This document shows positions 1 to 64,000 of a DNA stretch of 64,000 bases, one piece after another (within the stretch, counting starts at the first letter, position 1; every line of letters starts with the position of its first letter). A model generated the notes under the pieces. It made no database searches. It saw nothing but the letters and a program-made list of their open reading frames with translations, and had not been told where the DNA came from. This stretch comes from Sulfurovaceae bacterium (GTDB taxonomy: Bacteria > Campylobacterota > Campylobacteria > Campylobacterales > Sulfurovaceae): positions 124,001 through 188,000 of the forward strand of contig JAQTLE010000001.1 in the NCBI GenBank assembly GCA_028715055.1, given 5' to 3'. The translations under genes and the position numbers were made by a program.

Positions 1-1
1 T

Positions 2-352
2 GATAGAAGCAGTTGGATTGGATGGTTTAAAAGTTTTGTTCTTGTGTTTGTGTCGCTTTTCATGATCTTTTCACCATTGGGCGGAGCAGCGACATTAGGA
101 ATGCTTTTGGCTGTTTATTTTTTTACTGATTCTTTTTCAAGTTTTGCCATGACATCAATGCAATATCCCAACAAGACATGGTGGATATGGCTGATCAATG
201 GTTTGCTCTCTTTTGCTTTGGGTATAGTTCTAGTCGTAGGTTGGCCGTTTAGCTCACTTTATCTTGTTGGTCTATTTATAGGGGTCAGTTTATTTTTTGA
301 TGGGATCGCACTTTTCTTTACGGGTTCTTTTTTGAACAAGATAGGAAAATAA
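2..352 (+). CDS. HdeD-like DUF308 membrane protein, 5' end cut off
   Basis: The reading frame is open from base 2, so the start lies outside the window; the GTG at 44 is only an internal candidate. The visible 116 residues are strongly hydrophobic, with about four membrane segments separated by short loops, and the Gly-rich hydrophobic repeat pattern matches the HdeD/DUF308 family of small inner-membrane proteins. HdeD is linked to acid resistance in E. coli, but the family function in Campylobacterota is unknown. A hairpin terminator follows. Family assignment rests on pattern only. Confidence 0.6.
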   Translation, partial: DRSSWIGWFKSFVLVFVSLFMIFSPLGGAATLGMLLAVYFFTDSFSSFAMTSMQYPNKTWWIWLINGLLSFALGIVLVVGWPFSSLYLVGLFIGVSLFFDGIALFFTGSFLNKIGK

Positions 353-365
353 TGATTGTATTTGG

Positions 366-388
366 CCTATCGCATATAGTGCGATAGG
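366..388. terminator. Bidirectional hairpin terminator between convergent genes
   Basis: Perfect 9-bp stem CCTATCGCA / TGCGATAGG with loop TATAG. It sits 13 bases after the HdeD-like stop and 12 bases from the end of the convergent transporter gene, so it probably serves both. There is no long T tract on either side. Confidence 0.55.
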
Positions 389-400
389 AAGTTTACAAGA

Positions 401-1732
401 TCAGCCGAGTAACCCTTTTATTTCATCTTCGTTGATCAAATCTTTTTCGTATTTGACTACACCTTTATTTTCAGTCTCGTTTATATAAACTTCAAATACA
501 GCTTCATGATTATTCAAGTCCATGATCTTGATCCTATCATACTCATTAAGTGATAGATAAACATTGGCTCTGGCACTCGGGTTTTGCATTTTAACGATCC
601 AAATAAACCAAGCGATACACAATATGATAACAACAATAGCAAGAGTAGCTCTGTCAAAACTTTGCATCATCCATCCACCGAATATCCCACCTAAAAAGAT
701 CCCTACATATGCAAATGTATTTGCTACCCCAAGAGCAGCACCTTTTTGATGTATTTTGGCATATTTACTAACAAAGCTTTGCAAAAGAGGCTCGAACATA
801 TTGAAGCCTATAAAAAACAATGTAACCCCTACTATAAATACCCAAGGATTTTGGCTAAAGCCCATAGCTGCAAACCCGATCATAATAGCAACAATTGAGA
901 TCATAAATATCAATTTTCCTTTGCCATGCTTTTCACCAAATACAGCGGCCGGCCCCATGGATAAAAGACCGAAAACTACAGCAGGCAGATAAACTTTCCA
1001 AAGTTCTTTTTTGGCCCATCCAAATCCTCCGTGATTTGCGCCGTGCGTCATTACGATAGGGATCATAAAAAATGCCATTGTCATAATAGATGAATGAAAT
1101 AAAAATGTTATGTACATTTGCACTAGTGCTTTATCTTGAAACACATCTTTGGTTTTAACCGCAACATTATCATAGCTATGCGATATTTTTGGAGGTTCCG
1201 GTACAAGAGTAAATAGTATAATAATTGCTCCGATACTAAGGATAGTAGTCAGCCAAAACAGGTTATGGATCCCCCAAGTGCCACCAACTATCGGAGCAAT
1301 TATCATAGCCGTTGAAAAGCTTATAGCTATTGTGCCACCCATAATGGCCATTGCATGAGATCTCTCTTCTTCATTGACCAGATCACTTATCATCGCAGTA
1401 ACTACCGCTCCAATTGATCCAGCCCCTTGCAAGGAACGGCCCAATATCAGTGTATATATATCAGTGCTCAATGCGCATACAACTGAACCTATTATAAATA
1501 TGATCAATCCAAATAGAAGTGTTTTTTTGCGTCCTATGCGGTCGCTCATAGTACCGAATGGTACTTGAAAAATAATTTGAGTCAGAGCATAAGTTCCCAT
1601 AACCGCACCGGCTAGCAATGGTGTTGCTCCATTCATTTGCAATGCATATATAGAGAGTACCGGCAGGACTACGAATAGTCCAAAAAATCTAAGTCCAATG
1701 ATAAGACTTAGAGGAAAAACACGTTTTAACAT
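401..1732 (-). CDS. MFS efflux transporter, YajR-like, with C-terminal cytoplasmic domain
   Basis: A 443-residue major facilitator superfamily drug:H+ antiporter with about 12 membrane segments. The MFS motif A is visible as [11 protein letters not shown] after TM2, and a Pro/Gly-rich motif C-like stretch occurs in TM5. After TM12 the last 50 residues form a soluble beta-alpha-beta type tail ([16 protein letters not shown]...), which resembles the ferredoxin-like YAM domain of E. coli YajR. It starts at ATG 1732 with an AAGGTAA ribosome site. It is divergent from rdgB, and a perfect palindrome lies in the shared promoter region, suggesting repressor control. The exported substrate cannot be told from sequence. 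Confidence 0.75.
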
Positions 1733-1743
1733 ATTTGTTACCT

Positions 1744-1774
1744 TAATTTGGATAAAATTTATCCAAATTATAAT
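1744..1774. promoter_or_regulatory. Divergent promoter region with perfect palindromic operator
   Basis: The arms AATTTGGATAAA (1745-1756) and TTTATCCAAATT (1758-1769) are perfect inverted repeats around a single A, extended by one more T-A pair. A -10 hexamer TATAAT (1769-1774, + strand) for rdgB abuts the right arm, and on the minus strand TATAAT (1772-1767) would serve the transporter gene. The palindrome covers the rdgB promoter spacer and the first transcribed bases of the transporter gene, the usual position of a repressor site. Confidence 0.6.
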
Positions 1775-1801
1775 CAGAAATTATTAAAAAAGGTTAAAAA
1801 A

Positions 1802-2395
1802 GTGCAATTAGTTTTAGCTACATCAAATCAAGGCAAATTAAGAGAATTTAGTCAATTTTTTGGTGAAAAATTATTGCCATATAGTGATATAATCCCTTCT
1901 TTTGAAATAGTAGAAGATGGGGATAGTTTCGCTGCAAATGCTCTCATCAAAGCCAGAGCTATATATGATAGACTTGACAAGGATGCTGTTGTCATCGCAG
2001 ATGATAGTGGGATAAGTGTACCTCTTTTGAGTGGAGAACCAGGGATCTATAGTGCTAGATATGCCGGAATTAATGCAAGTGATAAAGACAATTTAAATAA
2101 ACTTATCGCATTCATAAAAGCCAAAGGCATGAAACGTATGCCCGCATATTATACTGCTGCACTAGCACTCGTGTGCAGCGAAGGTGAATTTGTGGTGCAT
2201 GGATGGATGCATGGAGACGTGATAGATGAGGCTAGAGGAGAGGGCGGATTTGGGTATGATCCAATGTTTATACCAGAGTCTTATGAGCGAACACTTGGAG
2301 AGCTGTCTGGCGAAATCAAAAGCGCTTTTTCTCACCGCACTAAAGCTTTGAGATTAATGCAACCGATATTAAATATGATAAAGGAGAAAAGATGA
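1802..2395 (+). CDS. rdgB: Non-canonical purine NTP pyrophosphatase (RdgB/HAM1)
   Basis: Hydrolyses dITP, XTP and related deaminated purine nucleotides to the monophosphates, keeping them out of DNA. Seen: N-terminal [10 protein letters not shown], central [13 protein letters not shown] and C-terminal SHRTKAL motifs, all typical of the family. I take GTG 1802 as the start because it gives the canonical N-terminus of about three residues before the LATSN motif (197 aa); the frame stays open upstream to a TTG at 1748, but that would overlap the promoter. The gene overlaps the start of ciaB by four bases, so they are probably co-transcribed. Confidence 0.88.
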
Positions 2396-4218
2396 ATAGA
2401 TTTATACAAGATACACAGATTATTTATGATGAACTGACTGCTAGACAAGATAAACTCAATGGTTTTTTCAGATTGACTCATGAGCCGCACGATGAAGCAG
2501 ATAAAGCCGTAGAAGATTTTTTGAATTTCATCGGGTGCGAGAGAAACGAAGACAGCACTATGGCAGCACTTACACGCATAGTCAATTTGCGTGAAGATGC
2601 ACTTGAGCAAGTGTTGCAAAAAATGGGATATCACAGTGACGATATAATAGCTAAAAAAGAGCTAGTTTATTGGTGGACAAGCAGGCTCCATACTGCTAGA
2701 CATGAGTCGCTTTTGAAATGGGTAGAAGAGAATGGATTACTTACTCCATTTTATCGTACCCTTCTGAATGGTGTTCATGAAATCGGGATCGCTATGAGTG
2801 TCTGGCAAAGTGAGTGGACGGCTCATATCATACATACTATTAATCGTGAGCTCTTGAAGCAATTTCATGGTAATGATAAAGCAGTGTTAGCCTACTTGCA
2901 TGAGTATAGTCTATTGGATAAAGATACTTTCGGCGTGGTAAATGATAGATGTTATTCCGTTTTAGATAAAAGTATAGACGAGAAACATTGCTCCGTTGCT
3001 TATAGTGAAGCATTCAAGGATGAGGTAAATAGTGTATCCGCGGCATTATCAAACTTGATACAACAATTAGAAGTTATAGAAGATGATGTTTGGGATCAAA
3101 AAGAGGCTTGGATAAAATATTTTCAAGCTATCAATGATGCACTTTTGGAAAATAATGTATCGCATCTGTTATCAAAATGGCAAAAGGTGGATAGAACATG
3201 GATGAGTATCAAGACTCCTATTCAGGTGGGACATCCATTAGAATATTATGAAGATCATTATCGTAAGGCAGTAGCACTTGAGTGGGATGTGAGGATAATC
3301 AATCCTAAGCTTCAGCATGGCTCAAAAACACGTGAAAATATCATAGGATTTACCGGAGAACTAGCTCAAACTATCGGGAATGATGCCATAAGAACGGCCG
3401 CTAAAAATATCTCTCAACTTTCCCTTACTCAGCTTTATATAGGGCAGCCAATGCTCTATTATGCTGCAGAATTCAATGGACTGTTTTCTGCTCAAGTAGT
3501 CCCTAATGACAAAGTTGTATCAGATGAGTTGGGACATAAAATATTTGCATATGCGGATTTTGTTTTAGCTTCAAAATTATCAAAACCTATCATGAAATTA
3601 AATGTCGAGATAATGGGAGAAGAGTTTGTGAAAAATAGCAGAAGTTTTGCTGAGCATTGTCCTGAACTATGGCATGAGGTTTATGACATCTCTACCATCG
3701 GGCATGAGTTTGGTCATACACTATGGCTAGACGAAAAGACCGAGGGAGCTATGAATCAAAATGGTCAATTTAAAAATATAGAAGAATTCAAGGCAACTGC
3801 CGGTGGGCTAATGGCGTTTTTTCATAACGAAAAAGAGGAATTAAATAGTCATATAATTGATGACCTTGTTAACCGTTCAGTTGGGCTTATGGCGTGGAGA
3901 GAAGTGGGTGAAGTATTGCCTTATTATTGTGAAGGGCTTATACATCTGCATATTTTGTTCGAGTCTAAAATAATAGACTATAAAGATAGGATTTATATAA
4001 ATTACGAAAAATACGAAGATATGAAAAATTTGTATAAAGAAGCATATACCAAGCTCGCTATACATTATATAGCAAAAAAAGATGCAAGTGAGTATTTATA
4101 CAAATATGCCGTCAAAGAAGCAGGGGTTTATTTGCCTGTAGAGCCGAGAGTAAGAGCATTTGTAGAGCATTATTATGCCAGATATCAAGAGATCGGTCAG
4201 CAAACGATTAAATTGTAG
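2392..4218 (+). CDS. ciaB: CiaB-family protein with a zinc-metallopeptidase motif
   Basis: The 608-residue length and overall composition match the Campylobacter invasion antigen B family (about 610 aa). Residues 438-442 read HEFGH, a gluzincin-type HExxH zinc motif, followed about 25 residues later by EEFKATAGG, which can supply the third ligand. That arrangement recalls M49 (dipeptidyl-peptidase III) enzymes, whose second motif is EECRAE-like. There is no signal peptide. The start is ATG 2392, translationally coupled to rdgB. CiaB is described as a secreted invasion factor in C. jejuni; its presence in an apparently free-living sulfur oxidiser argues for a cytoplasmic peptidase or other housekeeping role. 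Family call from memory of the family, not from a search. Confidence 0.7.
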
Positions 4219-4220
4219 CG

Positions 4221-4275
4221 GTCATACCGCATTTGATGCGGTATCTGTGGATTCCATGTCGCAGCACGAAATGAC
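4221..4275. repeat. GTCAT...ATGAC intergenic palindrome
   Basis: An outer GTCAT/ATGAC pair encloses a perfect hairpin ATACCGCAT-TTG-ATGCGGTAT (4224-4244). It fills the 58-bp gap between convergent ciaB and the YaiI gene, and its ends match other intergenic palindromes at 43773, 59818, 60590 and 61545. It may act as a bidirectional terminator. Confidence 0.6.
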
Positions 4276-4276
4276 A

Positions 4277-4720
4277 TTATTTTTTTGACAAAAATTTATT
4301 GAGCCCATCCGCAAATGCCCTGACGGTTTTTGCATCTATGGCACCAGGACCACCTGTGATTTCTCCGCTGCTGCGAAGTTCATCCATTAGGTTCCTCATT
4401 GCAAGAAGATATTTTATATTTTCTTCATCATATATCGTTCCTCTAGGATCTAGAGCGATTGCGCCTTTGGTAACTACCCTGTCTGCCAGCGGAATATCAG
4501 CAGTTATGACTAGATCTTCTACTTCACAGAGTTCTGCTATACGGTCATCAGCGACATTTGTACCTAGTGAAACTATCTCCATTGATATATGTTCAACATT
4601 TGGAATATTTATATTTTTGTTGGCTATGAATATTGTCGTGATAGATCTTTTCAATACAGCGCGAAGCAATATTTCTTTGAGAGCATTTGGAAAAGCATCA
4701 GCGTCAACGAGGATCTTCAT
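4277..4720 (-). CDS. YaiI/YqxD family protein (DUF188, PIN-like)
   Basis: A 147-residue protein beginning MKILVDADAFP with conserved acidic positions (DADAFP near residues 6-11, TADIPLADR near 74-82, DPRG near 92-95), the signature of the UPF0178 YaiI/YqxD family, which has a PIN/NYN nuclease-like fold. No activity is firmly known. It lies 2 bp downstream of rhlE on the same strand, probably one transcript, which fits an RNA-related role. Complete and of normal family length. Confidence 0.85.
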   Translation of the reverse strand: MKILVDADAFPNALKEILLRAVLKRSITTIFIANKNINIPNVEHISMEIVSLGTNVADDRIAELCEVEDLVITADIPLADRVVTKGAIALDPRGTIYDEENIKYLLAMRNLMDELRSSGEITGGPGAIDAKTVRAFADGLNKFLSKK

Positions 4721-4722
4721 GG

Positions 4723-5994
4723 TTATCTTCTGTTTTTATCTCTATTGTGTGTACTGCCGCTTCGTTTTTTTGGCGCTGACCCATTGCTTGATCTTGGACG
4801 CTGATTGCCGCCTCTGCCTCTTCCGCCGCCTAAAGATATAGGTTCTGCTTTGATGGACGGATCAGGCTCAAATCCGGAAACGGTACTTTTGTCCAAATTC
4901 AGTTTTATGAGTTTTTCTATACCTCGAAGATACTCATATTCATCTACACATACAAGTGACAGTGCCTCACCCACATTACCGGCTCTTCCGGTACGACCTA
5001 TACGATGTACATAATCTTCAGCAATGTTTGGAAGCTCTAGATTGACAACATGCGGAAGACTATCTATATCCAATCCTCTAGCAGCAATATCTGTGGCCAC
5101 AAGGACCCTGATAGTACCTGCTTTAAAGTCGCTGAGTGCTTTTGTTCTGGCACCTTGGCTTTTGTTGCCATGAATGGCAGCAGAGGTAATATTCATCTTT
5201 TGCAGGTATTCAGAGAGTTTATTCGCTCCATGCTTGGTTCGGGTAAATACCAGTACTTGTGTCCATTTGTTTTGATCTATCAGATGGCCAAGTAATGCAC
5301 TTTTACGTTTACAATCGACTAGTATCACGCTTTGTTTGATCAGCTCGCTTGATGTATTTCGTCTAGCTACTTCGACAATAGCGGGATTACGCAGGATGGA
5401 TTCACATAGTTTTTTTATCTCATCAGAGTAGGTCGCAGAAAATAGCAGGTTTTGTCTTTGTTTTGGAAGAAGTGCAATGACTTTGCGGATATCACGGATA
5501 AAACCCATATCTAGCATTCTATCGGCCTCATCCAAAACGAACATTTCTACACGACTCAGATCAACAGCTTTTTGAGATATTAGATCCAACAATCTTCCAG
5601 GAGTCGCTACTAGTATATCCACACCATTTTTTAGTGCATTTATTTGCGGGTTTATACCAACCCCACCAAAAATAACAGCACTTTTAAAAGGAAGATATTT
5701 TCCGTATGTCTTGACACTTGCTTCTACTTGAGCGGCCAATTCTCTTGTGGGTGTTAAGATCAAGGCTCTGATATGATGTCTTTTTGCTTGCGGCAGGTTA
5801 TGAGATAAAATTTCTAGCATAGGCAATGTAAAACCTGCTGTTTTTCCGGTACCTGTCTGTGCACCTGCAAGCATATCACGCCCGTCTAGTATGTATGGGA
5901 TCGCCTGTGCTTGGACAGGGGTAGGCGTAGTATAGCCTTCTTCGGCAATAGCTTTTAATATTGGAGCACTTAGATTTAATTTTTTAAATAACAT
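4723..5994 (-). CDS. rhlE: DEAD-box ATP-dependent RNA helicase RhlE
   Basis: A 423-residue DEAD-box helicase that unwinds structured RNA, typically in ribosome assembly and mRNA decay. All motifs are visible: Q motif region ([14 protein letters not shown]), Walker [19 protein letters not shown] within [12 protein letters not shown] within LLFSAT, and the C-terminal [10 protein letters not shown]. The last 45 residues are an Arg/Gly/Ser-rich basic tail of the kind that binds RNA. Start ATG 5994 has an AAGGAAA site. The leader upstream is about 50-100 nt with a TAGGTA/TACCTA inverted repeat near 6065-6081, which could be part of cold or auto-regulation. Confidence 0.92.
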
Positions 5995-6213
5995 TTTAAA
6001 TTTCCTTTGATTGTGAGGAGGAGAGAAAAAGCATAGAGATGAGATTTCAATTGTATACCAAAACTTAGGTATTTACCTAGTTGTATAATAGAATTATAGC
6101 TAGTTTTTTTATAGTTGGGCTTGATTGTTTATAAGTCATATTTTATCATTTACCAATCTCTAAACACATTTGAGATATAATCGTAGCAATTATTACATTT
6201 GACAAGGAAGGGC

Positions 6214-7320
6214 ATGTTACTCTTTACACCAGGACCAACCCCCGTATTAGAAACGGTTAGACAAGCAATGGCTACGGCCACACTTCACCATCGCACGCCG
6301 GAATTCGAAGCAATTTTTGGCCAAGCAAGAGATCATTTGATGAAACTTTTGGGTATGGATGAGTGTGTGATGCTAGCTAGCAGTGGTACTGGAGCTATGC
6401 AAGCGTGTATGATAAATTTATGTCAATCCAAGGCACTCACAATTAATTCCGGTAAATTTGGAGAGAGATTCGGTAAGATTGCTGACGCTCTTAATATCCC
6501 AAAAGTAGAGTTAAAGTATGAATGGGACATGCCCGCTAGTATAGCTGATGTAGAAAATGCAATTGCTGCTAATCCTGATATTGATGCTGTTTGTATCCAA
6601 ATTTGTGAAAGTGCTGGCGGACTTAGACATCCTGTTGAAGCGATCGCGGCTAGAGTAAAAGAGATAAATCCTAATGTAATGGTCATAGCCGACGGTATAA
6701 CAGCAGTTGGCGTAGAACATATCGATGTTACAAATATCGATGCACTTATCACAGGCAGCCAAAAGGCTCTTATGCTTCCACCGGGACTCGCGATGATAGG
6801 ACTATCAGCTAATGCGATAGCTAAAATAGGAAGCGGCAGAGATTATTATTTTAATCTTGCAACAGAGATCAAAAATCAACAAAAGAATACTACAGCATGG
6901 ACAGCAGCGACTACTCTTATTCAAGGTCTCAATGCGATGTTCGCAGAGATAGAAAAAGATGGTGGCTTAGCTAAATTGTACAGCGATACTGCCAAAAGAG
7001 CAAAAGCCACTGAGGAATCGCTCAGAGCTTTAGGACTTACTATATATCCAACGGCTCCGGCACTTGCTATGAGTACGGTTATAGATGATGATGCAGAAGC
7101 TATTCGCAAACTTCTAAAAAACAATTACGGTGTAAACATGGCAGGCGGACAAGATCACTTAAAAGGCAAGATTTTCCGTATCAATCAAATGGGACTTATT
7201 CCAGTATATGAAAGTGCTTGGGTAGTTAATGCCATAGAATTAGCACTTGATAATATGGGACGCAGAACATTTGACGGAACTGCTAGTAGGGTCTTTAACG
7301 AAGTATATTACAAAGGGTAA
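6214..7320 (+). CDS. Class V PLP-dependent aminotransferase (serine/alanine-glyoxylate type)
   Basis: Begins MLLFTPGPTPV, the conserved N-terminus of the alanine/serine-glyoxylate aminotransferase group. The Schiff-base lysine is in ALITGSQKALMLPPG, and LASSGTGAMQA binds the PLP phosphate. I chose ATG 6214 (368 aa) because AAGGAAG lies 4-5 bases upstream; a TTG at 6199 is in frame but would place the ribosome site inside the gene. The preferred substrates cannot be read from sequence. It is followed after 6 bp by hisZ, heading a run of amino-acid and purine biosynthesis genes. Confidence 0.85.
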   Translation: MLLFTPGPTPVLETVRQAMATATLHHRTPEFEAIFGQARDHLMKLLGMDECVMLASSGTGAMQACMINLCQSKALTINSGKFGERFGKIADALNIPKVELKYEWDMPASIADVENAIAANPDIDAVCIQICESAGGLRHPVEAIAARVKEINPNVMVIADGITAVGVEHIDVTNIDALITGSQKALMLPPGLAMIGLSANAIAKIGSGRDYYFNLATEIKNQQKNTTAWTAATTLIQGLNAMFAEIEKDGGLAKLYSDTAKRAKATEESLRALGLTIYPTAPALAMSTVIDDDAEAIRKLLKNNYGVNMAGGQDHLKGKIFRINQMGLIPVYESAWVVNAIELALDNMGRRTFDGTASRVFNEVYYKG

Positions 7321-7326
7321 TCCAGT

Positions 7327-8169
7327 ATGATATTCGAACACGAAATTCCTAGTGACTCAAAGCTTTATTTTGGCAAAAGTGCTAAGATAAAAAGAGATAT
7401 CGAATCTCGTAGTAGTCAGTTGCTTGAATCGCTTGGATTTGAGGAGATCGTAACTCCTGTGTTTTCTTATCATCAACATGATAGCTTTGAAAACCAAAGT
7501 CAACTTATCAAGCTCAATGATGATCATAATCATACAGTAACACTAAGAGCAGATTCTACGCCTGATGTAGTGCGCATAGCTACAAAACGTTTAGGCAGAA
7601 GCAGGGATTCTAAAAAATGGTTTTATATCCAACCGACTTTAAATTTTCCAACCAAAGAGCAGTATCAAATAGGCGGTGAGGTTTTAGAAGGAAACTTTAG
7701 AGAGGTTTTGGATGTGACTATTTCGCTTCTTCAAGCATTGGAATTGCAGCCTATACTCCAACTGGCAAATATTCGTATCCCTCAATTGTTGAATGAAAGA
7801 TACGGTATATCTTTGGAACTTTTGAAATCTATGCAAATCGAAAAAATTTTAGCAAATGATTTGCCTTGGATTGAAAAATTGGTTGCAATGCATACTGTGG
7901 AAGATCTAACGGACTTAAGTCTATTCCCGGAAGATATAAAACAAGAGTTGCTCAAAATCAAGCATGAAGCTCAGAGATTGACCTATGAGCCGCTTATTAT
8001 ATCTCCGCTTTTTTATGCCAAGATGCGATATTATGACTCTTTGACATTTAAAATGTTTAGTGGCAATTCATTGATCGCTATGGGTGGAGAATACATTATA
8101 GATGAGTTAAAAGCCGCTGGTTTTGCGGTATATACAGACGAATGTATAGCTATGAAGATTAGAAAATAA
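7327..8169 (+). CDS. hisZ: ATP phosphoribosyltransferase regulatory subunit HisZ
   Basis: A 280-residue class II aminoacyl-tRNA-synthetase-like protein: the HisRS-type catalytic fold is recognisable (TLRADSTPDVVRIATKR as motif 2 region, a Gly-rich SLIAMGGEY motif 3 region) but the anticodon-binding domain is absent. Such proteins pair with short HisG in the first step of histidine synthesis. hisG is not in this window. No clear ribosome site is seen; the gene starts 6 bp after the aminotransferase stop and is probably coupled. A true HisRS would be about 130 residues longer. Confidence 0.8.
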   Translation: MIFEHEIPSDSKLYFGKSAKIKRDIESRSSQLLESLGFEEIVTPVFSYHQHDSFENQSQLIKLNDDHNHTVTLRADSTPDVVRIATKRLGRSRDSKKWFYIQPTLNFPTKEQYQIGGEVLEGNFREVLDVTISLLQALELQPILQLANIRIPQLLNERYGISLELLKSMQIEKILANDLPWIEKLVAMHTVEDLTDLSLFPEDIKQELLKIKHEAQRLTYEPLIISPLFYAKMRYYDSLTFKMFSGNSLIAMGGEYIIDELKAAGFAVYTDECIAMKIRK

Positions 8170-9432
<1,263 letters not shown>

Positions 9433-9443
9433 AGGAGCACACC

Positions 9444-9995
9444 ATGAGACTAAAACCAAACCAAACAAGATATGTTGCTACTAAGATAGGGATTGATTTG
9501 GCAAATGCCCCTTTTGTTAATATGCCAAAAGGCAAAGAAGCAGTTGTAGAGGCTTGTAAGGCCATTATTGATGCCAACTTGGAACAAGAAAGAGCTCTTG
9601 ACCAAAAAGTAAAAGAGTTGCTTGAAGATAACTTGGAACAGATAGAATTCCAACATGCCGACGAGAGACAACTATTTTTTATGATCAAAAAGAAGATGGC
9701 GCCCGAATATGGTGTTATCATGAACTATGATGATAGATATAATGATCTAGCTCATAAGATACTAGATGAGTTATATGAAAATTATTTGGCTGAATATGAT
9801 GTTAATGAAAATCAAATCAAAAATATTATTTTCAAATCATTCCGTTCTTTTGCGGATGCTTATGAAGAGATAGATAATATAGTATACAAAAAGATCAAAC
9901 ATATGAAAAAAGATATTGTTCCAGGATCACAGGATTATGAATTGTTGTATGAAAGATTGTATCAAGAAGAATTGATCAGACGAGGAATGCTGTAA
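9444..9995 (+). CDS. DUF507 family protein
   Basis: A 183-residue highly charged helical protein beginning MRLKPNQTRYVATKIGIDLANA, matching the DUF507 family, which is widespread in Campylobacterota and deltaproteobacterial groups. It has no signal peptide or membrane segment. Two DUF507-like halves may be present (residues 1-90 and 95-183, the second ending in YERLYQEELIRRGML). AAAGGAG precedes ATG 9444. It overlaps carA by one base (stop-start TAATG), so it is co-translated with pyrimidine/arginine precursor synthesis. Function unknown. Confidence 0.8.
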   Translation: MRLKPNQTRYVATKIGIDLANAPFVNMPKGKEAVVEACKAIIDANLEQERALDQKVKELLEDNLEQIEFQHADERQLFFMIKKKMAPEYGVIMNYDDRYNDLAHKILDELYENYLAEYDVNENQIKNIIFKSFRSFADAYEEIDNIVYKKIKHMKKDIVPGSQDYELLYERLYQEELIRRGML

Positions 9996-11125
9996 TGAAA
10001 AAAATTTCTATATACCTAGAGAATGGATTGTTTTTTGAAGCCAAAAGCTTTGGAGCCGAAGGTACCAGTGTTGGAGAAATAGTATTCAATACTTCAATGA
10101 CCGGGTATCAAGAGATCGTCACAGATCCTAGTTATGCCGGTCAGTTTGTTACTTTTACAATGCCAGAGATAGGTAATGTAGGGTGCAATGCACAAGATAT
10201 GGAAAGCAATAGCGTATTTTGCAAAGGCGTTATCGTTCGTAATTACCAAGCAAGACCATCGAATTTCAGAAGCGAAGAAACGCTTGATGCTTTATTGAAA
10301 CGTTTTGGAGTTCTTGGAATATGTGATGTGGATACAAGATATTTGACCAAATTATTGAGAACCCAGGGAGCTATGATGATGATAGCTTCTACGCAGATTC
10401 ATGATAAAAACGAACTTGCAGCCATGCTTAAAAAATCGCCGAGAATTGAGGATATCAACTATATAGAGCAAGTCAGCACAAAGACTTCTTATATTCATAA
10501 TCATAGCAGATATGATATATCAGCTTTTGAATATGCAAAGCCTAATACCAGCAAAAAGATCATTGCTCTTGATTTTGGGATCAAAAGAAATATTTTGAAT
10601 GAACTTACAAATGCAGGTATGGAAGTAGAAGTAGTGCCAAATGCTATGGATGCACAAAATATCATAGATAGATATAAAGCTAATGAAATTAGCGGAGTAT
10701 TTTTATCAAATGGTCCCGGAGATCCATTGATATTGAAAGATGAACATGCTAAGATCAAAGAGTTTCTTGCTGCCAAAGTACCGATGTTTGGTATTTGTCT
10801 TGGACACCAGCTACTTTCGATCGCACACGGATATGATACATATAAACTCAAATTCGGTCATCATGGCGGCAATCATCCGGTTAAAAATGTAGTCACAGGC
10901 GCTGTTGAGATTACTGCGCAAAACCACAATTATAATGTTCCTAGTGAAATTACGAATGTAGCGACAGTGACTCATATAAATCTATTTGATAATACTATTG
11001 AGGGTCTTAGATATAATGATTCACCTACTATGTCAGTTCAACACCACCCGGAAGCTAGCCCCGGACCACATGAAAGTAGTTATATTTTTAATGATTTTTT
11101 TAAAATGATTAGTGAACAAAAATAA
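9995..11125 (+). CDS. carA: Carbamoyl-phosphate synthase small (glutamine amidotransferase) subunit
   Basis: Supplies ammonia from glutamine to the large subunit CarB for carbamoyl phosphate, used in arginine and pyrimidine synthesis. The N-terminal CarA domain (YLENGLFFEAKSFG, GYQEIVTDPSYAGQ) is followed by a class I amidotransferase domain with GICLGHQLL (nucleophile Cys) and the His-Pro-Glu of QHHPEASPGP. At 376 aa it is full length. carB is not in the window, so the genes are unlinked here, as is common in Campylobacterota. Confidence 0.95.
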   Translation: MKKISIYLENGLFFEAKSFGAEGTSVGEIVFNTSMTGYQEIVTDPSYAGQFVTFTMPEIGNVGCNAQDMESNSVFCKGVIVRNYQARPSNFRSEETLDALLKRFGVLGICDVDTRYLTKLLRTQGAMMMIASTQIHDKNELAAMLKKSPRIEDINYIEQVSTKTSYIHNHSRYDISAFEYAKPNTSKKIIALDFGIKRNILNELTNAGMEVEVVPNAMDAQNIIDRYKANEISGVFLSNGPGDPLILKDEHAKIKEFLAAKVPMFGICLGHQLLSIAHGYDTYKLKFGHHGGNHPVKNVVTGAVEITAQNHNYNVPSEITNVATVTHINLFDNTIEGLRYNDSPTMSVQHHPEASPGPHESSYIFNDFFKMISEQK

Positions 11126-11134
11126 AGGATAATT

Positions 11135-12175
11135 ATGAAATTGGCAATATTGTTTGGCGGTTCAAGCTTTGAACATGAGATAAGTATAGTAAGTGCCATT
11201 ACTATGCAAAAAGTATTTAAAAAAACTGAACTTGTAAATATTTTTGTAGATAGCAATAGAGAATTTTATCTAATAGACAAAAAAGATATGAAGTCTAAAT
11301 ATTTTAGTTCCGCTGATTATAAAAAAAGTAAAAAACTTAGGCTTGAACACGGCGGGTTTATAACTCCAGGTATGTTCGGCGATAAAAAAATAGATTTTGA
11401 TGCACTTATAAATCTTATACACGGCAGAGATGGAGAGGATGGCAAAATAGCTTCTATGATGGAGTTTTATGGAGTGCCTTATATATCACCAAGACTTGAA
11501 GCATGTGCGCTTAGTTATAATAAACTATTTACAAAATTATTCGCACAAAGTATCGGCATAAAAACAGTCCCGTATGAAGTTCTTCATAAAAACCAACCAA
11601 GAGATATAAATACATCTTTACCTGTTATAGTCAAACCTTCACGCTTGGGAAGCAGTATAGGTGTTAGTATAGTTAAAGATGCAAGTGAATTAGATTATGC
11701 GCTTGATGTTGCATTTGAATTTGATGATCTAATACTTATTGAGCCTTTTATGAGCGGGATCAAGGAGTACAATCAAGCAGGTTGTTTTACGGATAAATGG
11801 GAACTTTCCATCATAGAAGAGCCGCATAAAGAAGAGTTTTTAGATTTTGAGAAAAAATATATGGATTTTTCAAGGGACGGAAAAGTCGGCGAAGCAGATA
11901 TAAATTTAGAGATAAGAGAAAAAATCCAAGAGAGTTTCAAAAAGATATACGGTAATGTTTTTAAAGGAAGTATTATCAGATGTGACTTTTTTGAAAGCGA
12001 TGGGGAGATCTATTTGAATGAAATCAACCCTATCCCAGGCTCAATGGCAAATTATCTTTTTGAAGATTTTGAAGATATGATAATTAGACTCACTAAAAAT
12101 TTATATTTTGAACAAAATATCAAAATCGATTATCAGTACATACACTCAATTCAAAGTGCCAAAGGCAAGGCATAA
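11135..12175 (+). CDS. ddl: D-alanine--D-alanine ligase
   Basis: ATP-grasp enzyme making D-Ala-D-Ala for peptidoglycan. Seen: N-terminal LFGGSSFEHEISIVSA, the VKPSRLGSSIGVSIVKD ATP loop, and the C-terminal metal-binding EINPIPGSM. At 346 aa it is somewhat longer than E. coli Ddl, as is usual in this phylum. It starts 9 bp after carA with AAAGGAT; last gene of the run from the aminotransferase, followed by a long AT-rich gap. Confidence 0.94.
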   Translation: MKLAILFGGSSFEHEISIVSAITMQKVFKKTELVNIFVDSNREFYLIDKKDMKSKYFSSADYKKSKKLRLEHGGFITPGMFGDKKIDFDALINLIHGRDGEDGKIASMMEFYGVPYISPRLEACALSYNKLFTKLFAQSIGIKTVPYEVLHKNQPRDINTSLPVIVKPSRLGSSIGVSIVKDASELDYALDVAFEFDDLILIEPFMSGIKEYNQAGCFTDKWELSIIEEPHKEEFLDFEKKYMDFSRDGKVGEADINLEIREKIQESFKKIYGNVFKGSIIRCDFFESDGEIYLNEINPIPGSMANYLFEDFEDMIIRLTKNLYFEQNIKIDYQYIHSIQSAKGKA

Positions 12176-12578
12176 TCTAAAAATCCAATATATTATACTA
12201 TTCTTCCTACTCGACCGCAGGACTCTTGAAAGTCGTTGCGGCAATCTATTTTATTACAATCAATCAAAGCCAACACAATACTTACAATAATTTTTCTGCA
12301 TATCTCATTTAATTTCTTAAAAAAATATTAAATATACATATTACTTTTATTTATTCTGACTTTTAAGCTTATAAATCGACATATTAAGATATTTTTTCTC
12401 TTATTTGCGCTTTTAAAACTATAAATCTACTTTTAAAAAAAATCATTCTATTATTTGGTAACACCAGGAAAGCCCTGTACAGCGTTATTTTATTGCTTTT
12501 AGCATACGATTGTTAATAATATGTTAAAAAAATATTCTTTATATAGTATATTTAAGTTTCATTTTTAAAAAAAAGTAT
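12176..12578. other. Non-coding AT-rich gap before the cbb3 operon
   Basis: No credible gene. It holds one nested hairpin at 12215-12241 (arms CCGCA / TGCGG, inner GACT / AGTC) that continues into GCAATCTATTTT, words shared with a repeat at 60801-60830. The rest is poly-A/T-rich, as is typical upstream of strongly expressed genes. A short CAGG/CCTG dyad around 12467-12479 is seen but not interpretable. Confidence 0.5.
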
Positions 12579-12616
12579 TATAATTCATGCTGAGTGCTAG
12601 AACTTCGGTTTTAGCA
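12579..12616 (+). promoter_or_regulatory. cco promoter -10 and 5'-terminal UUCG hairpin
   Basis: TATAAT at 12579-12584 would start transcription near 12591. The first transcribed bases then form a hairpin, TGCTAGAAC (12595-12603), UUCG tetraloop, GTTTTAGCA (12608-12616), with one G-U pair. The ribosome site AAGGGGG follows at about 12630. A hairpin this close to the 5' end is the kind that protects mRNA from 5'-dependent decay. Confidence 0.55.
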
Positions 12617-12641
12617 TACAATTTTTACAAGGGGGTATTGC

Positions 12642-14111
12642 ATGCAATCAAACGCTGCATTAGAATATGACTATTCTGTAGCAAAGTTGTTTACACTTAC
12701 AACAATTTTGTTTGGAATCATTGGTATGACAGTGGGTACGCTTATAGCGGCTCAATTGGCATTTCCACAGCTAAACTATCTCATAGGTGAATATGGTACT
12801 TTTTCAAGACTTAGACCGCTTCACACAGACGTAGTTGTTTATGGATTTTTATTGAGTGGTATTTGGTCGACTTTTTATTATGTAGCTCAAAGAGTACTTA
12901 AAGTATCTATGGCTGAATCAAAATTTTTGATGTTTATCGGTAAATTCCATTTTTATCTTTATTTTGTTGGTGCATTAATTGCTGTTGTTACACTTTTGCT
13001 TGGTATTACACAATCAAAAGAATACGCAGAATTTGAGTGGCCAATTGATATAGTTATTGTACTTATTTGGGTACTTTGGGGTATTTCCGTATTTGGAATC
13101 ATAGGAATCAGAAGAGAAAAATCTCTTTATATCTCTCTATGGTACTATATAGCATGTTTCCTTGGTGTTGCTATGCTTTATCTATTTAATAATATGGCAC
13201 TTCCAACATATTTTGTAAGTGGCGGAATAGGAAGCATTTTCCACTCTGTTTCTATGTATTCAGGTACAAATGATGCTCTAGTACAATGGTGGTTTGGACA
13301 TAATGCGGTTGGATTTGTTTTCACTGTAGGTGTTATCGCACAAATTTATTATTTCTTACCAAAAGAGTCTGGTCAAGCTGTTTATTCATATAAACTTTCA
13401 CTTCTTTCATTCTGGGGATTGATGTTCGTTTATCTTTGGGCAGGAAGCCACCACCTTATTTGGTCAACAGTTCCAGACTGGATGCAAACTATGGGATCAG
13501 TATTCTCAGTAGTTCTTATCTTGCCTTCATGGGGATCAGCTATTAACATGCTTCTTACTATGAAAGGTGAGTGGAACCAATTGACTGATAATCCAATTAT
13601 CAAATTGATGGTTCTTGCTTCTACATTCTATATGCTTTCGACAATTGAAGGTCCAATTCAATCTATTAAATCAGTTAACGCTATTGCTCACTTTACTGAT
13701 TGGATCCCTGGTCACGTTCATGATGGTGTACTTGGATGGGTTGGATTTATGACTATGGCAGCTCTATTCCATATGGCTCCTAGAATATTCAAAAGAGAAA
13801 TATACTCTAGAAAACTTATTGACATTCAATTCTGGATTCAAACAACAGGTATCGTATTGTACTTTACATCTATGTGGGTTGCAGGTATCACACAAGGTAT
13901 GATGTGGAGAGCAGTTGATGAATACGGTAACTTGATGTATAGCTTTATAGATACGGTTGCTATATTGCATCCATATTATGTTATCAGAACAGTTGCGGGA
14001 TTATTGTACCTAACTGGCTTCTTTATCTTCGCTTTCAATATGATTAAAACTATGACGGCTTCTGCTAAACTTACAGAAGAACCACAACATAGAACGCCTA
14101 TGGCAGCTTAA
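12642..14111 (+). CDS. ccoN: cbb3-type cytochrome c oxidase subunit I
   Basis: Catalytic subunit of the high-affinity proton-pumping cbb3 oxidase, holding haem b and the haem b3-CuB centre. It is 489 residues with about 12 membrane helices. Haem/Cu ligand regions are visible: RPLHTDVVVYGF (haem b His), WWFGHNAVGF and GSHHLIWSTVP (CuB His residues), GHVHDGVLGW (haem ligands). Strong ribosome site AAGGGGG before ATG 12642. First gene of ccoNOQP. Low-oxygen respiration fits a microaerophilic sulfur oxidiser. Confidence 0.96.
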   Translation: MQSNAALEYDYSVAKLFTLTTILFGIIGMTVGTLIAAQLAFPQLNYLIGEYGTFSRLRPLHTDVVVYGFLLSGIWSTFYYVAQRVLKVSMAESKFLMFIGKFHFYLYFVGALIAVVTLLLGITQSKEYAEFEWPIDIVIVLIWVLWGISVFGIIGIRREKSLYISLWYYIACFLGVAMLYLFNNMALPTYFVSGGIGSIFHSVSMYSGTNDALVQWWFGHNAVGFVFTVGVIAQIYYFLPKESGQAVYSYKLSLLSFWGLMFVYLWAGSHHLIWSTVPDWMQTMGSVFSVVLILPSWGSAINMLLTMKGEWNQLTDNPIIKLMVLASTFYMLSTIEGPIQSIKSVNAIAHFTDWIPGHVHDGVLGWVGFMTMAALFHMAPRIFKREIYSRKLIDIQFWIQTTGIVLYFTSMWVAGITQGMMWRAVDEYGNLMYSFIDTVAILHPYYVIRTVAGLLYLTGFFIFAFNMIKTMTASAKLTEEPQHRTPMAA

Positions 14112-14122
14112 GGAGGTAGGTT

Positions 14123-14788
14123 ATGTTTCATTGGTTAGAAAAAAATCCATTCTTCTTTGCAGTAGGAGTATTTGTAGTTATAGCTTTTGCAGGTCTTATC
14201 GAGATTTTGCCAAACTTTGCCGAGGCATCTCGCCCGGTAGCAGGCCTTAAACCTTATACAGTACTTCAACTTGCTGGTAAAGAGGTTTATAAAAAAGACA
14301 ACTGTATTGCTTGTCATTCACAATTAATTCGTCCGTTTAAATCAGAAACAGACAGATATGGTCAATATTCACTTTCTGGTGAATATGCATATGACAGACC
14401 ATTCTTGTGGGGTTCAAAAAGAACTGGTCCAGATTTGCACCGTGTAGGAAATTATCGTACAACTGATTGGCATGAAAACCATATGTGGGATCCAACTTCT
14501 GTAGTGCCACAATCTATTATGCCTGCTTATAAACACATGTTTAAAAATATAGCTGATATTGATACAGCTTATGCTGAAGCAGTAACCGTTAAAGCGGTAT
14601 TCAAAACACCTTATGATGCTCCTAACGGCACACCACTTGGTACAGTTGATGAAGCTAGAGCAGCAGCTCTTGAAGAAGCTAAAGCGATTACAGCAGATAT
14701 GAAAAACCAAGATGTAAAAGATGCAGTGGCTGCGGGTAAAATCCCAGAGATCGTTGCACTTATTGCATACTTGAATAGATTGAAATAG
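14123..14788 (+). CDS. ccoO: cbb3-type cytochrome c oxidase mono-haem subunit II
   Basis: A 221-residue subunit with one N-terminal membrane anchor (residues 9-29) and one c-type haem site, NCIACHSQLIRPF; a distal Met is expected in the conserved region around SIMPAYKHMF. It carries electrons from CcoP to CcoN. AGGAGG lies before ATG 14123, 11 bp after ccoN. Confidence 0.95.
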   Translation: MFHWLEKNPFFFAVGVFVVIAFAGLIEILPNFAEASRPVAGLKPYTVLQLAGKEVYKKDNCIACHSQLIRPFKSETDRYGQYSLSGEYAYDRPFLWGSKRTGPDLHRVGNYRTTDWHENHMWDPTSVVPQSIMPAYKHMFKNIADIDTAYAEAVTVKAVFKTPYDAPNGTPLGTVDEARAAALEEAKAITADMKNQDVKDAVAAGKIPEIVALIAYLNRLK

Positions 14789-14802
14789 AAGGGGTTTGAG
14801 AG

Positions 14803-15021
14803 ATGGAGCTTAAAGAATTACAAGGGTATGCTACTTTCTTTATGACCATCTTTTTAGTGCTTATGCTATATGGATATATCATGCATCTATATAGAAGCGA
14901 AAAAAAAGGTGAGAAGGATTATGAAAAGTATGGGAAAATGGCTCTTGATGATGAAATCGATAGCACTCCTATTGAGACCAATCCTAACTCTCCAAAGAAA
15001 ACGAAGGAGCAAAATAAATGA
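14803..15021 (+). CDS. ccoQ: cbb3-type cytochrome oxidase subunit CcoQ
   Basis: A 72-residue protein with one membrane helix (about residues 10-30) and a charged cytoplasmic tail; in position and shape it is CcoQ, which stabilises the cbb3 complex. It has the conserved YxxHLYRSEKKGEKDYEKYG region typical of Campylobacterota CcoQ. It overlaps ccoP by four bases (ATGA). Confidence 0.88.
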   Translation: MELKELQGYATFFMTIFLVLMLYGYIMHLYRSEKKGEKDYEKYGKMALDDEIDSTPIETNPNSPKKTKEQNK

Positions 15022-15911
15022 ATAGTTTAATGATTAAAGCATTAGCTTTCGCAGTAGTACTTATACTTGCTACCGTAGCTGTAGTAAAAGGTATGAATAT
15101 CGACCTCAGTGATCCTGTTAACATGCTTACTATGATCGGTGCTATTGCTATTGCTATTATTACAGCTGGTGTAACTACAAAATATATCGGTCAAATGAAA
15201 AGCGATAAGTCTAGTGGAGAGCTTGTTGGCGATAGATGGGATGGTATAGGTGAATATAAAAACGAATTACCGTCAGGTTGGGCATACTCATTTTTGGGTG
15301 TTATTATTTGGGCATTATGGTATTGGATGGTTGGTTATCCAGTAAATGCTTACAGCCAAATTGGTGAGTATAATGAAGAAACAAAAGCATATAATGCTAA
15401 ATTTGAAGCAACATTTGCTAATCCGGATCAAGCTACACTTACTTCTATGGGCGAATCTGTATTCCTAGTACAGTGTGCTCCATGTCACGGTGAGACAGCA
15501 GATGGTTTGTCTGGCAAAGCACATAATTTGACTAGCCGTATTAGTAAAGAGCAAGTATTAGCTACTATACAAAAAGGTTCAAATCAACTTGGTTATGCAA
15601 TGGGCGCAATGCCTCCAATGCTAGCTCAAGGCGCTGATGCTGAAGCTGTCGCAACTTATATTGCCGGCGGAATGAAAGGTACAGCTCCTGCAATATATTC
15701 TACATGTGCAGCATGTCACGGTGCGGATGGCAAAGGTAATAATGGCGCTGCTCCAAATCTTGCAGCATATGATGACACTCTTGTAACACATGTTCTTGAG
15801 AATGGCAAAAAAGGTTCTATTGGTACTATGCCATCGTTTAAAACTAGATTGACTCCGGTGCAAGAAAAAGCATTGTCAACCTATATTCAAACACTACAAG
15901 GAGCAAAATAA
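15018..15911 (+). CDS. ccoP: cbb3-type cytochrome c oxidase di-haem subunit III
   Basis: A 297-residue subunit with two N-terminal membrane helices (residues 6-24 and 31-50), a third near 90-110, then two cytochrome c domains with CAPCHG (about residue 155) and CAACHG (about residue 232). It accepts electrons from soluble or membrane-attached cytochromes c. ATG 15018 lies inside the end of ccoQ. The next gene overlaps its stop by one base. Confidence 0.95.
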   Translation: MNSLMIKALAFAVVLILATVAVVKGMNIDLSDPVNMLTMIGAIAIAIITAGVTTKYIGQMKSDKSSGELVGDRWDGIGEYKNELPSGWAYSFLGVIIWALWYWMVGYPVNAYSQIGEYNEETKAYNAKFEATFANPDQATLTSMGESVFLVQCAPCHGETADGLSGKAHNLTSRISKEQVLATIQKGSNQLGYAMGAMPPMLAQGADAEAVATYIAGGMKGTAPAIYSTCAACHGADGKGNNGAAPNLAAYDDTLVTHVLENGKKGSIGTMPSFKTRLTPVQEKALSTYIQTLQGAK

Positions 15912-16141
15912 TGGCAGAAAATACAAAAAGAGGCGTCTTTAGCCTCAATGGTGTAACTGGTATGTTGATTGCTACAGTATTGTTGCTTTCTATTCTTGCA
16001 GTATTGACTGTATGGGGTATTTTAGTACAACAAGGAAGTGCATCCAAATATTATAATCCAGCGCCTATCACCGGCAGCTTGGATAATGTCAAAGCGAATA
16101 GCACAGCCAATAAAGACTATGCATTCCAAGATGCTAAATAA
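15911..16141 (+). CDS. DUF4006 family membrane protein
   Basis: A 76-residue protein with one membrane helix (residues 14-36) and a short outside tail. It fits the DUF4006 family, found almost only next to cbb3 oxidase operons in Campylobacterota. It overlaps the ccoP stop by one base, so it is translated with the oxidase. Probably an accessory subunit or assembly factor; function not established. Confidence 0.78.
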   Translation: MAENTKRGVFSLNGVTGMLIATVLLLSILAVLTVWGILVQQGSASKYYNPAPITGSLDNVKANSTANKDYAFQDAK

Positions 16142-16150
16142 GGATACAAG

Positions 16151-16252
16151 ATGATTAAAGTAATGAATAAAGTTATAGCTTTAATGTTAGTAGTAACGGC
16201 ACTTTATACTTTGTATTCGGTTGTTACTCCAAACCACCTATATATAGGATAA
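16151..16252 (+). CDS. 33-residue single-helix membrane peptide in the cbb3 operon
   Basis: ATG 16151 with AGGATAC upstream opens a 33-codon frame, MIKVMNKVIALMLVVTALYT... ending HLYIG and TAA at 16250-16252. It is almost entirely one hydrophobic helix. It lies 9 bp after the DUF4006 gene and 4 bp before the next gene, filling the space between them exactly, and its own AGGAT end region supplies the ribosome site of the next gene. I do not recognise a family; the tight packing supports a real small subunit. Confidence 0.6.
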   Translation: MIKVMNKVIALMLVVTALYTLYSVVTPNHLYIG

Positions 16253-16256
16253 ACTC

Positions 16257-16865
16257 ATGATCAAAACATATGCAAGGCTAGCCTTGCTTGTTTTGGTTTT
16301 CTCTTCTTCTCTCTTTGCTACACCAATCATAAAAGATGAATTGCTAAAACCAAAAGTTAAAGAACGTATCAATGTTATGGCTAATGAGCTAAAACAAAAA
16401 ACAGGTATCAATGAATATCTGATAGCCACAAACGATACTCTTCCTAGAGGCATAAGCATGGTTGACTATGCAAAGAAGTTTGAAGGAAACTTAAGCAAGC
16501 CGTATATAATATTTATTTTTGCTCCGCATAATCAAAGAGTTGGTATCATATCATCATCTCCTGAGTTAAATGATCTATATAAAGAAGCAGATGTTAAAGA
16601 TGCTGCGATCAATGTAGTCAGGGATGAATATGATGGCAATTCCATTGAAGATAAATATAATATAGCAGTTTTACAAGCATTTTCAGAACTTGCTGATGAA
16701 ATAGCAGAAGCTAAAGGTGTGAAACTTACCACAACGATACCAAATGAGACGCATTCGATAGTAAACATACTTAGGGCGCTAATATACATTGGTTCGATCG
16801 CAGTATTATGGATTTTTTTTGGACAGCCAATTTTGCGAAGGAAAAAAAGTGGAAAAAAACAATAA
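16257..16865 (+). CDS. TPM-domain-like membrane-anchored protein
   Basis: A 202-residue protein with an N-terminal signal peptide (residues 1-21, ending LFATP), an outside domain of about 145 residues resembling the TPM (DUF2950/phosphatase-like) fold, notably KFEGNLSKPYIIFIFAPHNQRVGIISS, and a C-terminal membrane helix (about 173-192) ending in a basic tail. It is in the cbb3 operon and may assist oxidase or cytochrome assembly. It contains one N-glycosylation-type sequon, E76-G-N78-L-S80. ATG 16257 is just after the small peptide's stop. Confidence 0.55.
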   Translation: MIKTYARLALLVLVFSSSLFATPIIKDELLKPKVKERINVMANELKQKTGINEYLIATNDTLPRGISMVDYAKKFEGNLSKPYIIFIFAPHNQRVGIISSSPELNDLYKEADVKDAAINVVRDEYDGNSIEDKYNIAVLQAFSELADEIAEAKGVKLTTTIPNETHSIVNILRALIYIGSIAVLWIFFGQPILRRKKSGKKQ

Positions 16866-17394
16866 AACTTATTGGCCGCATATGATAATTGGGTTTCTTT
16901 TTTTAGGATTGACATTAGGATATTGGACTCTAAAATCCGCTTCCAATATGCCAGTAGAAAAAGAGAATGCATATATGATGGCATATCAAGATGCAGATAT
17001 GAATATCAATGAGATCATGGCAAGCCAGAATGCATTTGATGCTAAATATACTATAAAATTAGCTGATGTTGAAACTATCAAAGTAAAAGAAGATAAAAAC
17101 AGCAGACTTAAACAACCAGATCCTGTAGCTCTAAAAAAAGGAGCAAATATATTTTCGTATCATATAGTCGATAAAAACGGTACTGAAGTAAAAAATGCAA
17201 AAGTAACTTTTTTACTTACAAGACCGCATACTGATATTGATGATAAAAAAATAGAAAATATTGCTTATAACGGTAAATCATATGAGACACCGATTATCGA
17301 TATAACTAAAGTAGGAAGATATACTTTGGAATTAAAAGCACAGATAGGTGATATAGTGGGTTACATTGAAACCCCGGCATTTTTAGTTAAATAG
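16849..17394 (+). CDS. FixH-like membrane protein
   Basis: A 181-residue protein starting at GTG 16849 behind GAAGGA, overlapping the previous gene by 17 bases. One N-terminal membrane helix (about residues 10-27, HMIIGFLFLGLTLGYWTL) is followed by an outside beta-rich domain with the FixH-like pattern of an Ig-type fold (NIFSYHIVDKNGTEVKNAKVTFLLTR). FixH proteins work with the CcoI copper ATPase in cbb3 assembly. Last gene before a strong hairpin, so probably the operon's end. Confidence 0.7.
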   Translation: MEKNNKTYWPHMIIGFLFLGLTLGYWTLKSASNMPVEKENAYMMAYQDADMNINEIMASQNAFDAKYTIKLADVETIKVKEDKNSRLKQPDPVALKKGANIFSYHIVDKNGTEVKNAKVTFLLTRPHTDIDDKKIENIAYNGKSYETPIIDITKVGRYTLELKAQIGDIVGYIETPAFLVK

Positions 17395-17459
17395 TTCAAA
17401 GGTATTTATATCTATCTCGGGGAGTGGTAGATATAGGGTCGATCACTAAATAACAATCT

Positions 17460-17494
17460 ACTCATTGCAAGTATTTAAAAGTCTTGCGATGAGT
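17460..17494 (+). terminator. Hairpin terminator of the cco operon
   Basis: A 12-bp stem, ACTCATTGCAAG (17460-17471) and CTTGCGATGAGT (17483-17494), with one T-G pair, followed by TTATTATA. It lies 66 bp after the FixH-like stop. A second weaker dyad, TATCTA / TAGATA, lies at about 17408-17436. Confidence 0.6.
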
Positions 17495-17542
17495 TTATTA
17501 TACATCATCTAAAACTTCATAAAACCAATCCTTAACTCCTAT

Positions 17543-19924
17543 ATGTTATACTCTTTTATGACTAAAATACCAAATACTCTTATCATTTATCCAACCTCTA
17601 GAGCATTGCGTTCTATCGCAGATTCCTATAAAGAAACAGACAGATTATTGCCCACGCTCATGCGTATGGATGAGTTTGAATCACGAGCTATACTCGTAGG
17701 CTTAAAAAGCCAAGTTGATTCTATGGAGAGAATACTGCTACTCAGAGATGCAGCGTCATTTGAAGCTTTTAATAAGCTCAAGCTCAATTTAGACCTGGTG
17801 AGATTTTTTACCAGAAGCGATGCGATATTTAAATTTTTTGAAGAGCTAGCAAGCGAAAAAATAGAATTTGATACGCTTCAGATAGCTGATTCTTATAGTG
17901 AGTTTGATGAGCATATACATATACTAAAAATATTGCTTGACAGGTATAAAGTACTTCTTGATGAGAAAGGCTGGACAGACAAAGCCTTTTTGCCCCAAAA
18001 CTATACCCTAAATAAAGGTTTTATTCAAAGTTACGATATTATAGAAGTGCACATAGAAGGATATCTGAGCCGTTTTGAGTTTGAGCTTCTTTATGAGGTC
18101 TCTTTAAAGACCAAACTCCTTTTGCATTATACAACCAGTAAATTTACAGCGAAAATGCAAGATAGATTTACCGGATACGGACTAGATTTACCAACTGATG
18201 CACAAGTAATAATAGATTTCAGTTCCAAGCAGATTATTTCCCGCCTTCCTTTAGAGAGCAATATTAATGCCAGGGTTATATCTACACAAGAGAGATATGA
18301 GCAGATACCTTTGGCATTGAGTGCTATTCAAGATATGGTAAATGATGGGATCAAGCCCGAAAATATCGCACTCATCTTGCCTGATGAAAGCTTCAAAGAT
18401 AGTTTTTCGCTTTATGATAGGTATCACAATCTTAATTTTGCTATGGGTTATGATTATTCCAAAAGCAAAACATATAAAAGCTTGGAAGCTATCATGCTTT
18501 ATTGGCAGAGTTTTGAACAGCTTGAAAGACATAGGCTTATAAGATATGAAATAAACGTAGAGATATTAGATAATGCAATTATTTCTCAAAATATCAAAGT
18601 TGGCATATTTTTTCGGTTTTTGTATGATCTTGGTTTAATGGACTGTCCATTAGAAGGTGAGATTTCAACAAGCCAGAATGACAAAATATATGAAAAATAT
18701 CTAACCATAAATAAGATATTTTCTTCATACGAGTTGGATTATACACAGTGGCTGTTTATTTGGATGAAGACAATAGGTGATATTACAATAGATGACATCA
18801 AAGGTGGCAAGGTAACCGTAATGGGTGCATTGGAAACAAGAGGTGTGGCATTTGATGGAGTTGTAATAGTAGATTTCAATGAAGGAATAACCCCGGCACT
18901 TCCTAGCAAGGATCAGTTTTTGAATTCGTCAGTAAGAGCATTTGCTTCTTTGCCGACAAAAAACGATAGAGAAGCCTTGCAAAAGCAATTATATAAAAGA
19001 GTGTTAGAACAAGCTAAAAAAAGTGTCATTATCTATAGCACTAGTGACAATAAGCTTCCTTCTAGGTTTATCTATGAGCTCGGATTGCAAGATCATATGC
19101 AAGAACTCGCAGGCGATATTAGCTTATTGTATGATAAAAGCTCTCAAATTAGAGAAGATATAGACCCCGTAGTACCATTTGATGCCAAGAAAATAACTTG
19201 GTCATATTCTATGTTAGAGACATATTTGGTATGCAAGCGAAAATATTATTATAGCTATATAAAACAGATAAAACCAAAGTTGAACGAGGATCAAAATGAA
19301 GGTGTTATGGTACATGAACTTCTCCAGAGAGTTTATGAAAAACACAGCTTTTTTACTCATTATGATGAACTAAAAAACGAGATAATAGCGCAGCTTAATG
19401 AAATGTTGTCCCAAAATGATGCCAGAAGCACGTATAAAAAGCTATTATTAATTGAAAGGCTGAAAGAGTTTATAGATACCCAAATATCGCATTTTAAATC
19501 AGGCTGGAAGGTAGTAGAGCGGGAGTTCGATATAAAAGGTGAGATAAATGGACTTTGGTTTAGAGGACGCATCGATAGGATAGACCAAGATAATACACAT
19601 ACATATGTATTGGATTATAAAACAGGTAAAACGGATAAATTAAACAAAGCCAAAAATTTAGAAGGTCTTAGTAATTTTCAGATGAGTATCTATCGTCAAC
19701 TATTGCAAAAAAAATATAAAAATATAAAACTTGCATTTTTAAAGATCTTTGATGAAGGCAAATTTGAAGAGGCTGCAGCTTTGGATGAAAAAGATGAGAT
19801 CTTGTTTGCATGTATCGATAATCTAAAAAATACCAAAACCATACAAGCGAGCAAATGCGAAGATTTGCAGCTGTGTAAATATTGTGATTTTAGGTTAATA
19901 TGCCAAAGAGGTGAGTACCTATGA
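17543..19924 (+). CDS. addB: AddB-type nuclease subunit with Fe-S cluster cysteines
   Basis: A 793-residue partner of AddA in double-strand break repair. The N-terminal two-thirds is an inactivated helicase-like region (as in AddB/RexB). The C-terminal PD-(D/E)xK nuclease is visible as RGRIDRIDQ then YVLDYKTGK. Four cysteines sit where the AddB 4Fe-4S cluster is: one in TYLVCKRKYYY and three in LCKYCDFRLICQR. The start is ATG 17543 or ATG 17558 (MTKIPN); neither has a clear ribosome site. It overlaps addA by four bases. Confidence 0.82.
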   Translation: MLYSFMTKIPNTLIIYPTSRALRSIADSYKETDRLLPTLMRMDEFESRAILVGLKSQVDSMERILLLRDAASFEAFNKLKLNLDLVRFFTRSDAIFKFFEELASEKIEFDTLQIADSYSEFDEHIHILKILLDRYKVLLDEKGWTDKAFLPQNYTLNKGFIQSYDIIEVHIEGYLSRFEFELLYEVSLKTKLLLHYTTSKFTAKMQDRFTGYGLDLPTDAQVIIDFSSKQIISRLPLESNINARVISTQERYEQIPLALSAIQDMVNDGIKPENIALILPDESFKDSFSLYDRYHNLNFAMGYDYSKSKTYKSLEAIMLYWQSFEQLERHRLIRYEINVEILDNAIISQNIKVGIFFRFLYDLGLMDCPLEGEISTSQNDKIYEKYLTINKIFSSYELDYTQWLFIWMKTIGDITIDDIKGGKVTVMGALETRGVAFDGVVIVDFNEGITPALPSKDQFLNSSVRAFASLPTKNDREALQKQLYKRVLEQAKKSVIIYSTSDNKLPSRFIYELGLQDHMQELAGDISLLYDKSSQIREDIDPVVPFDAKKITWSYSMLETYLVCKRKYYYSYIKQIKPKLNEDQNEGVMVHELLQRVYEKHSFFTHYDELKNEIIAQLNEMLSQNDARSTYKKLLLIERLKEFIDTQISHFKSGWKVVEREFDIKGEINGLWFRGRIDRIDQDNTHTYVLDYKTGKTDKLNKAKNLEGLSNFQMSIYRQLLQKKYKNIKLAFLKIFDEGKFEEAAALDEKDEILFACIDNLKNTKTIQASKCEDLQLCKYCDFRLICQRGEYL

Positions 19925-22668
19925 TGTTCAAGCCGTATCTTGCTTATTTGGCCAGCGCCGGAAGTGGAAAGACATTTGCTCTTTCTGTACGATATCTATC
20001 ATTATTGTTTTTGGGTGAATCTCCTAATTCTATATTGGCGGTCACTTTTACTAACAAAGCAACAGCAGAGATGAGAAATAGGATATTAAAAGATATTGTT
20101 AATTTCACAAATCAAAATGATCCGAAGATGCAAGCCGTAGTTTATGAAGTATCAAAGCAGACAGGCAAGAGTAAAGAAGAGCTTTTTGCGATGCAGCCAA
20201 ATGTACTTGACAGATTTCTAACATCAACCAATCATATAGCTACCCTAGATAGCTTTTTTGGCTCCATTCTTCGTACTAGTTCATTAGAAATTGGGATTGA
20301 GCCAGATTTCATAACAAAAGACGACAAGGATACCGGAAGGCTTGAAAATTATTTTCTTGATGAGTTATTTCATGGCAGATTATTGACCAAATTAGTTAAG
20401 TTGGCAGTGGAACTGGGCGATAAAGAGTTAGATAAGATATTACCAAGACTAAAAACTTTTTATAGCATAGATCCACTTTTGCCAAATAAAAAATATAGTG
20501 AAATTGATACGCGAGATATTGAAAAGAAGATCGATAAAGCCAAAAGTGATTTGAGGGTTGTTGTGGAGCAAGCAGGGGCTTCTAGAACAGCCATTGAGTA
20601 TTTTGATCCATCAGAAACCAGTAAATATTTCGGCAGCACTGTATTTAACTATGAAAGCTTATATGACCATAGGAATTATAAAAAAGCATTGGATAGATCA
20701 CCGCAAATAGAAGATAGCTTCCAAAATCTTAAGTTCCTTTTGAGAGAATGGATAGAGGCTAAAGAATCTAGTGTGCTCTTTCATTTCTTTGAGATATATG
20801 ACCATTATAAAAATGCAGTTATTTCTGATGTCAAACGCAGTGGAGTAATGGATTTCAATGATGTATCATACTTTGCATACAGATTGCTTCACGAGCATAT
20901 CTCAAAAGAGTTTTTATACTTCAAGCTTGATGCTAAATTCCGACATATTTTATTGGATGAATTTCAAGATACTTCCATGCTGCAATTTTTGCTTTTAGCT
21001 CCTATGATCGATGAAGTGATGGCAGGCTGTGGTCAGCATGAATTTAAAAGTTTATTCTTTGTAGGAGACACGAAGCAGGCCATTTATCGCTTTAGAGGTG
21101 GAGCTGAAGAGGTTTTTGGTTTGGTATCAAGCAGATATGATATAAAGCCCGAACCTATGTATATCAACTACAGAAGCAGCAAAAATATTGTAGAACAGGT
21201 AAATCGCTGGTTTGAATCAAAAATGGATGATTTTACTCCTCAAAAAAGCAAAGATGGTGTCGGCAGTGGATTTGTAGAGGTGCGAGAGAGCAGTAAAGAT
21301 TCGATCATTGATGATGCTATTTTGCAGGTAAAAAGGCTGCTTCAAGCCGGAGCCGATTTAGATGATATAGCTTTTTTGGTTATGACAAACGATGACGGTA
21401 GTGATTTACAAGAAGCATGTGAGTTGGAAGGCATAGAAACCATCCTTTATACTTCGAGTTCTCTTAAAACTTTACCGCAAATCGCACCACTTGTTGCTAT
21501 GATGGAGTATCTTTTTAATGGCGAAAAAATAGATGCTATTGCAATGATAGAGCGTAGCGGAATGGATTTGCCTGACACTTCATGGTTCTCTCCGTTTGGC
21601 GAACCTATAGCAGTTATAGATAGACTGATTAAAGAATTTAATTGGGCTTGCGATGCAAATGTGTTGAAACTTTTAGAATTTGCTTCGGATTTTCATGATA
21701 TCCCGACTTTCTTGGAAGAATTTGCTGATAGCAATATAGCTGTAGCCAGCGGCAGTATATACGGAGCAAAAATAATAACTGTCCATAAGTCTAAAGGATT
21801 GGAATTTAAGTATATTATACTCCTCGATAAATTCAAAGGAGAGAATAGAAATAACAGCGATCCTTTTATATTTGAATACAATGATGATCTTTATGTAGAT
21901 AAGATATTTTATAAAAAATCAAAGAGGGAAAATTTTGATCCGTTATATGTAAAAGCAAAGGATAAAGAGACAAAAGCCAAAGAAAAAGATCATAAAAATA
22001 TGCTTTATGTTGCACTTACAAGGGCTGAAGACGGTATGATAATTATAAAAAAAGACAAAGAGTCCAGGTTTGACATACTAGGGCTTGAACCTATGATATT
22101 AGGAGATTTAACTGTCAAGGCCGTTAAGCAGGCAACAATCGAAAAACCGGATATAATTCCTGCCAAATTATCTTATTACGGGGTTCAAGAGAATACAAAA
22201 AAAGAAGAGAGAGAGATAGTATCATCAGAAGATGTTATTTTTGGAACAGCATTGCATTACACACTTGAGATGTTGCCTTCATTTGATGTAAATGCTATAC
22301 AATTCGCTATGGAATCGCTTTATCAAAGGTATGGCAGGGTTTTGGGCGAAAAAGCTTTAAAAGGTATCAAAAATCGTATAGATTCTTTAATTTTCAATCA
22401 GGAGTTTATCTCTTTGCTTGACGGAGCTTTATTGTATCGTGAGCAATCACTAAGCTATAATGCCAACATAAAACAGATAGATCTATTGTTGAGCTATGAC
22501 AACAAATGCACAGTAGTGGATTATAAAAGTTCACCAAAAGAAAAAGATAAACACATCAAACAAGTAAAAGAATACTGCGCAGCAATAAAAAAAATCACAG
22601 GCAAGCCGACAAATGGCCTCATAGTCTATCTACTAGAAGACAAAATAGATATTATTTCCTTAAAATAA
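19921..22668 (+). CDS. addA: AddA/RecB-type UvrD helicase-nuclease
   Basis: A 915-residue SF1 helicase with Walker A ASAGSGKTFAL (residues 13-23), TFTNKATAEM (motif Ia), Walker B-like ILLDEFQDTSM, GDTKQAIYRFRGG (motif III), and HKSKGLEFKYIIL plus LYVALTRAEDGM (motifs V and VI). The last 150 residues form a nuclease domain with GTALHYTLE and the catalytic VVDYKSS. With AddB it resects DNA ends for RecA loading. ATGATG at 19921 overlaps the addB stop. In Campylobacter the homologue is often annotated RecB-like helicase. Confidence 0.88.
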   Translation: MMFKPYLAYLASAGSGKTFALSVRYLSLLFLGESPNSILAVTFTNKATAEMRNRILKDIVNFTNQNDPKMQAVVYEVSKQTGKSKEELFAMQPNVLDRFLTSTNHIATLDSFFGSILRTSSLEIGIEPDFITKDDKDTGRLENYFLDELFHGRLLTKLVKLAVELGDKELDKILPRLKTFYSIDPLLPNKKYSEIDTRDIEKKIDKAKSDLRVVVEQAGASRTAIEYFDPSETSKYFGSTVFNYESLYDHRNYKKALDRSPQIEDSFQNLKFLLREWIEAKESSVLFHFFEIYDHYKNAVISDVKRSGVMDFNDVSYFAYRLLHEHISKEFLYFKLDAKFRHILLDEFQDTSMLQFLLLAPMIDEVMAGCGQHEFKSLFFVGDTKQAIYRFRGGAEEVFGLVSSRYDIKPEPMYINYRSSKNIVEQVNRWFESKMDDFTPQKSKDGVGSGFVEVRESSKDSIIDDAILQVKRLLQAGADLDDIAFLVMTNDDGSDLQEACELEGIETILYTSSSLKTLPQIAPLVAMMEYLFNGEKIDAIAMIERSGMDLPDTSWFSPFGEPIAVIDRLIKEFNWACDANVLKLLEFASDFHDIPTFLEEFADSNIAVASGSIYGAKIITVHKSKGLEFKYIILLDKFKGENRNNSDPFIFEYNDDLYVDKIFYKKSKRENFDPLYVKAKDKETKAKEKDHKNMLYVALTRAEDGMIIIKKDKESRFDILGLEPMILGDLTVKAVKQATIEKPDIIPAKLSYYGVQENTKKEEREIVSSEDVIFGTALHYTLEMLPSFDVNAIQFAMESLYQRYGRVLGEKALKGIKNRIDSLIFNQEFISLLDGALLYREQSLSYNANIKQIDLLLSYDNKCTVVDYKSSPKEKDKHIKQVKEYCAAIKKITGKPTNGLIVYLLEDKIDIISLK

Positions 22669-22701
22669 ACTAAAATTAAATAAATTTTAAGTTTAACAGG
22701 G

Positions 22702-22839
22702 TACAATCCGTTTACAAAATACAAAACTCTTTATTTTGTTGAATTAAACCGAGCCAATGGCGAGGCTTTAGTGAGAGGAATCGAAAAGTAGCTTTGCCAC
22801 TTTTCAAGGAGAGTTGTTAAAATAAAAAAAGGAACTATC
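22702..22839 (+). promoter_or_regulatory. rplM promoter and candidate L13 leader RNA
   Basis: TACAAT (22702-22707) is a plausible -10, leaving a leader of about 125 nt before rplM. It can form AGCC/GGCT around 22752-22769 and a 7-bp hairpin GAAAAGT-AGCTTTGCC-ACTTTTC just upstream of an AAGGAGAG stretch; the rplM ribosome site AAAGGAA comes later. L13 leaders are known autoregulatory elements in other phyla; whether this is one is inference. Confidence 0.45.
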
Positions 22840-23265
22840 ATGAAATTGACATCTGTCGTAAAACCTCATGAAGTAGTACGCGATTGGGTCTTGATCGATG
22901 CTGAAGGTAAAACTTTTGGTCGTATCTTAACCGAAGCCGCTACACTACTAAGAGGCAAACACAAACCATCATTTACTCCAAACGTAGATTGTGGAGACTA
23001 TGTGGTAATCATCAATGCTGAAAAAGCAGTTTTCACTGGTGCAAAACTTGATGATAAAGAGTATTTCCGTTATAGTGGATACTTCGGAAGTACTAAAAGT
23101 ACAAAACTTAGAGATATGCTAGAAAACCATACTGAAAAACTTTATAACATCGCTGTTAGAGGTATGCTTCCTAAGACTACTCTTGGTAAACAAATGATTA
23201 AAAAACTTAAAGTATATGCAGGTGCTGAGCATCCTCATACTGCACAACTTAGCAAAGGAAAATAA
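22840..23265 (+). CDS. rplM: 50S ribosomal protein L13
   Basis: A 141-residue full-length L13. Typical motifs: [32 protein letters not shown] at the start, [15 protein letters not shown], and [22 protein letters not shown]. It starts at ATG 22840 with AAAGGAAC and is followed after 2 bp by rpsI, the near-universal pairing. Confidence 0.97.
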
Positions 23266-23267
23266 AG

Positions 23268-23657
23268 ATGGCAACAATTTACGCAACTGGCAAAAGAAAA
23301 AGTGCTATCGCCAAAGTTTGGCTTACTCCTGGCAAAGGTGAAATGAGCATAAATGGCAAAACTCTTGATGAATGGCTTGGTGGTCATGAAACTTTAAAAA
23401 TGAAAGTAAGACTTCCACTTGAGGCTACAAAACAATTAGAAACTATGAGCGTTAAAGCTACTACTCTTGGTGGTGGTTATTCAGCTCAAGCAGATGCTCT
23501 TAAACATGGTATTACAAAAGCATTGTCTCTTTATGAGCCAACTTTTAGAACTATTCTTAAACCGATGGGTCTACTTACTCGCGATTCTAGAATCGTTGAG
23601 CGTAAAAAACCGGGTAAAAGAAAAGCAAGAAGAAGCCCGCAATTCTCAAAAAGATAA
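23268..23657 (+). CDS. rpsI: 30S ribosomal protein S9
   Basis: A 129-residue S9. N-terminal [15 protein letters not shown] and the C-terminal [23 protein letters not shown], whose final Arg reaches the ribosomal P site, are both intact. Co-transcribed with rplM and followed by a strong terminator. Confidence 0.97.
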
Positions 23658-23672
23658 TCTCTTATCTTTTTT

Positions 23673-23696
23673 CCAAGAAGCCTTTTGGCTTTTTGG
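23673..23696 (+). terminator. Hairpin terminator after rplM-rpsI
   Basis: A 10-bp stem CCAAGAAGCC / GGCTTTTTGG (one G-T pair) around a TTTT loop, starting 16 bp after the rpsI stop, with a T-rich tail. Confidence 0.7.
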
Positions 23697-23757
23697 TATA
23701 TTTATTTTCTACTGCAAAATCCAAAAAAAATATTATAATCCAATAAGTAATTAAAGT

Positions 23758-24561
23758 CTAAAAAAATCTCGATATTGCAAATATAATAAGTCCTAGACTC
23801 AATCTTTTGACAATTACGCCTATATTATTTCCAATTTGACAACTGGTACATTGTTTATATTTTTTTGCTTCATATTGCGCATAAAAGAAAAATCCTATCA
23901 TAAGCAAAACAACACTGCTAAAGCCTATACTTATCCAAGGTTTTAAATCACTGTATTTTATGACTGTTATGCCAAGAGCTATTACCATAAAAAACAATAC
24001 TTTATCTGTGAAGCTTACAAAATAATCTTTGCGTGAGAAAAGCGGGCATATTTCTTCGGTCGCTATCAACCCGCCACTAGCAAGAGCTTTTATAGCGCTG
24101 TCGCTGGCGAATTTAGGTACTTTGGCCAAGAATGTACCGCCAAATAGATAGTCGAGTTTTCTCTGCATTGTAGAGCTTTTTTGTATGTCATTGATCTCTT
24201 CATAATGCACATTGCCGTTTCTGTCTTCGTAGACTATATTGATAGTTTCATATCTTGGTATAGATATTTCTATATTTGGGTAATATAATGTTTTCTCCAA
24301 AACCTCTACTTTTCCGTCAGTTTTTATCATTCTAGGATTTATATACTCTTTGAATCCATTATCATCTTTAATGATTATTATATTGTACGGAAACGCTATT
24401 TGTATCGCACTTAGAGCTGTTAGATCATTTGCGATCATAGTATCTTTCATATCTTCTAAAACATCAATAAGCTTTTCATTAAAACTTCTGACATCTCCAC
24501 AAGGGGTGAGAATACGTTCATCCGGGTATATTACAAGTTCTTGTACCATGAATTGCTCCAT
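23758..24561 (-). CDS. Membrane protein with a catalytically dead peptide-deformylase-like domain
   Basis: A 267-residue protein. Residues 1-150 follow the peptide deformylase fold: motif 1 (normally GxGxAAxQ) is LTALSAIQ at 47-54, motif 2 (EGCLS) is EKTLY at 89-93, and motif 3 (QHExDHLxG) is QRKLDYLFG at 133-141. Thus the metal Cys is Thr, both His ligands are Arg and Tyr, and the catalytic Glu is Lys. After this come three probable membrane helices (about 187-201, 210-228, 252-265) and a CTSC pair at 238-241. It cannot be a deformylase; a binding or structural role is likely. ATG 24561; it is downstream of sqr and a 53-residue ORF on the same strand. Confidence 0.7.
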   Translation of the reverse strand: MEQFMVQELVIYPDERILTPCGDVRSFNEKLIDVLEDMKDTMIANDLTALSAIQIAFPYNIIIIKDDNGFKEYINPRMIKTDGKVEVLEKTLYYPNIEISIPRYETINIVYEDRNGNVHYEEINDIQKSSTMQRKLDYLFGGTFLAKVPKFASDSAIKALASGGLIATEEICPLFSRKDYFVSFTDKVLFFMVIALGITVIKYSDLKPWISIGFSSVVLLMIGFFFYAQYEAKKYKQCTSCQIGNNIGVIVKRLSLGLIIFAISRFF

Positions 24562-24617
24562 AAAAATCTTTAAAATTTTAGTTATAAAACTTTAAAGGTC
24601 TTTATTTTATTTATGTT

Positions 24618-24648
24618 TGTTATCTTGAATATGATATTCAAGATAACA
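24618..24648. terminator. Perfect long hairpin between small ORF and deformylase-like gene
   Basis: 31-nt palindrome with 15-bp arms, TGTTATCTTGAATAT and ATATTCAAGATAACA, around one G. It follows the stop of the 53-residue ORF (24655) on the minus strand. There is no T tract on the minus side; TGATTTTTAG follows on the plus side. It may terminate or process the sqr transcript. Confidence 0.5.
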
Positions 24649-24654
24649 TGATTT

Positions 24655-24816
24655 TTAGTGGCTTTTTCTTACTACAACCAACATTTTAATGTTGATTATA
24701 ACGAATCTGATGAATTGCCAAATCACACAAGTTCTCATCATTTTTACAAAATTGGTTGGAACCATTGTAGTAAAGTTTGCATCGTATGGTTTTACATATT
24801 TTTCTATTTGTTTCAT
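24655..24816 (-). CDS. 53-residue basic membrane-active protein downstream of sqr
   Basis: Minus-strand ATG at 24816-24814, preceded by AAAGGAAAATAA, opens 53 codons: MKQIEKYVKPYDANFTTMVP at the start, then a central hydrophobic stretch CVIWQFIRFVIINIKMLVVV and a basic end VRKSH. It has an ordinary codon make-up and a good ribosome site, and it sits 78 bp after sqr on the same strand with a hairpin between. No family recognised. Could associate with the membrane-bound Sqr. The overlapping plus-strand frame (24658-24975) lacks a ribosome site and runs into sqr. Confidence 0.6.
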   Translation of the reverse strand: MKQIEKYVKPYDANFTTMVPTNFVKMMRTCVIWQFIRFVIINIKMLVVVRKSH

Positions 24817-24860
24817 ATTTATTTTCCTTTGAAATTTTTAATCATAATCTACATATTCAG

Positions 24861-24881
24861 ATTCCCAAACTTGTTGGGAAT
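24861..24881. terminator. Hairpin between sqr and the small ORF
   Basis: Perfect 8-bp stem ATTCCCAA-ACTTG-TTGGGAAT, 13 bp after the sqr stop on the minus strand, without a T tract there. It could lower expression of the downstream ORF or protect the sqr mRNA 3' end. Confidence 0.45.
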
Positions 24882-24893
24882 GATTTTTATTGA

Positions 24894-26363
24894 TTATTCT
24901 GGGATTAAAGTCCAGCCTGGGTTAAGTTTAGCTTTGTACATGAACAAGTGGTGCAAGATATGTTTGATCCAGTGACCCGCAAGACCTATTTCACCAAATG
25001 TATAATTTAAATCTCTACCGAGTCCTGGGTATGTTTCAAAGTCTGGAACAACAGGATAAACAGTAAGAGCAGCCGCTGTACCATTTGTAAGTCCTTTACC
25101 AGCACTTGCAACACAAGCTGCACCCATGTGAGCCATTGATGCTTCATGTAGATGAGCACTTGAACCTTGTTTGATCAAATCACAAACAGAGTGAGCAACA
25201 GCTTTGCCGATGATACCTGAAGGCATACCAGTTCTTGGTGGTGTAGGGAAGATATCTCTACCACTAGGTGATTTCATAGGTTTTGAAATTGGATGCGGAG
25301 GAGCAAAAGCGATACCTACTGCAAAGATATTTTTATATGTTGGGTTTTGATAAGTTTTTGGCCAATCACTTGCTTTCCAGTTCTCATAAGCACCAGCAGC
25401 ATAGTTTGCATCAACTTTCATAAATCCATTTGGCGCAAATACAGTATCGGTGATATCTGTACCATCTTTTGCAATGGCTTTTAGACCAACACCGGCAAAC
25501 GGAGGGATAAGCATTGCGAAGTCAAAATCAATTACGCCAGTAGTGCCGTCTAGTTGCTCATAGTGAGCTTTACCTTTTTCTACTTGTGTAACAGCCGCTC
25601 CGATAGTCCAAGGTATACCTCTTTCTGAGAATAGTGATTCTGCGAATAGTCTTGAACTTGCAGCATATCCGCCTCTTTTCATATGAAGTCCGCCGATACC
25701 AAAGTCACCAAGGAATGATTCATTTGAAATCCATTGGATATCAAGGTTGTCTCTAACACCGGCTTTTTTTGCCTCATGTTCAATATTGAAAATATATTCA
25801 AAAGCAGCACCTTGGCAAGTACACATACCATGACCTGTACCAACTAGTATTGTTTGTTTTTCAGTTTTTGCTTTGTGGAATATTTTTTGAAGCTCATGAT
25901 TTGCATGAGTAGCATGGTCGGCAGTACAAACAGAAACAGTAAATTCGCCCATACCGTTAGCATCACCAAGACCCGGAGTTGCAGCAAAGTTAAGTTTTGG
26001 TCCGGTTGCATTGATCAAATAATCATATGTCAACTCTTCTTTTTGACCTTCTTTTCCTTGACCTGTGTATTCAATTACAATATAAGGTTTATCACCATGA
26101 GTGCTGCCGCCTTCAGGATGTATCCCCAATGCTTTTGCTTGTCTGAAGTCAATGCCGGCTTTTTTATAAACTGGCGCTAGAGAAAAAGTAACATCCTCTT
26201 TTTTCATTTCGCCTACGCCGACCCAAATGTTTGATGGAATCCAATTCCAAAGACTATTCGGTGTAACAACAACAACTTCGTGCTCACTTCCTAGCCATTT
26301 TTTTGCAAATGTTGCAGCAGTGTGTCCCGAGACACCACCACCCATTACAACTACTCTTGCCAT
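24894..26363 (-). CDS. sqr: Sulfide:quinone oxidoreductase (FAD-dependent)
   Basis: A 489-residue flavoprotein that oxidises sulfide and reduces membrane quinone. The FAD-binding N-terminus is VVVMGGGVSGHTAA; a second nucleotide motif region is LVGTGHGMCTCQG. Cysteines expected for the redox/sulfur site occur in VSVCTADHATH, GMCTCQGA and AACVASAGKG. The C-terminus has an amphipathic membrane-binding stretch (GHWIKHILHHLFMYK). It is longer than typical type I Sqr (about 430 aa), so it belongs to one of the longer subtypes; I do not assign which. ATG 26363 behind AAGGGAG. Periplasm-facing, peripheral on the inner membrane. Confidence 0.88.
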   Translation of the reverse strand: MARVVVMGGGVSGHTAATFAKKWLGSEHEVVVVTPNSLWNWIPSNIWVGVGEMKKEDVTFSLAPVYKKAGIDFRQAKALGIHPEGGSTHGDKPYIVIEYTGQGKEGQKEELTYDYLINATGPKLNFAATPGLGDANGMGEFTVSVCTADHATHANHELQKIFHKAKTEKQTILVGTGHGMCTCQGAAFEYIFNIEHEAKKAGVRDNLDIQWISNESFLGDFGIGGLHMKRGGYAASSRLFAESLFSERGIPWTIGAAVTQVEKGKAHYEQLDGTTGVIDFDFAMLIPPFAGVGLKAIAKDGTDITDTVFAPNGFMKVDANYAAGAYENWKASDWPKTYQNPTYKNIFAVGIAFAPPHPISKPMKSPSGRDIFPTPPRTGMPSGIIGKAVAHSVCDLIKQGSSAHLHEASMAHMGAACVASAGKGLTNGTAAALTVYPVVPDFETYPGLGRDLNYTFGEIGLAGHWIKHILHHLFMYKAKLNPGWTLIPE

Positions 26364-26610
26364 ATATTCTCCCTTGTGGTAATATTTTTAATTCACAAAA
26401 AATTATAAGTCAAAAGATATTAAAGTAAATTGAAAAAAATAAATATAAAGTAATTAAATAAAAAAAAGAATTTTTTCAACTTTTTGAAATTTTTAATATC
26501 ATATATATTGAATAAGTTCATCATATATATTTATGATTTATAACTTTAAAACTAAACAAACTTAATTGCTCTTGTGTTACAATACGTTAAAATCAAAATA
26601 ATGAGGTTAT

Positions 26611-28071
26611 GTGTTATTTAAAGATACCATTTTGGCGCCAATTCATGCCATGAAAAAACGCTATATACCTCTTTTACTTATTTATTTTGCTTATGGTGCA
26701 AGCGGTTTTACGGCAATTGCCGAGAGTTTTTGGGTTAAAAATTCATTAGATCTAAGTGCACAAGCATTGATCTCTTTAGGAGTATGGCTTACTGTACCAT
26801 GGACTATAAAGATGATCTTTGGACAAATGGTAGATTCTATACCGATATTCGGATCTAATCGCAAGATATATGTATATATCGGAGCATTTTTAATTGCAGC
26901 CGGTATACTAATGATGATAGGATTAACTTCAAATAGTTCGCTGCTTAGGGGCTATGTGGCAGGTAATGTATATATCTTAGCTTCTGTTATCATGGTTGTT
27001 GGATTTGTAATGCAAGATGTAGTTGCAGATACGATGAGCACTGAAGTAGTAGACAGCAATCAAAGCAAGGAAGATATCGAACATGAGCTGGCTATGATCC
27101 AAGTGCTTGGCAGATTATCTTTAGGTATTGCTGTATTTGTTGTATCCGGACTTGGAGGTTGGCTGGCAAATATATATTCTTATAGCACAATATATATAAT
27201 AGCCTTGATAATACCGGTTATCAGCATTATAGGTGTTACTCTTGTCAAATTAAATCCTACGCCGTCCACCCCACTTAATAGACCGATTTTTGCAGGGGGT
27301 ATTTTATTTGCGATCGTTACAGTGGCTATGGGATACAATGAAGTTCCGTATTCTCAAGAGATTGTTTTTGTGATATCTTTAGGCGTAGTACTTGCCATGC
27401 TTAATTATCTCATAAAAGATCTGGATGCCGATAGTAAAAGACATATACAAATGGCTATGTTAATTATATTCGTATATCGTGCCATGCCCAATGTAGGACC
27501 CGGTCTTCAATGGTGGGAAATAGATGTGCTTGGATTTAATGAATCATTTTTTGGAACGCTTAGTCAGATAGGTGCGGCTATTGCACTGGGCGGCATGTGG
27601 GTCAGTTCCAGATATATAGTGCGGCAATCTATCGGCAAAGTGCTGATATTTTTAACTATTCTTGGTTTTTTTCTATCTTTGCCGACTCTTGGATTGTACT
27701 ACGGATTGCATACCAAGCTCGGTCTTGATGCTCACACTGTAGCACTTGTTGATACAGCAGTATCTTCTCCGTTCAGTTATATTTCGGATGTACTTATGTT
27801 AGCGCTTGTAGCTATATATGCTCCTGAAGGCAAAAAAGGTACTTGGTTTGCTTTAATGGCAAGTCTTATGAATATTGCACTAAGTGCATCGGGATTGCTT
27901 ACAAAATATCTAAATCAATGGTTTATAGTAACAAGAGAGATTAAGGTGAATAATATAGTTACTGTGCCGGCTAATTATGGTAATTTGGGTATATTGCTTT
28001 GGGCTGCTATCATTGCTGGGACAGTGATACCGTTATTAATAATTTGGAAATTTGATCCACAAAAGAGATAA
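26611..28071 (+). CDS. BT1/folate-biopterin-type MFS transporter
   Basis: A 486-residue protein with about 12 membrane helices. Residues around 60-90, TVPWTIKMIFGQMVDSIPIF and then GSNRKIYVYIG, match the BT1 family hallmark (PW.IKP.yG..sD..Pi.G.rRrpY). An acidic D/E-rich loop follows VVDSNQSKEDIEHE. Substrate unknown; family members carry folates, pterins or other solutes. Starts at GTG 26611 with TGAGGT; -10 TACAAT at 26578-26583. The next gene starts 1 bp after its stop. Confidence 0.65.
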   Translation: MLFKDTILAPIHAMKKRYIPLLLIYFAYGASGFTAIAESFWVKNSLDLSAQALISLGVWLTVPWTIKMIFGQMVDSIPIFGSNRKIYVYIGAFLIAAGILMMIGLTSNSSLLRGYVAGNVYILASVIMVVGFVMQDVVADTMSTEVVDSNQSKEDIEHELAMIQVLGRLSLGIAVFVVSGLGGWLANIYSYSTIYIIALIIPVISIIGVTLVKLNPTPSTPLNRPIFAGGILFAIVTVAMGYNEVPYSQEIVFVISLGVVLAMLNYLIKDLDADSKRHIQMAMLIIFVYRAMPNVGPGLQWWEIDVLGFNESFFGTLSQIGAAIALGGMWVSSRYIVRQSIGKVLIFLTILGFFLSLPTLGLYYGLHTKLGLDAHTVALVDTAVSSPFSYISDVLMLALVAIYAPEGKKGTWFALMASLMNIALSASGLLTKYLNQWFIVTREIKVNNIVTVPANYGNLGILLWAAIIAGTVIPLLIIWKFDPQKR

Positions 28072-28072
28072 G

Positions 28073-28717
28073 ATGAGAAAAGTAATTCTATTTGATTTGG
28101 ACGGCACTCTGATAGATTCTACAGAGGCTATTATAGAGAGTTTTGGAGTGGCATTTGAATCATTTGGCGGAAAAACACCTTCCATTAGCGATATCACTGC
28201 ACATATCGGGCATCCTTTGGAGATAATGTTTTCTGCTCTTGGAATTAAAGAAGAAGCAATAGATGCTCATGTATCCAGATATAAAGAGCATTATAAGGAA
28301 ATTAGTAGAGATAAAACCATATTGTTGCCAAATGCCGCACAAGCCGTGCATCTAGCTTCTCAACACGCAACACTTGGTGTGGTTACTACAAAAACAGGAA
28401 GTTATTCAAAAGTTTTATTAGAACATTTGGGAATCATGGATTATTTTGATATATTGATCGGGCGAGAAGATGTAGTATATCCAAAGCCTCATCCAGAACC
28501 GATACTAAAAGCTATCAAAAATCTTGATGTAAAAAATAAAGAAAATTGTTGGATGATTGGTGATACTTGTATGGATATACATGCTGCAAAAGGTGCCGGA
28601 ATTTTTGGTTTAGCAGTAGCAAGCGGGTATGCAACCAAGGAACAATTACTAAAGTGTACAGACGAAGTTTATGATAATGTTTTAACGGCACTTGATACGA
28701 TTATAGCAAAAAAATAG
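28073..28717 (+). CDS. HAD-family phosphatase, phosphoglycolate-phosphatase-like
   Basis: A 214-residue haloacid-dehalogenase hydrolase: motif I DLDGTLIDS (residues 6-14), motif II TTKTGSYSK, motif III Lys in YPKPHPEPI and motif IV IGDTCMDIHAAKGAG. The alpha-helical cap after motif I is typical of the Gph/PpaX group. The start is ATG 28073, right after the transporter stop, with AAGAGA upstream; the frame is open further upstream but overlaps the transporter. Likely substrate 2-phosphoglycolate or another small phosphate ester. Confidence 0.75.
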   Translation: MRKVILFDLDGTLIDSTEAIIESFGVAFESFGGKTPSISDITAHIGHPLEIMFSALGIKEEAIDAHVSRYKEHYKEISRDKTILLPNAAQAVHLASQHATLGVVTTKTGSYSKVLLEHLGIMDYFDILIGREDVVYPKPHPEPILKAIKNLDVKNKENCWMIGDTCMDIHAAKGAGIFGLAVASGYATKEQLLKCTDEVYDNVLTALDTIIAKK

Positions 28718-28790
28718 AAAACCAAGCCTATCTTAAGAGTGTAAAGATTAAAATATTGTAATATTCTAATAATATTTAGTCGGAGGAAGT

Positions 28791-29354
28791 ATGGTAGAGA
28801 TTAGATGGCACTCTCGTGCGGGGCAAGGTGCCGTAACTGGAGCCAAGGGTTTAGGGGATGTTGTATCTACTACAGGCAAGCAAGTGCAAGCATTTGCACT
28901 GTATGGATCAGCAAAAAGAGGTGCAGCGATGCAAGCATATAATCGTATCGATGATGAACAAATTATAAATCATGAAAAATTTATGCTTCCGGATTTCGTA
29001 TTAGTCATAGATCCGGCATTGGCATTTACTGATAATATTACTGATAATGACAAATCAACAACAAAATATATAATAACAACACATTTAAGAAAAGATGAAT
29101 TGATCTCTCAGATTCCAGCATTACAAGATAAAAGCGAAAGAGTTTTTGCACTTGACTGTATGCAGATCTCACTTGATACTATAGGAAGAGCTGTTCCAAA
29201 TGCACCAATGCTTGGAGCATTTGTCAAAATTTCAGGTATGTTCGAATTGGATTATTTTTTGGACAGAATGAAAAAAGTACTCTCTAAATTCCCGCAAAAA
29301 ATTATTGATTCTAATATGCAAGCAATAACTCGTGCATACAATGAAGTGAAATAG
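28791..29354 (+). CDS. porG: Pyruvate:ferredoxin oxidoreductase gamma subunit
   Basis: A 187-residue gamma subunit with the conserved WHSRAGQGAVTGAKGLGDVV start and AYGSAKRGA-like LYGSAKRGAAMQAY. With PorD, PorA and PorB it forms the four-subunit enzyme interconverting pyruvate and acetyl-CoA + CO2 using ferredoxin; in autotrophs with the reductive TCA cycle it runs as pyruvate synthase. GGAGGAAG precedes ATG 28791; first gene of porGDAB. Confidence 0.93.
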   Translation: MVEIRWHSRAGQGAVTGAKGLGDVVSTTGKQVQAFALYGSAKRGAAMQAYNRIDDEQIINHEKFMLPDFVLVIDPALAFTDNITDNDKSTTKYIITTHLRKDELISQIPALQDKSERVFALDCMQISLDTIGRAVPNAPMLGAFVKISGMFELDYFLDRMKKVLSKFPQKIIDSNMQAITRAYNEVK

Positions 29355-29362
29355 GAGAAGAG

Positions 29363-29809
29363 ATGAGCAATGTACTAAGTAATAAAAAAAGAGGCATGCG
29401 TGAACTTGGGGCTGAAAAAAAAGTAGGCTGGGATGAGGTTACGCATGGTGTAATATTGCACTCTTTTGAAGATGATGCTACAGATGTAGCTAAGAGAAAA
29501 GCAGAAGATAGAAATTATTCAGATTTTAGTTCTTATACTGCTACAGTAGCATCTTGGAGAGTTATTAAACCGGTGTATAACCGTGATATTTGTATAGATT
29601 GTCAAAATTGCTGGGTTTGGTGTCCGGACAGTTCAATTATATCTAGAGATAAACAAATACTTGGAATTGATTATGATCATTGCAAAGGCTGCGGAGTTTG
29701 CGTAGAAGTATGTCCTACGAATCCAAAATCTTTATTAATGTTCGGCGAAGCATTGAGCAGTGAAGATGCTATAGCACAATGGCCAGTAAAAGAAAAAAAA
29801 GAAAAGTAA
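29363..29809 (+). CDS. porD: Pyruvate:ferredoxin oxidoreductase delta (2x 4Fe-4S ferredoxin) subunit
   Basis: 148 residues; the last half is a two-cluster ferredoxin with CIDCQNCWVWCP and CKGCGVCVEVCP. The N-terminal 65 residues are an extension of the kind seen in Campylobacterota PorD. It relays electrons between the thiamine-diphosphate subunits and external ferredoxin/flavodoxin. 8 bp after porG. Confidence 0.92.
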   Translation: MSNVLSNKKRGMRELGAEKKVGWDEVTHGVILHSFEDDATDVAKRKAEDRNYSDFSSYTATVASWRVIKPVYNRDICIDCQNCWVWCPDSSIISRDKQILGIDYDHCKGCGVCVEVCPTNPKSLLMFGEALSSEDAIAQWPVKEKKEK

Positions 29810-29822
29810 AAGAAGGGTATTT

Positions 29823-31061
29823 ATGGCTGAAAAAATAGATCTACAAGAAATAGAAGTATGGGATGGGAACTACGCTGCAACTCAAGCAATGAGACAAGCA
29901 CAAATTGATGTAGTTGCTGCGTATCCTATTACTCCTTCAACTCCTATCGTTGAAGGATACGCCAGCTTTATGGCTGATGGTTATATAGACGGTGAATTTG
30001 TCATGGTAGAATCAGAACATGCCGCTATGAGCGGATGTGTGGCTGCAGCTGCAGCTGGCGGAAGAGTAGCAACTGCTACTTCTTCACAAGGTTTTGCTCT
30101 TATGGTGGAAGTTCTTTATCAAGCAAGTGGTATGAGACTTCCTATCGTGCTTAATGTTGCAAACCGTGCATTGGCCGCTCCTCTCAATGTTAGAGGTGAC
30201 CATTCAGATATGTATCTTGGCCGTGATAGCGGTTGGGTGCAAATGGACGCATTTAATTCACAAGAAGTATATGATATGAATTTATGTGCTTTTAGAGTTG
30301 GCGAACATCCGGATATTCGTTTGCCGGTTATGGTGCACCAAGATGGATTTGTTACTTCTCATACTGCCCAAAATGTTTGCCCTTTAAGCGATGATATTGC
30401 TTATAATTTCATCGGTGAATATAAACCTATGGATGATTTGCTTGACTTTTCAAGACCTGTCACGCATGGAGCACAAACTGAAGAGGATTGGCACTATGAA
30501 CACAAAGCTAGACAACATAAAGCTCTTATGGATGCTAGACCGGTCATCGAGTCGGTATTTGCAGAATTTGAAAAAGTAAGCGGTAGAAAATATAAAAGAG
30601 TAGAGTCGTATATGACCGAAGATGCTGAAGTAATCATTGTAGCCCTTGGTTCTACTGTGGAGAGTGCCAGATTGGCTGCTAAACAGTTACGAGATGAAGA
30701 AGGTATCAAAGCAGGAGTTGTGGGTCCTAGAGTAATCAGACCTTTTCCTTTTGATGCTATTAGAGATGCTTTAGAAAATTGCAAAGCAATTGGAGCTATG
30801 GATCGTTCTTGCCCAGGTGGAGCTTTGGGAATGTTATTTAATGAAGTTAGTGCGGCTGTTTATGCTACTGCAAATAGACCGCTTGTGACAAACTATATCT
30901 ATGGGCTTGGCGGGAGAGACTTGGCTATCGTAGATATCAAAGCTATTTTTAGAGAACTAAAAGCCAATGCAGATGCTGGAAAAATCACAACGCAAATACA
31001 ACAATTTATTGGTCTAAGAGGGCCAAAACTTGGATTCTTTGAAACAAGAGGGGGCAAATAA
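29823..31061 (+). CDS. porA: Pyruvate:ferredoxin oxidoreductase alpha subunit
   Basis: 412 residues. The N-terminal AAYPITPSTPIVE and VESEHAAMSG regions and RALAAPLNVRGDHSD identify the pyruvate-specific alpha subunit rather than the 2-oxoglutarate one. Domain II (GSTVESARLAAKQL) is present. It overlaps porB by one base (TAATG). Confidence 0.94.
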   Translation: MAEKIDLQEIEVWDGNYAATQAMRQAQIDVVAAYPITPSTPIVEGYASFMADGYIDGEFVMVESEHAAMSGCVAAAAAGGRVATATSSQGFALMVEVLYQASGMRLPIVLNVANRALAAPLNVRGDHSDMYLGRDSGWVQMDAFNSQEVYDMNLCAFRVGEHPDIRLPVMVHQDGFVTSHTAQNVCPLSDDIAYNFIGEYKPMDDLLDFSRPVTHGAQTEEDWHYEHKARQHKALMDARPVIESVFAEFEKVSGRKYKRVESYMTEDAEVIIVALGSTVESARLAAKQLRDEEGIKAGVVGPRVIRPFPFDAIRDALENCKAIGAMDRSCPGGALGMLFNEVSAAVYATANRPLVTNYIYGLGGRDLAIVDIKAIFRELKANADAGKITTQIQQFIGLRGPKLGFFETRGGK

Positions 31062-32014
31062 TGGCAATTACATCAGTTAAAAATTTAAAAGAATTTTCTA
31101 CGACCAATGAAAGATTTGAGGGGGCTCATCTTCTTTGTCCAGGTTGTGCTCACTCGATGATCGTTAGAGAACTTATGAACTGCACAGATGATAATTTGGT
31201 TATCTCAACAAACACAGGCTGCTTGGAAGTTTCTACTGCAGTTTATCCATATACTTCATGGGATACTTCTTGGATCCATATCGGTTTTGAAAATGCTGCT
31301 ACAGCTGCTGCCGGAGCAGAAGCTATGTATAAAGCACGCAAACGCAAAGGCACGCTTAAAAACCCTGATGCTCCAGTGAAATTTGTTGCATTTGGAGGAG
31401 ATGGATCTACTTATGACATCGGTTTCCAATGGCTTAGCGGAGCAGTAGAAAGAGGCCATAATTTTACTTATATTTGTTTGGATAATGAAAATTATGCAAA
31501 TACTGGTGGACAAAGAAGTTCATCAACTCCGATTGGGGCTAGTACCACAACAGCACCTGCCGGAAGAGTTAGCTATGGCGAAAAACGAAATAAAAAAGAT
31601 ATGCTTGCTATAATGGCCGCAAATGGTGCTTCTTATGTAGCTCAAGTTGCTCCAAACAAATGGAAAAATATGGCTCAAGCTTTCCAAAAAGCACTTGCTA
31701 CTGACGGGCCATGTTATATTAATGCTTTGAGTGCATGTACAACTGAGTGGAAATTTGATCCTAAAGACACGATCAATATTTCCGATCTAGCTACAGATTC
31801 TCTTGTTTTCCCATTATATGAAATCATTGATGGTACTGAATTGAATATCACTTATAGACCAAAAAATGTATTGCCTGTAAAAGATTATCTAGCAGCACAA
31901 GGTAGATTCAAGCATCTGTTTAAACCGGAGAATGCTTATTTGATCGAAGAATGGCAAAAAAGAGTAGATGCAAAATGGGAGTATCTACAAAGAAGAGAAG
32001 AAGCGAGAGTATAA
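31061..32014 (+). CDS. porB: Pyruvate:ferredoxin oxidoreductase beta subunit (TPP-binding)
   Basis: 317 residues with LLCPGCAHS (a cluster-ligand Cys pair), the thiamine-diphosphate motif GGDGSTYDIG ... LDNENYANTG, and the further conserved Cys in SACTTEWKF. Translationally coupled to porA; luxS follows after 3 bp. Confidence 0.94.
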   Translation: MAITSVKNLKEFSTTNERFEGAHLLCPGCAHSMIVRELMNCTDDNLVISTNTGCLEVSTAVYPYTSWDTSWIHIGFENAATAAAGAEAMYKARKRKGTLKNPDAPVKFVAFGGDGSTYDIGFQWLSGAVERGHNFTYICLDNENYANTGGQRSSSTPIGASTTTAPAGRVSYGEKRNKKDMLAIMAANGASYVAQVAPNKWKNMAQAFQKALATDGPCYINALSACTTEWKFDPKDTINISDLATDSLVFPLYEIIDGTELNITYRPKNVLPVKDYLAAQGRFKHLFKPENAYLIEEWQKRVDAKWEYLQRREEARV

Positions 32015-32017
32015 TAC

Positions 32018-32518
32018 ATGCCGCTACTTGACAGTTTTGCAGTTGACCACACCAAGATGACAGCTCCGGCTGTTAGAGTAGCTAAAAAGATGAAATCTCC
32101 TAGCGGTGATGACATTACGGTTTTTGATCTTCGTTTTTGCAAACCTAATGTCGAGATCATGGGCGAAAAGGGTATACATACATTGGAACATCTCTTCGCC
32201 GGTTTCATGAGAGACCACCTTAACAGTAAAAAAGTCGAGATCATAGATATATCTCCTATGGGTTGCCGTACAGGATTTTATATGTCTTTACTTGGTTCTC
32301 CAAAGAAAAAAAAAGTTGTTAAGGCTTGGGAGGCTTCTATGGAAGATGTACTTAACGTAAAATCTGAAGCAGATATCCCAGAACTTAATATCTATCAATG
32401 CGGCACATACAAGATGCATTCACTTAAAGAAGCTCAACAGATCGCTCAAAATGTCTTAGATAAAGGTATCGGTATCATGAAAAATAAAGCGCTCGCTTTG
32501 GATATCAAATCAATCTAA
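32018..32518 (+). CDS. luxS: S-ribosylhomocysteine lyase LuxS
   Basis: A 166-residue LuxS with the metal-binding HTLEH at residues 54-58, the third ligand Cys in IYQCGTY (about 128), and conserved [10 protein letters not shown] with the catalytic Cys. It converts S-ribosylhomocysteine to homocysteine and DPD, the AI-2 precursor. It is 3 bp after porB and overlaps the next gene by one base, so it is in the por operon. No Lsr/LuxPQ genes are nearby, so a metabolic (methyl-cycle) role is the simplest reading. Confidence 0.95.
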
Positions 32519-33285
32519 TGCCTTATAATGAGGCATTACGTTCGCTAAAAAAAATCATTACCACTAAAGACGGCAGTCAAACTCTATATTCAAGTGAATT
32601 TGACGAATGCTATCACTCAACAAATGATGGCGCTTTGAACGAAACGCTTCAAAAACACATAATCCCAGCTTTTACGCTTTTGTCACCAAAAAATAAAATT
32701 GTTATATTGGATATTTGCTTTGGCTTGGGATATAACACTCTAGCTACTATTTATTATTGCAAACTTCATAAAATATCAACAAAAATAGAGATCATTTCTC
32801 CCGAATTAGATGAAGCATTGGTTAGAGGCTTGAAAGATTTCGTTTATCCTGAAGAATTTGATATGATCAAACCGATAATAGATCAGCTCAGCCAAAATCT
32901 TCATTACAAAGATGAACAATTTAATATAGATATTTTAATAGGAGATGCTAGAGCTATTCTGCCAAATATAGAACAAAAAATTGATATCATATATCAAGAT
33001 GCTTTTAGTCCCAAAAAAAATCCGCTGCTTTGGACAAGAGAGTATTTTGAAATGTTAAGAGGATTGTGTAACGATGATGTGATCATGACAACATATTCAA
33101 GCGCAACTCCAGTTCGCATGGGGATGTGGGAGAACGGATTCAAGCTCTATACTCCACCAAAAAGCAGTGTCAGAAGCGGTACGATAGCAACCCTGGGTTC
33201 ATTGGAGCTTGAATTTATTGATATGGAGCTAAAGTTGGAAAGAAATCCAGATGCAAAAAGTTTAAAGGACAGTGAATATCAATAG
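32518..33285 (+). CDS. mnmC: MnmC-type tRNA wobble-uridine methyltransferase (MnmC2 domain only)
   Basis: A 255-residue SAM-dependent methyltransferase of the DUF752/MnmC2 group: the start region STNDGALNETLQKHI, a SAM loop LDICFGLGYNTLA, and the signature YQDAFSPKKNPLLWTREYF. It methylates nm5U to mnm5U at tRNA position 34. The FAD oxidoreductase half of E. coli MnmC is absent, as in many non-enteric bacteria. It overlaps luxS by one base. MnmG, which acts earlier in the same pathway, is 1 kb away. Confidence 0.85.
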   Translation: MPYNEALRSLKKIITTKDGSQTLYSSEFDECYHSTNDGALNETLQKHIIPAFTLLSPKNKIVILDICFGLGYNTLATIYYCKLHKISTKIEIISPELDEALVRGLKDFVYPEEFDMIKPIIDQLSQNLHYKDEQFNIDILIGDARAILPNIEQKIDIIYQDAFSPKKNPLLWTREYFEMLRGLCNDDVIMTTYSSATPVRMGMWENGFKLYTPPKSSVRSGTIATLGSLELEFIDMELKLERNPDAKSLKDSEYQ

Positions 33286-33572
33286 ATATGCACCGCTAGC
33301 CACAATGTTCCATTAATAACATCAATGATTTTATGCGGTGTGTTCGATGGGATAAATAGAGTTTCACCTTTGTTTAATACATTCGATTTATTATCTACAA
33401 TTATCGTTGCTTTGCCTTCTAATATAACCACCCATTCATCTTCTTTTTGAGTATAAACTTTGTGTTCCAGGTCATCCGAGCTTACTATGCGAACAATCTT
33501 TATATTTTTGTGTTCTAGCAAGGTAGTAAAATCTTCATCATTTTTTGGTATCGCATAGTCAAAAAAATTCAT
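33279..33572 (-). CDS. Small cupin-domain protein
   Basis: A 97-residue single cupin: beta-barrel motif 1 is weak (DEWVVILEGKATIIVD) and motif 2 is GETLFIPSNTPHKI with one metal-type His. Overlaps the end of the convergent mnmC gene by 7 bases and follows ribE by a one-base overlap (start at 33572). Function unknown. Confidence 0.75.
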   Translation of the reverse strand: MNFFDYAIPKNDEDFTTLLEHKNIKIVRIVSSDDLEHKVYTQKEDEWVVILEGKATIIVDNKSNVLNKGETLFIPSNTPHKIIDVINGTLWLAVHIY

Positions 33573-34189
33573 TAGTAAAGTGCTTGGATTTTCTCAATAT
33601 CTTCCCAAGTAGGAGAAGTTTTAGCTGCTCTATTTTCTAGAATATGAGCAATATATCTGGCAAATAAATCAGTTTCTATATTCACCTTGGTGCCTATTTT
33701 ATATGTTCCAATGAGTGTTTCTTTGATAGTATGAGGAATGATAGTAAGTCTAAAAGTGTCATCGTTAACAGCATTGACTGTCAGGCTTACGCCATCAATG
33801 GTAATAGATCCTTTTGGAACTATATAGGCAATGTATTTTTTTGGTACTTGGATGATATAATCAACACCATTTTCTCTTTTTGTAATACTCTTGACAACAC
33901 CCAAACAATCTACATGGCCTTGTACTATATGACCTTCGAATCTATCACCCATTGCCATAGCAGGTTCTATGTGTACTTTGCCAACGAATCTGGTCGGGTC
34001 TATGATATTTCTAGTTTCGTCGGCCAATTCTACTTCAAATCCGCCATGATATGTTTTAGTTACCGTAAGACATATGCCGTTTACTGCAATTGAATCTCCG
34101 ATGTTTGGTTTGTATCGCGCTTGAAGTGCCAAAATATTGTTATGATAGCTTTTAACTGTAGCGATTTCACGAATAAGTCCTGTAAACAA
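33572..34189 (-). CDS. ribE: Riboflavin synthase alpha chain
   Basis: A 205-residue protein with two lumazine-binding repeats: MFTGLIREIATV / GDSIAVNGICLTV and a second half with GHIVQGHVDCLGVV / GSITIDGVSLTVNAV. It dismutates 6,7-dimethyl-8-ribityllumazine into riboflavin. The start is TTG at 34189, not ATG: the MFTGLI terminus is invariant in the family and AAGGAA lies just upstream. A three-hairpin element sits in the upstream region. Confidence 0.93.
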   Translation of the reverse strand: MFTGLIREIATVKSYHNNILALQARYKPNIGDSIAVNGICLTVTKTYHGGFEVELADETRNIIDPTRFVGKVHIEPAMAMGDRFEGHIVQGHVDCLGVVKSITKRENGVDYIIQVPKKYIAYIVPKGSITIDGVSLTVNAVNDDTFRLTIIPHTIKETLIGTYKIGTKVNIETDLFARYIAHILENRAAKTSPTWEDIEKIQALY

Positions 34190-34208
34190 ATTATTTCCTT
34201 ATGGTAAT

Positions 34209-34282
34209 GCTTTTAAGCAAAGCTCAAAAGCCTACGCTGACGTTAAGCCAACTTCAGCAGTTGGCCCATACGACTGTCGTAT
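34209..34282. repeat. Three consecutive hairpins between ribE and mnmG
   Basis: Hairpins: GCTTTTAAGC-AAA-GCTCAAAAGC (34209-34231), GCCAACT-TCAGC-AGTTGGC (34247-34265) and ATACGA-CTG-TCGTAT (34268-34282). On the minus strand they would lie in the ribE leader. They lack the conserved FMN riboswitch core. It could be a dispersed repeat, a small RNA or a regulatory leader. Confidence 0.5.
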
Positions 34283-34344
34283 TCTAAAATGATATTTTTT
34301 TGCGATATAATTCGCTAATTATAGCAAAAAGCACAGGATAAAAG

Positions 34345-36219
34345 ATGAACTACGATGTAATCGTTATAGGCGGAGGCCATGCTGGAATAGAAGCATCGCT
34401 TTCAAGCGCTAGAATGGGAGCAAAGACCTTACTGGTAACAATATTGGCAGAACAGATAGGAGCGTCAAGTTGTAATCCTGCAATAGGAGGACTTGCCAAA
34501 GGTCATTTGGTCAAAGAAATTGATGCGCTTGGCGGAGAAATGGGGTTATGTACTGATGCTACCGGGATCCAGTTTCGTATTCTAAATGCTTCAAAAGGTC
34601 CGGCAGTTAGAGGCAGCAGAGCACAAATAGATATGGATAGATACAGAATCTATATGAGAGATGTGATCTTAAGGACACCAAATCTCGATGTAAAACAAGA
34701 GATGGTGGACTCTTTGTTGATAGAAGATAATGTGGTCAGAGGCGTTATTACACAATTGGGCAATAAATATACAGCTCATAAAGTTATCATAACAGCAGGT
34801 ACATTTTTAGACGGAGTGATCCACATCGGTGAAACACAATTAAGTGCCGGAAGACAAGGAGAATTTGCTTCTATAAAACTAGCAGAGTGCTGGAGAAGAT
34901 TAGGATTTGAGATAGGACGATTGAAAACCGGAACATGTGCCAGAGTAGATGGAACTAGTATAGATTTTAGCGGAATGGAAGAGCAGGGTGGCGATGAGCC
35001 TCCTATGCCTTTTTCTTTTAGAACGCCACGAGAATCGTTTAATCCAAAACAGCTCCCTTGCATGGTGGCTTATACAAATAGTTCAACTCATAATATCATA
35101 GAGAGCAATTTCTATAGAGCACCGCTTTTTTCCGGTCAAATAGATGGTATTGGACCAAGATATTGTCCAAGTATAGAAGACAAGATAAATAGATTTAGAG
35201 ATAGAGAGCGACATCAGATATTTATAGAACCCCAAACGCTTGAAGCCAACGAGTTCTATCTAAACGGTATGAGCACATCTTTGCCTACAGATGTTCAGCT
35301 TGATATGATCCGTTCCGTTGCCGGCATGGAAAATGCCAAGATAGTCCGATACGGATATGCAATTGAATATGATTATATCCAACCGACAGAACTTAAACAT
35401 ACTTTGGAAACTAAAAAAATAAAAGGGCTTTATTGTGCAGGACAAGTTAACGGAACAACCGGATATGAAGAAGCAGCAGCTCAAGGATTGATGGCAGGGA
35501 TTAATGCAGCACTGGCATTACGCAATGAAGAACCTTTTATATTAGGTAGAGATGAGGCTTATATCGGTGTACTTATTGATGATCTAGTTACAAAAGGCAC
35601 CAAAGAACCATATCGTATGTTTACAAGCAGAGCAGAGTATAGATTGCTTTTGCGTGAGGATAATGCAGATATTAGATTATCGCACCATGGCTATAAATTA
35701 GGTTTATTGGATGAAGAATTCTATAAAAAAGTGATTTCCAAAAAAGAGAGCTTAAATGAAGCTATGGCATTCCTCAAAAATAACAGCGTAACTCCTACTA
35801 AAGAGTTTTTAGAACAGCTTGAGTTAATTGGAGAAATGAAGATAAATGATCGTACTTTTTGGATAGATGTCATAGGCAGAGGTGAGTTTGATAAAACAAA
35901 ATTGCTTGAATTATTGCCTGAATTTGAAAAGTATAGTGATGATGTTATAGAACAGATACTTGTAGAAGCTAAATATAGCAGATATATTGAAAAACAACAG
36001 AGCCAAATCCATCGTATGGAAGATATGCTCAAGATCAAGATACCAGCAGAGTTTAATTATCGCAGAGTGTCCGGCCTAAGTAATGAGATCGTAGAAAAAT
36101 TAGAGAAGTTCACACCACCTACTTTGCAAGCAGCATCTCAAATATCAGGCATAACTCCTGCAGCATTGGAAATCGTGCACGTATACATAAAAATGGCACA
36201 GAAAACCAAGAAAAGTTAA
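34345..36219 (+). CDS. mnmG: tRNA uridine-5-carboxymethylaminomethyl modification enzyme MnmG (GidA)
   Basis: A 624-residue FAD protein that works with MnmE on U34 of tRNAs. N-terminal [19 protein letters not shown] binds [26 protein letters not shown] and the conserved Cys in [16 protein letters not shown] and [11 protein letters not shown] are intact; the helical C-terminal domain ends [10 protein letters not shown]. -10 TATAAT at 34306-34311 and an AGGATAAAAG ribosome site precede ATG 34345. Confidence 0.96.
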
Positions 36220-36290
36220 AATCATGTATAATTATCTTTAAAAGTTTAAATAAATAATTCTAATATAAAATATATAATTAATGGAGAAAT

Positions 36291-38315
36291 ATGAGCAGTA
36301 TATTCAAAATAATATTTAAATCAATGTTGATAGTAATAGGGATTGCAAGTAGTTATGCTATGGCAAATAGCGCGCCTAATATGTGCAGTCGAGATCAAAA
36401 CGACAACGAGTTTACAATATTAAGCTATCATGAAATAGCAGATAAAAGTGAAACGCTGGATTCAACCTATGCTGTAACTCCATTGCATTTTGATGAGCAG
36501 ATGCATTGGTTGATTGAACATGGTTACCACTTTGTTGATATAGATGATATTTTAAAGTATAGAAAAACAGGAAAGCCGCTGCCAAATAAAGCGGTTTTGG
36601 TCACATTTGATGATGGCTATCAGTCGGTTTATGCCAATGCATACCCTGTTATAAAAAAATACAAAATCCCTACTGTGATTGCATTGGTAGGCAGTTGGTT
36701 GAAGACAAAAGATAAAGTAAATTTTAATGGAGAAATTATTGCGCGCGATAAGTTTTTGAGTCAAAAAGAAATCAAAGAAATGGTAAGTAGCGGTCTTGTT
36801 GAAGTTGCCAGCCATAGTTATTTTTTACATAAAGGCATACAAGGCAATCCTCAAGGCAATATGGAACCGGCAGTGACAACTCGTCAATGGCTGACTGATA
36901 AACATTCATACGAAGATGAAAAAAGTTATAAAAAACGCGTATATAATGATTTGCTGGAAAATAATATTTTTTTAGAAAAATATACTGGACAAAAGCCTCG
37001 TGTAATGGTTTGGCCATATGGACGTTATAATATTGAGGTACGCCGCATCGCAGAGCAGTTAGGCATGCCAATAGGGTTAACATTGGATGATGGTAGCAAT
37101 ACGCGGATTACACCTTTATGGGGATTGCGACGTATATTGGTTGATAAAAATATGACGCTCAAAGATTTAGAACAGAATATGAGATTTAGAAATGCAAATT
37201 TGACCGATGATGATCGCACGACAAAAGCAGCACATATTGACCTGGATTATATATATGATCCAGATCCGGTTCAACAGGAAAAAAATTTGGGTAATTTGCT
37301 TGATCGCATAAAAAGACTTGGCGTTAATACGGTTTATTTGCAGGCCTTTGCTGATCCTGATGCAAATGGCGCAGCAGATTATGTATATTTTCCAAATAGA
37401 AATATACCGATGCGAGCTGATCTGTTCAATAGGGTTGCTTGGCAAATTGCAACTTGCACGCAAGTAAAGCGTGTTTATGCTTGGATGCCAATGATGGCTT
37501 GGCAATTGCCAAAAAAAAATATTGCCGCCAAAGATATGGTAGTGACATTGCAAGTTGATCCAACCCATCTAAATATGGGATATCCAAGATTATCCCCATT
37601 TTCTCCAAAAGCACAAAAAATAATTAAACAAATTTATGAGGACTTGTCAAAATCAGCTTATATTGATGGGATATTATTCCATGATGATGTAACCTTATCG
37701 GATTTTGAAGATGATAGTGAGGCAGCACATGTGCAGTATAAAAAATGGGGACTTTTTGATAGTGTTACAAGGATCAGAGCCGATAGAAACCAATTTGCGA
37801 AATGGACCAAACTTAAAACGCAATATTTAGATGATTTTGCAATGCAATTAGCTCAAATTGTAAGAAACGAACAACCAGGGCTAAAGACAGCACGCAATTT
37901 ATATGCGCAAGTTGCGTTAAACAATAATGCCGAGGAGTGGTATGCACAAAACTTGGCTGAATCAATAAAATATTATGATTACACCGCGATTATGGCTATG
38001 CCGTATATGGAACAAGCTAGCGATGACAAGCAGTTCTATGATAAGATCGTTAAGCATGTAAAACAAGATCGATGCGGGCTTGAACGTACGGTGATCGAAT
38101 TGCAAACTGTTAATTGGAGAAAAGATAATGAACCTATTTCTTCTCAAGAAATGAGCAAAACAATAAAATATTTATATGGTTTGGGCGTTCATCATGTGGC
38201 TTATTATCCAGATAACTTATATAAAAATAATCCTGATGCAGATATGATAAAACAAACTTTTGCACAAAAACCTGTGCGTATGCATGCAATTATGCCTAAC
38301 AACAAGAAAGATTGA
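36291..38315 (+). CDS. pgaB: Poly-beta-1,6-N-acetylglucosamine deacetylase PgaB
   Basis: A 674-residue exported two-domain enzyme. Signal peptide residues 1-25 (cleavage after SYAMA). The N-terminal deacetylase has LVTFDDGYQSVYANAYP (metal Asp pair near 105-107), VASHSYFLH (His ligands) and VMVWPYGRYN. The C-terminal half (from about 315) is the glycoside-hydrolase-like PNAG-binding domain (HIDLDYIYD, LFHDDVTLSDFED). No lipobox is seen, unlike E. coli PgaB, though a Cys lies at residue 32. Arginine codons include many CGN, more than in the cco genes, possibly a sign of transfer. ATG 36291 behind GGAGAAAT; overlaps pgaC by four bases. pgaA is absent. Confidence 0.9.
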   Translation: MSSIFKIIFKSMLIVIGIASSYAMANSAPNMCSRDQNDNEFTILSYHEIADKSETLDSTYAVTPLHFDEQMHWLIEHGYHFVDIDDILKYRKTGKPLPNKAVLVTFDDGYQSVYANAYPVIKKYKIPTVIALVGSWLKTKDKVNFNGEIIARDKFLSQKEIKEMVSSGLVEVASHSYFLHKGIQGNPQGNMEPAVTTRQWLTDKHSYEDEKSYKKRVYNDLLENNIFLEKYTGQKPRVMVWPYGRYNIEVRRIAEQLGMPIGLTLDDGSNTRITPLWGLRRILVDKNMTLKDLEQNMRFRNANLTDDDRTTKAAHIDLDYIYDPDPVQQEKNLGNLLDRIKRLGVNTVYLQAFADPDANGAADYVYFPNRNIPMRADLFNRVAWQIATCTQVKRVYAWMPMMAWQLPKKNIAAKDMVVTLQVDPTHLNMGYPRLSPFSPKAQKIIKQIYEDLSKSAYIDGILFHDDVTLSDFEDDSEAAHVQYKKWGLFDSVTRIRADRNQFAKWTKLKTQYLDDFAMQLAQIVRNEQPGLKTARNLYAQVALNNNAEEWYAQNLAESIKYYDYTAIMAMPYMEQASDDKQFYDKIVKHVKQDRCGLERTVIELQTVNWRKDNEPISSQEMSKTIKYLYGLGVHHVAYYPDNLYKNNPDADMIKQTFAQKPVRMHAIMPNNKKD

Positions 38316-39607
38316 AGATGACCTCTCTTATCTTTTTGCATTCTCTATGGCACGTTATGTTGGGGTTTGTATTTTATTATCCATTGTTTATGTCAAGTCT
38401 ATGGATAGTAGGGGCAATCTTTTTTTATTTTAAAAATGAAAAACCATACGCTAAATATATCATCCCACCCCTAGAAGCCAATGAAAGCTGGCCCGGAGTA
38501 AGTATTTTGATCCCATGCTACAATGAAGGTCAAAATGCCGTGGAAACAATTTCTTATGCCCTCAATGTGAAATATCCGGATTTTGAAGTCATTGCCATAA
38601 ATGATGGCAGCAAGGATGATACGTTAGAGATATTAGTAAATTTGGCGAAAAACAATCCAAAGTTAAAAGTGGTAAATTTAGCAGAAAATCAAGGTAAAGC
38701 TTTAGCTCTTCAGGCCGGTTCATTAGTGGCAAAGCACGAATACTTGGTGTGTATTGATGGGGATGCGTTAATTGATGAATATTGTGTCTATTGGATGGTA
38801 AAACATTTTATTCGTTATCCGGAAGTGGCCGCCGTGACCGGTAATCCAAGAATACGCAATCGTACGACTTTATTGGGCAAAATTCAAGTCGGTGAATTTT
38901 CTTCTATCGTAGGCATGATTAAGCGTGCACAACGTAGTTTTGGACGACTATTTACCGTATCTGGTGTGATAACAGGCTTTAGAAAGGCAGCCGTGCATGA
39001 AGTGGGTTATTGGAGCCCGGACATGCTGACAGAAGACATCGATATTACCTGGAAACTGCAAAGAAACGGATGGGATGTGCGCTTCGAACCTCGCTCTTTG
39101 GTATGGATTTTGATGCCAGAGACGTTGAGTGGATTGTGGAAACAACGTTTGCGTTGGGCCATGGGCGGCGTGCAAGTCATGCTTAAAAATTTTAAAGTTT
39201 TATTTTTGCCAAAGCAAACCCATCTTTGGGGGCTCATGGTTGAGCTCATGTTGAGTTCCCTTTGGGCATATACTATGGTGTTGGTATTTTTAGTCTGGTT
39301 TATGAGTTTATTTATGCCAATCACATTTTTAATGCCCGGCCATTCTCCTATTTTGCCTGATCAAAGCAGCGTTATTTTAATTGGTGCATGTTTGATACAG
39401 TTTGGTGTCAGTAAATGGTTAGACGGTCATTATGACCAGGGTCTTGGAAAAAATTATTTTTGGATGGTTTGGTATCCATTTGCCTATTGGTTGCTTAATT
39501 TGTTTACAGCAGTAACTGCACTTCCGAAGGTTTTATTGAGTAAAAAAGGTCGTGCTAGATGGGTTAGCCCGGACCGTGGTGCGCACCAACAGTTAAAAAA
39601 AGGTTGA
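38312..39607 (+). CDS. pgaC: Poly-beta-1,6-N-acetylglucosamine synthase PgaC
   Basis: A 431-residue family 2 processive glycosyltransferase in the inner membrane. Two N-terminal helices, then the GT2 domain with SILIPCYNEGQNA, AINDGSKDDT, CIDGDALIDE, TEDIDITWKL and KQRLRWAMGG (the QxxRW signature), then C-terminal helices. It polymerises UDP-GlcNAc into PNAG for biofilm matrix. Overlaps both pgaB and pgaD. Confidence 0.93.
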   Translation: MKMTSLIFLHSLWHVMLGFVFYYPLFMSSLWIVGAIFFYFKNEKPYAKYIIPPLEANESWPGVSILIPCYNEGQNAVETISYALNVKYPDFEVIAINDGSKDDTLEILVNLAKNNPKLKVVNLAENQGKALALQAGSLVAKHEYLVCIDGDALIDEYCVYWMVKHFIRYPEVAAVTGNPRIRNRTTLLGKIQVGEFSSIVGMIKRAQRSFGRLFTVSGVITGFRKAAVHEVGYWSPDMLTEDIDITWKLQRNGWDVRFEPRSLVWILMPETLSGLWKQRLRWAMGGVQVMLKNFKVLFLPKQTHLWGLMVELMLSSLWAYTMVLVFLVWFMSLFMPITFLMPGHSPILPDQSSVILIGACLIQFGVSKWLDGHYDQGLGKNYFWMVWYPFAYWLLNLFTAVTALPKVLLSKKGRARWVSPDRGAHQQLKKG

Positions 39608-39612
39608 GAAAT

Positions 39613-40056
39613 ATGGAAACTTTAATTATCAATAAACGTCATGAACTACCTCGAACCAAACGATTGATTTGGGACGTGGCAACTGTTGTACTTTGGTTAG
39701 GTTTTTTATATTTGTGGAAGCCTTTGTTGCATGTATTTTATAGAATAGTTACTTTTAATGAATCGGCTGGGGATATATCAAATTGGATTTTTATGAATAT
39801 TCATAGTGTAACATTTGAACATGCTGTATTTATGTTGATAGCAACGCCTATAGTACTTTTTCTATTGTCACGGCTAAACAGACATGTGGCTCCGAGTGAG
39901 CATTTAATATATAGCTCTAGCGATTACATAAAGTATTTCCATTTAAACGATACAGAGTTAGATCAATGCATAAATAGCCAATTTATTACAGTTTACTTTG
40001 ATGATCATGGACATATAATCCGCTTAAATAATCAAATTACAAAAAACAACAAATAA
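39613..40056 (+). CDS. pgaD: PNAG synthesis accessory protein PgaD
   Basis: About 147 residues with two membrane helices (roughly residues 21-45 and 75-95) and a cytoplasmic tail containing YSSSDYIKYFHLN. In E. coli PgaD and PgaC together bind cyclic di-GMP, which switches synthesis on. I choose ATG 39613 over the TTG at 39604 because it gives the usual short N-terminus METLIINKRHELPR. Confidence 0.82.
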   Translation: METLIINKRHELPRTKRLIWDVATVVLWLGFLYLWKPLLHVFYRIVTFNESAGDISNWIFMNIHSVTFEHAVFMLIATPIVLFLLSRLNRHVAPSEHLIYSSSDYIKYFHLNDTELDQCINSQFITVYFDDHGHIIRLNNQITKNNK

Positions 40057-40109
40057 ATAAAATTATTAAACAATCTGAATAACTCAGTAAAAAAGGTTAA
40101 AAGGTTAAA

Positions 40110-40946
40110 ATGAATTACTATTATTATGCCCATACAAGCCACAAAGAAGGGCTTGAGAGTGTACGCAGAGGTGTCGCATGCATGAAAGAAGCAAAGCAAA
40201 GAGGATTAGAGCATAAACTTCTTGTAAATGATTTTAGAGCCGCACTTGTAGCAAAAGAACTCGGGATAGATGGAGCAGTTACGGTGGAGACCATTCGTGA
40301 CCTTGACCTTGTTTTAGAGCGAGGTGATATGCTGCTTATAGATTCAAACGAAGAGCTGCCATTCAAGTTCGAGCGTTTTTGTAGTGAGTTTAAAGTATTT
40401 CGTATGGCTCAAAAATGTGATGAAAAGCCCGTTTTTAATGAACAGATAATTTATCCTTGGCTTGAAAATTCCATTTTTGCAGATTCGATTTACAATAAAT
40501 ATTTGCCTAAAACTCAAAGAATATTGTTTTTTGGCGGTGATAGCGATGCATCAAAAAGTATTCTTAAGCACGAAAATTTTTTTGACGGCCTAAATATGGA
40601 GCTTTTGTTAGGTCATTATTTTTTTGTTGATTATGAAAAAGAATTAGCAACAATATTTGATGTAATGCATGAATCCGAAGAATATACTGATCTAATTCGA
40701 TCTTCCAGCCATGTAATAACTACTTCTGTACAATGTGCCTTAGAAGCTAAAATAAGCGGCGCTAATGTTGTATTTATTTCTGATTCTCACATAGAAAAGT
40801 GCATCAAAAATTTATTTAAAACATATAATATAAATATTGTTGATGATTTCAATCAAAATATAATTTGCAAGTTTTTATCAGAAGATACAAAAACAGAGGT
40901 AATTAAACTCATTAATGTTACTTATGATACCTTTTTTAATAAATAA
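40110..40946 (+). CDS. PseG-like GT-B-fold protein of unknown substrate
   Basis: A 278-residue protein. The C-terminal half shows a GT-B/PseG-type pattern: ILFFGGDSDASKSILKHENF (a glycine-rich loop), GHYFFVDYEKEL, and SSSHVITTSVQCALEAKISGANVVFISD, as in UDP-sugar hydrolases and MurG relatives. The N-terminus, MNYYYYAHTSHKEGLESVRRG, fits a first Rossmann domain that lost the usual GxGH loop. It lies 53 bp after pgaD with its own weak AAAGGTT site and before petA. Whether it acts in glycan synthesis or has another role is open. Confidence 0.45.
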   Translation: MNYYYYAHTSHKEGLESVRRGVACMKEAKQRGLEHKLLVNDFRAALVAKELGIDGAVTVETIRDLDLVLERGDMLLIDSNEELPFKFERFCSEFKVFRMAQKCDEKPVFNEQIIYPWLENSIFADSIYNKYLPKTQRILFFGGDSDASKSILKHENFFDGLNMELLLGHYFFVDYEKELATIFDVMHESEEYTDLIRSSSHVITTSVQCALEAKISGANVVFISDSHIEKCIKNLFKTYNINIVDDFNQNIICKFLSEDTKTEVIKLINVTYDTFFNK

Positions 40947-41018
40947 ATAGTATTTTCATAACTTTTTAACAACATATTTTTTATAATATTGAGTTAAATT
41001 TATTTTGAAAGGAATACG

Positions 41019-41525
41019 ATGAGTAATAGAAGAGACTTCATGGGCATGGCTCTGGGTAGTTTTGCAGCTCTAGGTGCTTTAGGCGCGTTATACGCAGCCA
41101 AACGAACTTGGGATCCGTTGCCAAGCGTAAAATCAGCAGGTTTTACAACAATAGATCTCAGCGCAGCCAAAGAAAATGAGCTTGTAACAGAAAAATGGAG
41201 AGGAAAACCTGTCTTTATTCTAAAACAATCAGCTGATATGCCAAAAAGCGACAGAGAGATTAATATAGCAGGCGGAAGATATCTTGTAGTTGTTGGTCTT
41301 TGTACACACTTAGGATGTATCCCTACATATTTGGCGGATAAAAAAATGTTTAAATGTCCGTGTCACGGAGGAGAGTTTAACGCTGAGGGTATAAATACTT
41401 TTGGCCCACCACCAAGACCTCTTGATATACCACCATTTAAAATCACCGGTACAAGTATAGTTTTGGGTGAAACAGGCCCAGAGTATGAAAAAATGTTAGC
41501 CGCCGGCTTGACATTAAAAGTATAA
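41019..41525 (+). CDS. petA: Ubiquinol-cytochrome c reductase Rieske iron-sulfur subunit
   Basis: 168 residues. A twin-arginine signal-anchor (NRRDFMGMALGSFAALGALG) is followed by the Rieske domain with CTHLGCIPTY and CPCHGGEFNAEG, the 2Fe-2S Cys-His pairs. -10 TATAAT at 40982-40987 and GAAAGGAAT before ATG 41019. First gene of petABC. Confidence 0.95.
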   Translation: MSNRRDFMGMALGSFAALGALGALYAAKRTWDPLPSVKSAGFTTIDLSAAKENELVTEKWRGKPVFILKQSADMPKSDREINIAGGRYLVVVGLCTHLGCIPTYLADKKMFKCPCHGGEFNAEGINTFGPPPRPLDIPPFKITGTSIVLGETGPEYEKMLAAGLTLKV

Positions 41526-41534
41526 GGAGAGAAA

Positions 41535-42776
41535 ATGGCACATTTTGATGAAAAAGCGAAGCCCTTTTCGCACAAATGGTTAAATGAAAGAATGGCAGTA
41601 GATACTGTTAAAAAAGTTCTTTCTTCGGAGTACTGGATACCAAAAGATATTAACTTTTTGTGGGCTATGGGTATGATACTTGCAGCTACTTTCGGTTTGC
41701 TTATCGTTAGCGGTATATTCCTTTTGATGTATTATCAACCAAATGTAAATTTAGCATTTGACAGCGTAAACCATACTATTATGGGTGAAGTTGGTTTTGG
41801 TTGGTTGTGGAGACATATTCATGGAGTTGCAGCTTCAGTTGTATTCCTTATCATATATATTCATATGTTTACAGGTATATATTACGGTTCTTACAAAAGA
41901 GGTAGAGAAATGATCTGGCTAAGCGGTATGCTTTTGTTCGTTCTATTCTCTGCTGAAGCGTTTAGCGGTTATATGCTTCCATGGGGTCAAATGAGTTATT
42001 GGGCTGGTATGGTTATCACAAATCTTTTTGAAGGCTTTTCACCTACCATAGCTGGTGGCGCATTGAACTTCCCAGGATTTGTTGAATGGCTTAGAGGGGA
42101 CTATGTACCAGGTCAAGCATACTTAACAAGATTCTTTATGTTGCATGTATTCTTGCTTCCGCTTGTTATTATCGGAGTGATCGTATTACACTTTGCAACT
42201 TTGAGATTGCCTCACGTTAATAACCAAAAAGGTAAAGAAATCGATTTTGATGAAGCAGCAAAACTATATAAAAATGGTAAGAAAAAAGAATCAAAAGTAA
42301 TTCCATTCAGCCCGGTATTCTTAAGTAAAGATGTATTTGTGATGGGTGTTTATTTCATACTTTTCTTCTATTTGGTATTTTTCCACTTTGAATTTGCGAT
42401 GGATCCGGTAAACTTTGACCCTGCAGATGGACTTAAAACCCCAACTCATATATATCCAGAGTGGTATTTCTTGTGGTCATACGAGATACTTAGACCATTC
42501 CCTAAAGATCCTGGTCTAATTGCATTTGCATTCGCTCAAGTTGCGTTTTTCTTGCTCCCATTCCTTGATAAGAGTCCAGTAGTAGCTCCGGCTAACAACA
42601 GAGGTCTATTTAAAGTATGGTTCTGGGTTATGCTTGTAGACATGATAGTTCTAACTATAATGGGTAAATTGCCTCCAGAAGGCATGTGGACAATCGTCGG
42701 ACGTGTAGCTGCACTGATATTCATTGCACTATTTATAGCTCTTCCGATTATTACCAAAAAAGAAAAGAAAGCGTAA
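41535..42776 (+). CDS. petB: Cytochrome b of the bc1 complex
   Basis: 413 residues, eight membrane helices. Haem b His ligands lie in WLWRHIHGVAAS and the later FFMLHVFLLP / VLHFATLRLPH region; the Qo-site PEWY is present as HIYPEWYFLWSYEILR. The full-length fused form (not split b6/IV). 9 bp after petA. Confidence 0.95.
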   Translation: MAHFDEKAKPFSHKWLNERMAVDTVKKVLSSEYWIPKDINFLWAMGMILAATFGLLIVSGIFLLMYYQPNVNLAFDSVNHTIMGEVGFGWLWRHIHGVAASVVFLIIYIHMFTGIYYGSYKRGREMIWLSGMLLFVLFSAEAFSGYMLPWGQMSYWAGMVITNLFEGFSPTIAGGALNFPGFVEWLRGDYVPGQAYLTRFFMLHVFLLPLVIIGVIVLHFATLRLPHVNNQKGKEIDFDEAAKLYKNGKKKESKVIPFSPVFLSKDVFVMGVYFILFFYLVFFHFEFAMDPVNFDPADGLKTPTHIYPEWYFLWSYEILRPFPKDPGLIAFAFAQVAFFLLPFLDKSPVVAPANNRGLFKVWFWVMLVDMIVLTIMGKLPPEGMWTIVGRVAALIFIALFIALPIITKKEKKA

Positions 42777-42782
42777 GGGGGA

Positions 42783-43736
42783 ATGATAATGAAAGAGTTT
42801 AAAATATTAGCCGTTGTTGTCATCTTGTCTCTAATCACATATTGGGGAGTAGAGCCTTTTGCTCACTCTCAAATGCACAAACATGTAGAAGGTCATAATT
42901 TTGTATATGACGGGAAAGCTGATATTACAGATGCTGCAAAAGAAAAAGTAGCTGTTAAAAAAGCATTCTGGGGTGAAGTTAATCAAATAGCTAAACTACC
43001 TGGTAATGTAGCTGCAGGTGAAGCATCTTTTGCAGTATGTATGGGTTGTCATAATGGATCCGGCGTAAATATGGGCGGCGTTGTTCCTCCAAGTTTGGAT
43101 CATGCAGGTAGCCTATATGATAAAACATATCTAATCGCACTTATTAAAGATCCTGCAATTGCATCAAATGTAGATCATAAATATGCAGTTACAATGATGC
43201 ATCCAATGGGTGCAGTACAAACTATGGTTACTACTCCTCAGCAAATAGCTGATATCGTAGCATTCATTAAAGCTAAAAAAGTAGGTAATATAGAACCTAA
43301 ACAAGCTTTCCTAGAAGCTTGCGGCAGATGTCACGCAAATAGATACGGCGGGCTTACTCAAATCGGTGAAACTCCTAAGTTCAAAACCGAAAAAGAAGAG
43401 TTAGCTTATAAAGTAAAAGTTCTTGATGAACAAGATCTTGTTAAGGCATACATGGGTAAATTGCCACCTGATTTGTCTATCATGTCAAGAGCTAGAAGTG
43501 AACAATACATGGAGACTTTTGTAGAAAATCCTCAATCACAACTTCCTGGAACTTCGATGCCAAGAGTTGGACTAACAAAAGAGAGCTTTGAAAAAGTAAA
43601 AGCGTATCTTGATGAGACAGGAGATCCTAGCAAAGCTGCTAGAAATGCAATCGGACCATGGGTAATTCTATTCTTTGTAATTTTCACAGTACTTGCGTAT
43701 CTATGGAAAAAACATCAATGGAAGGACCTACATTAA
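42783..43736 (+). CDS. petC: Di-haem cytochrome c1-type subunit of the bc1 complex
   Basis: 317 residues with an N-terminal membrane helix, two haem c sites CMGCHNGSG and CGRCHANRYG, and a C-terminal membrane helix (WVILFFVIFTVLAYLW). The di-haem c4-like form instead of mono-haem c1 is characteristic of Campylobacterota. Starts ATG 42783 behind AAGGGGG; hands electrons to soluble cytochrome c or CcoP. Confidence 0.93.
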   Translation: MIMKEFKILAVVVILSLITYWGVEPFAHSQMHKHVEGHNFVYDGKADITDAAKEKVAVKKAFWGEVNQIAKLPGNVAAGEASFAVCMGCHNGSGVNMGGVVPPSLDHAGSLYDKTYLIALIKDPAIASNVDHKYAVTMMHPMGAVQTMVTTPQQIADIVAFIKAKKVGNIEPKQAFLEACGRCHANRYGGLTQIGETPKFKTEKEELAYKVKVLDEQDLVKAYMGKLPPDLSIMSRARSEQYMETFVENPQSQLPGTSMPRVGLTKESFEKVKAYLDETGDPSKAARNAIGPWVILFFVIFTVLAYLWKKHQWKDLH

Positions 43737-43772
43737 TAAACTCTATGTTTATTTTGTAAAATCAAAAACTTC

Positions 43773-43803
43773 GTCATTCTATGCAAAAAAAGCATAGAAT
43801 GAC
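43773..43803. terminator. Hairpin terminator after petABC (GTCAT...ATGAC type)
   Basis: Perfect 12-bp stem GTCATTCTATGC / GCATAGAATGAC around seven A residues, 37 bp after the petC stop. It shares its GTCAT/ATGAC ends with the other intergenic palindromes in this window. Confidence 0.6.
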
Positions 43804-43921
43804 AATCTTATAATTAATATAATCTACAAAGCAGTGCTACATTTTTACATTCTTATCGCATTATCGCACTTTTATTAACATTTAGCTACTCTTAGGCAAT
43901 TTAATTTTAGGATAATGAAAA

Positions 43922-44899
43922 GTGTTAATAGATGGATGTGGAAGACGCGTTAATTACCTCCGGGTTTCAGTTACAGAGAGATGTAATTTTAGGTGTCAAT
44001 ATTGCATGCCGGAGAAACCATTCTCATGGGTGCCGCAAGAGAATCTGCTTAGTTTTGAAGAGCTTTTTTTATTTGTCAAAGTAGCAATTGACGAAGGTGT
44101 AAACAAAATCCGATTAACGGGCGGAGAGCCGCTTATACGTGAAAATCTCGATAAATTCGTAGCCATGATACATGATTATAAACCGGATATTGACCTTGCG
44201 CTTACTACAAATGGTTTTTTGCTTCTAGAAACAGCCCATAAACTAAAAATTGCAGGATTAAAACGATTAAATATATCACTTGACAGCCTTAAGCCTGATA
44301 TTGCTGCCAAGATCGCCGGGAGAGATGTATTATCAAAAATATTGGACGGTATTGACAAAGCATTAGATGAAGGATTTATAGTTAAGTTAAATATGGTTCC
44401 TCTTAAAGATATAAATGAAGATGAGATACTGGATGTTTTGGAATATGCTCGAGCAAAAAATATCAAAATACGTTTTATTGAGTATATGGAAAATACACAT
44501 GCCAATAACACAATTATAGGTATGCATGGTAAAGAGATTTTGACAAAAATTAAGGAACGATACACTATACATGCTTTGGGCAGAGAAGGTGCTAGCCCGT
44601 CATTTAATTATCGAATTGGTGAAAATGGTTATGAATTCGGTCTTATTGATCCGCATAAACATGATTTTTGTGAAAATTGTAATCGTATCCGCCTTACAGC
44701 AGAAGGACATTTGATTCCGTGTTTATATTTTGATGAAGCCATGAGCATAGCTAAGGCTGTTAAAGAGAAAGATTTGGGCAAAGCCTCAAATATTTTAGCC
44801 CAAGTGCTTAAAAATAAGCCAAAAGAAAATCGTTGGAGCTTCGAAGAAGAATTATCAAGAGAGCAATCCAAACGTGCATTTTATCAGACAGGTGGATGA
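43922..44899 (+). CDS. moaA: GTP 3',8-cyclase MoaA (molybdopterin synthesis)
   Basis: A 325-residue radical SAM enzyme for the first step of molybdenum cofactor synthesis. N-terminal cluster CNFRCQYC (residues 17-24 region), TGGEPL, and the second cluster Cys in [19 protein letters not shown] are present; the C-terminus lacks the exact GG tail but ends YQTGG. GTG 43922 start behind AGGATAAT. Overlaps queE. Confidence 0.94.
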
Positions 44900-45657
44900 T
44901 GTTTTATTTAGTAGAAGAGTTTTTTTCCATTCAAGGCGAGGGCAAATATGCAGGTACGCCATCATATTTTTTGCGTACAGGCGGGTGTAATCTGTCATGC
45001 GGAGGATTTGGTACGCCATATAGCATTAATGGCTCTATTAAATACGGGTGTGATACATATTTTGCAGTAGATCGATCTTTTAGTAATTCTTGGCAAAAAA
45101 TTGAAAGTGCTGATATATTTATATCACATTTAAAAACAAAGTTCGATACAATAGGATATTTGCCGCATGTGGTTATAACAGGCGGTGAACCTCTTTTGTA
45201 TGTAGCAGACGAGGTTTTTTATGCCGTTTTCTCTTGGCTGATTGATATTGGGACTAATGTTACATTTGAAACCAATGGCGTGATTGAAATTAATTTTGAT
45301 AAATTTCCGCTTTATAGAAAAGCTATTTTTGCACTTTCGATAAAGCTTTCTAATAGCGGGGAGCCTGCATCAAAAAGAATCAATATCGATGCAATTAAAA
45401 AGATAATCAATAATTCGCAAGAGTCTTTTTTCAAATTCACATTAAATAAAGAGATAATTGGAAGCAGTGCACTTAATGAGATCAGTGACCTAGTAAGCAT
45501 CCTGCCGGCAAAAAAAATATATTGTATGCCGGTAGGTGAGAGTAGATCCGCACTGGAAAAAAATGATAAAACAGTTTTTGCTTTTTGCATGAAGCATGGG
45601 TTCAATTATAGTGACAGATTGCACATTAGAATATTTGATACTACACAGGGAGTTTAA
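44899..45657 (+). CDS. queE: 7-carboxy-7-deazaguanine synthase QueE with expanded cluster motif
   Basis: A 252-residue small radical SAM enzyme of the queuosine/preQ0 pathway: EEFFSIQGEGKYAGTPSYFLRTGGCNLSC and VVITGGEPLL are diagnostic (given here in parts: FFSIQGEG, GGCNLSC, ITGGEPL). The third cluster Cys is displaced: Cys30, Cys34, then Cys51 in YGCDTYFAVD, a Cx3C-x16-C arrangement instead of Cx3Cx2C, with a 14-residue insert. ATG 44899 chosen (44896 is adjacent and overlaps moaA); AGGTGG lies upstream. Confidence 0.85.
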   Translation: MFYLVEEFFSIQGEGKYAGTPSYFLRTGGCNLSCGGFGTPYSINGSIKYGCDTYFAVDRSFSNSWQKIESADIFISHLKTKFDTIGYLPHVVITGGEPLLYVADEVFYAVFSWLIDIGTNVTFETNGVIEINFDKFPLYRKAIFALSIKLSNSGEPASKRINIDAIKKIINNSQESFFKFTLNKEIIGSSALNEISDLVSILPAKKIYCMPVGESRSALEKNDKTVFAFCMKHGFNYSDRLHIRIFDTTQGV

Positions 45658-45713
45658 CGTTTTATCTGATTGTTTGCTAAAATAAGATAAAATTACTCCG
45701 ATTAAGGAAAATT

Positions 45714-46295
45714 ATGATTATAAGAAAACTTTTTAAATTTGAAAATGCACATATCGTTAGAGGATGTACCACTCAAAGATGTAGTCAAAATATACATGGA
45801 CATTCTTATAAAGTAGAAATATTACTTGAGTCAAATTATTTGGATGCCGGACAAATGGTATATGATTTTGGACTTGTAAAGCATACCATGAAAGAAGTGA
45901 TTGATTCGTTTGATCATGCTATTACTTTGTGGAGCGGTGATGATGCAGAATATATTAAAGATATGCAGCGACATAGCGCTAGATGGGTTATGTTGCCCGT
46001 ATCACCTTCGGCAGAACAGTTTAGCAGAGTCTTTTTTGTGATCATTGATCAAATCTTAAAACTTACTACAATGACAAACGAAGAAAAGGAAGTAAAACTT
46101 CATAGTATCATTGTTCATGAAACGGATACAGGATATGCACAAGCCTTCAGAGATGATGCTTATAGTGCCCTGATGGGCGAAATTGATTTGCAAAAAATCG
46201 ACTTTTCTGATCAAGTAAAAAGCGAATGGAAAGATGAAAAAATGTGGAAAAAAATTTTATTTCAAAAATTTAGCGTAAATCCACAAAAAATTTAG
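45714..46295 (+). CDS. queD: 6-carboxytetrahydropterin synthase QueD
   Basis: 193 residues. Zinc His ligands occur in FENAHIVRG and IHGHSYKVEI; catalytic Cys in RGCTTQRCSQN; FDHAITLWSGDD and the late Glu in VHETDTGYAQA are conserved. It makes the substrate of QueE from dihydroneopterin triphosphate. About 40-50 residues longer than the shortest QueD, with a helical insert. AAGGAAAATT before ATG. Confidence 0.9.
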   Translation: MIIRKLFKFENAHIVRGCTTQRCSQNIHGHSYKVEILLESNYLDAGQMVYDFGLVKHTMKEVIDSFDHAITLWSGDDAEYIKDMQRHSARWVMLPVSPSAEQFSRVFFVIIDQILKLTTMTNEEKEVKLHSIIVHETDTGYAQAFRDDAYSALMGEIDLQKIDFSDQVKSEWKDEKMWKKILFQKFSVNPQKI

Positions 46296-46301
46296 TATAA
46301 T
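46296..46301 (+). promoter_or_regulatory. -10 element of the sequon lipoprotein gene
   Basis: TATAAT directly after the queD stop codon; transcription would begin about 46308, 25 nt before the lipoprotein ATG with its CAAAGGATT ribosome site. The paralogous cytochrome gene has the same arrangement (TATAAT at 46708-46713, TCAAAGGATT before ATG). Confidence 0.55.
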
Positions 46302-46332
46302 TCCATTTGTGAACACAAATCAAAGGATTAAC

Positions 46333-46539
46333 ATGAAAAAATTGGTACTCATCTCTGTAGCTGCTGCAGCTCTTCTTTTCGTAGGTTGTAAAGGTAAACC
46401 GGCAGAAGCTAACGCAACTGAAGCTAATGCAACTACAATGGAAGCTAACGCAACTGAAGCTAACGCAACTGCTCCTGAAGCTAACGCAACTGCTGTAGAT
46501 GCTAACGCAACTGCTCCTGAAGCTAACGCAACTAAATAA
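46333..46539 (+). CDS. Small lipoprotein made of tandem EANAT N-glycosylation sequons
   Basis: 68 residues. Signal peptide with lipobox LFVGC, lipidated Cys19, then a tail built of EANAT/DANAT units: sequon asparagines at 27, 32, 39, 44, 51, 58 and 65, spaced 5 or 7 residues apart. Each fits the PglB consensus D/E-x-N-x-S/T. Nothing else is encoded. I chose ATG 46333 over GTG 46309 because of CAAAGGATT upstream and the perfect match to the start of the paralogue at 46746. The first 35 residues are nearly identical to that cytochrome, so it is a tandem duplicate without the haem domain. DNA units of 15 or 21 bases stay in frame if copy number changes. Own promoter and terminator. Role unknown. 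Confidence 0.8.
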   Translation: MKKLVLISVAAAALLFVGCKGKPAEANATEANATTMEANATEANATAPEANATAVDANATAPEANATK

Positions 46540-46552
46540 GTAAAACTTTTTA

Positions 46553-46579
46553 CAATCTCTTGCATAAGTCAAGGGATTG
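46553..46579 (+). terminator. Terminator after the sequon lipoprotein
   Basis: 10-bp stem CAATCTCTTG / CAAGGGATTG with one wobble pair and a 7-nt loop, followed by TTTTTCTT: a classic intrinsic terminator 14 bp after the stop. Confidence 0.8.
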
Positions 46580-46745
46580 TTTTTCTTCTAAAATTATTTA
46601 TATTTAAATCCCATTATCTTTTTTAGAATAATGTATATTTTTGAAATATTCTAAATATTTTCTACATTTATATTTTATTTTTATGTGAATTTCAACCAAA
46701 CTTTTTGTATAATGCCTCGTCCAAAAAAAAATTCAAAGGATTCTA

Positions 46746-47186
46746 ATGAAAAAATTGGTAATTATTTCAGTAGCTGCTGCTGCTCTTCTTTTCGTAGGTT
46801 GTAAAGGTAAACCGGCAGAAGCTAATACAACTGAAGCTAACGCAACTACTGTAGAGACTAACGCAACTGCTGCTGCTCCTGAAGCTAATACAACTGCTGC
46901 TGCTCCTGAAGCTAACGCAACTGCTGCTGCTGCTCCAGCTGCTGATGAAGGTAAAACTTTGTTTACTGCATGTGCAGCATGTCATGGTGTTGATGGTAAA
47001 ACAGCAGCTCTTGGTAAGTCAAATATTATCGCTGGTCAAGCTAAAGATGTTCTTGTTACAAAAATGAAAGGCTATAAAGCTGGTACAATAAATTTAACTG
47101 GTAACGGTGCTCTTATGAAAGGTCAAATGGCTAATCTTAATGATGAGCAAATGGAAAAATTGGCTGAGTTTGTTTCTAAACTATAA
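46746..47186 (+). CDS. Lipoprotein cytochrome c (c553-like) with sequon-rich linker
   Basis: 146 residues. Signal peptide and lipobox LFVGC (Cys19), then a low-complexity Ala/Pro/Asn/Thr linker (24-66) with five PglB-type sequons (Asn 27, 32, 39, 48, 57), then a class I cytochrome c domain with CAACH at 76-80 and likely distal Met in GALMKGQMANL. Probably tethered in the periplasm, on a flexible glycosylated arm, carrying electrons from PetC towards CcoP. ATG 46746 behind TCAAAGGATT. Shares its N-terminus and promoter layout with the neighbouring 68-residue lipoprotein. Confidence 0.88.
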   Translation: MKKLVIISVAAAALLFVGCKGKPAEANTTEANATTVETNATAAAPEANTTAAAPEANATAAAAPAADEGKTLFTACAACHGVDGKTAALGKSNIIAGQAKDVLVTKMKGYKAGTINLTGNGALMKGQMANLNDEQMEKLAEFVSKL

Positions 47187-47194
47187 TTAATTAT

Positions 47195-47215
47195 TCTTCC
47201 CTTTTTGAGGGAAGA
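47195..47215. terminator. Terminator after the cytochrome c gene
   Basis: Perfect 8-bp stem TCTTCCCT-TTTTG-AGGGAAGA followed by GTTTTTAAAA; it is just before the end of the convergent moeA gene (47220). Confidence 0.75.
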
Positions 47216-47219
47216 GTTT

Positions 47220-48443
47220 TTAAAATACAAATATATTTTCTTCTTTTTTACTATCCATCATAAAATTAATCGGAATAATTTTTATAATTTTGTCTTTGTC
47301 AATATGCTCAATATTAGGTGTAGTGATTATCATGCTATTTGCATCTTTGAGTGTTGATACTTGATTTGGAGCTTGCGATAATAGTGGATTAAAAAATTTA
47401 CCATCATATTGCCCCAGAATGACACTATATTTTCCAGATTTGATCTTGTAATCTTCATTTATATTAGCTTGAATGATCGAGTGATAATATTTATTTGTAC
47501 CTCTCAGCTTCTCAAGCATTACAACTGCAAAGAGTTCGAAATTTACCATAGCCGCCAATGGATTTCCAGGCAGGATGACCACCAACGTATCTCCAATTTT
47601 ACCCAGAGAAGTTGGTTTGCCGGGTTTTATTTCTATTTTTTCAAACAGGATTTCCATACCAAGCTCAAGAAAAGCTAATTTGGTTATATCTTTGTCTCCT
47701 ACGCTCGCCCCTCCGCTTGTGATAATAACATCACAATCCAGGGATGCTTGTATATGAATTTTAAGAGTTTCTATATCATCGCTGCAAATATTCAAGCTTT
47801 TGGTTTGGCAGCCTATACTTTTGGCTCTAGAAGCAAACATAGGAGTATTGGAATTGTATATTTCATATTCTCCTATATCTTTTTGTGTATAAGGTTTTAA
47901 TTCATCTCCAGTACTTAGTATGGTAACGCTTGGTTTGCATATTACTTCTATGGTGTCTATACCTTGAGATGCCAGCAATCCTATAGTATATGGAGTGATC
48001 TCTTCACCCTTGCGCAAGCAAATAGCACCCGTTTTTAGCTCTTCTCCCTGTAGTCTTATATTAGCACCATGTTTTATGCTATTTGGCAAGGTTACTATAT
48101 CGTTATTTACTATGACATTTTCCAGGGGAACTACTGCTTCACAACCCAAAGGGATAGAGGCTCCGGTCATTATGCGAATCGCGTAATCTTCTTTAAGAGT
48201 AGGCACCACTCGGCTTCCTGCATATATTATGTCTTGACATTCTATTGATTTCCCGGCATCTGCAAGTCTAATTGCATATCCATCCATAGCTGAATGATCA
48301 AATCTAGGCAAAGGAATGCGAGAATATATATCATTGGCGCATATGCGTCCTATACTTTCTTCTATAGCTATAGTTTCTTGTTTTGTAATCGGTGTAGTGT
48401 TTTTGTATATAATTTCTAATGCTTCTAATATAGATACAGCCAT
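47220..48443 (-). CDS. moeA: Molybdopterin molybdenumtransferase MoeA
   Basis: 407 residues; inserts molybdate (or tungstate) into adenylylated molybdopterin. Typical motifs: PLPRFDHSAMDGYA near the N-terminus, ITSGGASVGDKD (the MoCF-biosynthesis motif) and LPGNPLAAMVNFELF. Works downstream of MoaA encoded 3 kb away. ATG 48443; divergent from rsmE with adjacent -10 elements. Confidence 0.93.
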   Translation of the reverse strand: MAVSILEALEIIYKNTTPITKQETIAIEESIGRICANDIYSRIPLPRFDHSAMDGYAIRLADAGKSIECQDIIYAGSRVVPTLKEDYAIRIMTGASIPLGCEAVVPLENVIVNNDIVTLPNSIKHGANIRLQGEELKTGAICLRKGEEITPYTIGLLASQGIDTIEVICKPSVTILSTGDELKPYTQKDIGEYEIYNSNTPMFASRAKSIGCQTKSLNICSDDIETLKIHIQASLDCDVIITSGGASVGDKDITKLAFLELGMEILFEKIEIKPGKPTSLGKIGDTLVVILPGNPLAAMVNFELFAVVMLEKLRGTNKYYHSIIQANINEDYKIKSGKYSVILGQYDGKFFNPLLSQAPNQVSTLKDANSMIITTPNIEHIDKDKIIKIIPINFMMDSKKEENIFVF

Positions 48444-48459
48444 TAATAAGCCTTTTTGT

Positions 48460-48491
48460 TTAGATTATAACACTCTTTTGATATAATCTAA
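48460..48491. promoter_or_regulatory. Back-to-back moeA/rsmE promoters in an inverted repeat
   Basis: Perfect 10-bp inverted repeat TTAGATTATA (48460-48469) and TATAATCTAA (48482-48491), 12 bp apart. Each arm contains a -10 hexamer TATAAT pointing to its own gene, so the symmetry both sets two promoters and could be a protein site. Confidence 0.5.
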
Positions 48492-48514
48492 GAGAATTAT
48501 TAAGCGGAGGGATT

Positions 48515-49189
48515 ATGCAATATCTTTATCATGAGCATGCAGGGGACGTGGAACTTGAATTAAAAGGTGATGCACATCATTATATTTTTAAAGTCAGACG
48601 GCATAGAGTAGATGATACTATAGCTTTGCGCCATTTTAAAAATGATATTATATATATGTACCGCATAGTCGATATGGACAAAAAACAAGCCCGTTTGATA
48701 CTCCTAGAAGAAAGAGATCTGCCTATCAAAGCCGCAAGAAGTTTGCATATAGGCTGGTGTATGATAGATCCTAAAAATATAGAAAAAGTTCTACCTATTT
48801 TAAATGAAATGGGGGTTGCGCATATCACATTTATCTCTTGTGATAGGTCACAGCAAAATTTTAAGATCGATTTTGACAGGCTGGATAGGATACTGCTTAA
48901 CTCCTCTCAGCAATGTGGCAGAAGCGATAAGATGAAGCTCGAGCTAGGAGGCAGCCTCAAAGAGTTTGTTGGCAATCATCCGCAAGCTTTGATGCTGAAT
49001 TTTTCAGATAAATTGTTGGGTGATATTTATCTTGCTGAAGATATGACTATAGTAGTAGGTTGCGAAGGCGGATTTAGCGATAAAGAGGTTAAATTTTTTG
49101 ATAGTGATAAAATCGTAGGACTTGATACACCGCTTATCCTACGCAGCGAAAGCGCTGTTTGTGCAGTAGCTAGCAAGGTGTTGGTGTAG
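48515..49189 (+). CDS. rsmE: 16S rRNA m3U1498 methyltransferase RsmE
   Basis: 224 residues. N-terminal PUA-like part (HHYIFKVRRHRVDD) and a SPOUT methyltransferase C-terminus with MTIVVGCEGGFSDKEV and LILRSESAVCAVASK, the knot loops that bind SAM. AGCGGAGGG precedes ATG 48515. Equivalent to Cj0156c in the syntenic block. Confidence 0.92.
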   Translation: MQYLYHEHAGDVELELKGDAHHYIFKVRRHRVDDTIALRHFKNDIIYMYRIVDMDKKQARLILLEERDLPIKAARSLHIGWCMIDPKNIEKVLPILNEMGVAHITFISCDRSQQNFKIDFDRLDRILLNSSQQCGRSDKMKLELGGSLKEFVGNHPQALMLNFSDKLLGDIYLAEDMTIVVGCEGGFSDKEVKFFDSDKIVGLDTPLILRSESAVCAVASKVLV

Positions 49190-49195
49190 ATTAAT

Positions 49196-50350
49196 CTAAA
49201 CACTCAAAAAACACTCCGGATCTAAAGATGTAGCCAACATCACAGCATTGATGTCCAAATGCCCGCTCCATGTGTTGCTCTTTTGATTATTCGGATCTAT
49301 CCAAAATTTTTCGATGATATCACACATAGGAAGATAGCTTGCTAGTTCAAAAAGTTTAGATTGCAAAAGATTATGGTTCGTAAAACACTCAGGATGTTCT
49401 TTGATAAGCATTTGCATCTTTTTCACACCATGCAAGCCTATACTCAGCCCCAACTCACGGAATCCAAGCCTATACTCTGCCGGATATTTTAAAGTATTGG
49501 TAGCCAAGAAAGTATCTATGCCTCTTTTGGAAGAGACCAGCAGGTTTAGGAGCGTATCGGATAAATGGATCAATTTGGCATTTATGATAAGTTGCATTAA
49601 TATACAAGCACTATGCAATAATCCTCCTATGCCAAGGGAATCATTGGTATCTAAGTCCATGGCTTGAGACATATGAAATAAATCTATCAATTGATCATCC
49701 AAATGAATATCATTATCTTTAGGAGCTGCTTTGATGAGTTCGAGATATGTGATATATCCGTCTATCGCGTCATGCTGGCCCATTGAAGTTACGAGCGGAT
49801 AGCTCAGATCAATACTCATTTTCCAATACATTCTCTTCACGTGATCAAATACAACATAGGAAAACTTACTATAAGCCGTCTTTGCTAGCTCAAAAGCCCA
49901 GCGGTTATATTTCGGATCACCTGTTACTTTGGTTACAAGATTAAGGGCATGCATCCATTTGGTCAGATAATGAAAGTATTGTCCGTCTTGTTCCCATTGG
50001 GCTTTTTCATCAAAAGGTTCGTCCTCTTTTCTTTCATTGTTTTTTTTGCCTATTCTCAAACCTCCGATTGTAGGATGTTTTTCTCCTTCTAGGTCATCAA
50101 GGTTACTGATCCATCCTTTACGGTTATCATCTAGTCTGTGTTTTCCCAAGACATGGTGTACTTGATCAACTAGCAATAAAGCATCTTCTTTATATTTAAT
50201 TTCACCTGTTTGTAAAAAAATACCCAAGAAATTACACACAGCAAATGCATCAGTCCATAAATAGCGTACAGGAATGCAATTTTCATTTTTAATGCATGTG
50301 CGCTTGCTAAAATCTGTCATTATTGTTTTTGTAAGAGTTAATTTATCCAT
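49196..50350 (-). CDS. Uncharacterised alpha-helical-barrel-like protein
   Basis: A 384-residue soluble protein without signal peptide. The repeated aromatic-helical pattern (CIPVRYLWTDAFAVCNFLG, QDGQYFHYLTKWMHALN, QHDAIDGYITYLELI, EYRLGFRELGLSIG) recalls (alpha/alpha)6 or six-hairpin glycosidase-like folds, but I see no known catalytic signature. ATG 50350 with GGAGGTCAT upstream. It ends 6 bp from rsmE (convergent) and is divergent from the phosphoribosyltransferase. I do not recognise a named family. Confidence 0.5.
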   Translation of the reverse strand: MDKLTLTKTIMTDFSKRTCIKNENCIPVRYLWTDAFAVCNFLGIFLQTGEIKYKEDALLLVDQVHHVLGKHRLDDNRKGWISNLDDLEGEKHPTIGGLRIGKKNNERKEDEPFDEKAQWEQDGQYFHYLTKWMHALNLVTKVTGDPKYNRWAFELAKTAYSKFSYVVFDHVKRMYWKMSIDLSYPLVTSMGQHDAIDGYITYLELIKAAPKDNDIHLDDQLIDLFHMSQAMDLDTNDSLGIGGLLHSACILMQLIINAKLIHLSDTLLNLLVSSKRGIDTFLATNTLKYPAEYRLGFRELGLSIGLHGVKKMQMLIKEHPECFTNHNLLQSKLFELASYLPMCDIIEKFWIDPNNQKSNTWSGHLDINAVMLATSLDPECFLSV

Positions 50351-50437
50351 GATGACCTCCTATTGGGTTGATTCATCTTGATTGATTTTGTTTGTAAATT
50401 GTAGTAAAATAAAATTATAATATAAAAAGGAGCTAAA

Positions 50438-51061
50438 ATGGTAAAAGATCGTAAAGATGCCGGCCAAAAGTTGGCTTTGGCTCTCCAAAAATATAAAATA
50501 GATGATGCTTTGGTTCTAGCAATACCCAGAGGAGGTGTGGAACCCGGTTATGAAATAGCCAAAGCACTTAATTATGATTTTTCACTGATCATTTGTCGCA
50601 AACTTCCTTATCCATACAATACAGAAAGCGGATTTGGCGCTATTGCCGAAGACGGTTCTATTTATATCAATCAAAGAGCAGCATATGATTTGCAAGATCA
50701 AGAAATAGAAGAGATCATAGCTGAGCAAGCACAAGAGATACAAAGACGTATCAAGGAGTTAAGAAGCGGAAAACCTCTTCCTGCTATAAAAGATCGAACG
50801 GTAATATTGGTTGATGACGGCATAGCTATGGGATCAACCATGTTTGTTGCAGTCGAATTATGTAAAAAACAAGGAGCAAAGAAAATCATCATTGCTGTGC
50901 CGGTAGCTAGTGCACATGCAATAGAAACATTTTCAAAAATGGTCGATGAAATGGTCGTCTTGGAATCCCCCGCTAATTTCTATGCAGTAGCTCAAGTTTA
51001 TGAAAATTGGTATGATGTGAGCGACGAAGAGGTTTTGGATATAATCAAAAAGATCAAATAA
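50438..51061 (+). CDS. Phosphoribosyltransferase-domain protein
   Basis: 207 residues with the PRPP-binding motif VILVDDGIAMGST and a LAIPRGGVEPGYEIAKAL start, as in the stand-alone PRTase proteins often found with hydrolase domains. The loop FGAIAEDGSIYIN is also family-typical. True substrate unknown; it is not a standard purine salvage enzyme. TATAAT near 50417 and AAAGGAGC before ATG. Confidence 0.82.
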   Translation: MVKDRKDAGQKLALALQKYKIDDALVLAIPRGGVEPGYEIAKALNYDFSLIICRKLPYPYNTESGFGAIAEDGSIYINQRAAYDLQDQEIEEIIAEQAQEIQRRIKELRSGKPLPAIKDRTVILVDDGIAMGSTMFVAVELCKKQGAKKIIIAVPVASAHAIETFSKMVDEMVVLESPANFYAVAQVYENWYDVSDEEVLDIIKKIK

Positions 51062-51100
51062 TATGCGCTCATAAAAATAATGTTTTTAAAAAGGAAAAAA

Positions 51101-51550
51101 ATGATGCGACACAATCTTTTGTCTGTCATTGTAGTTATAGCTATAAGTCTAACTACGATCACATGTTTTGGAGTACCTGCGGATACAAAAAACAATATGG
51201 TTCATAACTGTTTCACGCCACCTAAGGGTACGCCCATGCGTAAAGATATTTTAGATACTCTGAGACGCGAGGTTAAGCATACCAGTGGAATAGATGCCAT
51301 ATTTATTGTGAAGTATTTGAAAGTACAGGATGGTTGGGCATGGATACACGCACTTCCACTCTCAGCTGATGGTACAAATAGATATGAAGATGTCCAGGCA
51401 TTGCTAAAATTACAAAATGGTAAATGGAAAATCATGGAGCTTCCATGCACAGAAGTAGAAAATCCGGAATGTCTAGGTGACCCAAAATACTTTTTGAAAC
51501 TCAAAAAACGATTTCCAAATCTTCCAATTAAGATATTGCCAAAAGAGTAA
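51101..51550 (+). CDS. Small exported protein of unknown function
   Basis: 149 residues from ATG 51101 (MMRHNLL), chosen over ATG 51080 because AAAAAGGAAAA lies just before it. Residues 1-25 form a signal peptide (IVVIAISLTTITCFGVPA). The mature part has four Cys, paired perhaps as NCF...PCTEVENPEC, and a pattern FIVKYLKVQDGWAWIHALPL...LLKLQNGKWKIMEL that looks like an SH3-like or NTF2-like beta fold. No family named. It lies before the rpmE leader. Confidence 0.6.
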   Translation: MMRHNLLSVIVVIAISLTTITCFGVPADTKNNMVHNCFTPPKGTPMRKDILDTLRREVKHTSGIDAIFIVKYLKVQDGWAWIHALPLSADGTNRYEDVQALLKLQNGKWKIMELPCTEVENPECLGDPKYFLKLKKRFPNLPIKILPKE

Positions 51551-51577
51551 AGCATACAATTTTTAATAATTTTTTGG

Positions 51578-51715
51578 TATAATACGCCTCTTTAAAGCTG
51601 TCTCTGAAATAATAAAAGTAGGTTGCAGCGACCCTCTAGATTATCTAGCGGAAGAGCACAAAGTGCTAGAATAGGTTAGTTGCCTATCATTATATTTATT
51701 TATAAAGGTAAAAAG
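51578..51715 (+). promoter_or_regulatory. rpmE promoter and structured leader, candidate L31 autoregulatory RNA
   Basis: TATAAT at 51578-51583 gives a start near 51590 and a leader of about 125 nt. It can fold as GGTT/GACC (51621-51633), CTAGA-TTA-TCTAG (51636-51648), AGCAC-AAA-GTGCT (51655-51667) and ATAGG-TTAGTTG-CCTAT (51671-51687), all ahead of the AAGGT site and ATG. L31 leaders are known in other phyla; none of their consensus can be checked here. Confidence 0.5.
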
Positions 51716-51916
51716 ATGAAAAAAGATATTCATCCGGCTTATGCTGATTGCAAAGTAACATGCGCTTGCGGTAACACATTTGAAGTTAAATCAGACAAAG
51801 ATACAATGAGTATTGATATTTGTAATGAATGTCACCCATTCTTCACAGGTTCTGAGAAAATCGTTGATGCGGCTGGCCGTGTCGATAAATTTAAGAAAAA
51901 ATATAACCTCGGTTAA
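51716..51916 (+). CDS. rpmE: 50S ribosomal protein L31 (zinc-type)
   Basis: 66 residues, [20 protein letters not shown] at the start. It keeps the Cys residues of the zinc (C+) form: Cys12, Cys16, Cys18 region and [11 protein letters not shown] take ATG 51716 (AAAGGTAAAAAG upstream), the standard start. Equivalent to Cj0155c. Confidence 0.96.
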
Positions 51917-51923
51917 TTTTTTA

Positions 51924-51949
51924 CATGCAGTGCTTTTGCGCGCTGCATG
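51924..51949 (+). terminator. Hairpin between rpmE and rsmI
   Basis: 10-bp stem CATGCAGTGC / GCGCTGCATG (one T-G pair) with loop TTTTGC. It is only 7 bp before the rsmI ATG and has no T tract, so it may be an attenuator or partial terminator that lowers rsmI relative to rpmE. Confidence 0.55.
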
Positions 51950-51956
51950 ACCACTT

Positions 51957-52787
51957 ATGCTAACACTTATCCCTACTCCTATCGGTAATCCAGCTGACAT
52001 TACTATCAGAGCTATGCGCTTATTTGAAGAAGCAGAATTATTTTTATGTGAAGATACACGCAATACAAAACATTTGATGACATTGCTCCAAGAACGGTAT
52101 GGCATGCAAAAACCAAATGCGATATATCTATCTTTTCATGAGCATAATGGCAAAGAGCGACTGGCGCAAATAGCAGCAGATTTGAAAGAAAAAAAGGTAG
52201 TGTTTGTTAGTGATGCCGGTATGCCTGTTATTTCTGATCCCGGACAATTACTTATCGATCATTGTCAAAAAGAAGAAATAGAATATGATGTGCTTCCTGG
52301 GGCAAATGCAGCTTTGACCGCTTTTGTGGCTAGTGGATTTACAGGAGGTGAATTTTGTTTCATAGGTTTTTTGCCACAAAAAGGAAAAGACAGAGCCGCG
52401 GCACTTCAAAAAGCAATGCAACAAGAGTATCCGGCTATTCTTTATGAAGCTCCACATCGCATGCTCAAATTACTTGAAGAGATAACTTCTATAGAGCCAG
52501 GCAAAGAATTGTTTTTGGCAAAAGAATTGACCAAAAAATATCAAAAATATTTTAGGGGTGAAGCCAAGATTCTCTTAAAGCAATTTGAAGTTATGAATAT
52601 AAGAGGTGAATGGGTAGTTATACTGCAAGCATGCGGAGAAAAACCTCGTTTCGCTTCAGTAGATGAAATAATGTCTTTGTCTATAACACCAAAAGAAAAA
52701 GCAAAGCTTCTATCGCAAATGAGCGGTAAAAGCATCAAAGAGTGTTATGATGAGGTAATCAATCTAAGTAAAAAAAATTTAAAATAA
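51957..52787 (+). CDS. rsmI: 16S rRNA 2'-O-ribose C1402 methyltransferase RsmI
   Basis: 276 residues. Tetrapyrrole-methylase fold: LTLIPTPIGNPADITIRA at the N-terminus, ALFCEDTRNT-like LFLCEDTRNTKHLM, SDAGMPVISDPG and FLPQKGKDRAAAL. ATG 51957 has no Shine-Dalgarno sequence; a hairpin occupies that position. Equivalent to Cj0154c. Confidence 0.93.
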   Translation: MLTLIPTPIGNPADITIRAMRLFEEAELFLCEDTRNTKHLMTLLQERYGMQKPNAIYLSFHEHNGKERLAQIAADLKEKKVVFVSDAGMPVISDPGQLLIDHCQKEEIEYDVLPGANAALTAFVASGFTGGEFCFIGFLPQKGKDRAAALQKAMQQEYPAILYEAPHRMLKLLEEITSIEPGKELFLAKELTKKYQKYFRGEAKILLKQFEVMNIRGEWVVILQACGEKPRFASVDEIMSLSITPKEKAKLLSQMSGKSIKECYDEVINLSKKNLK

Positions 52788-52940
52788 TACTTTTGATTTA
52801 CACGGTTTTTTGTTATTTTTTCTCACCAATATTCTTTGTTATTAGCTAGCATTTTTGTGTTGATTTATTAAGAAATTTCTTTACAAATAAATAATTATAA
52901 ACTTAAAATAAATAACAAGATTTATACAGCAAAAAAAAGG

Positions 52941-52946
52941 TACAAT
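52941..52946 (+). promoter_or_regulatory. -10-like element very close to the rlmB-like start
   Basis: TACAAT ends 7 bp before ATG 52954. If it is the real -10, the mRNA would be leaderless or nearly so. The only Shine-Dalgarno-like AAGG lies upstream of it, too far for use. Confidence 0.35.
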
Positions 52947-52953
52947 AAAATCT

Positions 52954-53640
52954 ATGATAATTTATGGAAAACAAGTATGTTGGTATGTGCTAGAACACCA
53001 TCGTGCATTGGTAAAAACTGTCTATATAGCCAAGAAAGGCATTTTGCCTCAAAAGCTATTTGACAGCTATAGAGATCAAGTCAAATTCTTGGAAGAAAAA
53101 TGGGCTCAAGCTATGAGCAAAGGCGGAAATCATCAGGGTATTCTGCTGGAGCTCGAGTCATTTGAAGAGAGTGATTTGTCAAGTATGAAAAAAAATGATT
53201 TTTTAGTAGTACTTGATGGTCTTACCGATGTAGGCAATATAGGTGCCATTGTGCGAAGCGCATATGCTCTAGGGGCTGACGGTATTATAGCCATAGGCGT
53301 AGGACAGCTTAATTTTGCCGGAATCGCTAGAACAAGTGCTGGTGCACTGTTTAGCTTGCCTATGATGATAGCCTCCAACGGATTGGATGTGCTTCATGAA
53401 TTACATCAAAGTGGTTTTAAATTATACGGAGCTGCAATGGAGGGTACATCTCTTGATGATGTAGTTTTTGCAGATAAAAAGGTATTGGTTGTTGGAAGTG
53501 AGGGGGAGGGGATATCAAAACGGGTTTTGGGTAAGATAGATAAATTAGTATCTATACCTATGAAACATGAATTTGATTCTCTAAATGTAAGTGTAGCTAC
53601 TGCTATTTTGTTGCATAGGATGAATAATGCTATTAAGTGA
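52954..53640 (+). CDS. rlmB: TrmH/RlmB-family rRNA 2'-O-methyltransferase
   Basis: 228 residues; SPOUT methyltransferase with an N-terminal substrate-binding part (MIIYGKQVCWYVLEHHRALV) and the knot motifs VVLDGLTDVGNIGAIVRSAYALG, VLVVGSEGEGISKRV and VSIPMKHEFDSLNVSVATAI. Probably methylates 23S rRNA G2251. Equivalent to Cj0153c. Overlaps the next gene by 14 bases. Confidence 0.87.
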   Translation: MIIYGKQVCWYVLEHHRALVKTVYIAKKGILPQKLFDSYRDQVKFLEEKWAQAMSKGGNHQGILLELESFEESDLSSMKKNDFLVVLDGLTDVGNIGAIVRSAYALGADGIIAIGVGQLNFAGIARTSAGALFSLPMMIASNGLDVLHELHQSGFKLYGAAMEGTSLDDVVFADKKVLVVGSEGEGISKRVLGKIDKLVSIPMKHEFDSLNVSVATAILLHRMNNAIK

Positions 53641-54427
53641 GATTTTAGAAGAAAACAGTGTACAAAGTATTAATAATAAAACGAAGATATCTATTGATAC
53701 TTTAAATAAAATTATAGCAAGGGATTTTAGTAGTTTTAAAAAAGTTCAGGCATTCGGATTTATCTCTATTTTAGAGAGAGAGTACGGTGGCAGAATAGAT
53801 GATCTTCGTCGAGATTGTGAAGATTATTTTGCTTCCCACCTTAAAGAAGAAGTTACTTTTATAGCACCAAATGTTGTCAAAACGACTTCTAAACCACAAT
53901 GGTTATTATGGTTGGCCGGTTTTGGCATATTTGCATTGGCTACATATTTTCTTATCCAATCAAGCACATCAAATGATAGACCTGAATATAAAGAAGAGAT
54001 CAATGCAACAAAATCGGCTGCCGTCAATCAACCAATAGAAGCAAATACTACTATAAATGCAAATGCAGCAGAAAAAAATATCACAATTCCTGCTGCCGCA
54101 ATTGATAGCAATAGATCATTAGCAAAAGATAATAATGCCTCATCTGTATCTCAATTAAAAATTGTTCCTAAGAGCAAATTGTGGTTTGGAATGATGGATA
54201 TAGATACGAAAGAACTACAAAATAGCATCATTTCAGATGCATTTAATATCGATATGAGCAAACAATGGCTAATAGCTACAAGTAAAGCATCATTTAGTTT
54301 GCAATCGTCTCAAGGTACAAAAGAATATAAAGATTATCATGTCCATTATTTTAAAGCAGATAAAAATGGATTTGCTGAAATCACAAAAGAGGAATTTGTT
54401 ACTCTTGGCGGTCCAAAAAGATGGTAA
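53627..54427 (+). CDS. HTH-membrane protein (Cj0152c-like) with sequon-rich periplasmic linker
   Basis: 266 residues. Cytoplasmic N-terminus (1-88) with a helix-turn-helix-like part, one membrane helix (92-112), a low-complexity outside linker (113-175), and a C-terminal beta-rich domain (176-266). This RodZ-like topology fits a cell-envelope organiser. The linker contains five D/E-x-N-x-S/T sequons: Asn126, Asn140, Asn151, Asn162, Asn170. By position it corresponds to C. jejuni Cj0152c, which I recall as a reported N-glycoprotein. Starts at ATG 53627 inside the rlmB-like gene. Confidence 0.65.
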   Translation: MLLSEILEENSVQSINNKTKISIDTLNKIIARDFSSFKKVQAFGFISILEREYGGRIDDLRRDCEDYFASHLKEEVTFIAPNVVKTTSKPQWLLWLAGFGIFALATYFLIQSSTSNDRPEYKEEINATKSAAVNQPIEANTTINANAAEKNITIPAAAIDSNRSLAKDNNASSVSQLKIVPKSKLWFGMMDIDTKELQNSIISDAFNIDMSKQWLIATSKASFSLQSSQGTKEYKDYHVHYFKADKNGFAEITKEEFVTLGGPKRW

Positions 54428-54459
54428 AATAACGCAAAAATTTATAACAAGAGAAAAAA

Positions 54460-55689
54460 ATGTTTGATGAAATACAGTTTGACAAAATAAATCGCTTACC
54501 AAAATATGTTTTCGCCGCTGTAGGCGACCTTAAGATGGCAGCTCGTCGTGCAGGTGAGGATATTATAGATTTCTCTATGGGCAATCCGGATGGTCCAGCT
54601 TTGCAACCGGTTATTGATAAACTCATAGAAACTGCAAGAAAACCGCATACTCACGGATATAGCGCCTCTAAGGGTATAATCAAACTTCGTGCAGCGATGG
54701 CATCATGGTATAAAAGAAAATATAATGTAGAACTTGATCCGGAAACAGAAATAGTAGCCACCATGGGAAGCAAAGAAGGATATGTGCATCTAGTGCAAGC
54801 TATTACAAATCCAGGAGATGTGGCAATAGTACCTGATCCTACGTATCCTATCCATGCTTATGCTTTCGCATTTGCCGGCGGGAATGTCGAGAAGATGAGA
54901 CTTGTTTTCAATGAAGAGACTTTTGAAGTAGATGAAGATAGATTTTTTGCTGACTTGGAGCATGCATTAAATAGTTCAATGCCAAGAGCCAAATATCTGA
55001 TAGTTAATTTCCCTCACAACCCATCGACTGCTACAGTAACCCCGGAATTTTATAAACGCCTAGTTGCTATGGCAAGAAAAGAGCGATTTTATGTAGTTTC
55101 AGATATAGCTTACGCTGATATCACGTTTGACGGATACAAAACACCATCTATCTTGGAAGTCGAGGGTGCCAAAGATGTAGCTGTAGAGTGCTATACGCTT
55201 TCAAAAAGCTACAATATGGCAGGATGGCGCGTAGGATTTATAGTGGGCAATCCTAAGATGGTAGGTGCATTACAGAAATTCAAAAGCTGGATCGATTATG
55301 GTATGTTTACTCCTATTCAGGTTGCTGCCACGGTTGCTCTCGAAGAGCATGGAGACCTTGTAGAAAGTCAAGTAATACCGAAATATCTTCATAGACGAGA
55401 TGTACTGCTCGATGCTTTTGAAAAAGCCGGATGGAAGATGAGCAAACCAAATGCAAGTATGTTCATCTGGGCAAAGATCCCGGAGCAATTCCGTCATCTA
55501 GGTAGCCTTGAGTTTTCTAAACTTCTTTTGACCAAAGCAAATGTTGCTGTAAGCCCAGGTATTGGGTTTGGAGAATATGGCGATGAGTATGTGCGTATAG
55601 CTCTCATCGAAAATGAAAATCGTATCCGTCAAGCGGCACGAAATGTCAAAAAATTTTTAGCAGAATATAAAGAAGAGAGCAAGGCTTAA
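54460..55689 (+). CDS. Class I/II PLP aminotransferase (AlaC/LL-DAP aminotransferase group)
   Basis: 409 residues. Schiff-base Lys in YTLSKSYNMAGWRVGFI; IDFSMGNPDGP N-terminus, PDPTYPIHAYAFAFAGG, and VNFPHNPSTA are typical. Likely an aspartate/alanine or LL-diaminopimelate aminotransferase; substrate cannot be fixed by eye. Overlaps hom by one base, tying it to the aspartate amino-acid family. Equivalent to Cj0150c. Confidence 0.85.
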   Translation: MFDEIQFDKINRLPKYVFAAVGDLKMAARRAGEDIIDFSMGNPDGPALQPVIDKLIETARKPHTHGYSASKGIIKLRAAMASWYKRKYNVELDPETEIVATMGSKEGYVHLVQAITNPGDVAIVPDPTYPIHAYAFAFAGGNVEKMRLVFNEETFEVDEDRFFADLEHALNSSMPRAKYLIVNFPHNPSTATVTPEFYKRLVAMARKERFYVVSDIAYADITFDGYKTPSILEVEGAKDVAVECYTLSKSYNMAGWRVGFIVGNPKMVGALQKFKSWIDYGMFTPIQVAATVALEEHGDLVESQVIPKYLHRRDVLLDAFEKAGWKMSKPNASMFIWAKIPEQFRHLGSLEFSKLLLTKANVAVSPGIGFGEYGDEYVRIALIENENRIRQAARNVKKFLAEYKEESKA

Positions 55690-56948
55690 TGGTCAAAATA
55701 GGAATACTCGGCGTAGGTACAGTCGGCGGTAGTGTCGCTAAGATATTGGAGAAAAACAGTGATATCATAGAGGCTAGAAGCGGCAAAAAAATAGTAGTAG
55801 CAAGAGGTGTATCAAAAGAGCCTAGAGATGAATTTTCTTTTCCCATAACTTCTGATCCGCTCGATGTCATCAATGACCCCGAAATCGATATCGTCGTAGA
55901 AGTTATGGGTGGAGTTGATTTTCCGTTTGAGATGGTTAAACTTGCCCTAGAAAACGGCAAGGCAGTCGTTACTGCCAATAAAGCTATGCTTGCATATCAT
56001 AGATATGCGTTGCAAGAAATCGCAGGCGATATTCCTCTGATGTATGAAGCTAGTACGGCAGGGGGTATACCTATTATCGGTGCATTACGTAACGGTCTGA
56101 GCGCTAACCATATAGATTCTATCATGGGTATCATGAACGGTACTTGTAATTTCATACTTACCAAGATGATAGGAGAAGGCGCTGATTATAAAGAAGTCCT
56201 TGCTGAAGCTCAAAAACTTGGGTACGCGGAAGCTGATCCTACATTTGATGTCGGCGGATTTGATGCGTCGCATAAGCTTCTAATATTGGCAAGTATTGCA
56301 TACGGTATGGATGCAAAACCAGAAGATATACTCATAGAAGGCATAGACAATATCACAGCTACCGATGTAGCATTTGCTAAAGATTTTGATTATGCTATCA
56401 AGCTGCTAGGCATCGCTAAAAAAGTAGGAAACGGAGTAGAACTGCGCGTACATCCTACAATGATACCTGGGAGCAGTATGCTTGCCAAAGTAGATGGCGT
56501 TATGAATGCTGTCATGGTGCGAGGCGATTGTGTGGGTGAGACTTTATATTATGGTGCCGGAGCAGGTGGAGATGCTACAGCTAGCGCAGTAATAGCCGAT
56601 ATCATAGACATAGTTAGAGGCAATACCAATCCTATGCTAGGATATAAAAAGCCGCTTGAGAGCGGATTGACATTATTATCCAAAGATGATATTCATTCAC
56701 ATTATTATCTTCGCCTAAGCGTAGACGACCGCAAGGGAGTGCTAGCAGAAGTTACCAATCTCCTAAGCCGTCTTGACATCTCCATAGAAGCTATGATGCA
56801 AAAACCGGATAGTGATAAAGATGCTTGCGTGGAATTGCTGTTCGTCACACACGAGTGCCAAGAAAAAAGCATCCAAGAAGCTATCAAAGAGCTTGAGAAA
56901 CTCAGCGTTGTACATGGTAAAGTAGGAATGATAAGGATAGAGCAGTAA
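55689..56948 (+). CDS. hom: Homoserine dehydrogenase
   Basis: 419 residues. NAD(P)-binding ILGVGTVGGSVAKIL, catalytic-region YEASTAGGIPIIGALRNGL with GIMNGTCNFIL, and a C-terminal ACT domain (DDRKGVLAEVTNLLSRLDIS) for threonine feedback. Converts aspartate semialdehyde to homoserine. Equivalent to Cj0149c and the last gene of the conserved block before the accessory insert. Confidence 0.95.
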   Translation: MVKIGILGVGTVGGSVAKILEKNSDIIEARSGKKIVVARGVSKEPRDEFSFPITSDPLDVINDPEIDIVVEVMGGVDFPFEMVKLALENGKAVVTANKAMLAYHRYALQEIAGDIPLMYEASTAGGIPIIGALRNGLSANHIDSIMGIMNGTCNFILTKMIGEGADYKEVLAEAQKLGYAEADPTFDVGGFDASHKLLILASIAYGMDAKPEDILIEGIDNITATDVAFAKDFDYAIKLLGIAKKVGNGVELRVHPTMIPGSSMLAKVDGVMNAVMVRGDCVGETLYYGAGAGGDATASAVIADIIDIVRGNTNPMLGYKKPLESGLTLLSKDDIHSHYYLRLSVDDRKGVLAEVTNLLSRLDISIEAMMQKPDSDKDACVELLFVTHECQEKSIQEAIKELEKLSVVHGKVGMIRIEQ

Positions 56949-56952
56949 GGCT

Positions 56953-57720
56953 ATGCTTCTCAATCTAAACTCATTTATTGCGGATGGTTATAATAGCAAT
57001 TCCCAAAAAATGAGAGTGCTTACTGAGCACTGGGTGGATAAAAATATTTTTTGTCCAAATTGCGGCAATGCTATTGTAAGTTATGAAAACAACAGACCTG
57101 TTGCCGATTTTTATTGTTCAATATGCAAAGAAGACTATGAACTCAAAAGCAAAAAAGACAATATAAGCAATAAAATTGTAGACGGCGCATATTCTACAAT
57201 GATAGAGAGACTACAAAGCGACACAAATCCCAACTTTTTCTTTTTGAATTATGATAAAAATAGCTTTGATGTAGTTAATTTCATTGTAATTCCAAAACAC
57301 TTTTTTGTACCAGAGAATATAGAAAAAAGAAAACCGTTATCTCAAACTGCACGGAGAGCCGGATGGATCGGCTGTAATATTTTACTTAATACAATACCGA
57401 ATAGTGGAAAAATCTTTTATATTCAAAACAAACAAATGCAAAGTAAAGAGCATATTTTAGAATCTTGGAATAAAACCAAGTTTTTAAAAGAGTCAACAAA
57501 TATTGATGCGAAAGGCTGGCTACTTGACATTATTACTTGCATAGATAAAACAAAGAAAACTGATTTTACATTGCAAGATATTTATAATTTTGAAAACTTT
57601 TTGAAAATTAAACACCCAGACAACAATAATATACAAGCAAAGATACGCCAACAATTACAAATTTTGAGAGATAAAAATTTTCTCAAATTTACAGAACGCG
57701 GAAAGTATGAGCTTGTATAA
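56953..57720 (+). CDS. dpnC: DpnI-family methyl-directed restriction endonuclease
   Basis: 255 residues, full length relative to DpnI (254). Cleaves G-m6A-TC in known members and not unmethylated GATC. Seen: SNSQKMRVLTEHWV, zinc site Cys34/37 (CPNCGN) and Cys55/58 (YCSICK), the PD-(D/E)xK centre Asp52 in RPVADFY and Glu63-x-Lys65 in YELKSKK, TARRAGWIGCNI, and the C-terminal winged helix IRQQLQILRDKNFLKF that also reads methyladenine. These match DpnI closely from memory. It lies 4 bp after hom with AAGG upstream, so it may be read from that promoter. No methyltransferase gene accompanies it, as expected for this type. Confidence 0.93.
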   Translation: MLLNLNSFIADGYNSNSQKMRVLTEHWVDKNIFCPNCGNAIVSYENNRPVADFYCSICKEDYELKSKKDNISNKIVDGAYSTMIERLQSDTNPNFFFLNYDKNSFDVVNFIVIPKHFFVPENIEKRKPLSQTARRAGWIGCNILLNTIPNSGKIFYIQNKQMQSKEHILESWNKTKFLKESTNIDAKGWLLDIITCIDKTKKTDFTLQDIYNFENFLKIKHPDNNNIQAKIRQQLQILRDKNFLKFTERGKYELV

Positions 57721-57723
57721 TTA

Positions 57724-57978
57724 ATGACAGTAAATAAATCAATGAAAAACTACATTTTTATAACCAATGAAGGTTTTACATTTCAGCCAAATAGCCAAAG
57801 TGATATACCTGACATAGAAAATATGCAAGTGATTGGATTTGCCACAGGTAAAGATGCAGTAGAAGCTTTTGAACAACTAAAAATTGATAATCCATATTTA
57901 TTTGATACTGCTTTTGATGAGATTATGGCATTGGAATTATCAAGCAAAGACAAAACTTATCATTGTTTAAAAAGTTAA
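57724..57978 (+). CDS. Small acidic protein accompanying the DpnI homologue
   Basis: 84 residues from ATG 57724, or 78 from ATG 57742 (MKNYIFITNEG), the latter matching the likely family start. Acidic, soluble, with a central VIGFATGKDAVEAFEQL helix. It begins 3 bp after the endonuclease gene. Similar short proteins (FITNEGFTFQP-like) occur beside restriction genes, by my recollection; the DpnD protein of S. pneumoniae is a different length. Could bind the enzyme or be a passenger. Confidence 0.5.
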   Translation: MTVNKSMKNYIFITNEGFTFQPNSQSDIPDIENMQVIGFATGKDAVEAFEQLKIDNPYLFDTAFDEIMALELSSKDKTYHCLKS

Positions 57979-58011
57979 ATGTTTGAGAACGCCTCTTTGT
58001 GTTCCAAAAAC

Positions 58012-58041
58012 TTGACAATATGTAGTATATTGTATTATAAT
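58012..58041 (+). promoter_or_regulatory. Consensus sigma70 promoter of the toxin-antitoxin pair
   Basis: TTGACA (58012-58017), an 18-bp spacer, and TATAAT (58036-58041). The region holds TGTAG...CTACA arms and repeated TTGTAT words that could be the antitoxin's binding site. It is the most consensus-like promoter in the window. Confidence 0.7.
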
Positions 58042-58070
58042 GTATCTACAATAATATACAAGGCAATACA

Positions 58071-58316
58071 ATGAGCAAAAAAGCTATAAATATAAGAATA
58101 GATGAGTCGCTACTTAGCGATTTGGATAGTTATGCTGCTGAACTTGATAGAAGCAGAACATACCTGATAGAAAAGGCAGTTAGCAGTTACTTTGATACAC
58201 TAGATGAGATGATAAGCGATAAAAGGATAGATGATATCAAAAGCGGTAAAAGTGAAGTCGTATCTATGGAAGAAGTATTTGCAAAAGCTGGTATAGATGT
58301 ACACAGTAGGGTTTGA
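58071..58316 (+). CDS. Ribbon-helix-helix antitoxin
   Basis: 81 residues. N-terminal KKAINIRIDESLLSDLDSYAAELDRSRTYLI is the RHH DNA-binding fold (CopG/Arc type); the C-terminal half would wrap the toxin. It autorepresses in known systems. The next gene starts inside it (ATG 58297), the usual antitoxin-toxin overlap. Confidence 0.85.
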   Translation: MSKKAINIRIDESLLSDLDSYAAELDRSRTYLIEKAVSSYFDTLDEMISDKRIDDIKSGKSEVVSMEEVFAKAGIDVHSRV

Positions 58317-58548
58317 TAAAAAAGCCGAAAAAGAGTTTTTGGAGCTCGATAAACAGACTCAAGAATTAGTTGCAAATAAAATTATTGATTTGAGAAATGG
58401 CTACTTTTCTGGAGATAAAGCATTGCAAGGCAAACACAAAGGCAAATATAGAAAAAGAGCCGGAAATTATAGGATAGTTTACACAAAAGAGAATGATATT
58501 TTACTCATAACACTTATCAGAATAGCACACAGAAAAGAAGTTTACTAG
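58297..58548 (+). CDS. RelE/ParE-superfamily toxin
   Basis: 83 residues; GFDKKAEKEFLELD, then LQGKHKGKYRKRAGNYRIVYT and RIAHRKEVY are the RelE/YafQ-type core with basic active-site residues (Arg/Lys/His). mRNA interferase or gyrase poison cannot be told apart; the RKRAGNYRIVY form favours the RelE side. It overlaps the antitoxin by 20 bases. Confidence 0.85.
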   Translation: MYTVGFDKKAEKEFLELDKQTQELVANKIIDLRNGYFSGDKALQGKHKGKYRKRAGNYRIVYTKENDILLITLIRIAHRKEVY

Positions 58549-58736
58549 CTTATTATCTTCTGCACTCTACCCACATCCCCGCTCATTAGCCTTACTTTTA
58601 TCCCGTGTGGATGAGTAGGTGAGCTTGTGAGTATATCTTTTACGATACCTTCCGTGAGTTTGCCGCTTCGCTGATCTGCTTTGAGAATGATGGCGACTTT
58701 GACTCCTGATCTGATAGAACTACGAGGTGGTACCAT
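58545..58736 (-). CDS. YwbE family protein (DUF2196)
   Basis: 63 residues. RSSIRSGVKVAIILKADQRS and LTEGIVKDILTSSPTHPHGI match the short YwbE family, a beta-rich, possibly RNA-binding protein. Its end overlaps the toxin gene's stop by four bases. AAGGAAAT before the start. Confidence 0.85.
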   Translation of the reverse strand: MVPPRSSIRSGVKVAIILKADQRSGKLTEGIVKDILTSSPTHPHGIKVRLMSGDVGRVQKIIS

Positions 58737-58775
58737 ATTTTATTTCCTTAATAATTTTTCTTATATATTTATTCA

Positions 58776-59465
58776 CTATAGCGGCAAATCGTAAAAATAT
58801 GCCAATCCATAATAGATACTATATACTCCATAAACAAAGATAGCCAGTGCTGCGATACGGTTCATCATTTGTCTAAATGCTACTTGTCTAAGAAAACTTA
58901 CTGATTGTCCAAGAGCCAAGAGCGTCGGTATAGTAGCAAGCCCAAACACTGCCATTATAAGTCCTCCGTCGATGATAGAGGCTGACGCTGCTGCTTTGGC
59001 TGCAAAGAAAAAGACAAAACCGCAAGGGAAAAATCCATTCATTACTCCTAGAGCAAAAAAGCTTCCTATGGATTTACTTTGGATGAGGTGTGAAAAAAGT
59101 TGTTTAAACCATGGAAGATGTGTGAATGAGTGTTCCAATAGATGAATTAAACGAGAGAGTCCCAACATGCCTAGAGCTGTTATGATCATAATAACACCTG
59201 CGAAAATGAACAAAGCCCCGTGTAATGACATATTCCAAGTTAAAAGAGATCCTATCGCCCCAAAGAACATTCCTAGAATGATATAAGAGCTTACTCTGCC
59301 GACATTGTATGCACCGTGTCTGGCTAATTGAGCTGTCGTGTTCATAGTATTGTCTATTTTGGCAGAACTATAAGCTACTATAAAACCTCCGCACATTCCT
59401 ATACAATGACCAAAACTCCCTAAAAATGCAATGGAAATAATCGCCCACCACTCTATTATATGCAT
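58776..59465 (-). CDS. SafE/UreH-like copper/heavy-metal transport membrane protein
   Basis: 229 residues, six or seven membrane helices. GHCIGMCGGFIV near the N-terminus and NGFFPCGFVF midway are the paired Cys/Pro motifs of the sulfite-exporter TauE/SafE (DsbD/UreH-like) group found with cbb3 oxidase and copper genes. It is divergent from an exported HMA-domain protein, suggesting copper delivery across the membrane. Substrate is inferred. Confidence 0.7.
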   Translation of the reverse strand: MHIIEWWAIISIAFLGSFGHCIGMCGGFIVAYSSAKIDNTMNTTAQLARHGAYNVGRVSSYIILGMFFGAIGSLLTWNMSLHGALFIFAGVIMIITALGMLGLSRLIHLLEHSFTHLPWFKQLFSHLIQSKSIGSFFALGVMNGFFPCGFVFFFAAKAAASASIIDGGLIMAVFGLATIPTLLALGQSVSFLRQVAFRQMMNRIAALAIFVYGVYSIYYGLAYFYDLPL

Positions 59466-59539
59466 TTAAATACCTTTTTTAATTCCAATTTAATACGTAT
59501 TGTGAAACAATACCATTAAATCAATTAAAAGGATGACCA

Positions 59540-59803
59540 ATGAAAAAAACTATTTTAGCAATTGCTGCATGTGTATCAGTAATGAGCGCTGATCAACTAA
59601 TCAAACTTAATGTTCAAGGTATGATGTGCCCAGCATGCGTAAGTAATGTCAAAGCATCACTCAACGGTGTGAAAGGCGTTAAAGAATCTTCAGTATTTTT
59701 AAAAAGCGGAACCGCTGAAGTAAAAGCAGATAATGCTACTAAACCAGAAGCGCTTTGCGATGCAGTAAAAAATGCAGGTTATGGTTGTTCGGTAGCTAAA
59801 TAG
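59540..59803 (+). CDS. Exported heavy-metal-associated (HMA) copper-binding protein
   Basis: 87 residues: signal peptide (1-17, cleavage near SA-DQ), then an HMA domain with metal site VQGMMCPACVSNVKASL, as in MerP/CopZ. A further Cys pair (ALCD, GYGCSV) is at the end. AAAAGGAT before ATG. Likely a periplasmic copper carrier feeding oxidase assembly or detoxification. Confidence 0.82.
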   Translation: MKKTILAIAACVSVMSADQLIKLNVQGMMCPACVSNVKASLNGVKGVKESSVFLKSGTAEVKADNATKPEALCDAVKNAGYGCSVAK

Positions 59804-59817
59804 TAAAATCTACTTTT

Positions 59818-59870
59818 GTCATTCTGAACTTATTTCAGAATCTAAGACCCTGAAACAAGTTCAGGGTGAC
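59818..59870. repeat. Pair of inverted 26-bp repeat units
   Basis: Two units of about 26 bp in opposite directions (59818-59843 and 59845-59870), each a hairpin itself (TTCTGAA-CTTAT-TTCAGAA and CCCTGAA-ACAAG-TTCAGGG) with GTCA/TGAC ends. Together they can form one long stem with wobble pairs. A third unit is at 60590-60615. They lie between convergent genes. Confidence 0.7.
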
Positions 59871-59880
59871 ATTGTTAAAA

Positions 59881-60348
59881 TTATTTTTGCAACTCTTCTA
59901 ATTTATTTTTTACTTCTTCCACGTGTCTTTTTACTTTTACATTTTCCCACATTGCAGCTATTTTACCTTCCGGATTAATTATAAATGTGCTTCGCACTAC
60001 GCCCATATGTTCTTTGCCCATAAATTTTTTGAGCTGCCAAACACCAAATGCATTGCTAAGGCTTTTTCGTTCATCTGAAAGCAATGTGATACGAAGTTCT
60101 TTTTTTTCTATAAATTTGCGGTGAGATGCCGGACTATCCGGACTAACTCCGATTATGGTAGCATCAAGCTCCCTAAAATCAGGTATAGCTCTAGTAAAAT
60201 CACATGCTTCAACTGTGCACCCAGGAGTGTTGTCTTTTGGATAAAAATATAATACTATCCAACGACCTTTGATATCTCGAAAGCAAATCTCTTCTTCATC
60301 TTGATTTGGCAGACAAAAATCCGGTACGTTATCGCCGACTTGTAACAT
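59881..60348 (-). CDS. bcp: Thioredoxin-dependent peroxiredoxin Bcp
   Basis: 155 residues. YFYPKDNTPGCTVEACDFTRA carries the peroxidatic Cys and the second Cys five residues on, the atypical 2-Cys Bcp arrangement; VSPDSPASHRKF and GVVRSTFIINPEGKI complete the fold. Removes hydroperoxides with thioredoxin. Divergent from a 66-residue ORF. Confidence 0.93.
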   Translation of the reverse strand: MLQVGDNVPDFCLPNQDEEEICFRDIKGRWIVLYFYPKDNTPGCTVEACDFTRAIPDFRELDATIIGVSPDSPASHRKFIEKKELRITLLSDERKSLSNAFGVWQLKKFMGKEHMGVVRSTFIINPEGKIAAMWENVKVKRHVEEVKNKLEELQK

Positions 60349-60385
60349 CTAGTATCCTTTAGTAATTTTTTGATAGTATAGCCAA

Positions 60386-60586
60386 ATGAATGAAAAAGAA
60401 GCATTATTAGAACAAATAGAAGCACTGATGTCGTATGGAAAAGAAGGGCAAACTATCAATCCAGAGTTATTACAATATCTTGAGATCAAAGATTTAGAGA
60501 GCATCAAAGAGGGTTTGCTTCGCAAAGTAGGCATTCTAAGCGATGAAGACAAAGAGTGGCTAGAGCAGTTTAAAAAGTACGAGTAG
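60386..60586 (+). CDS. Conserved-looking small acidic protein
   Basis: 66 residues, highly charged and helical (NEKEALLEQIEALM, ESIKEGLLRKVGIL, DEDKEWLEQFKKYE). No signal peptide. A TATA-like element and TGATAGTATAGCC are upstream; ribosome site weak. The composition is coding-like and it fills the space between bcp and a repeat. No family named. Confidence 0.5.
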   Translation: MNEKEALLEQIEALMSYGKEGQTINPELLQYLEIKDLESIKEGLLRKVGILSDEDKEWLEQFKKYE

Positions 60587-60902
60587 ACTGTCATCCTGAA
60601 CTTGTTTCAGGATCTATAATCATCTCTTTTTTTCTTTACTACCTTTTTAGAAAAGGTAGCACCAAAAGCGTTATAATTGCAAGTGCTTCGGCAAATGACG
60701 TTTGTCACTTGGTTGTTCTTTTGCAAAGTAAAGTGTATTTTGCTTTTGTTCCGACCTTTTTGCAATGATGCAATTATGACAGAGATTTGCAATTTATTTC
60801 GTCATTGCGAGTGAAGCGCGGCAATCTATTTTTTATGGATTCCTGCTCTCGCAGGAATAACGAAGATCCTAAATTAAATAAAAATAGTAGATTTTGAGCG
60901 AA
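60587..60902. repeat. Repeat-filled intergenic region
   Basis: No gene. Contains a copy of the 26-bp unit (60590-60615), a perfect hairpin CTACCTTTT-TAG-AAAAGGTAG near 60637-60659 followed by CACCAAAAGCG, and a GTCATTGCG...GCGGCAATCT element (60801-60827) ending in ATTCCTGC-TCTC-GCAGGAAT (60839-60858). The CTAC..GTAG hairpin with trailing CAAAAAGCG recurs at about 61429-61461. Confidence 0.65.
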
Positions 60903-60908
60903 GTATAT

Positions 60909-61391
60909 TTATAGTACAAATAGCAGCAGATAAACCGCAATTCCTGTTACGGCAGTAGCATTTATCAATAGAATAGTTTTTCTTGCCATTTTGATATGGG
61001 ACAAAGATTGTATTCCAGGTAATTTGTTTTGCGAGTAAGCTTTTATAGAAAAATAAATTGTTTTGACCCATATTAAAAGTGTGATGATAGCTACTGCAAT
61101 ATGAAAAATTAAAAAGTAAAAAACAAAAGAATAAGACAATGAACTTTTTTTGATAAACTCATAAAACCCGCCGCCTACTCGTACTCCATATTCAAAATAT
61201 CCTACCACCACAATAGACACCAAAAAAAGTATAATTTGTGTAATCTTGTGTGCTTTGTAGTATCCCATTTTTGCCAGTAATATAGTACCGGTTAAAATTA
61301 GCGGCAATAATGCTACAATGAGCGTGACCATATCCATAAATAGCGGTGCTCTAGTGCCTAAAAACCCAGCCCCAAACATATAATCCATCAT
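60909..61391 (-). CDS. DUF420-like membrane protein
   Basis: 160 residues with four membrane helices and His residues in KAHKITQII, FHIAVAII and LSHIKMARK, matching the DUF420 group that includes oxidase-assembly factors such as CtaM. ATG 61391. The context is copper and redox genes. Exact role in this phylum unknown. Confidence 0.65.
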   Translation of the reverse strand: MMDYMFGAGFLGTRAPLFMDMVTLIVALLPLILTGTILLAKMGYYKAHKITQIILFLVSIVVVGYFEYGVRVGGGFYEFIKKSSLSYSFVFYFLIFHIAVAIITLLIWVKTIYFSIKAYSQNKLPGIQSLSHIKMARKTILLINATAVTGIAVYLLLFVL

Positions 61392-61607
61392 GTAATTATC
61401 CTTTACATTTTTGTTATTTCTTCCTTGCTACTTTTTTATAAAAGTAGCACAAAAAGCGTCACCACTCACAAACCGTATAAACTTGTTTATGTACTACTGC
61501 AACAAGCTTAGCTTTTCGAATGTTCGGGTGACAAAATTTGACCGGTCATTTCGTATTGTAGCACGGAATGACAAAAAAGTCTTTCTAGTGACACTATTTT
61601 ACATGTA
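61392..61607. repeat. Intergenic region with two palindromes
   Basis: CTACTTTT-TTAT-AAAAGTAG (about 61429-61448) with the CACAAAAAGCG tail shared with 60637, and GTCATTTCGT / ACGGAATGAC (61545-61572) of the GTCAT family, which may terminate the aldehyde dehydrogenase transcript. No gene seen. Confidence 0.6.
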
Positions 61608-63035
61608 TTAATATATTGAGACACTTTTGATCTCGGTAAACTCTTCAAGTGCCCATCTAGGACCTTCTCGGCCAATCCCAGAGAGCTTAACACCTCCGTA
61701 CGGTTGGACATCAAATCTAAGTGTCGGTATCTCATTTATGACCACACCACCGGATTGACTATCATCTATGAATCGCTGAGCTAGAGGCAGATCACGCGTG
61801 AAGATACTAAACTGCAATCCGTATGGAGAGTTATTCATCTTGGCTATAGCTGTTTCATAGTTTGATACCTTAACCAGACTTACGATAGGGGCAAAAACCT
61901 CTTCGCAAATGATATTCATTTCATCAGTGACATTAGCCATTACTGTCGGAGGGAACATTCCCATATGTTCTTTCCCTCCAGCTATAATTTTGGCTCCTTC
62001 ATTCACGGCAGAAGCCACCCAGCTAAAAGCTCTTGCCTTTGCATCTTTATTGATAAGTGGTCCCATAAATGTGTCATCATTGTATGGACTGCCGACTTTT
62101 AGTTTGCCGCTCTCTATAGCGATAGTATTTGCAAATTCTTCATAAATATCTTCATGAACATATATCCGCTGAAGGGATATGCATACTTGTCCGCTATTGT
62201 AAAATGCACCATAGGTACAACGAACTGCTGCTAGAGCTACATCGGCACTTTTGTCTATGTAAGTGGCCGCATTTCCTCCGAGCTCAAGAGCTACTTTTTT
62301 GATACCTGCATTATTAGATATGATTCGTCCTACACCTACCGATCCGGTGAAACTAATCACTCTAGGAATGGAGCTGCTAACTAGTGCAGAACCTACTTCT
62401 GCATCTCCATAAACTACACTTAGGGCATTTGGTACAGCATATTGTGAATTGATAAAAAGCTCGGCCAGCATAGACGCGCAAGCCGGAGCTTCCGGAGTAG
62501 GTTTGAGCACTACGCAGTTTCCGGCACCTAAGGCCGGAGCTAATTTGTGAGCTATAAGATTGAGCGGGAAGTTAAATGGAGTGATACATATCACTACTCC
62601 AGATGGTACTCTCTTGAAATATGATAATGTTTTTCGTCCGCTTGGCATGATATCTGTCGGAATAGTTTCTCCTCCAAAATTAGCTAAAGCCATAGCAGTA
62701 AGGCGAATAGTCTCGCTGCATCTGCTAGCTTCAATGCGAGCAAAATATATAGGTTTTGCTACTTCATGTGTGATCATTAGTGCAAATTCTTCTCTTTGTT
62801 CATCAAGTTTGTCCGCAACATCATTTAACCATGCTATACGTTGATGCAATGGGGTATCTCTGGCAAGTTTAAAAGCATTTTGGGCAATTTGCAGAGCTTT
62901 TTTTGTATCATTTTCATCACAAATTGGAGCTTTGGAGACCACCTCTCCATTAAAAGGATTTCTTTGTTCTGTAAAATTATTTTTATACTCTATGTTAGAG
63001 CCTAAAAAAAGTTTAGCTTCTTTTATTGATGCCAC
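61608..63035 (-). CDS. NAD(P)-dependent aldehyde dehydrogenase
   Basis: 475 residues. Conserved sites: ITPFNFPLNL, KPTPEAP, FTGSVGVG, catalytic Glu in ALELGGNA, nucleophile Cys in YNSGQVCISLQR, and EEVFAPIVS. It resembles the group of lactaldehyde/succinate-semialdehyde/non-phosphorylating GAPDH enzymes; substrate open. GTG start at 63035 with a GGAGG site. A perfect 12-bp palindrome GCGACTAGTCGC (63065-63076) lies in its leader. Confidence 0.85.
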   Translation of the reverse strand: MASIKEAKLFLGSNIEYKNNFTEQRNPFNGEVVSKAPICDENDTKKALQIAQNAFKLARDTPLHQRIAWLNDVADKLDEQREEFALMITHEVAKPIYFARIEASRCSETIRLTAMALANFGGETIPTDIMPSGRKTLSYFKRVPSGVVICITPFNFPLNLIAHKLAPALGAGNCVVLKPTPEAPACASMLAELFINSQYAVPNALSVVYGDAEVGSALVSSSIPRVISFTGSVGVGRIISNNAGIKKVALELGGNAATYIDKSADVALAAVRCTYGAFYNSGQVCISLQRIYVHEDIYEEFANTIAIESGKLKVGSPYNDDTFMGPLINKDAKARAFSWVASAVNEGAKIIAGGKEHMGMFPPTVMANVTDEMNIICEEVFAPIVSLVKVSNYETAIAKMNNSPYGLQFSIFTRDLPLAQRFIDDSQSGGVVINEIPTLRFDVQPYGGVKLSGIGREGPRWALEEFTEIKSVSIY

Positions 63036-63064
63036 AATCTAACCTCCGTGTTAATATTTTCAGA

Positions 63065-63076
63065 GCGACTAGTCGC
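63065..63076. promoter_or_regulatory. Palindrome in the aldehyde dehydrogenase leader
   Basis: Perfect palindrome GCGACTAGTCGC, GC-rich against an AT-rich background, 30 bp upstream of the GTG start. Could be an operator or hairpin tip; it is flanked by CAGA and GAGAGCC. Confidence 0.35.
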
Positions 63077-63192
63077 GAGAGCCATCACGCTGAAGACCTA
63101 ATTTTTAGCTTTGCCAAAAATTTGAGTATCAATTGAATATTATTATATCCGAGTGTGATTAAAAATAACTCAACCTTTAACTATGTTTAGGG

Positions 63193-63198
63193 TATAAT
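63193..63198 (+). promoter_or_regulatory. ilvE -10 element
   Basis: TATAAT in GGGTATAATCATC; start of transcription about 63205, 31 nt before ATG 63236 with its TTGGAGTAA ribosome site. Confidence 0.6.
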
Positions 63199-63235
63199 CA
63201 TCACAATTTTTAAAGAAATACTTTGGAGTAAAATT

Positions 63236-64000
63236 ATGAATGAAGCAAAATATATTTGGATGAATGGTGAATTCAAACCTTGGCATGAGGCTACTACCCA
63301 TGTATTGTCTCATACCCTTCATTACGGCAATGCTGTTATAGAAGGAACAAAAGCTTATAAAACTGCCAAAGGTTATGCTATTTTTCGTCTAAATGACCAT
63401 ACAAAAAGATTGCTTGAATCTGCTAAAATGACACATCTTAATATACCATATACGGTACAAGAACTTAATGATGCCCAAGTGGAATTGCTTCGTAAAAATG
63501 ACTTTAAAGGCGATAATGTTTATTTGAGACCATTTGCATTTTTGGGTTATGGTGTAATGGGCGTTTATCATAAAGATGCTCCGGTAGTTACAGCCGTCGC
63601 TGCTTGGGAGTGGGGTGCGTATTTAGGAGAAGAAGGTATGAAAAAAGGCATAAAACTAAAAATATCTTCAATTAATCGTCCTTCTAATACATCTGCCATG
63701 GGAAAAGCAAAAGCAGCAGCGAATTATCTAAATAGTCAAATGGCAAAATATGAAGCTATTGATTGCGGATACGAAGAAGCTTTGCTTCTTGATGATCAAG
63801 GTTATGTAGCAGAAGCTACAGGAGCTGCATTTTTTATGGTAAAAAATGGTGTTCTTATCTCTCCGCCAAATGATAATAGTTTAGAATCCATTACTCAAAA
63901 AACCGTTATTGAAATGGCAAAGAAGATGGGGATCAAAGTAAAACGCAGAAGAATCTCAAGAGAAGAACTATATGTTGCCGATGAAGCGTTTTTAGCAGGA
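63236..64000 (+). CDS. ilvE: Branched-chain amino acid aminotransferase, 3' end cut off
   Basis: 255 codons are open from ATG 63236 to the end of the window (family length about 300). Class IV PLP enzyme: HYGNAVIEGTKAY, the Schiff-base Lys in GKAKAAANYLNSQ, EALLLDDQGYVAEATGAAFF and RRRISREELYVADEAFLAG. Catalyses the last step of leucine, isoleucine and valine synthesis. Confidence 0.94.
   Translation, partial: MNEAKYIWMNGEFKPWHEATTHVLSHTLHYGNAVIEGTKAYKTAKGYAIFRLNDHTKRLLESAKMTHLNIPYTVQELNDAQVELLRKNDFKGDNVYLRPFAFLGYGVMGVYHKDAPVVTAVAAWEWGAYLGEEGMKKGIKLKISSINRPSNTSAMGKAKAAANYLNSQMAKYEAIDCGYEEALLLDDQGYVAEATGAAFFMVKNGVLISPPNDNSLESITQKTVIEMAKKMGIKVKRRRISREELYVADEAFLAG

Follow-up and report, generated by a model that had tools for sequence, protein, structure and literature searches.

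A sequon-rich lipoprotein gene beside a tethered cytochrome c

The window analysed here is a 64,000-nucleotide stretch of the genome of a Sulfurovaceae bacterium. A small gene on its forward strand, which also carries the features described below from the bc1 genes to the cytochrome gene, spans 46333..46539 and encodes a 68-residue lipoprotein, MKKLVLISVAAAALLFVGCKGKPAEANATEANATTMEANATEANATAPEANATAVDANATAPEANATK, whose chain beyond the signal peptide is largely taken up by N-glycosylation sequons. The gene, its pairing with a downstream cytochrome gene and the surrounding synteny are kept in the genus. Residues 1–18 (46333..46386) form a predicted lipoprotein signal peptide, in which a basic n-region (KK), a hydrophobic core and a Cys-ending, lipobox-like LLFVG/C pattern are all recognizable from the sequence alone; lipidation would occur at Cys19 (codon 46387-46389). 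The −3 position of the lipobox is occupied by Phe, where Leu, Val or Ile is usual, and Phe-x-Gly-Cys is shared by the homologous small lipoproteins of the window's genus and of Sulfuricurvum.

The 49 residues that follow Cys19 include six EANAT units and one DANAT unit, which account for 35 of the 49 residues. These seven D/E-x-N-x-T sequons (46405..46533) map to 46405-46419, 46420-46434, 46441-46455, 46456-46470, 46477-46491, 46498-46512 (DANAT) and 46519-46533. All seven Asn residues of the protein fall within them, and every site conforms to the acceptor consensus of the oligosaccharyltransferase PglB (D/E-x-N-x-S/T, Pro being excluded from both x positions). Residue shuffling of the protein yielded a mean of 0.14 sequons and a maximum of three; none of 20,000 shuffles reached seven, and a chance origin of the sequon density was rejected on this basis. 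The density is 14 sequons per 100 residues, versus a mean of 0.09 per 100 residues in the other window ORFs of at least 150 residues. An initial annotation had described a sequon-packed lipoprotein with 15- and 21-base DNA repeats and no other domain. The seven sequons bear out the first point, Tandem Repeats Finder (TRF) detects both the 15- and the 21-nt periodicity, and the protein matches no Pfam family.

The neighbouring gene (46746..47186), a paralogue of the small gene, starts 206 nt downstream of it, had escaped the initial annotation and encodes a lipoprotein cytochrome c. Its head, MKKLVIISVAAAALLFVGCKGKPAEAN, is nearly identical to that of the small lipoprotein and is followed by a linker with five sequons (residues 20–75); low-complexity acidic stretches of like kind are found in both proteins. 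The remainder is a class I cytochrome c domain, as indicated by a Pfam match (PF00034, E=2.3e-10) and a haem-binding CXXCH motif, here CAACH (Cys76, Cys79 and His80; 46971..46985). The best solved relative of this domain is Desulfovibrio cytochrome c553 (1dvh, E=4.7e-12), a class I protein matched by residues 68–146; unlike the window protein, it has neither a lipid anchor nor a sequon linker.

Promoter-like and ribosome-binding sequences are separate for the two genes. The small gene is preceded by a putative −10 box (TATAAT, 46296..46301), which occurs at this place in all genus members compared, and by a Shine-Dalgarno-like AAAGGA (46322-46327), both recognized as consensus matches. It is followed by a hairpin and T-run resembling a terminator (46552..46580); relatives have a hairpin at the same place, most with a different stem sequence. 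The putative −10 box of the cytochrome gene (TATAAT, 46708..46713) is likewise conserved in the genus members compared. The genes are arranged in the order bc1 complex (petABC, encoding the Rieske protein, cytochrome b and cytochrome c1; 41019..43736), moaA, queE, queD, small gene, cytochrome gene and, on the opposite strand, moeA. The bc1 genes belong to the conserved neighbourhood and may specify the electron source of the cytochrome. Elsewhere in the window (36291-40056), genes resembling pgaB, pgaC and pgaD, involved in poly-N-acetylglucosamine synthesis, were recognized from their translations.

Conservation and variation of the gene pair

The order queD, small gene, cytochrome gene, moeA is found in seven genomes of the genus (G000, G003, G005, G006, G007, G008 and G010). 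In an eighth, G009, one contig stops within the small-gene repeats and the next starts just before the cytochrome gene. Small-gene heads are 86–98% identical to each other at the nucleotide level in six species, that of G008 being divergent, and mostly 69–80% identical to cytochrome heads. In the window, the head of the cytochrome gene resembles the six small-gene heads (86–95% identity, leaving out G008) more than it does most cytochrome heads elsewhere (71–78%), which suggests gene conversion between the two heads. Given the synteny, the clustering of its heads, the TATAAT boxes before both genes and the hairpins that follow it, the small gene is an independent, maintained gene.

The number of sequons ranges from 4 to 9 between species of the genus (one genome per species). 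We counted Asn residues in ten small lipoproteins from three families, seven from the genus and three from other families (G234, G051 and G082). Full sequons contain 67 of the 69 Asn residues, and each of the other two is the C-terminal residue. In nine tethered-cytochrome linkers, 43 of 43 Asn residues lie in full sequons. Position −2 holds only D or E and position +2 only T or S, whereas position −1 may be A, T, S, E, M or V and position +1 may be A, V, T, K or L. Since the outer positions are fixed while the inner ones vary, the pattern looks as if a PglB site, and not a repeat, had been conserved. Elsewhere in the window's family, genera that also have pglB encode cytochromes with sequon-free linkers of a helical AKEAA type and lack the small partner. 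A pattern search for three tandem A/T-type sequons retrieved only 10 of the 299 genomes of the order, one of which led to Sulfuricurvum.

Counterparts of the pair occur in Sulfuricurvum, a genus of another family, where a small lipoprotein gene lies 104–137 nt before a lipoprotein cytochrome c gene in 30 of 30 loci. Most of these small lipoproteins are sequon-free Ala/Glu/Pro repeats, such as EEAAAPVAEEAAAP; half of them (15/30) lack Asn altogether, and a minority carry 1–5 sequons. Where Asn is present, 31 of 35 residues fall in full sequons, versus about one expected. The cytochrome linkers are looser (34 of 86 Asn residues, versus 2 expected). STT3 is encoded in all 29 well-assembled Sulfuricurvum genomes, so the number of sequons varies while the enzyme remains constant. 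Stretches that bear sequons tend to be shorter than those without: the correlation is rho −0.80 among Sulfuricurvum small lipoproteins and rho −0.79 among cytochrome linkers in the window's family, kinship being ignored in both. The genomic neighbourhoods of the pair differ between the two families. The ThiF neighbour at the Sulfuricurvum locus is 79–87% identical to that in L116 and L125; a tree of this neighbour, built to count sequon gains, has weak support.

Because the pair persists in pglB-positive Sulfuricurvum, mostly without sequons, these comparisons indicate that both the family of small lipoproteins and its association with the cytochrome extend beyond glycosylation, sequons having been added in particular lineages. 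For the same reason, glycans would not be a core requirement of the pair. The initial annotation had named repeats without conserved D/E or T in relatives as evidence against its view. Across the genus the sequons are kept, in line with that view; outside the genus, the Sulfuricurvum counterparts, mostly sequon-free despite pglB, count in part against it.

Two further observations concern related lipoproteins. In Helicobacter japonicus (L119), a lipoprotein cytochrome c gene (4001-4492) follows, at a distance of 48 nt, a gene for a small lipoprotein that is acidic, of low complexity and free of sequons; the two may represent the same module. A follow-up search in family f10 returned weak matches only. 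In another family, stand-alone EANTT/EANAT lipoproteins are encoded near aroE (L063 in G051 and L081 in G082), with no cytochrome c gene within 2.3 kb (G051) or 1.2 kb (G082).

A PglB homologue and its candidate substrates

The genome encodes one STT3-family protein, P0003, whose gene (C1:53941-56139) precedes the window by about 68 kb. P0003 scores 89.3 bits against the STT3 Pfam model (cut-off 24.5), aligns over its full length to Campylobacter lari PglB (3rce, E=2.2e-112) and, in ClPglB numbering, keeps the catalytic acids, E319, the DxD-type and WWDYGY motifs, R147 and R331. The two arginines of ClPglB are implicated in the preference for an acidic residue at −2. In other PglBs, R331 does not by itself ensure strict specificity (PMC4894442). 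Against the NCBIfam PglB equivalog model, P0003 scores 491.8 bits over its full length, versus a cut-off of 1300 bits; by homology it is thus a PglB homologue that lies outside this model. Upstream of the gene, we identified genes for a PglF/PseB-type dehydratase, an aminotransferase, a NeuD-type acetyltransferase, a PglC-type phosphosugar transferase and glycosyltransferases. A PglB and a pgl-type cluster, which the initial annotation had proposed to look for, are therefore present. PF02516 is found in 11/11 genomes of the genus and in 49/59 relatives. PglBs of vent Campylobacterota, including that of Sulfurovum lithotrophicum, were reportedly characterized by Mills et al. in 2016 (cited in PMC6025236). 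Two PglBs reside within unusually long open frames of 1010 and 817 residues (G234:C5:72051-74132 and G383:C61:35668-36660, respectively), perhaps with an extra domain.

The presence of PglB and a pgl-type cluster, the retention of R331 and the retention of sequons while neighbouring residues change make it likely that the small lipoprotein and the tethered cytochrome are natural PglB substrates. Against this, no STT3 match was obtained in G051 (97% complete) or G401 (88%), both of which have sequon-bearing small lipoproteins; for G051 an assembly gap is possible, as G068 and G082 of the same genus have PglB. Neither the genus members nor the well-assembled Sulfuricurvum genomes include a clean pglB-minus genome with which sequons could be correlated with pglB loss. 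Genome-wide counts of tandem sequons were rejected as a test of pglB dependence: the excess over the reversed pattern stems largely from Asn-rich repetitive proteins and also occurs in genomes without an STT3 match, and the counts do not discriminate.

Sequons are also found in other proteins. Window gene 53627-54427, on the forward strand, encodes a membrane-anchored protein comprising an N-terminal domain, a single transmembrane stretch and, in the periplasm, a linker with five sequons (EINAT, EANTT, EKNIT and others); its genus orthologues keep sequons in the linker. In G000, a penicillin-binding-protein-like ORF (L047; C1:244668-244711) ends in the C-terminal tail DLNATDANNTDKNNT, and a membrane protein (L049; C1:339212-339291) has a sequon-rich linker before its C-terminal domain. 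The tandem sequons of L047 and L049 are likely to lie in periplasmic disordered segments.

Proposed role and relation to known systems

As far as sequence and setting indicate, the window gene encodes a cytochrome-associated low-complexity lipoprotein in a probably N-glycan-decorated form, similar to Lip and Laz of Neisseria, its low-complexity stretch having been filled with PglB acceptor sites in the window lineage. On balance, we slightly favour the view that the protein is a PglB-modified small partner of the tethered cytochrome c and forms a spacing or protecting brush. Following export by Sec, the lipoprotein would be lipidated at Cys19 and stay unfolded; chains that Sec delivers unfolded are known to be readily modified by PglB. 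PglB would then place N-glycans on several of the seven Asn residues. This would leave an acidic brush of lipid-anchored, glycan-bearing chains on a periplasm-facing membrane, beside a cytochrome c that is carried on an equally decorated linker and may receive electrons from the bc1 complex. Such a brush would most likely serve to keep the tethered cytochrome spaced and hydrated and to shield it from proteases and crowding, and the glycans could replace the bulk that longer chains give in sequon-free relatives. In C. jejuni lacking pglB, electron-transport functions such as NapAB are impaired (PMC6478998). A more far-reaching proposal, advanced only tentatively, is that the lipoprotein serves solely to hold several PglB glycans beside the tethered cytochrome c, as a periplasmic brush serving respiration, and that it evolved more than once from an unglycosylated Ala/Glu/Pro spacer lipoprotein.

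It is possible, if unlikely, that only a disordered acidic spacer is essential and that sequons are tolerated composition, glycosylated hardly or not at all. The sequon-free Ala/Glu/Pro versions at the same place in pglB-positive Sulfuricurvum fit such a spacer; what the small lipoproteins there have in common is a net charge between roughly −7 and −15. However, in two families Asn is nearly confined to complete five-residue sequons, at some thirty times the shuffle expectation in Sulfuricurvum, and −2 and +2 stay constant beside changing −1 and +1 positions; both are at odds with mere tolerance. A more doubtful reading is that of the initial annotation, in which the protein is a dedicated N-glycan display lipoprotein, a surface coat or decoy independent of any cytochrome. 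Although the sequon density and the stand-alone lipoproteins of G051 and G082 accord with this idea, sequons are dispensable in relatives, and the cytochrome gene is paired with the small gene wherever the flanks of a genus locus are intact and in all 30 Sulfuricurvum loci. The small gene, taken initially for an isolated glycan carrier, thus specifies a partner of the tethered cytochrome c, and free-standing surface display is less likely. We consider it very improbable that the repeat is mainly a target of O-glycosylation or another modification, with Asn incidental: Thr makes up 17% of the repeat and low-complexity lipoproteins of Neisseria are O-glycosylated (PMC9239064), but the acidic −2 residue and the Asn that are kept are not needed by O-oligosaccharyltransferases, and Ser is absent after Cys19. 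A functionless truncated duplicate of the cytochrome gene can be discounted almost entirely, since the common head and linker, and a window cytochrome head nearest to small-gene heads, are outweighed by the sequon shuffles and by an open, syntenic gene whose heads cluster across six species and whose −10 box and terminator hairpin recur across the genus.

If the small lipoprotein is indeed a glycosylated cytochrome partner, the pair bears on the role of general bacterial N-glycosylation, which is still poorly defined. Sister species share the same enzyme and the same gene pair but have anywhere from 0 to 9 acceptor sites, which would allow a direct comparison of what N-glycans do to a tethered cytochrome and its companion. 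The proteins also offer natural tandem acceptor tags, and they suggest that the O-glycosylated Lip/Laz proteins and cytochrome linkers known from Neisseria have a counterpart based on N-linked sugars.

Lip (H.8 antigen) and Laz (lipid-modified azurin) are the nearest parallel. By analogy, the window pair would work like them but is not a member of the group. In both systems, a repeat-only lipoprotein accompanies a redox lipoprotein with the same repeats; Lip and Laz are both glycoproteins, modified in or near their AAEAP repeats (PMC9239064), and the sequon-free Sulfuricurvum versions (AAPVAEEAA-like) approach AAEAP in composition. In contrast, the H.8/Lip family is defined by AAEAP pentapeptides with O-glycosylated Ser, the sugar being attached by PglO, while the window pair has N-glycosylation sequons and its small lipoprotein has EANAT units and no Ser after Cys19. 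Moreover, the Neisseria redox domain is a copper azurin rather than a cytochrome c, and the Neisseria genes are, by locus number, not adjacent (Ngo0983 and Ngo0994). Natural tandem PglB sequons are also found in C. jejuni Cj1433c, whose GlycoTag (9 x KIDLNNT), once exported in glyco-competent E. coli, receives as many as 9 N-glycans (PMC4879521), so that closely packed sequon repeats are within the reach of PglB; unlike the window sequons, those of the GlycoTag are perfect repeats and part of a larger protein that is not a lipoprotein. Finally, Neisseria cytochrome c5 and tri-haem CcoP carry glycans of the general system on Ala-rich linkers by their c-type haem domains (PMC2924362). As in the window cytochrome, low-complexity linkers adjoin c-type haem domains, although those of Neisseria are O-linked, Ser-based and without a small partner lipoprotein.
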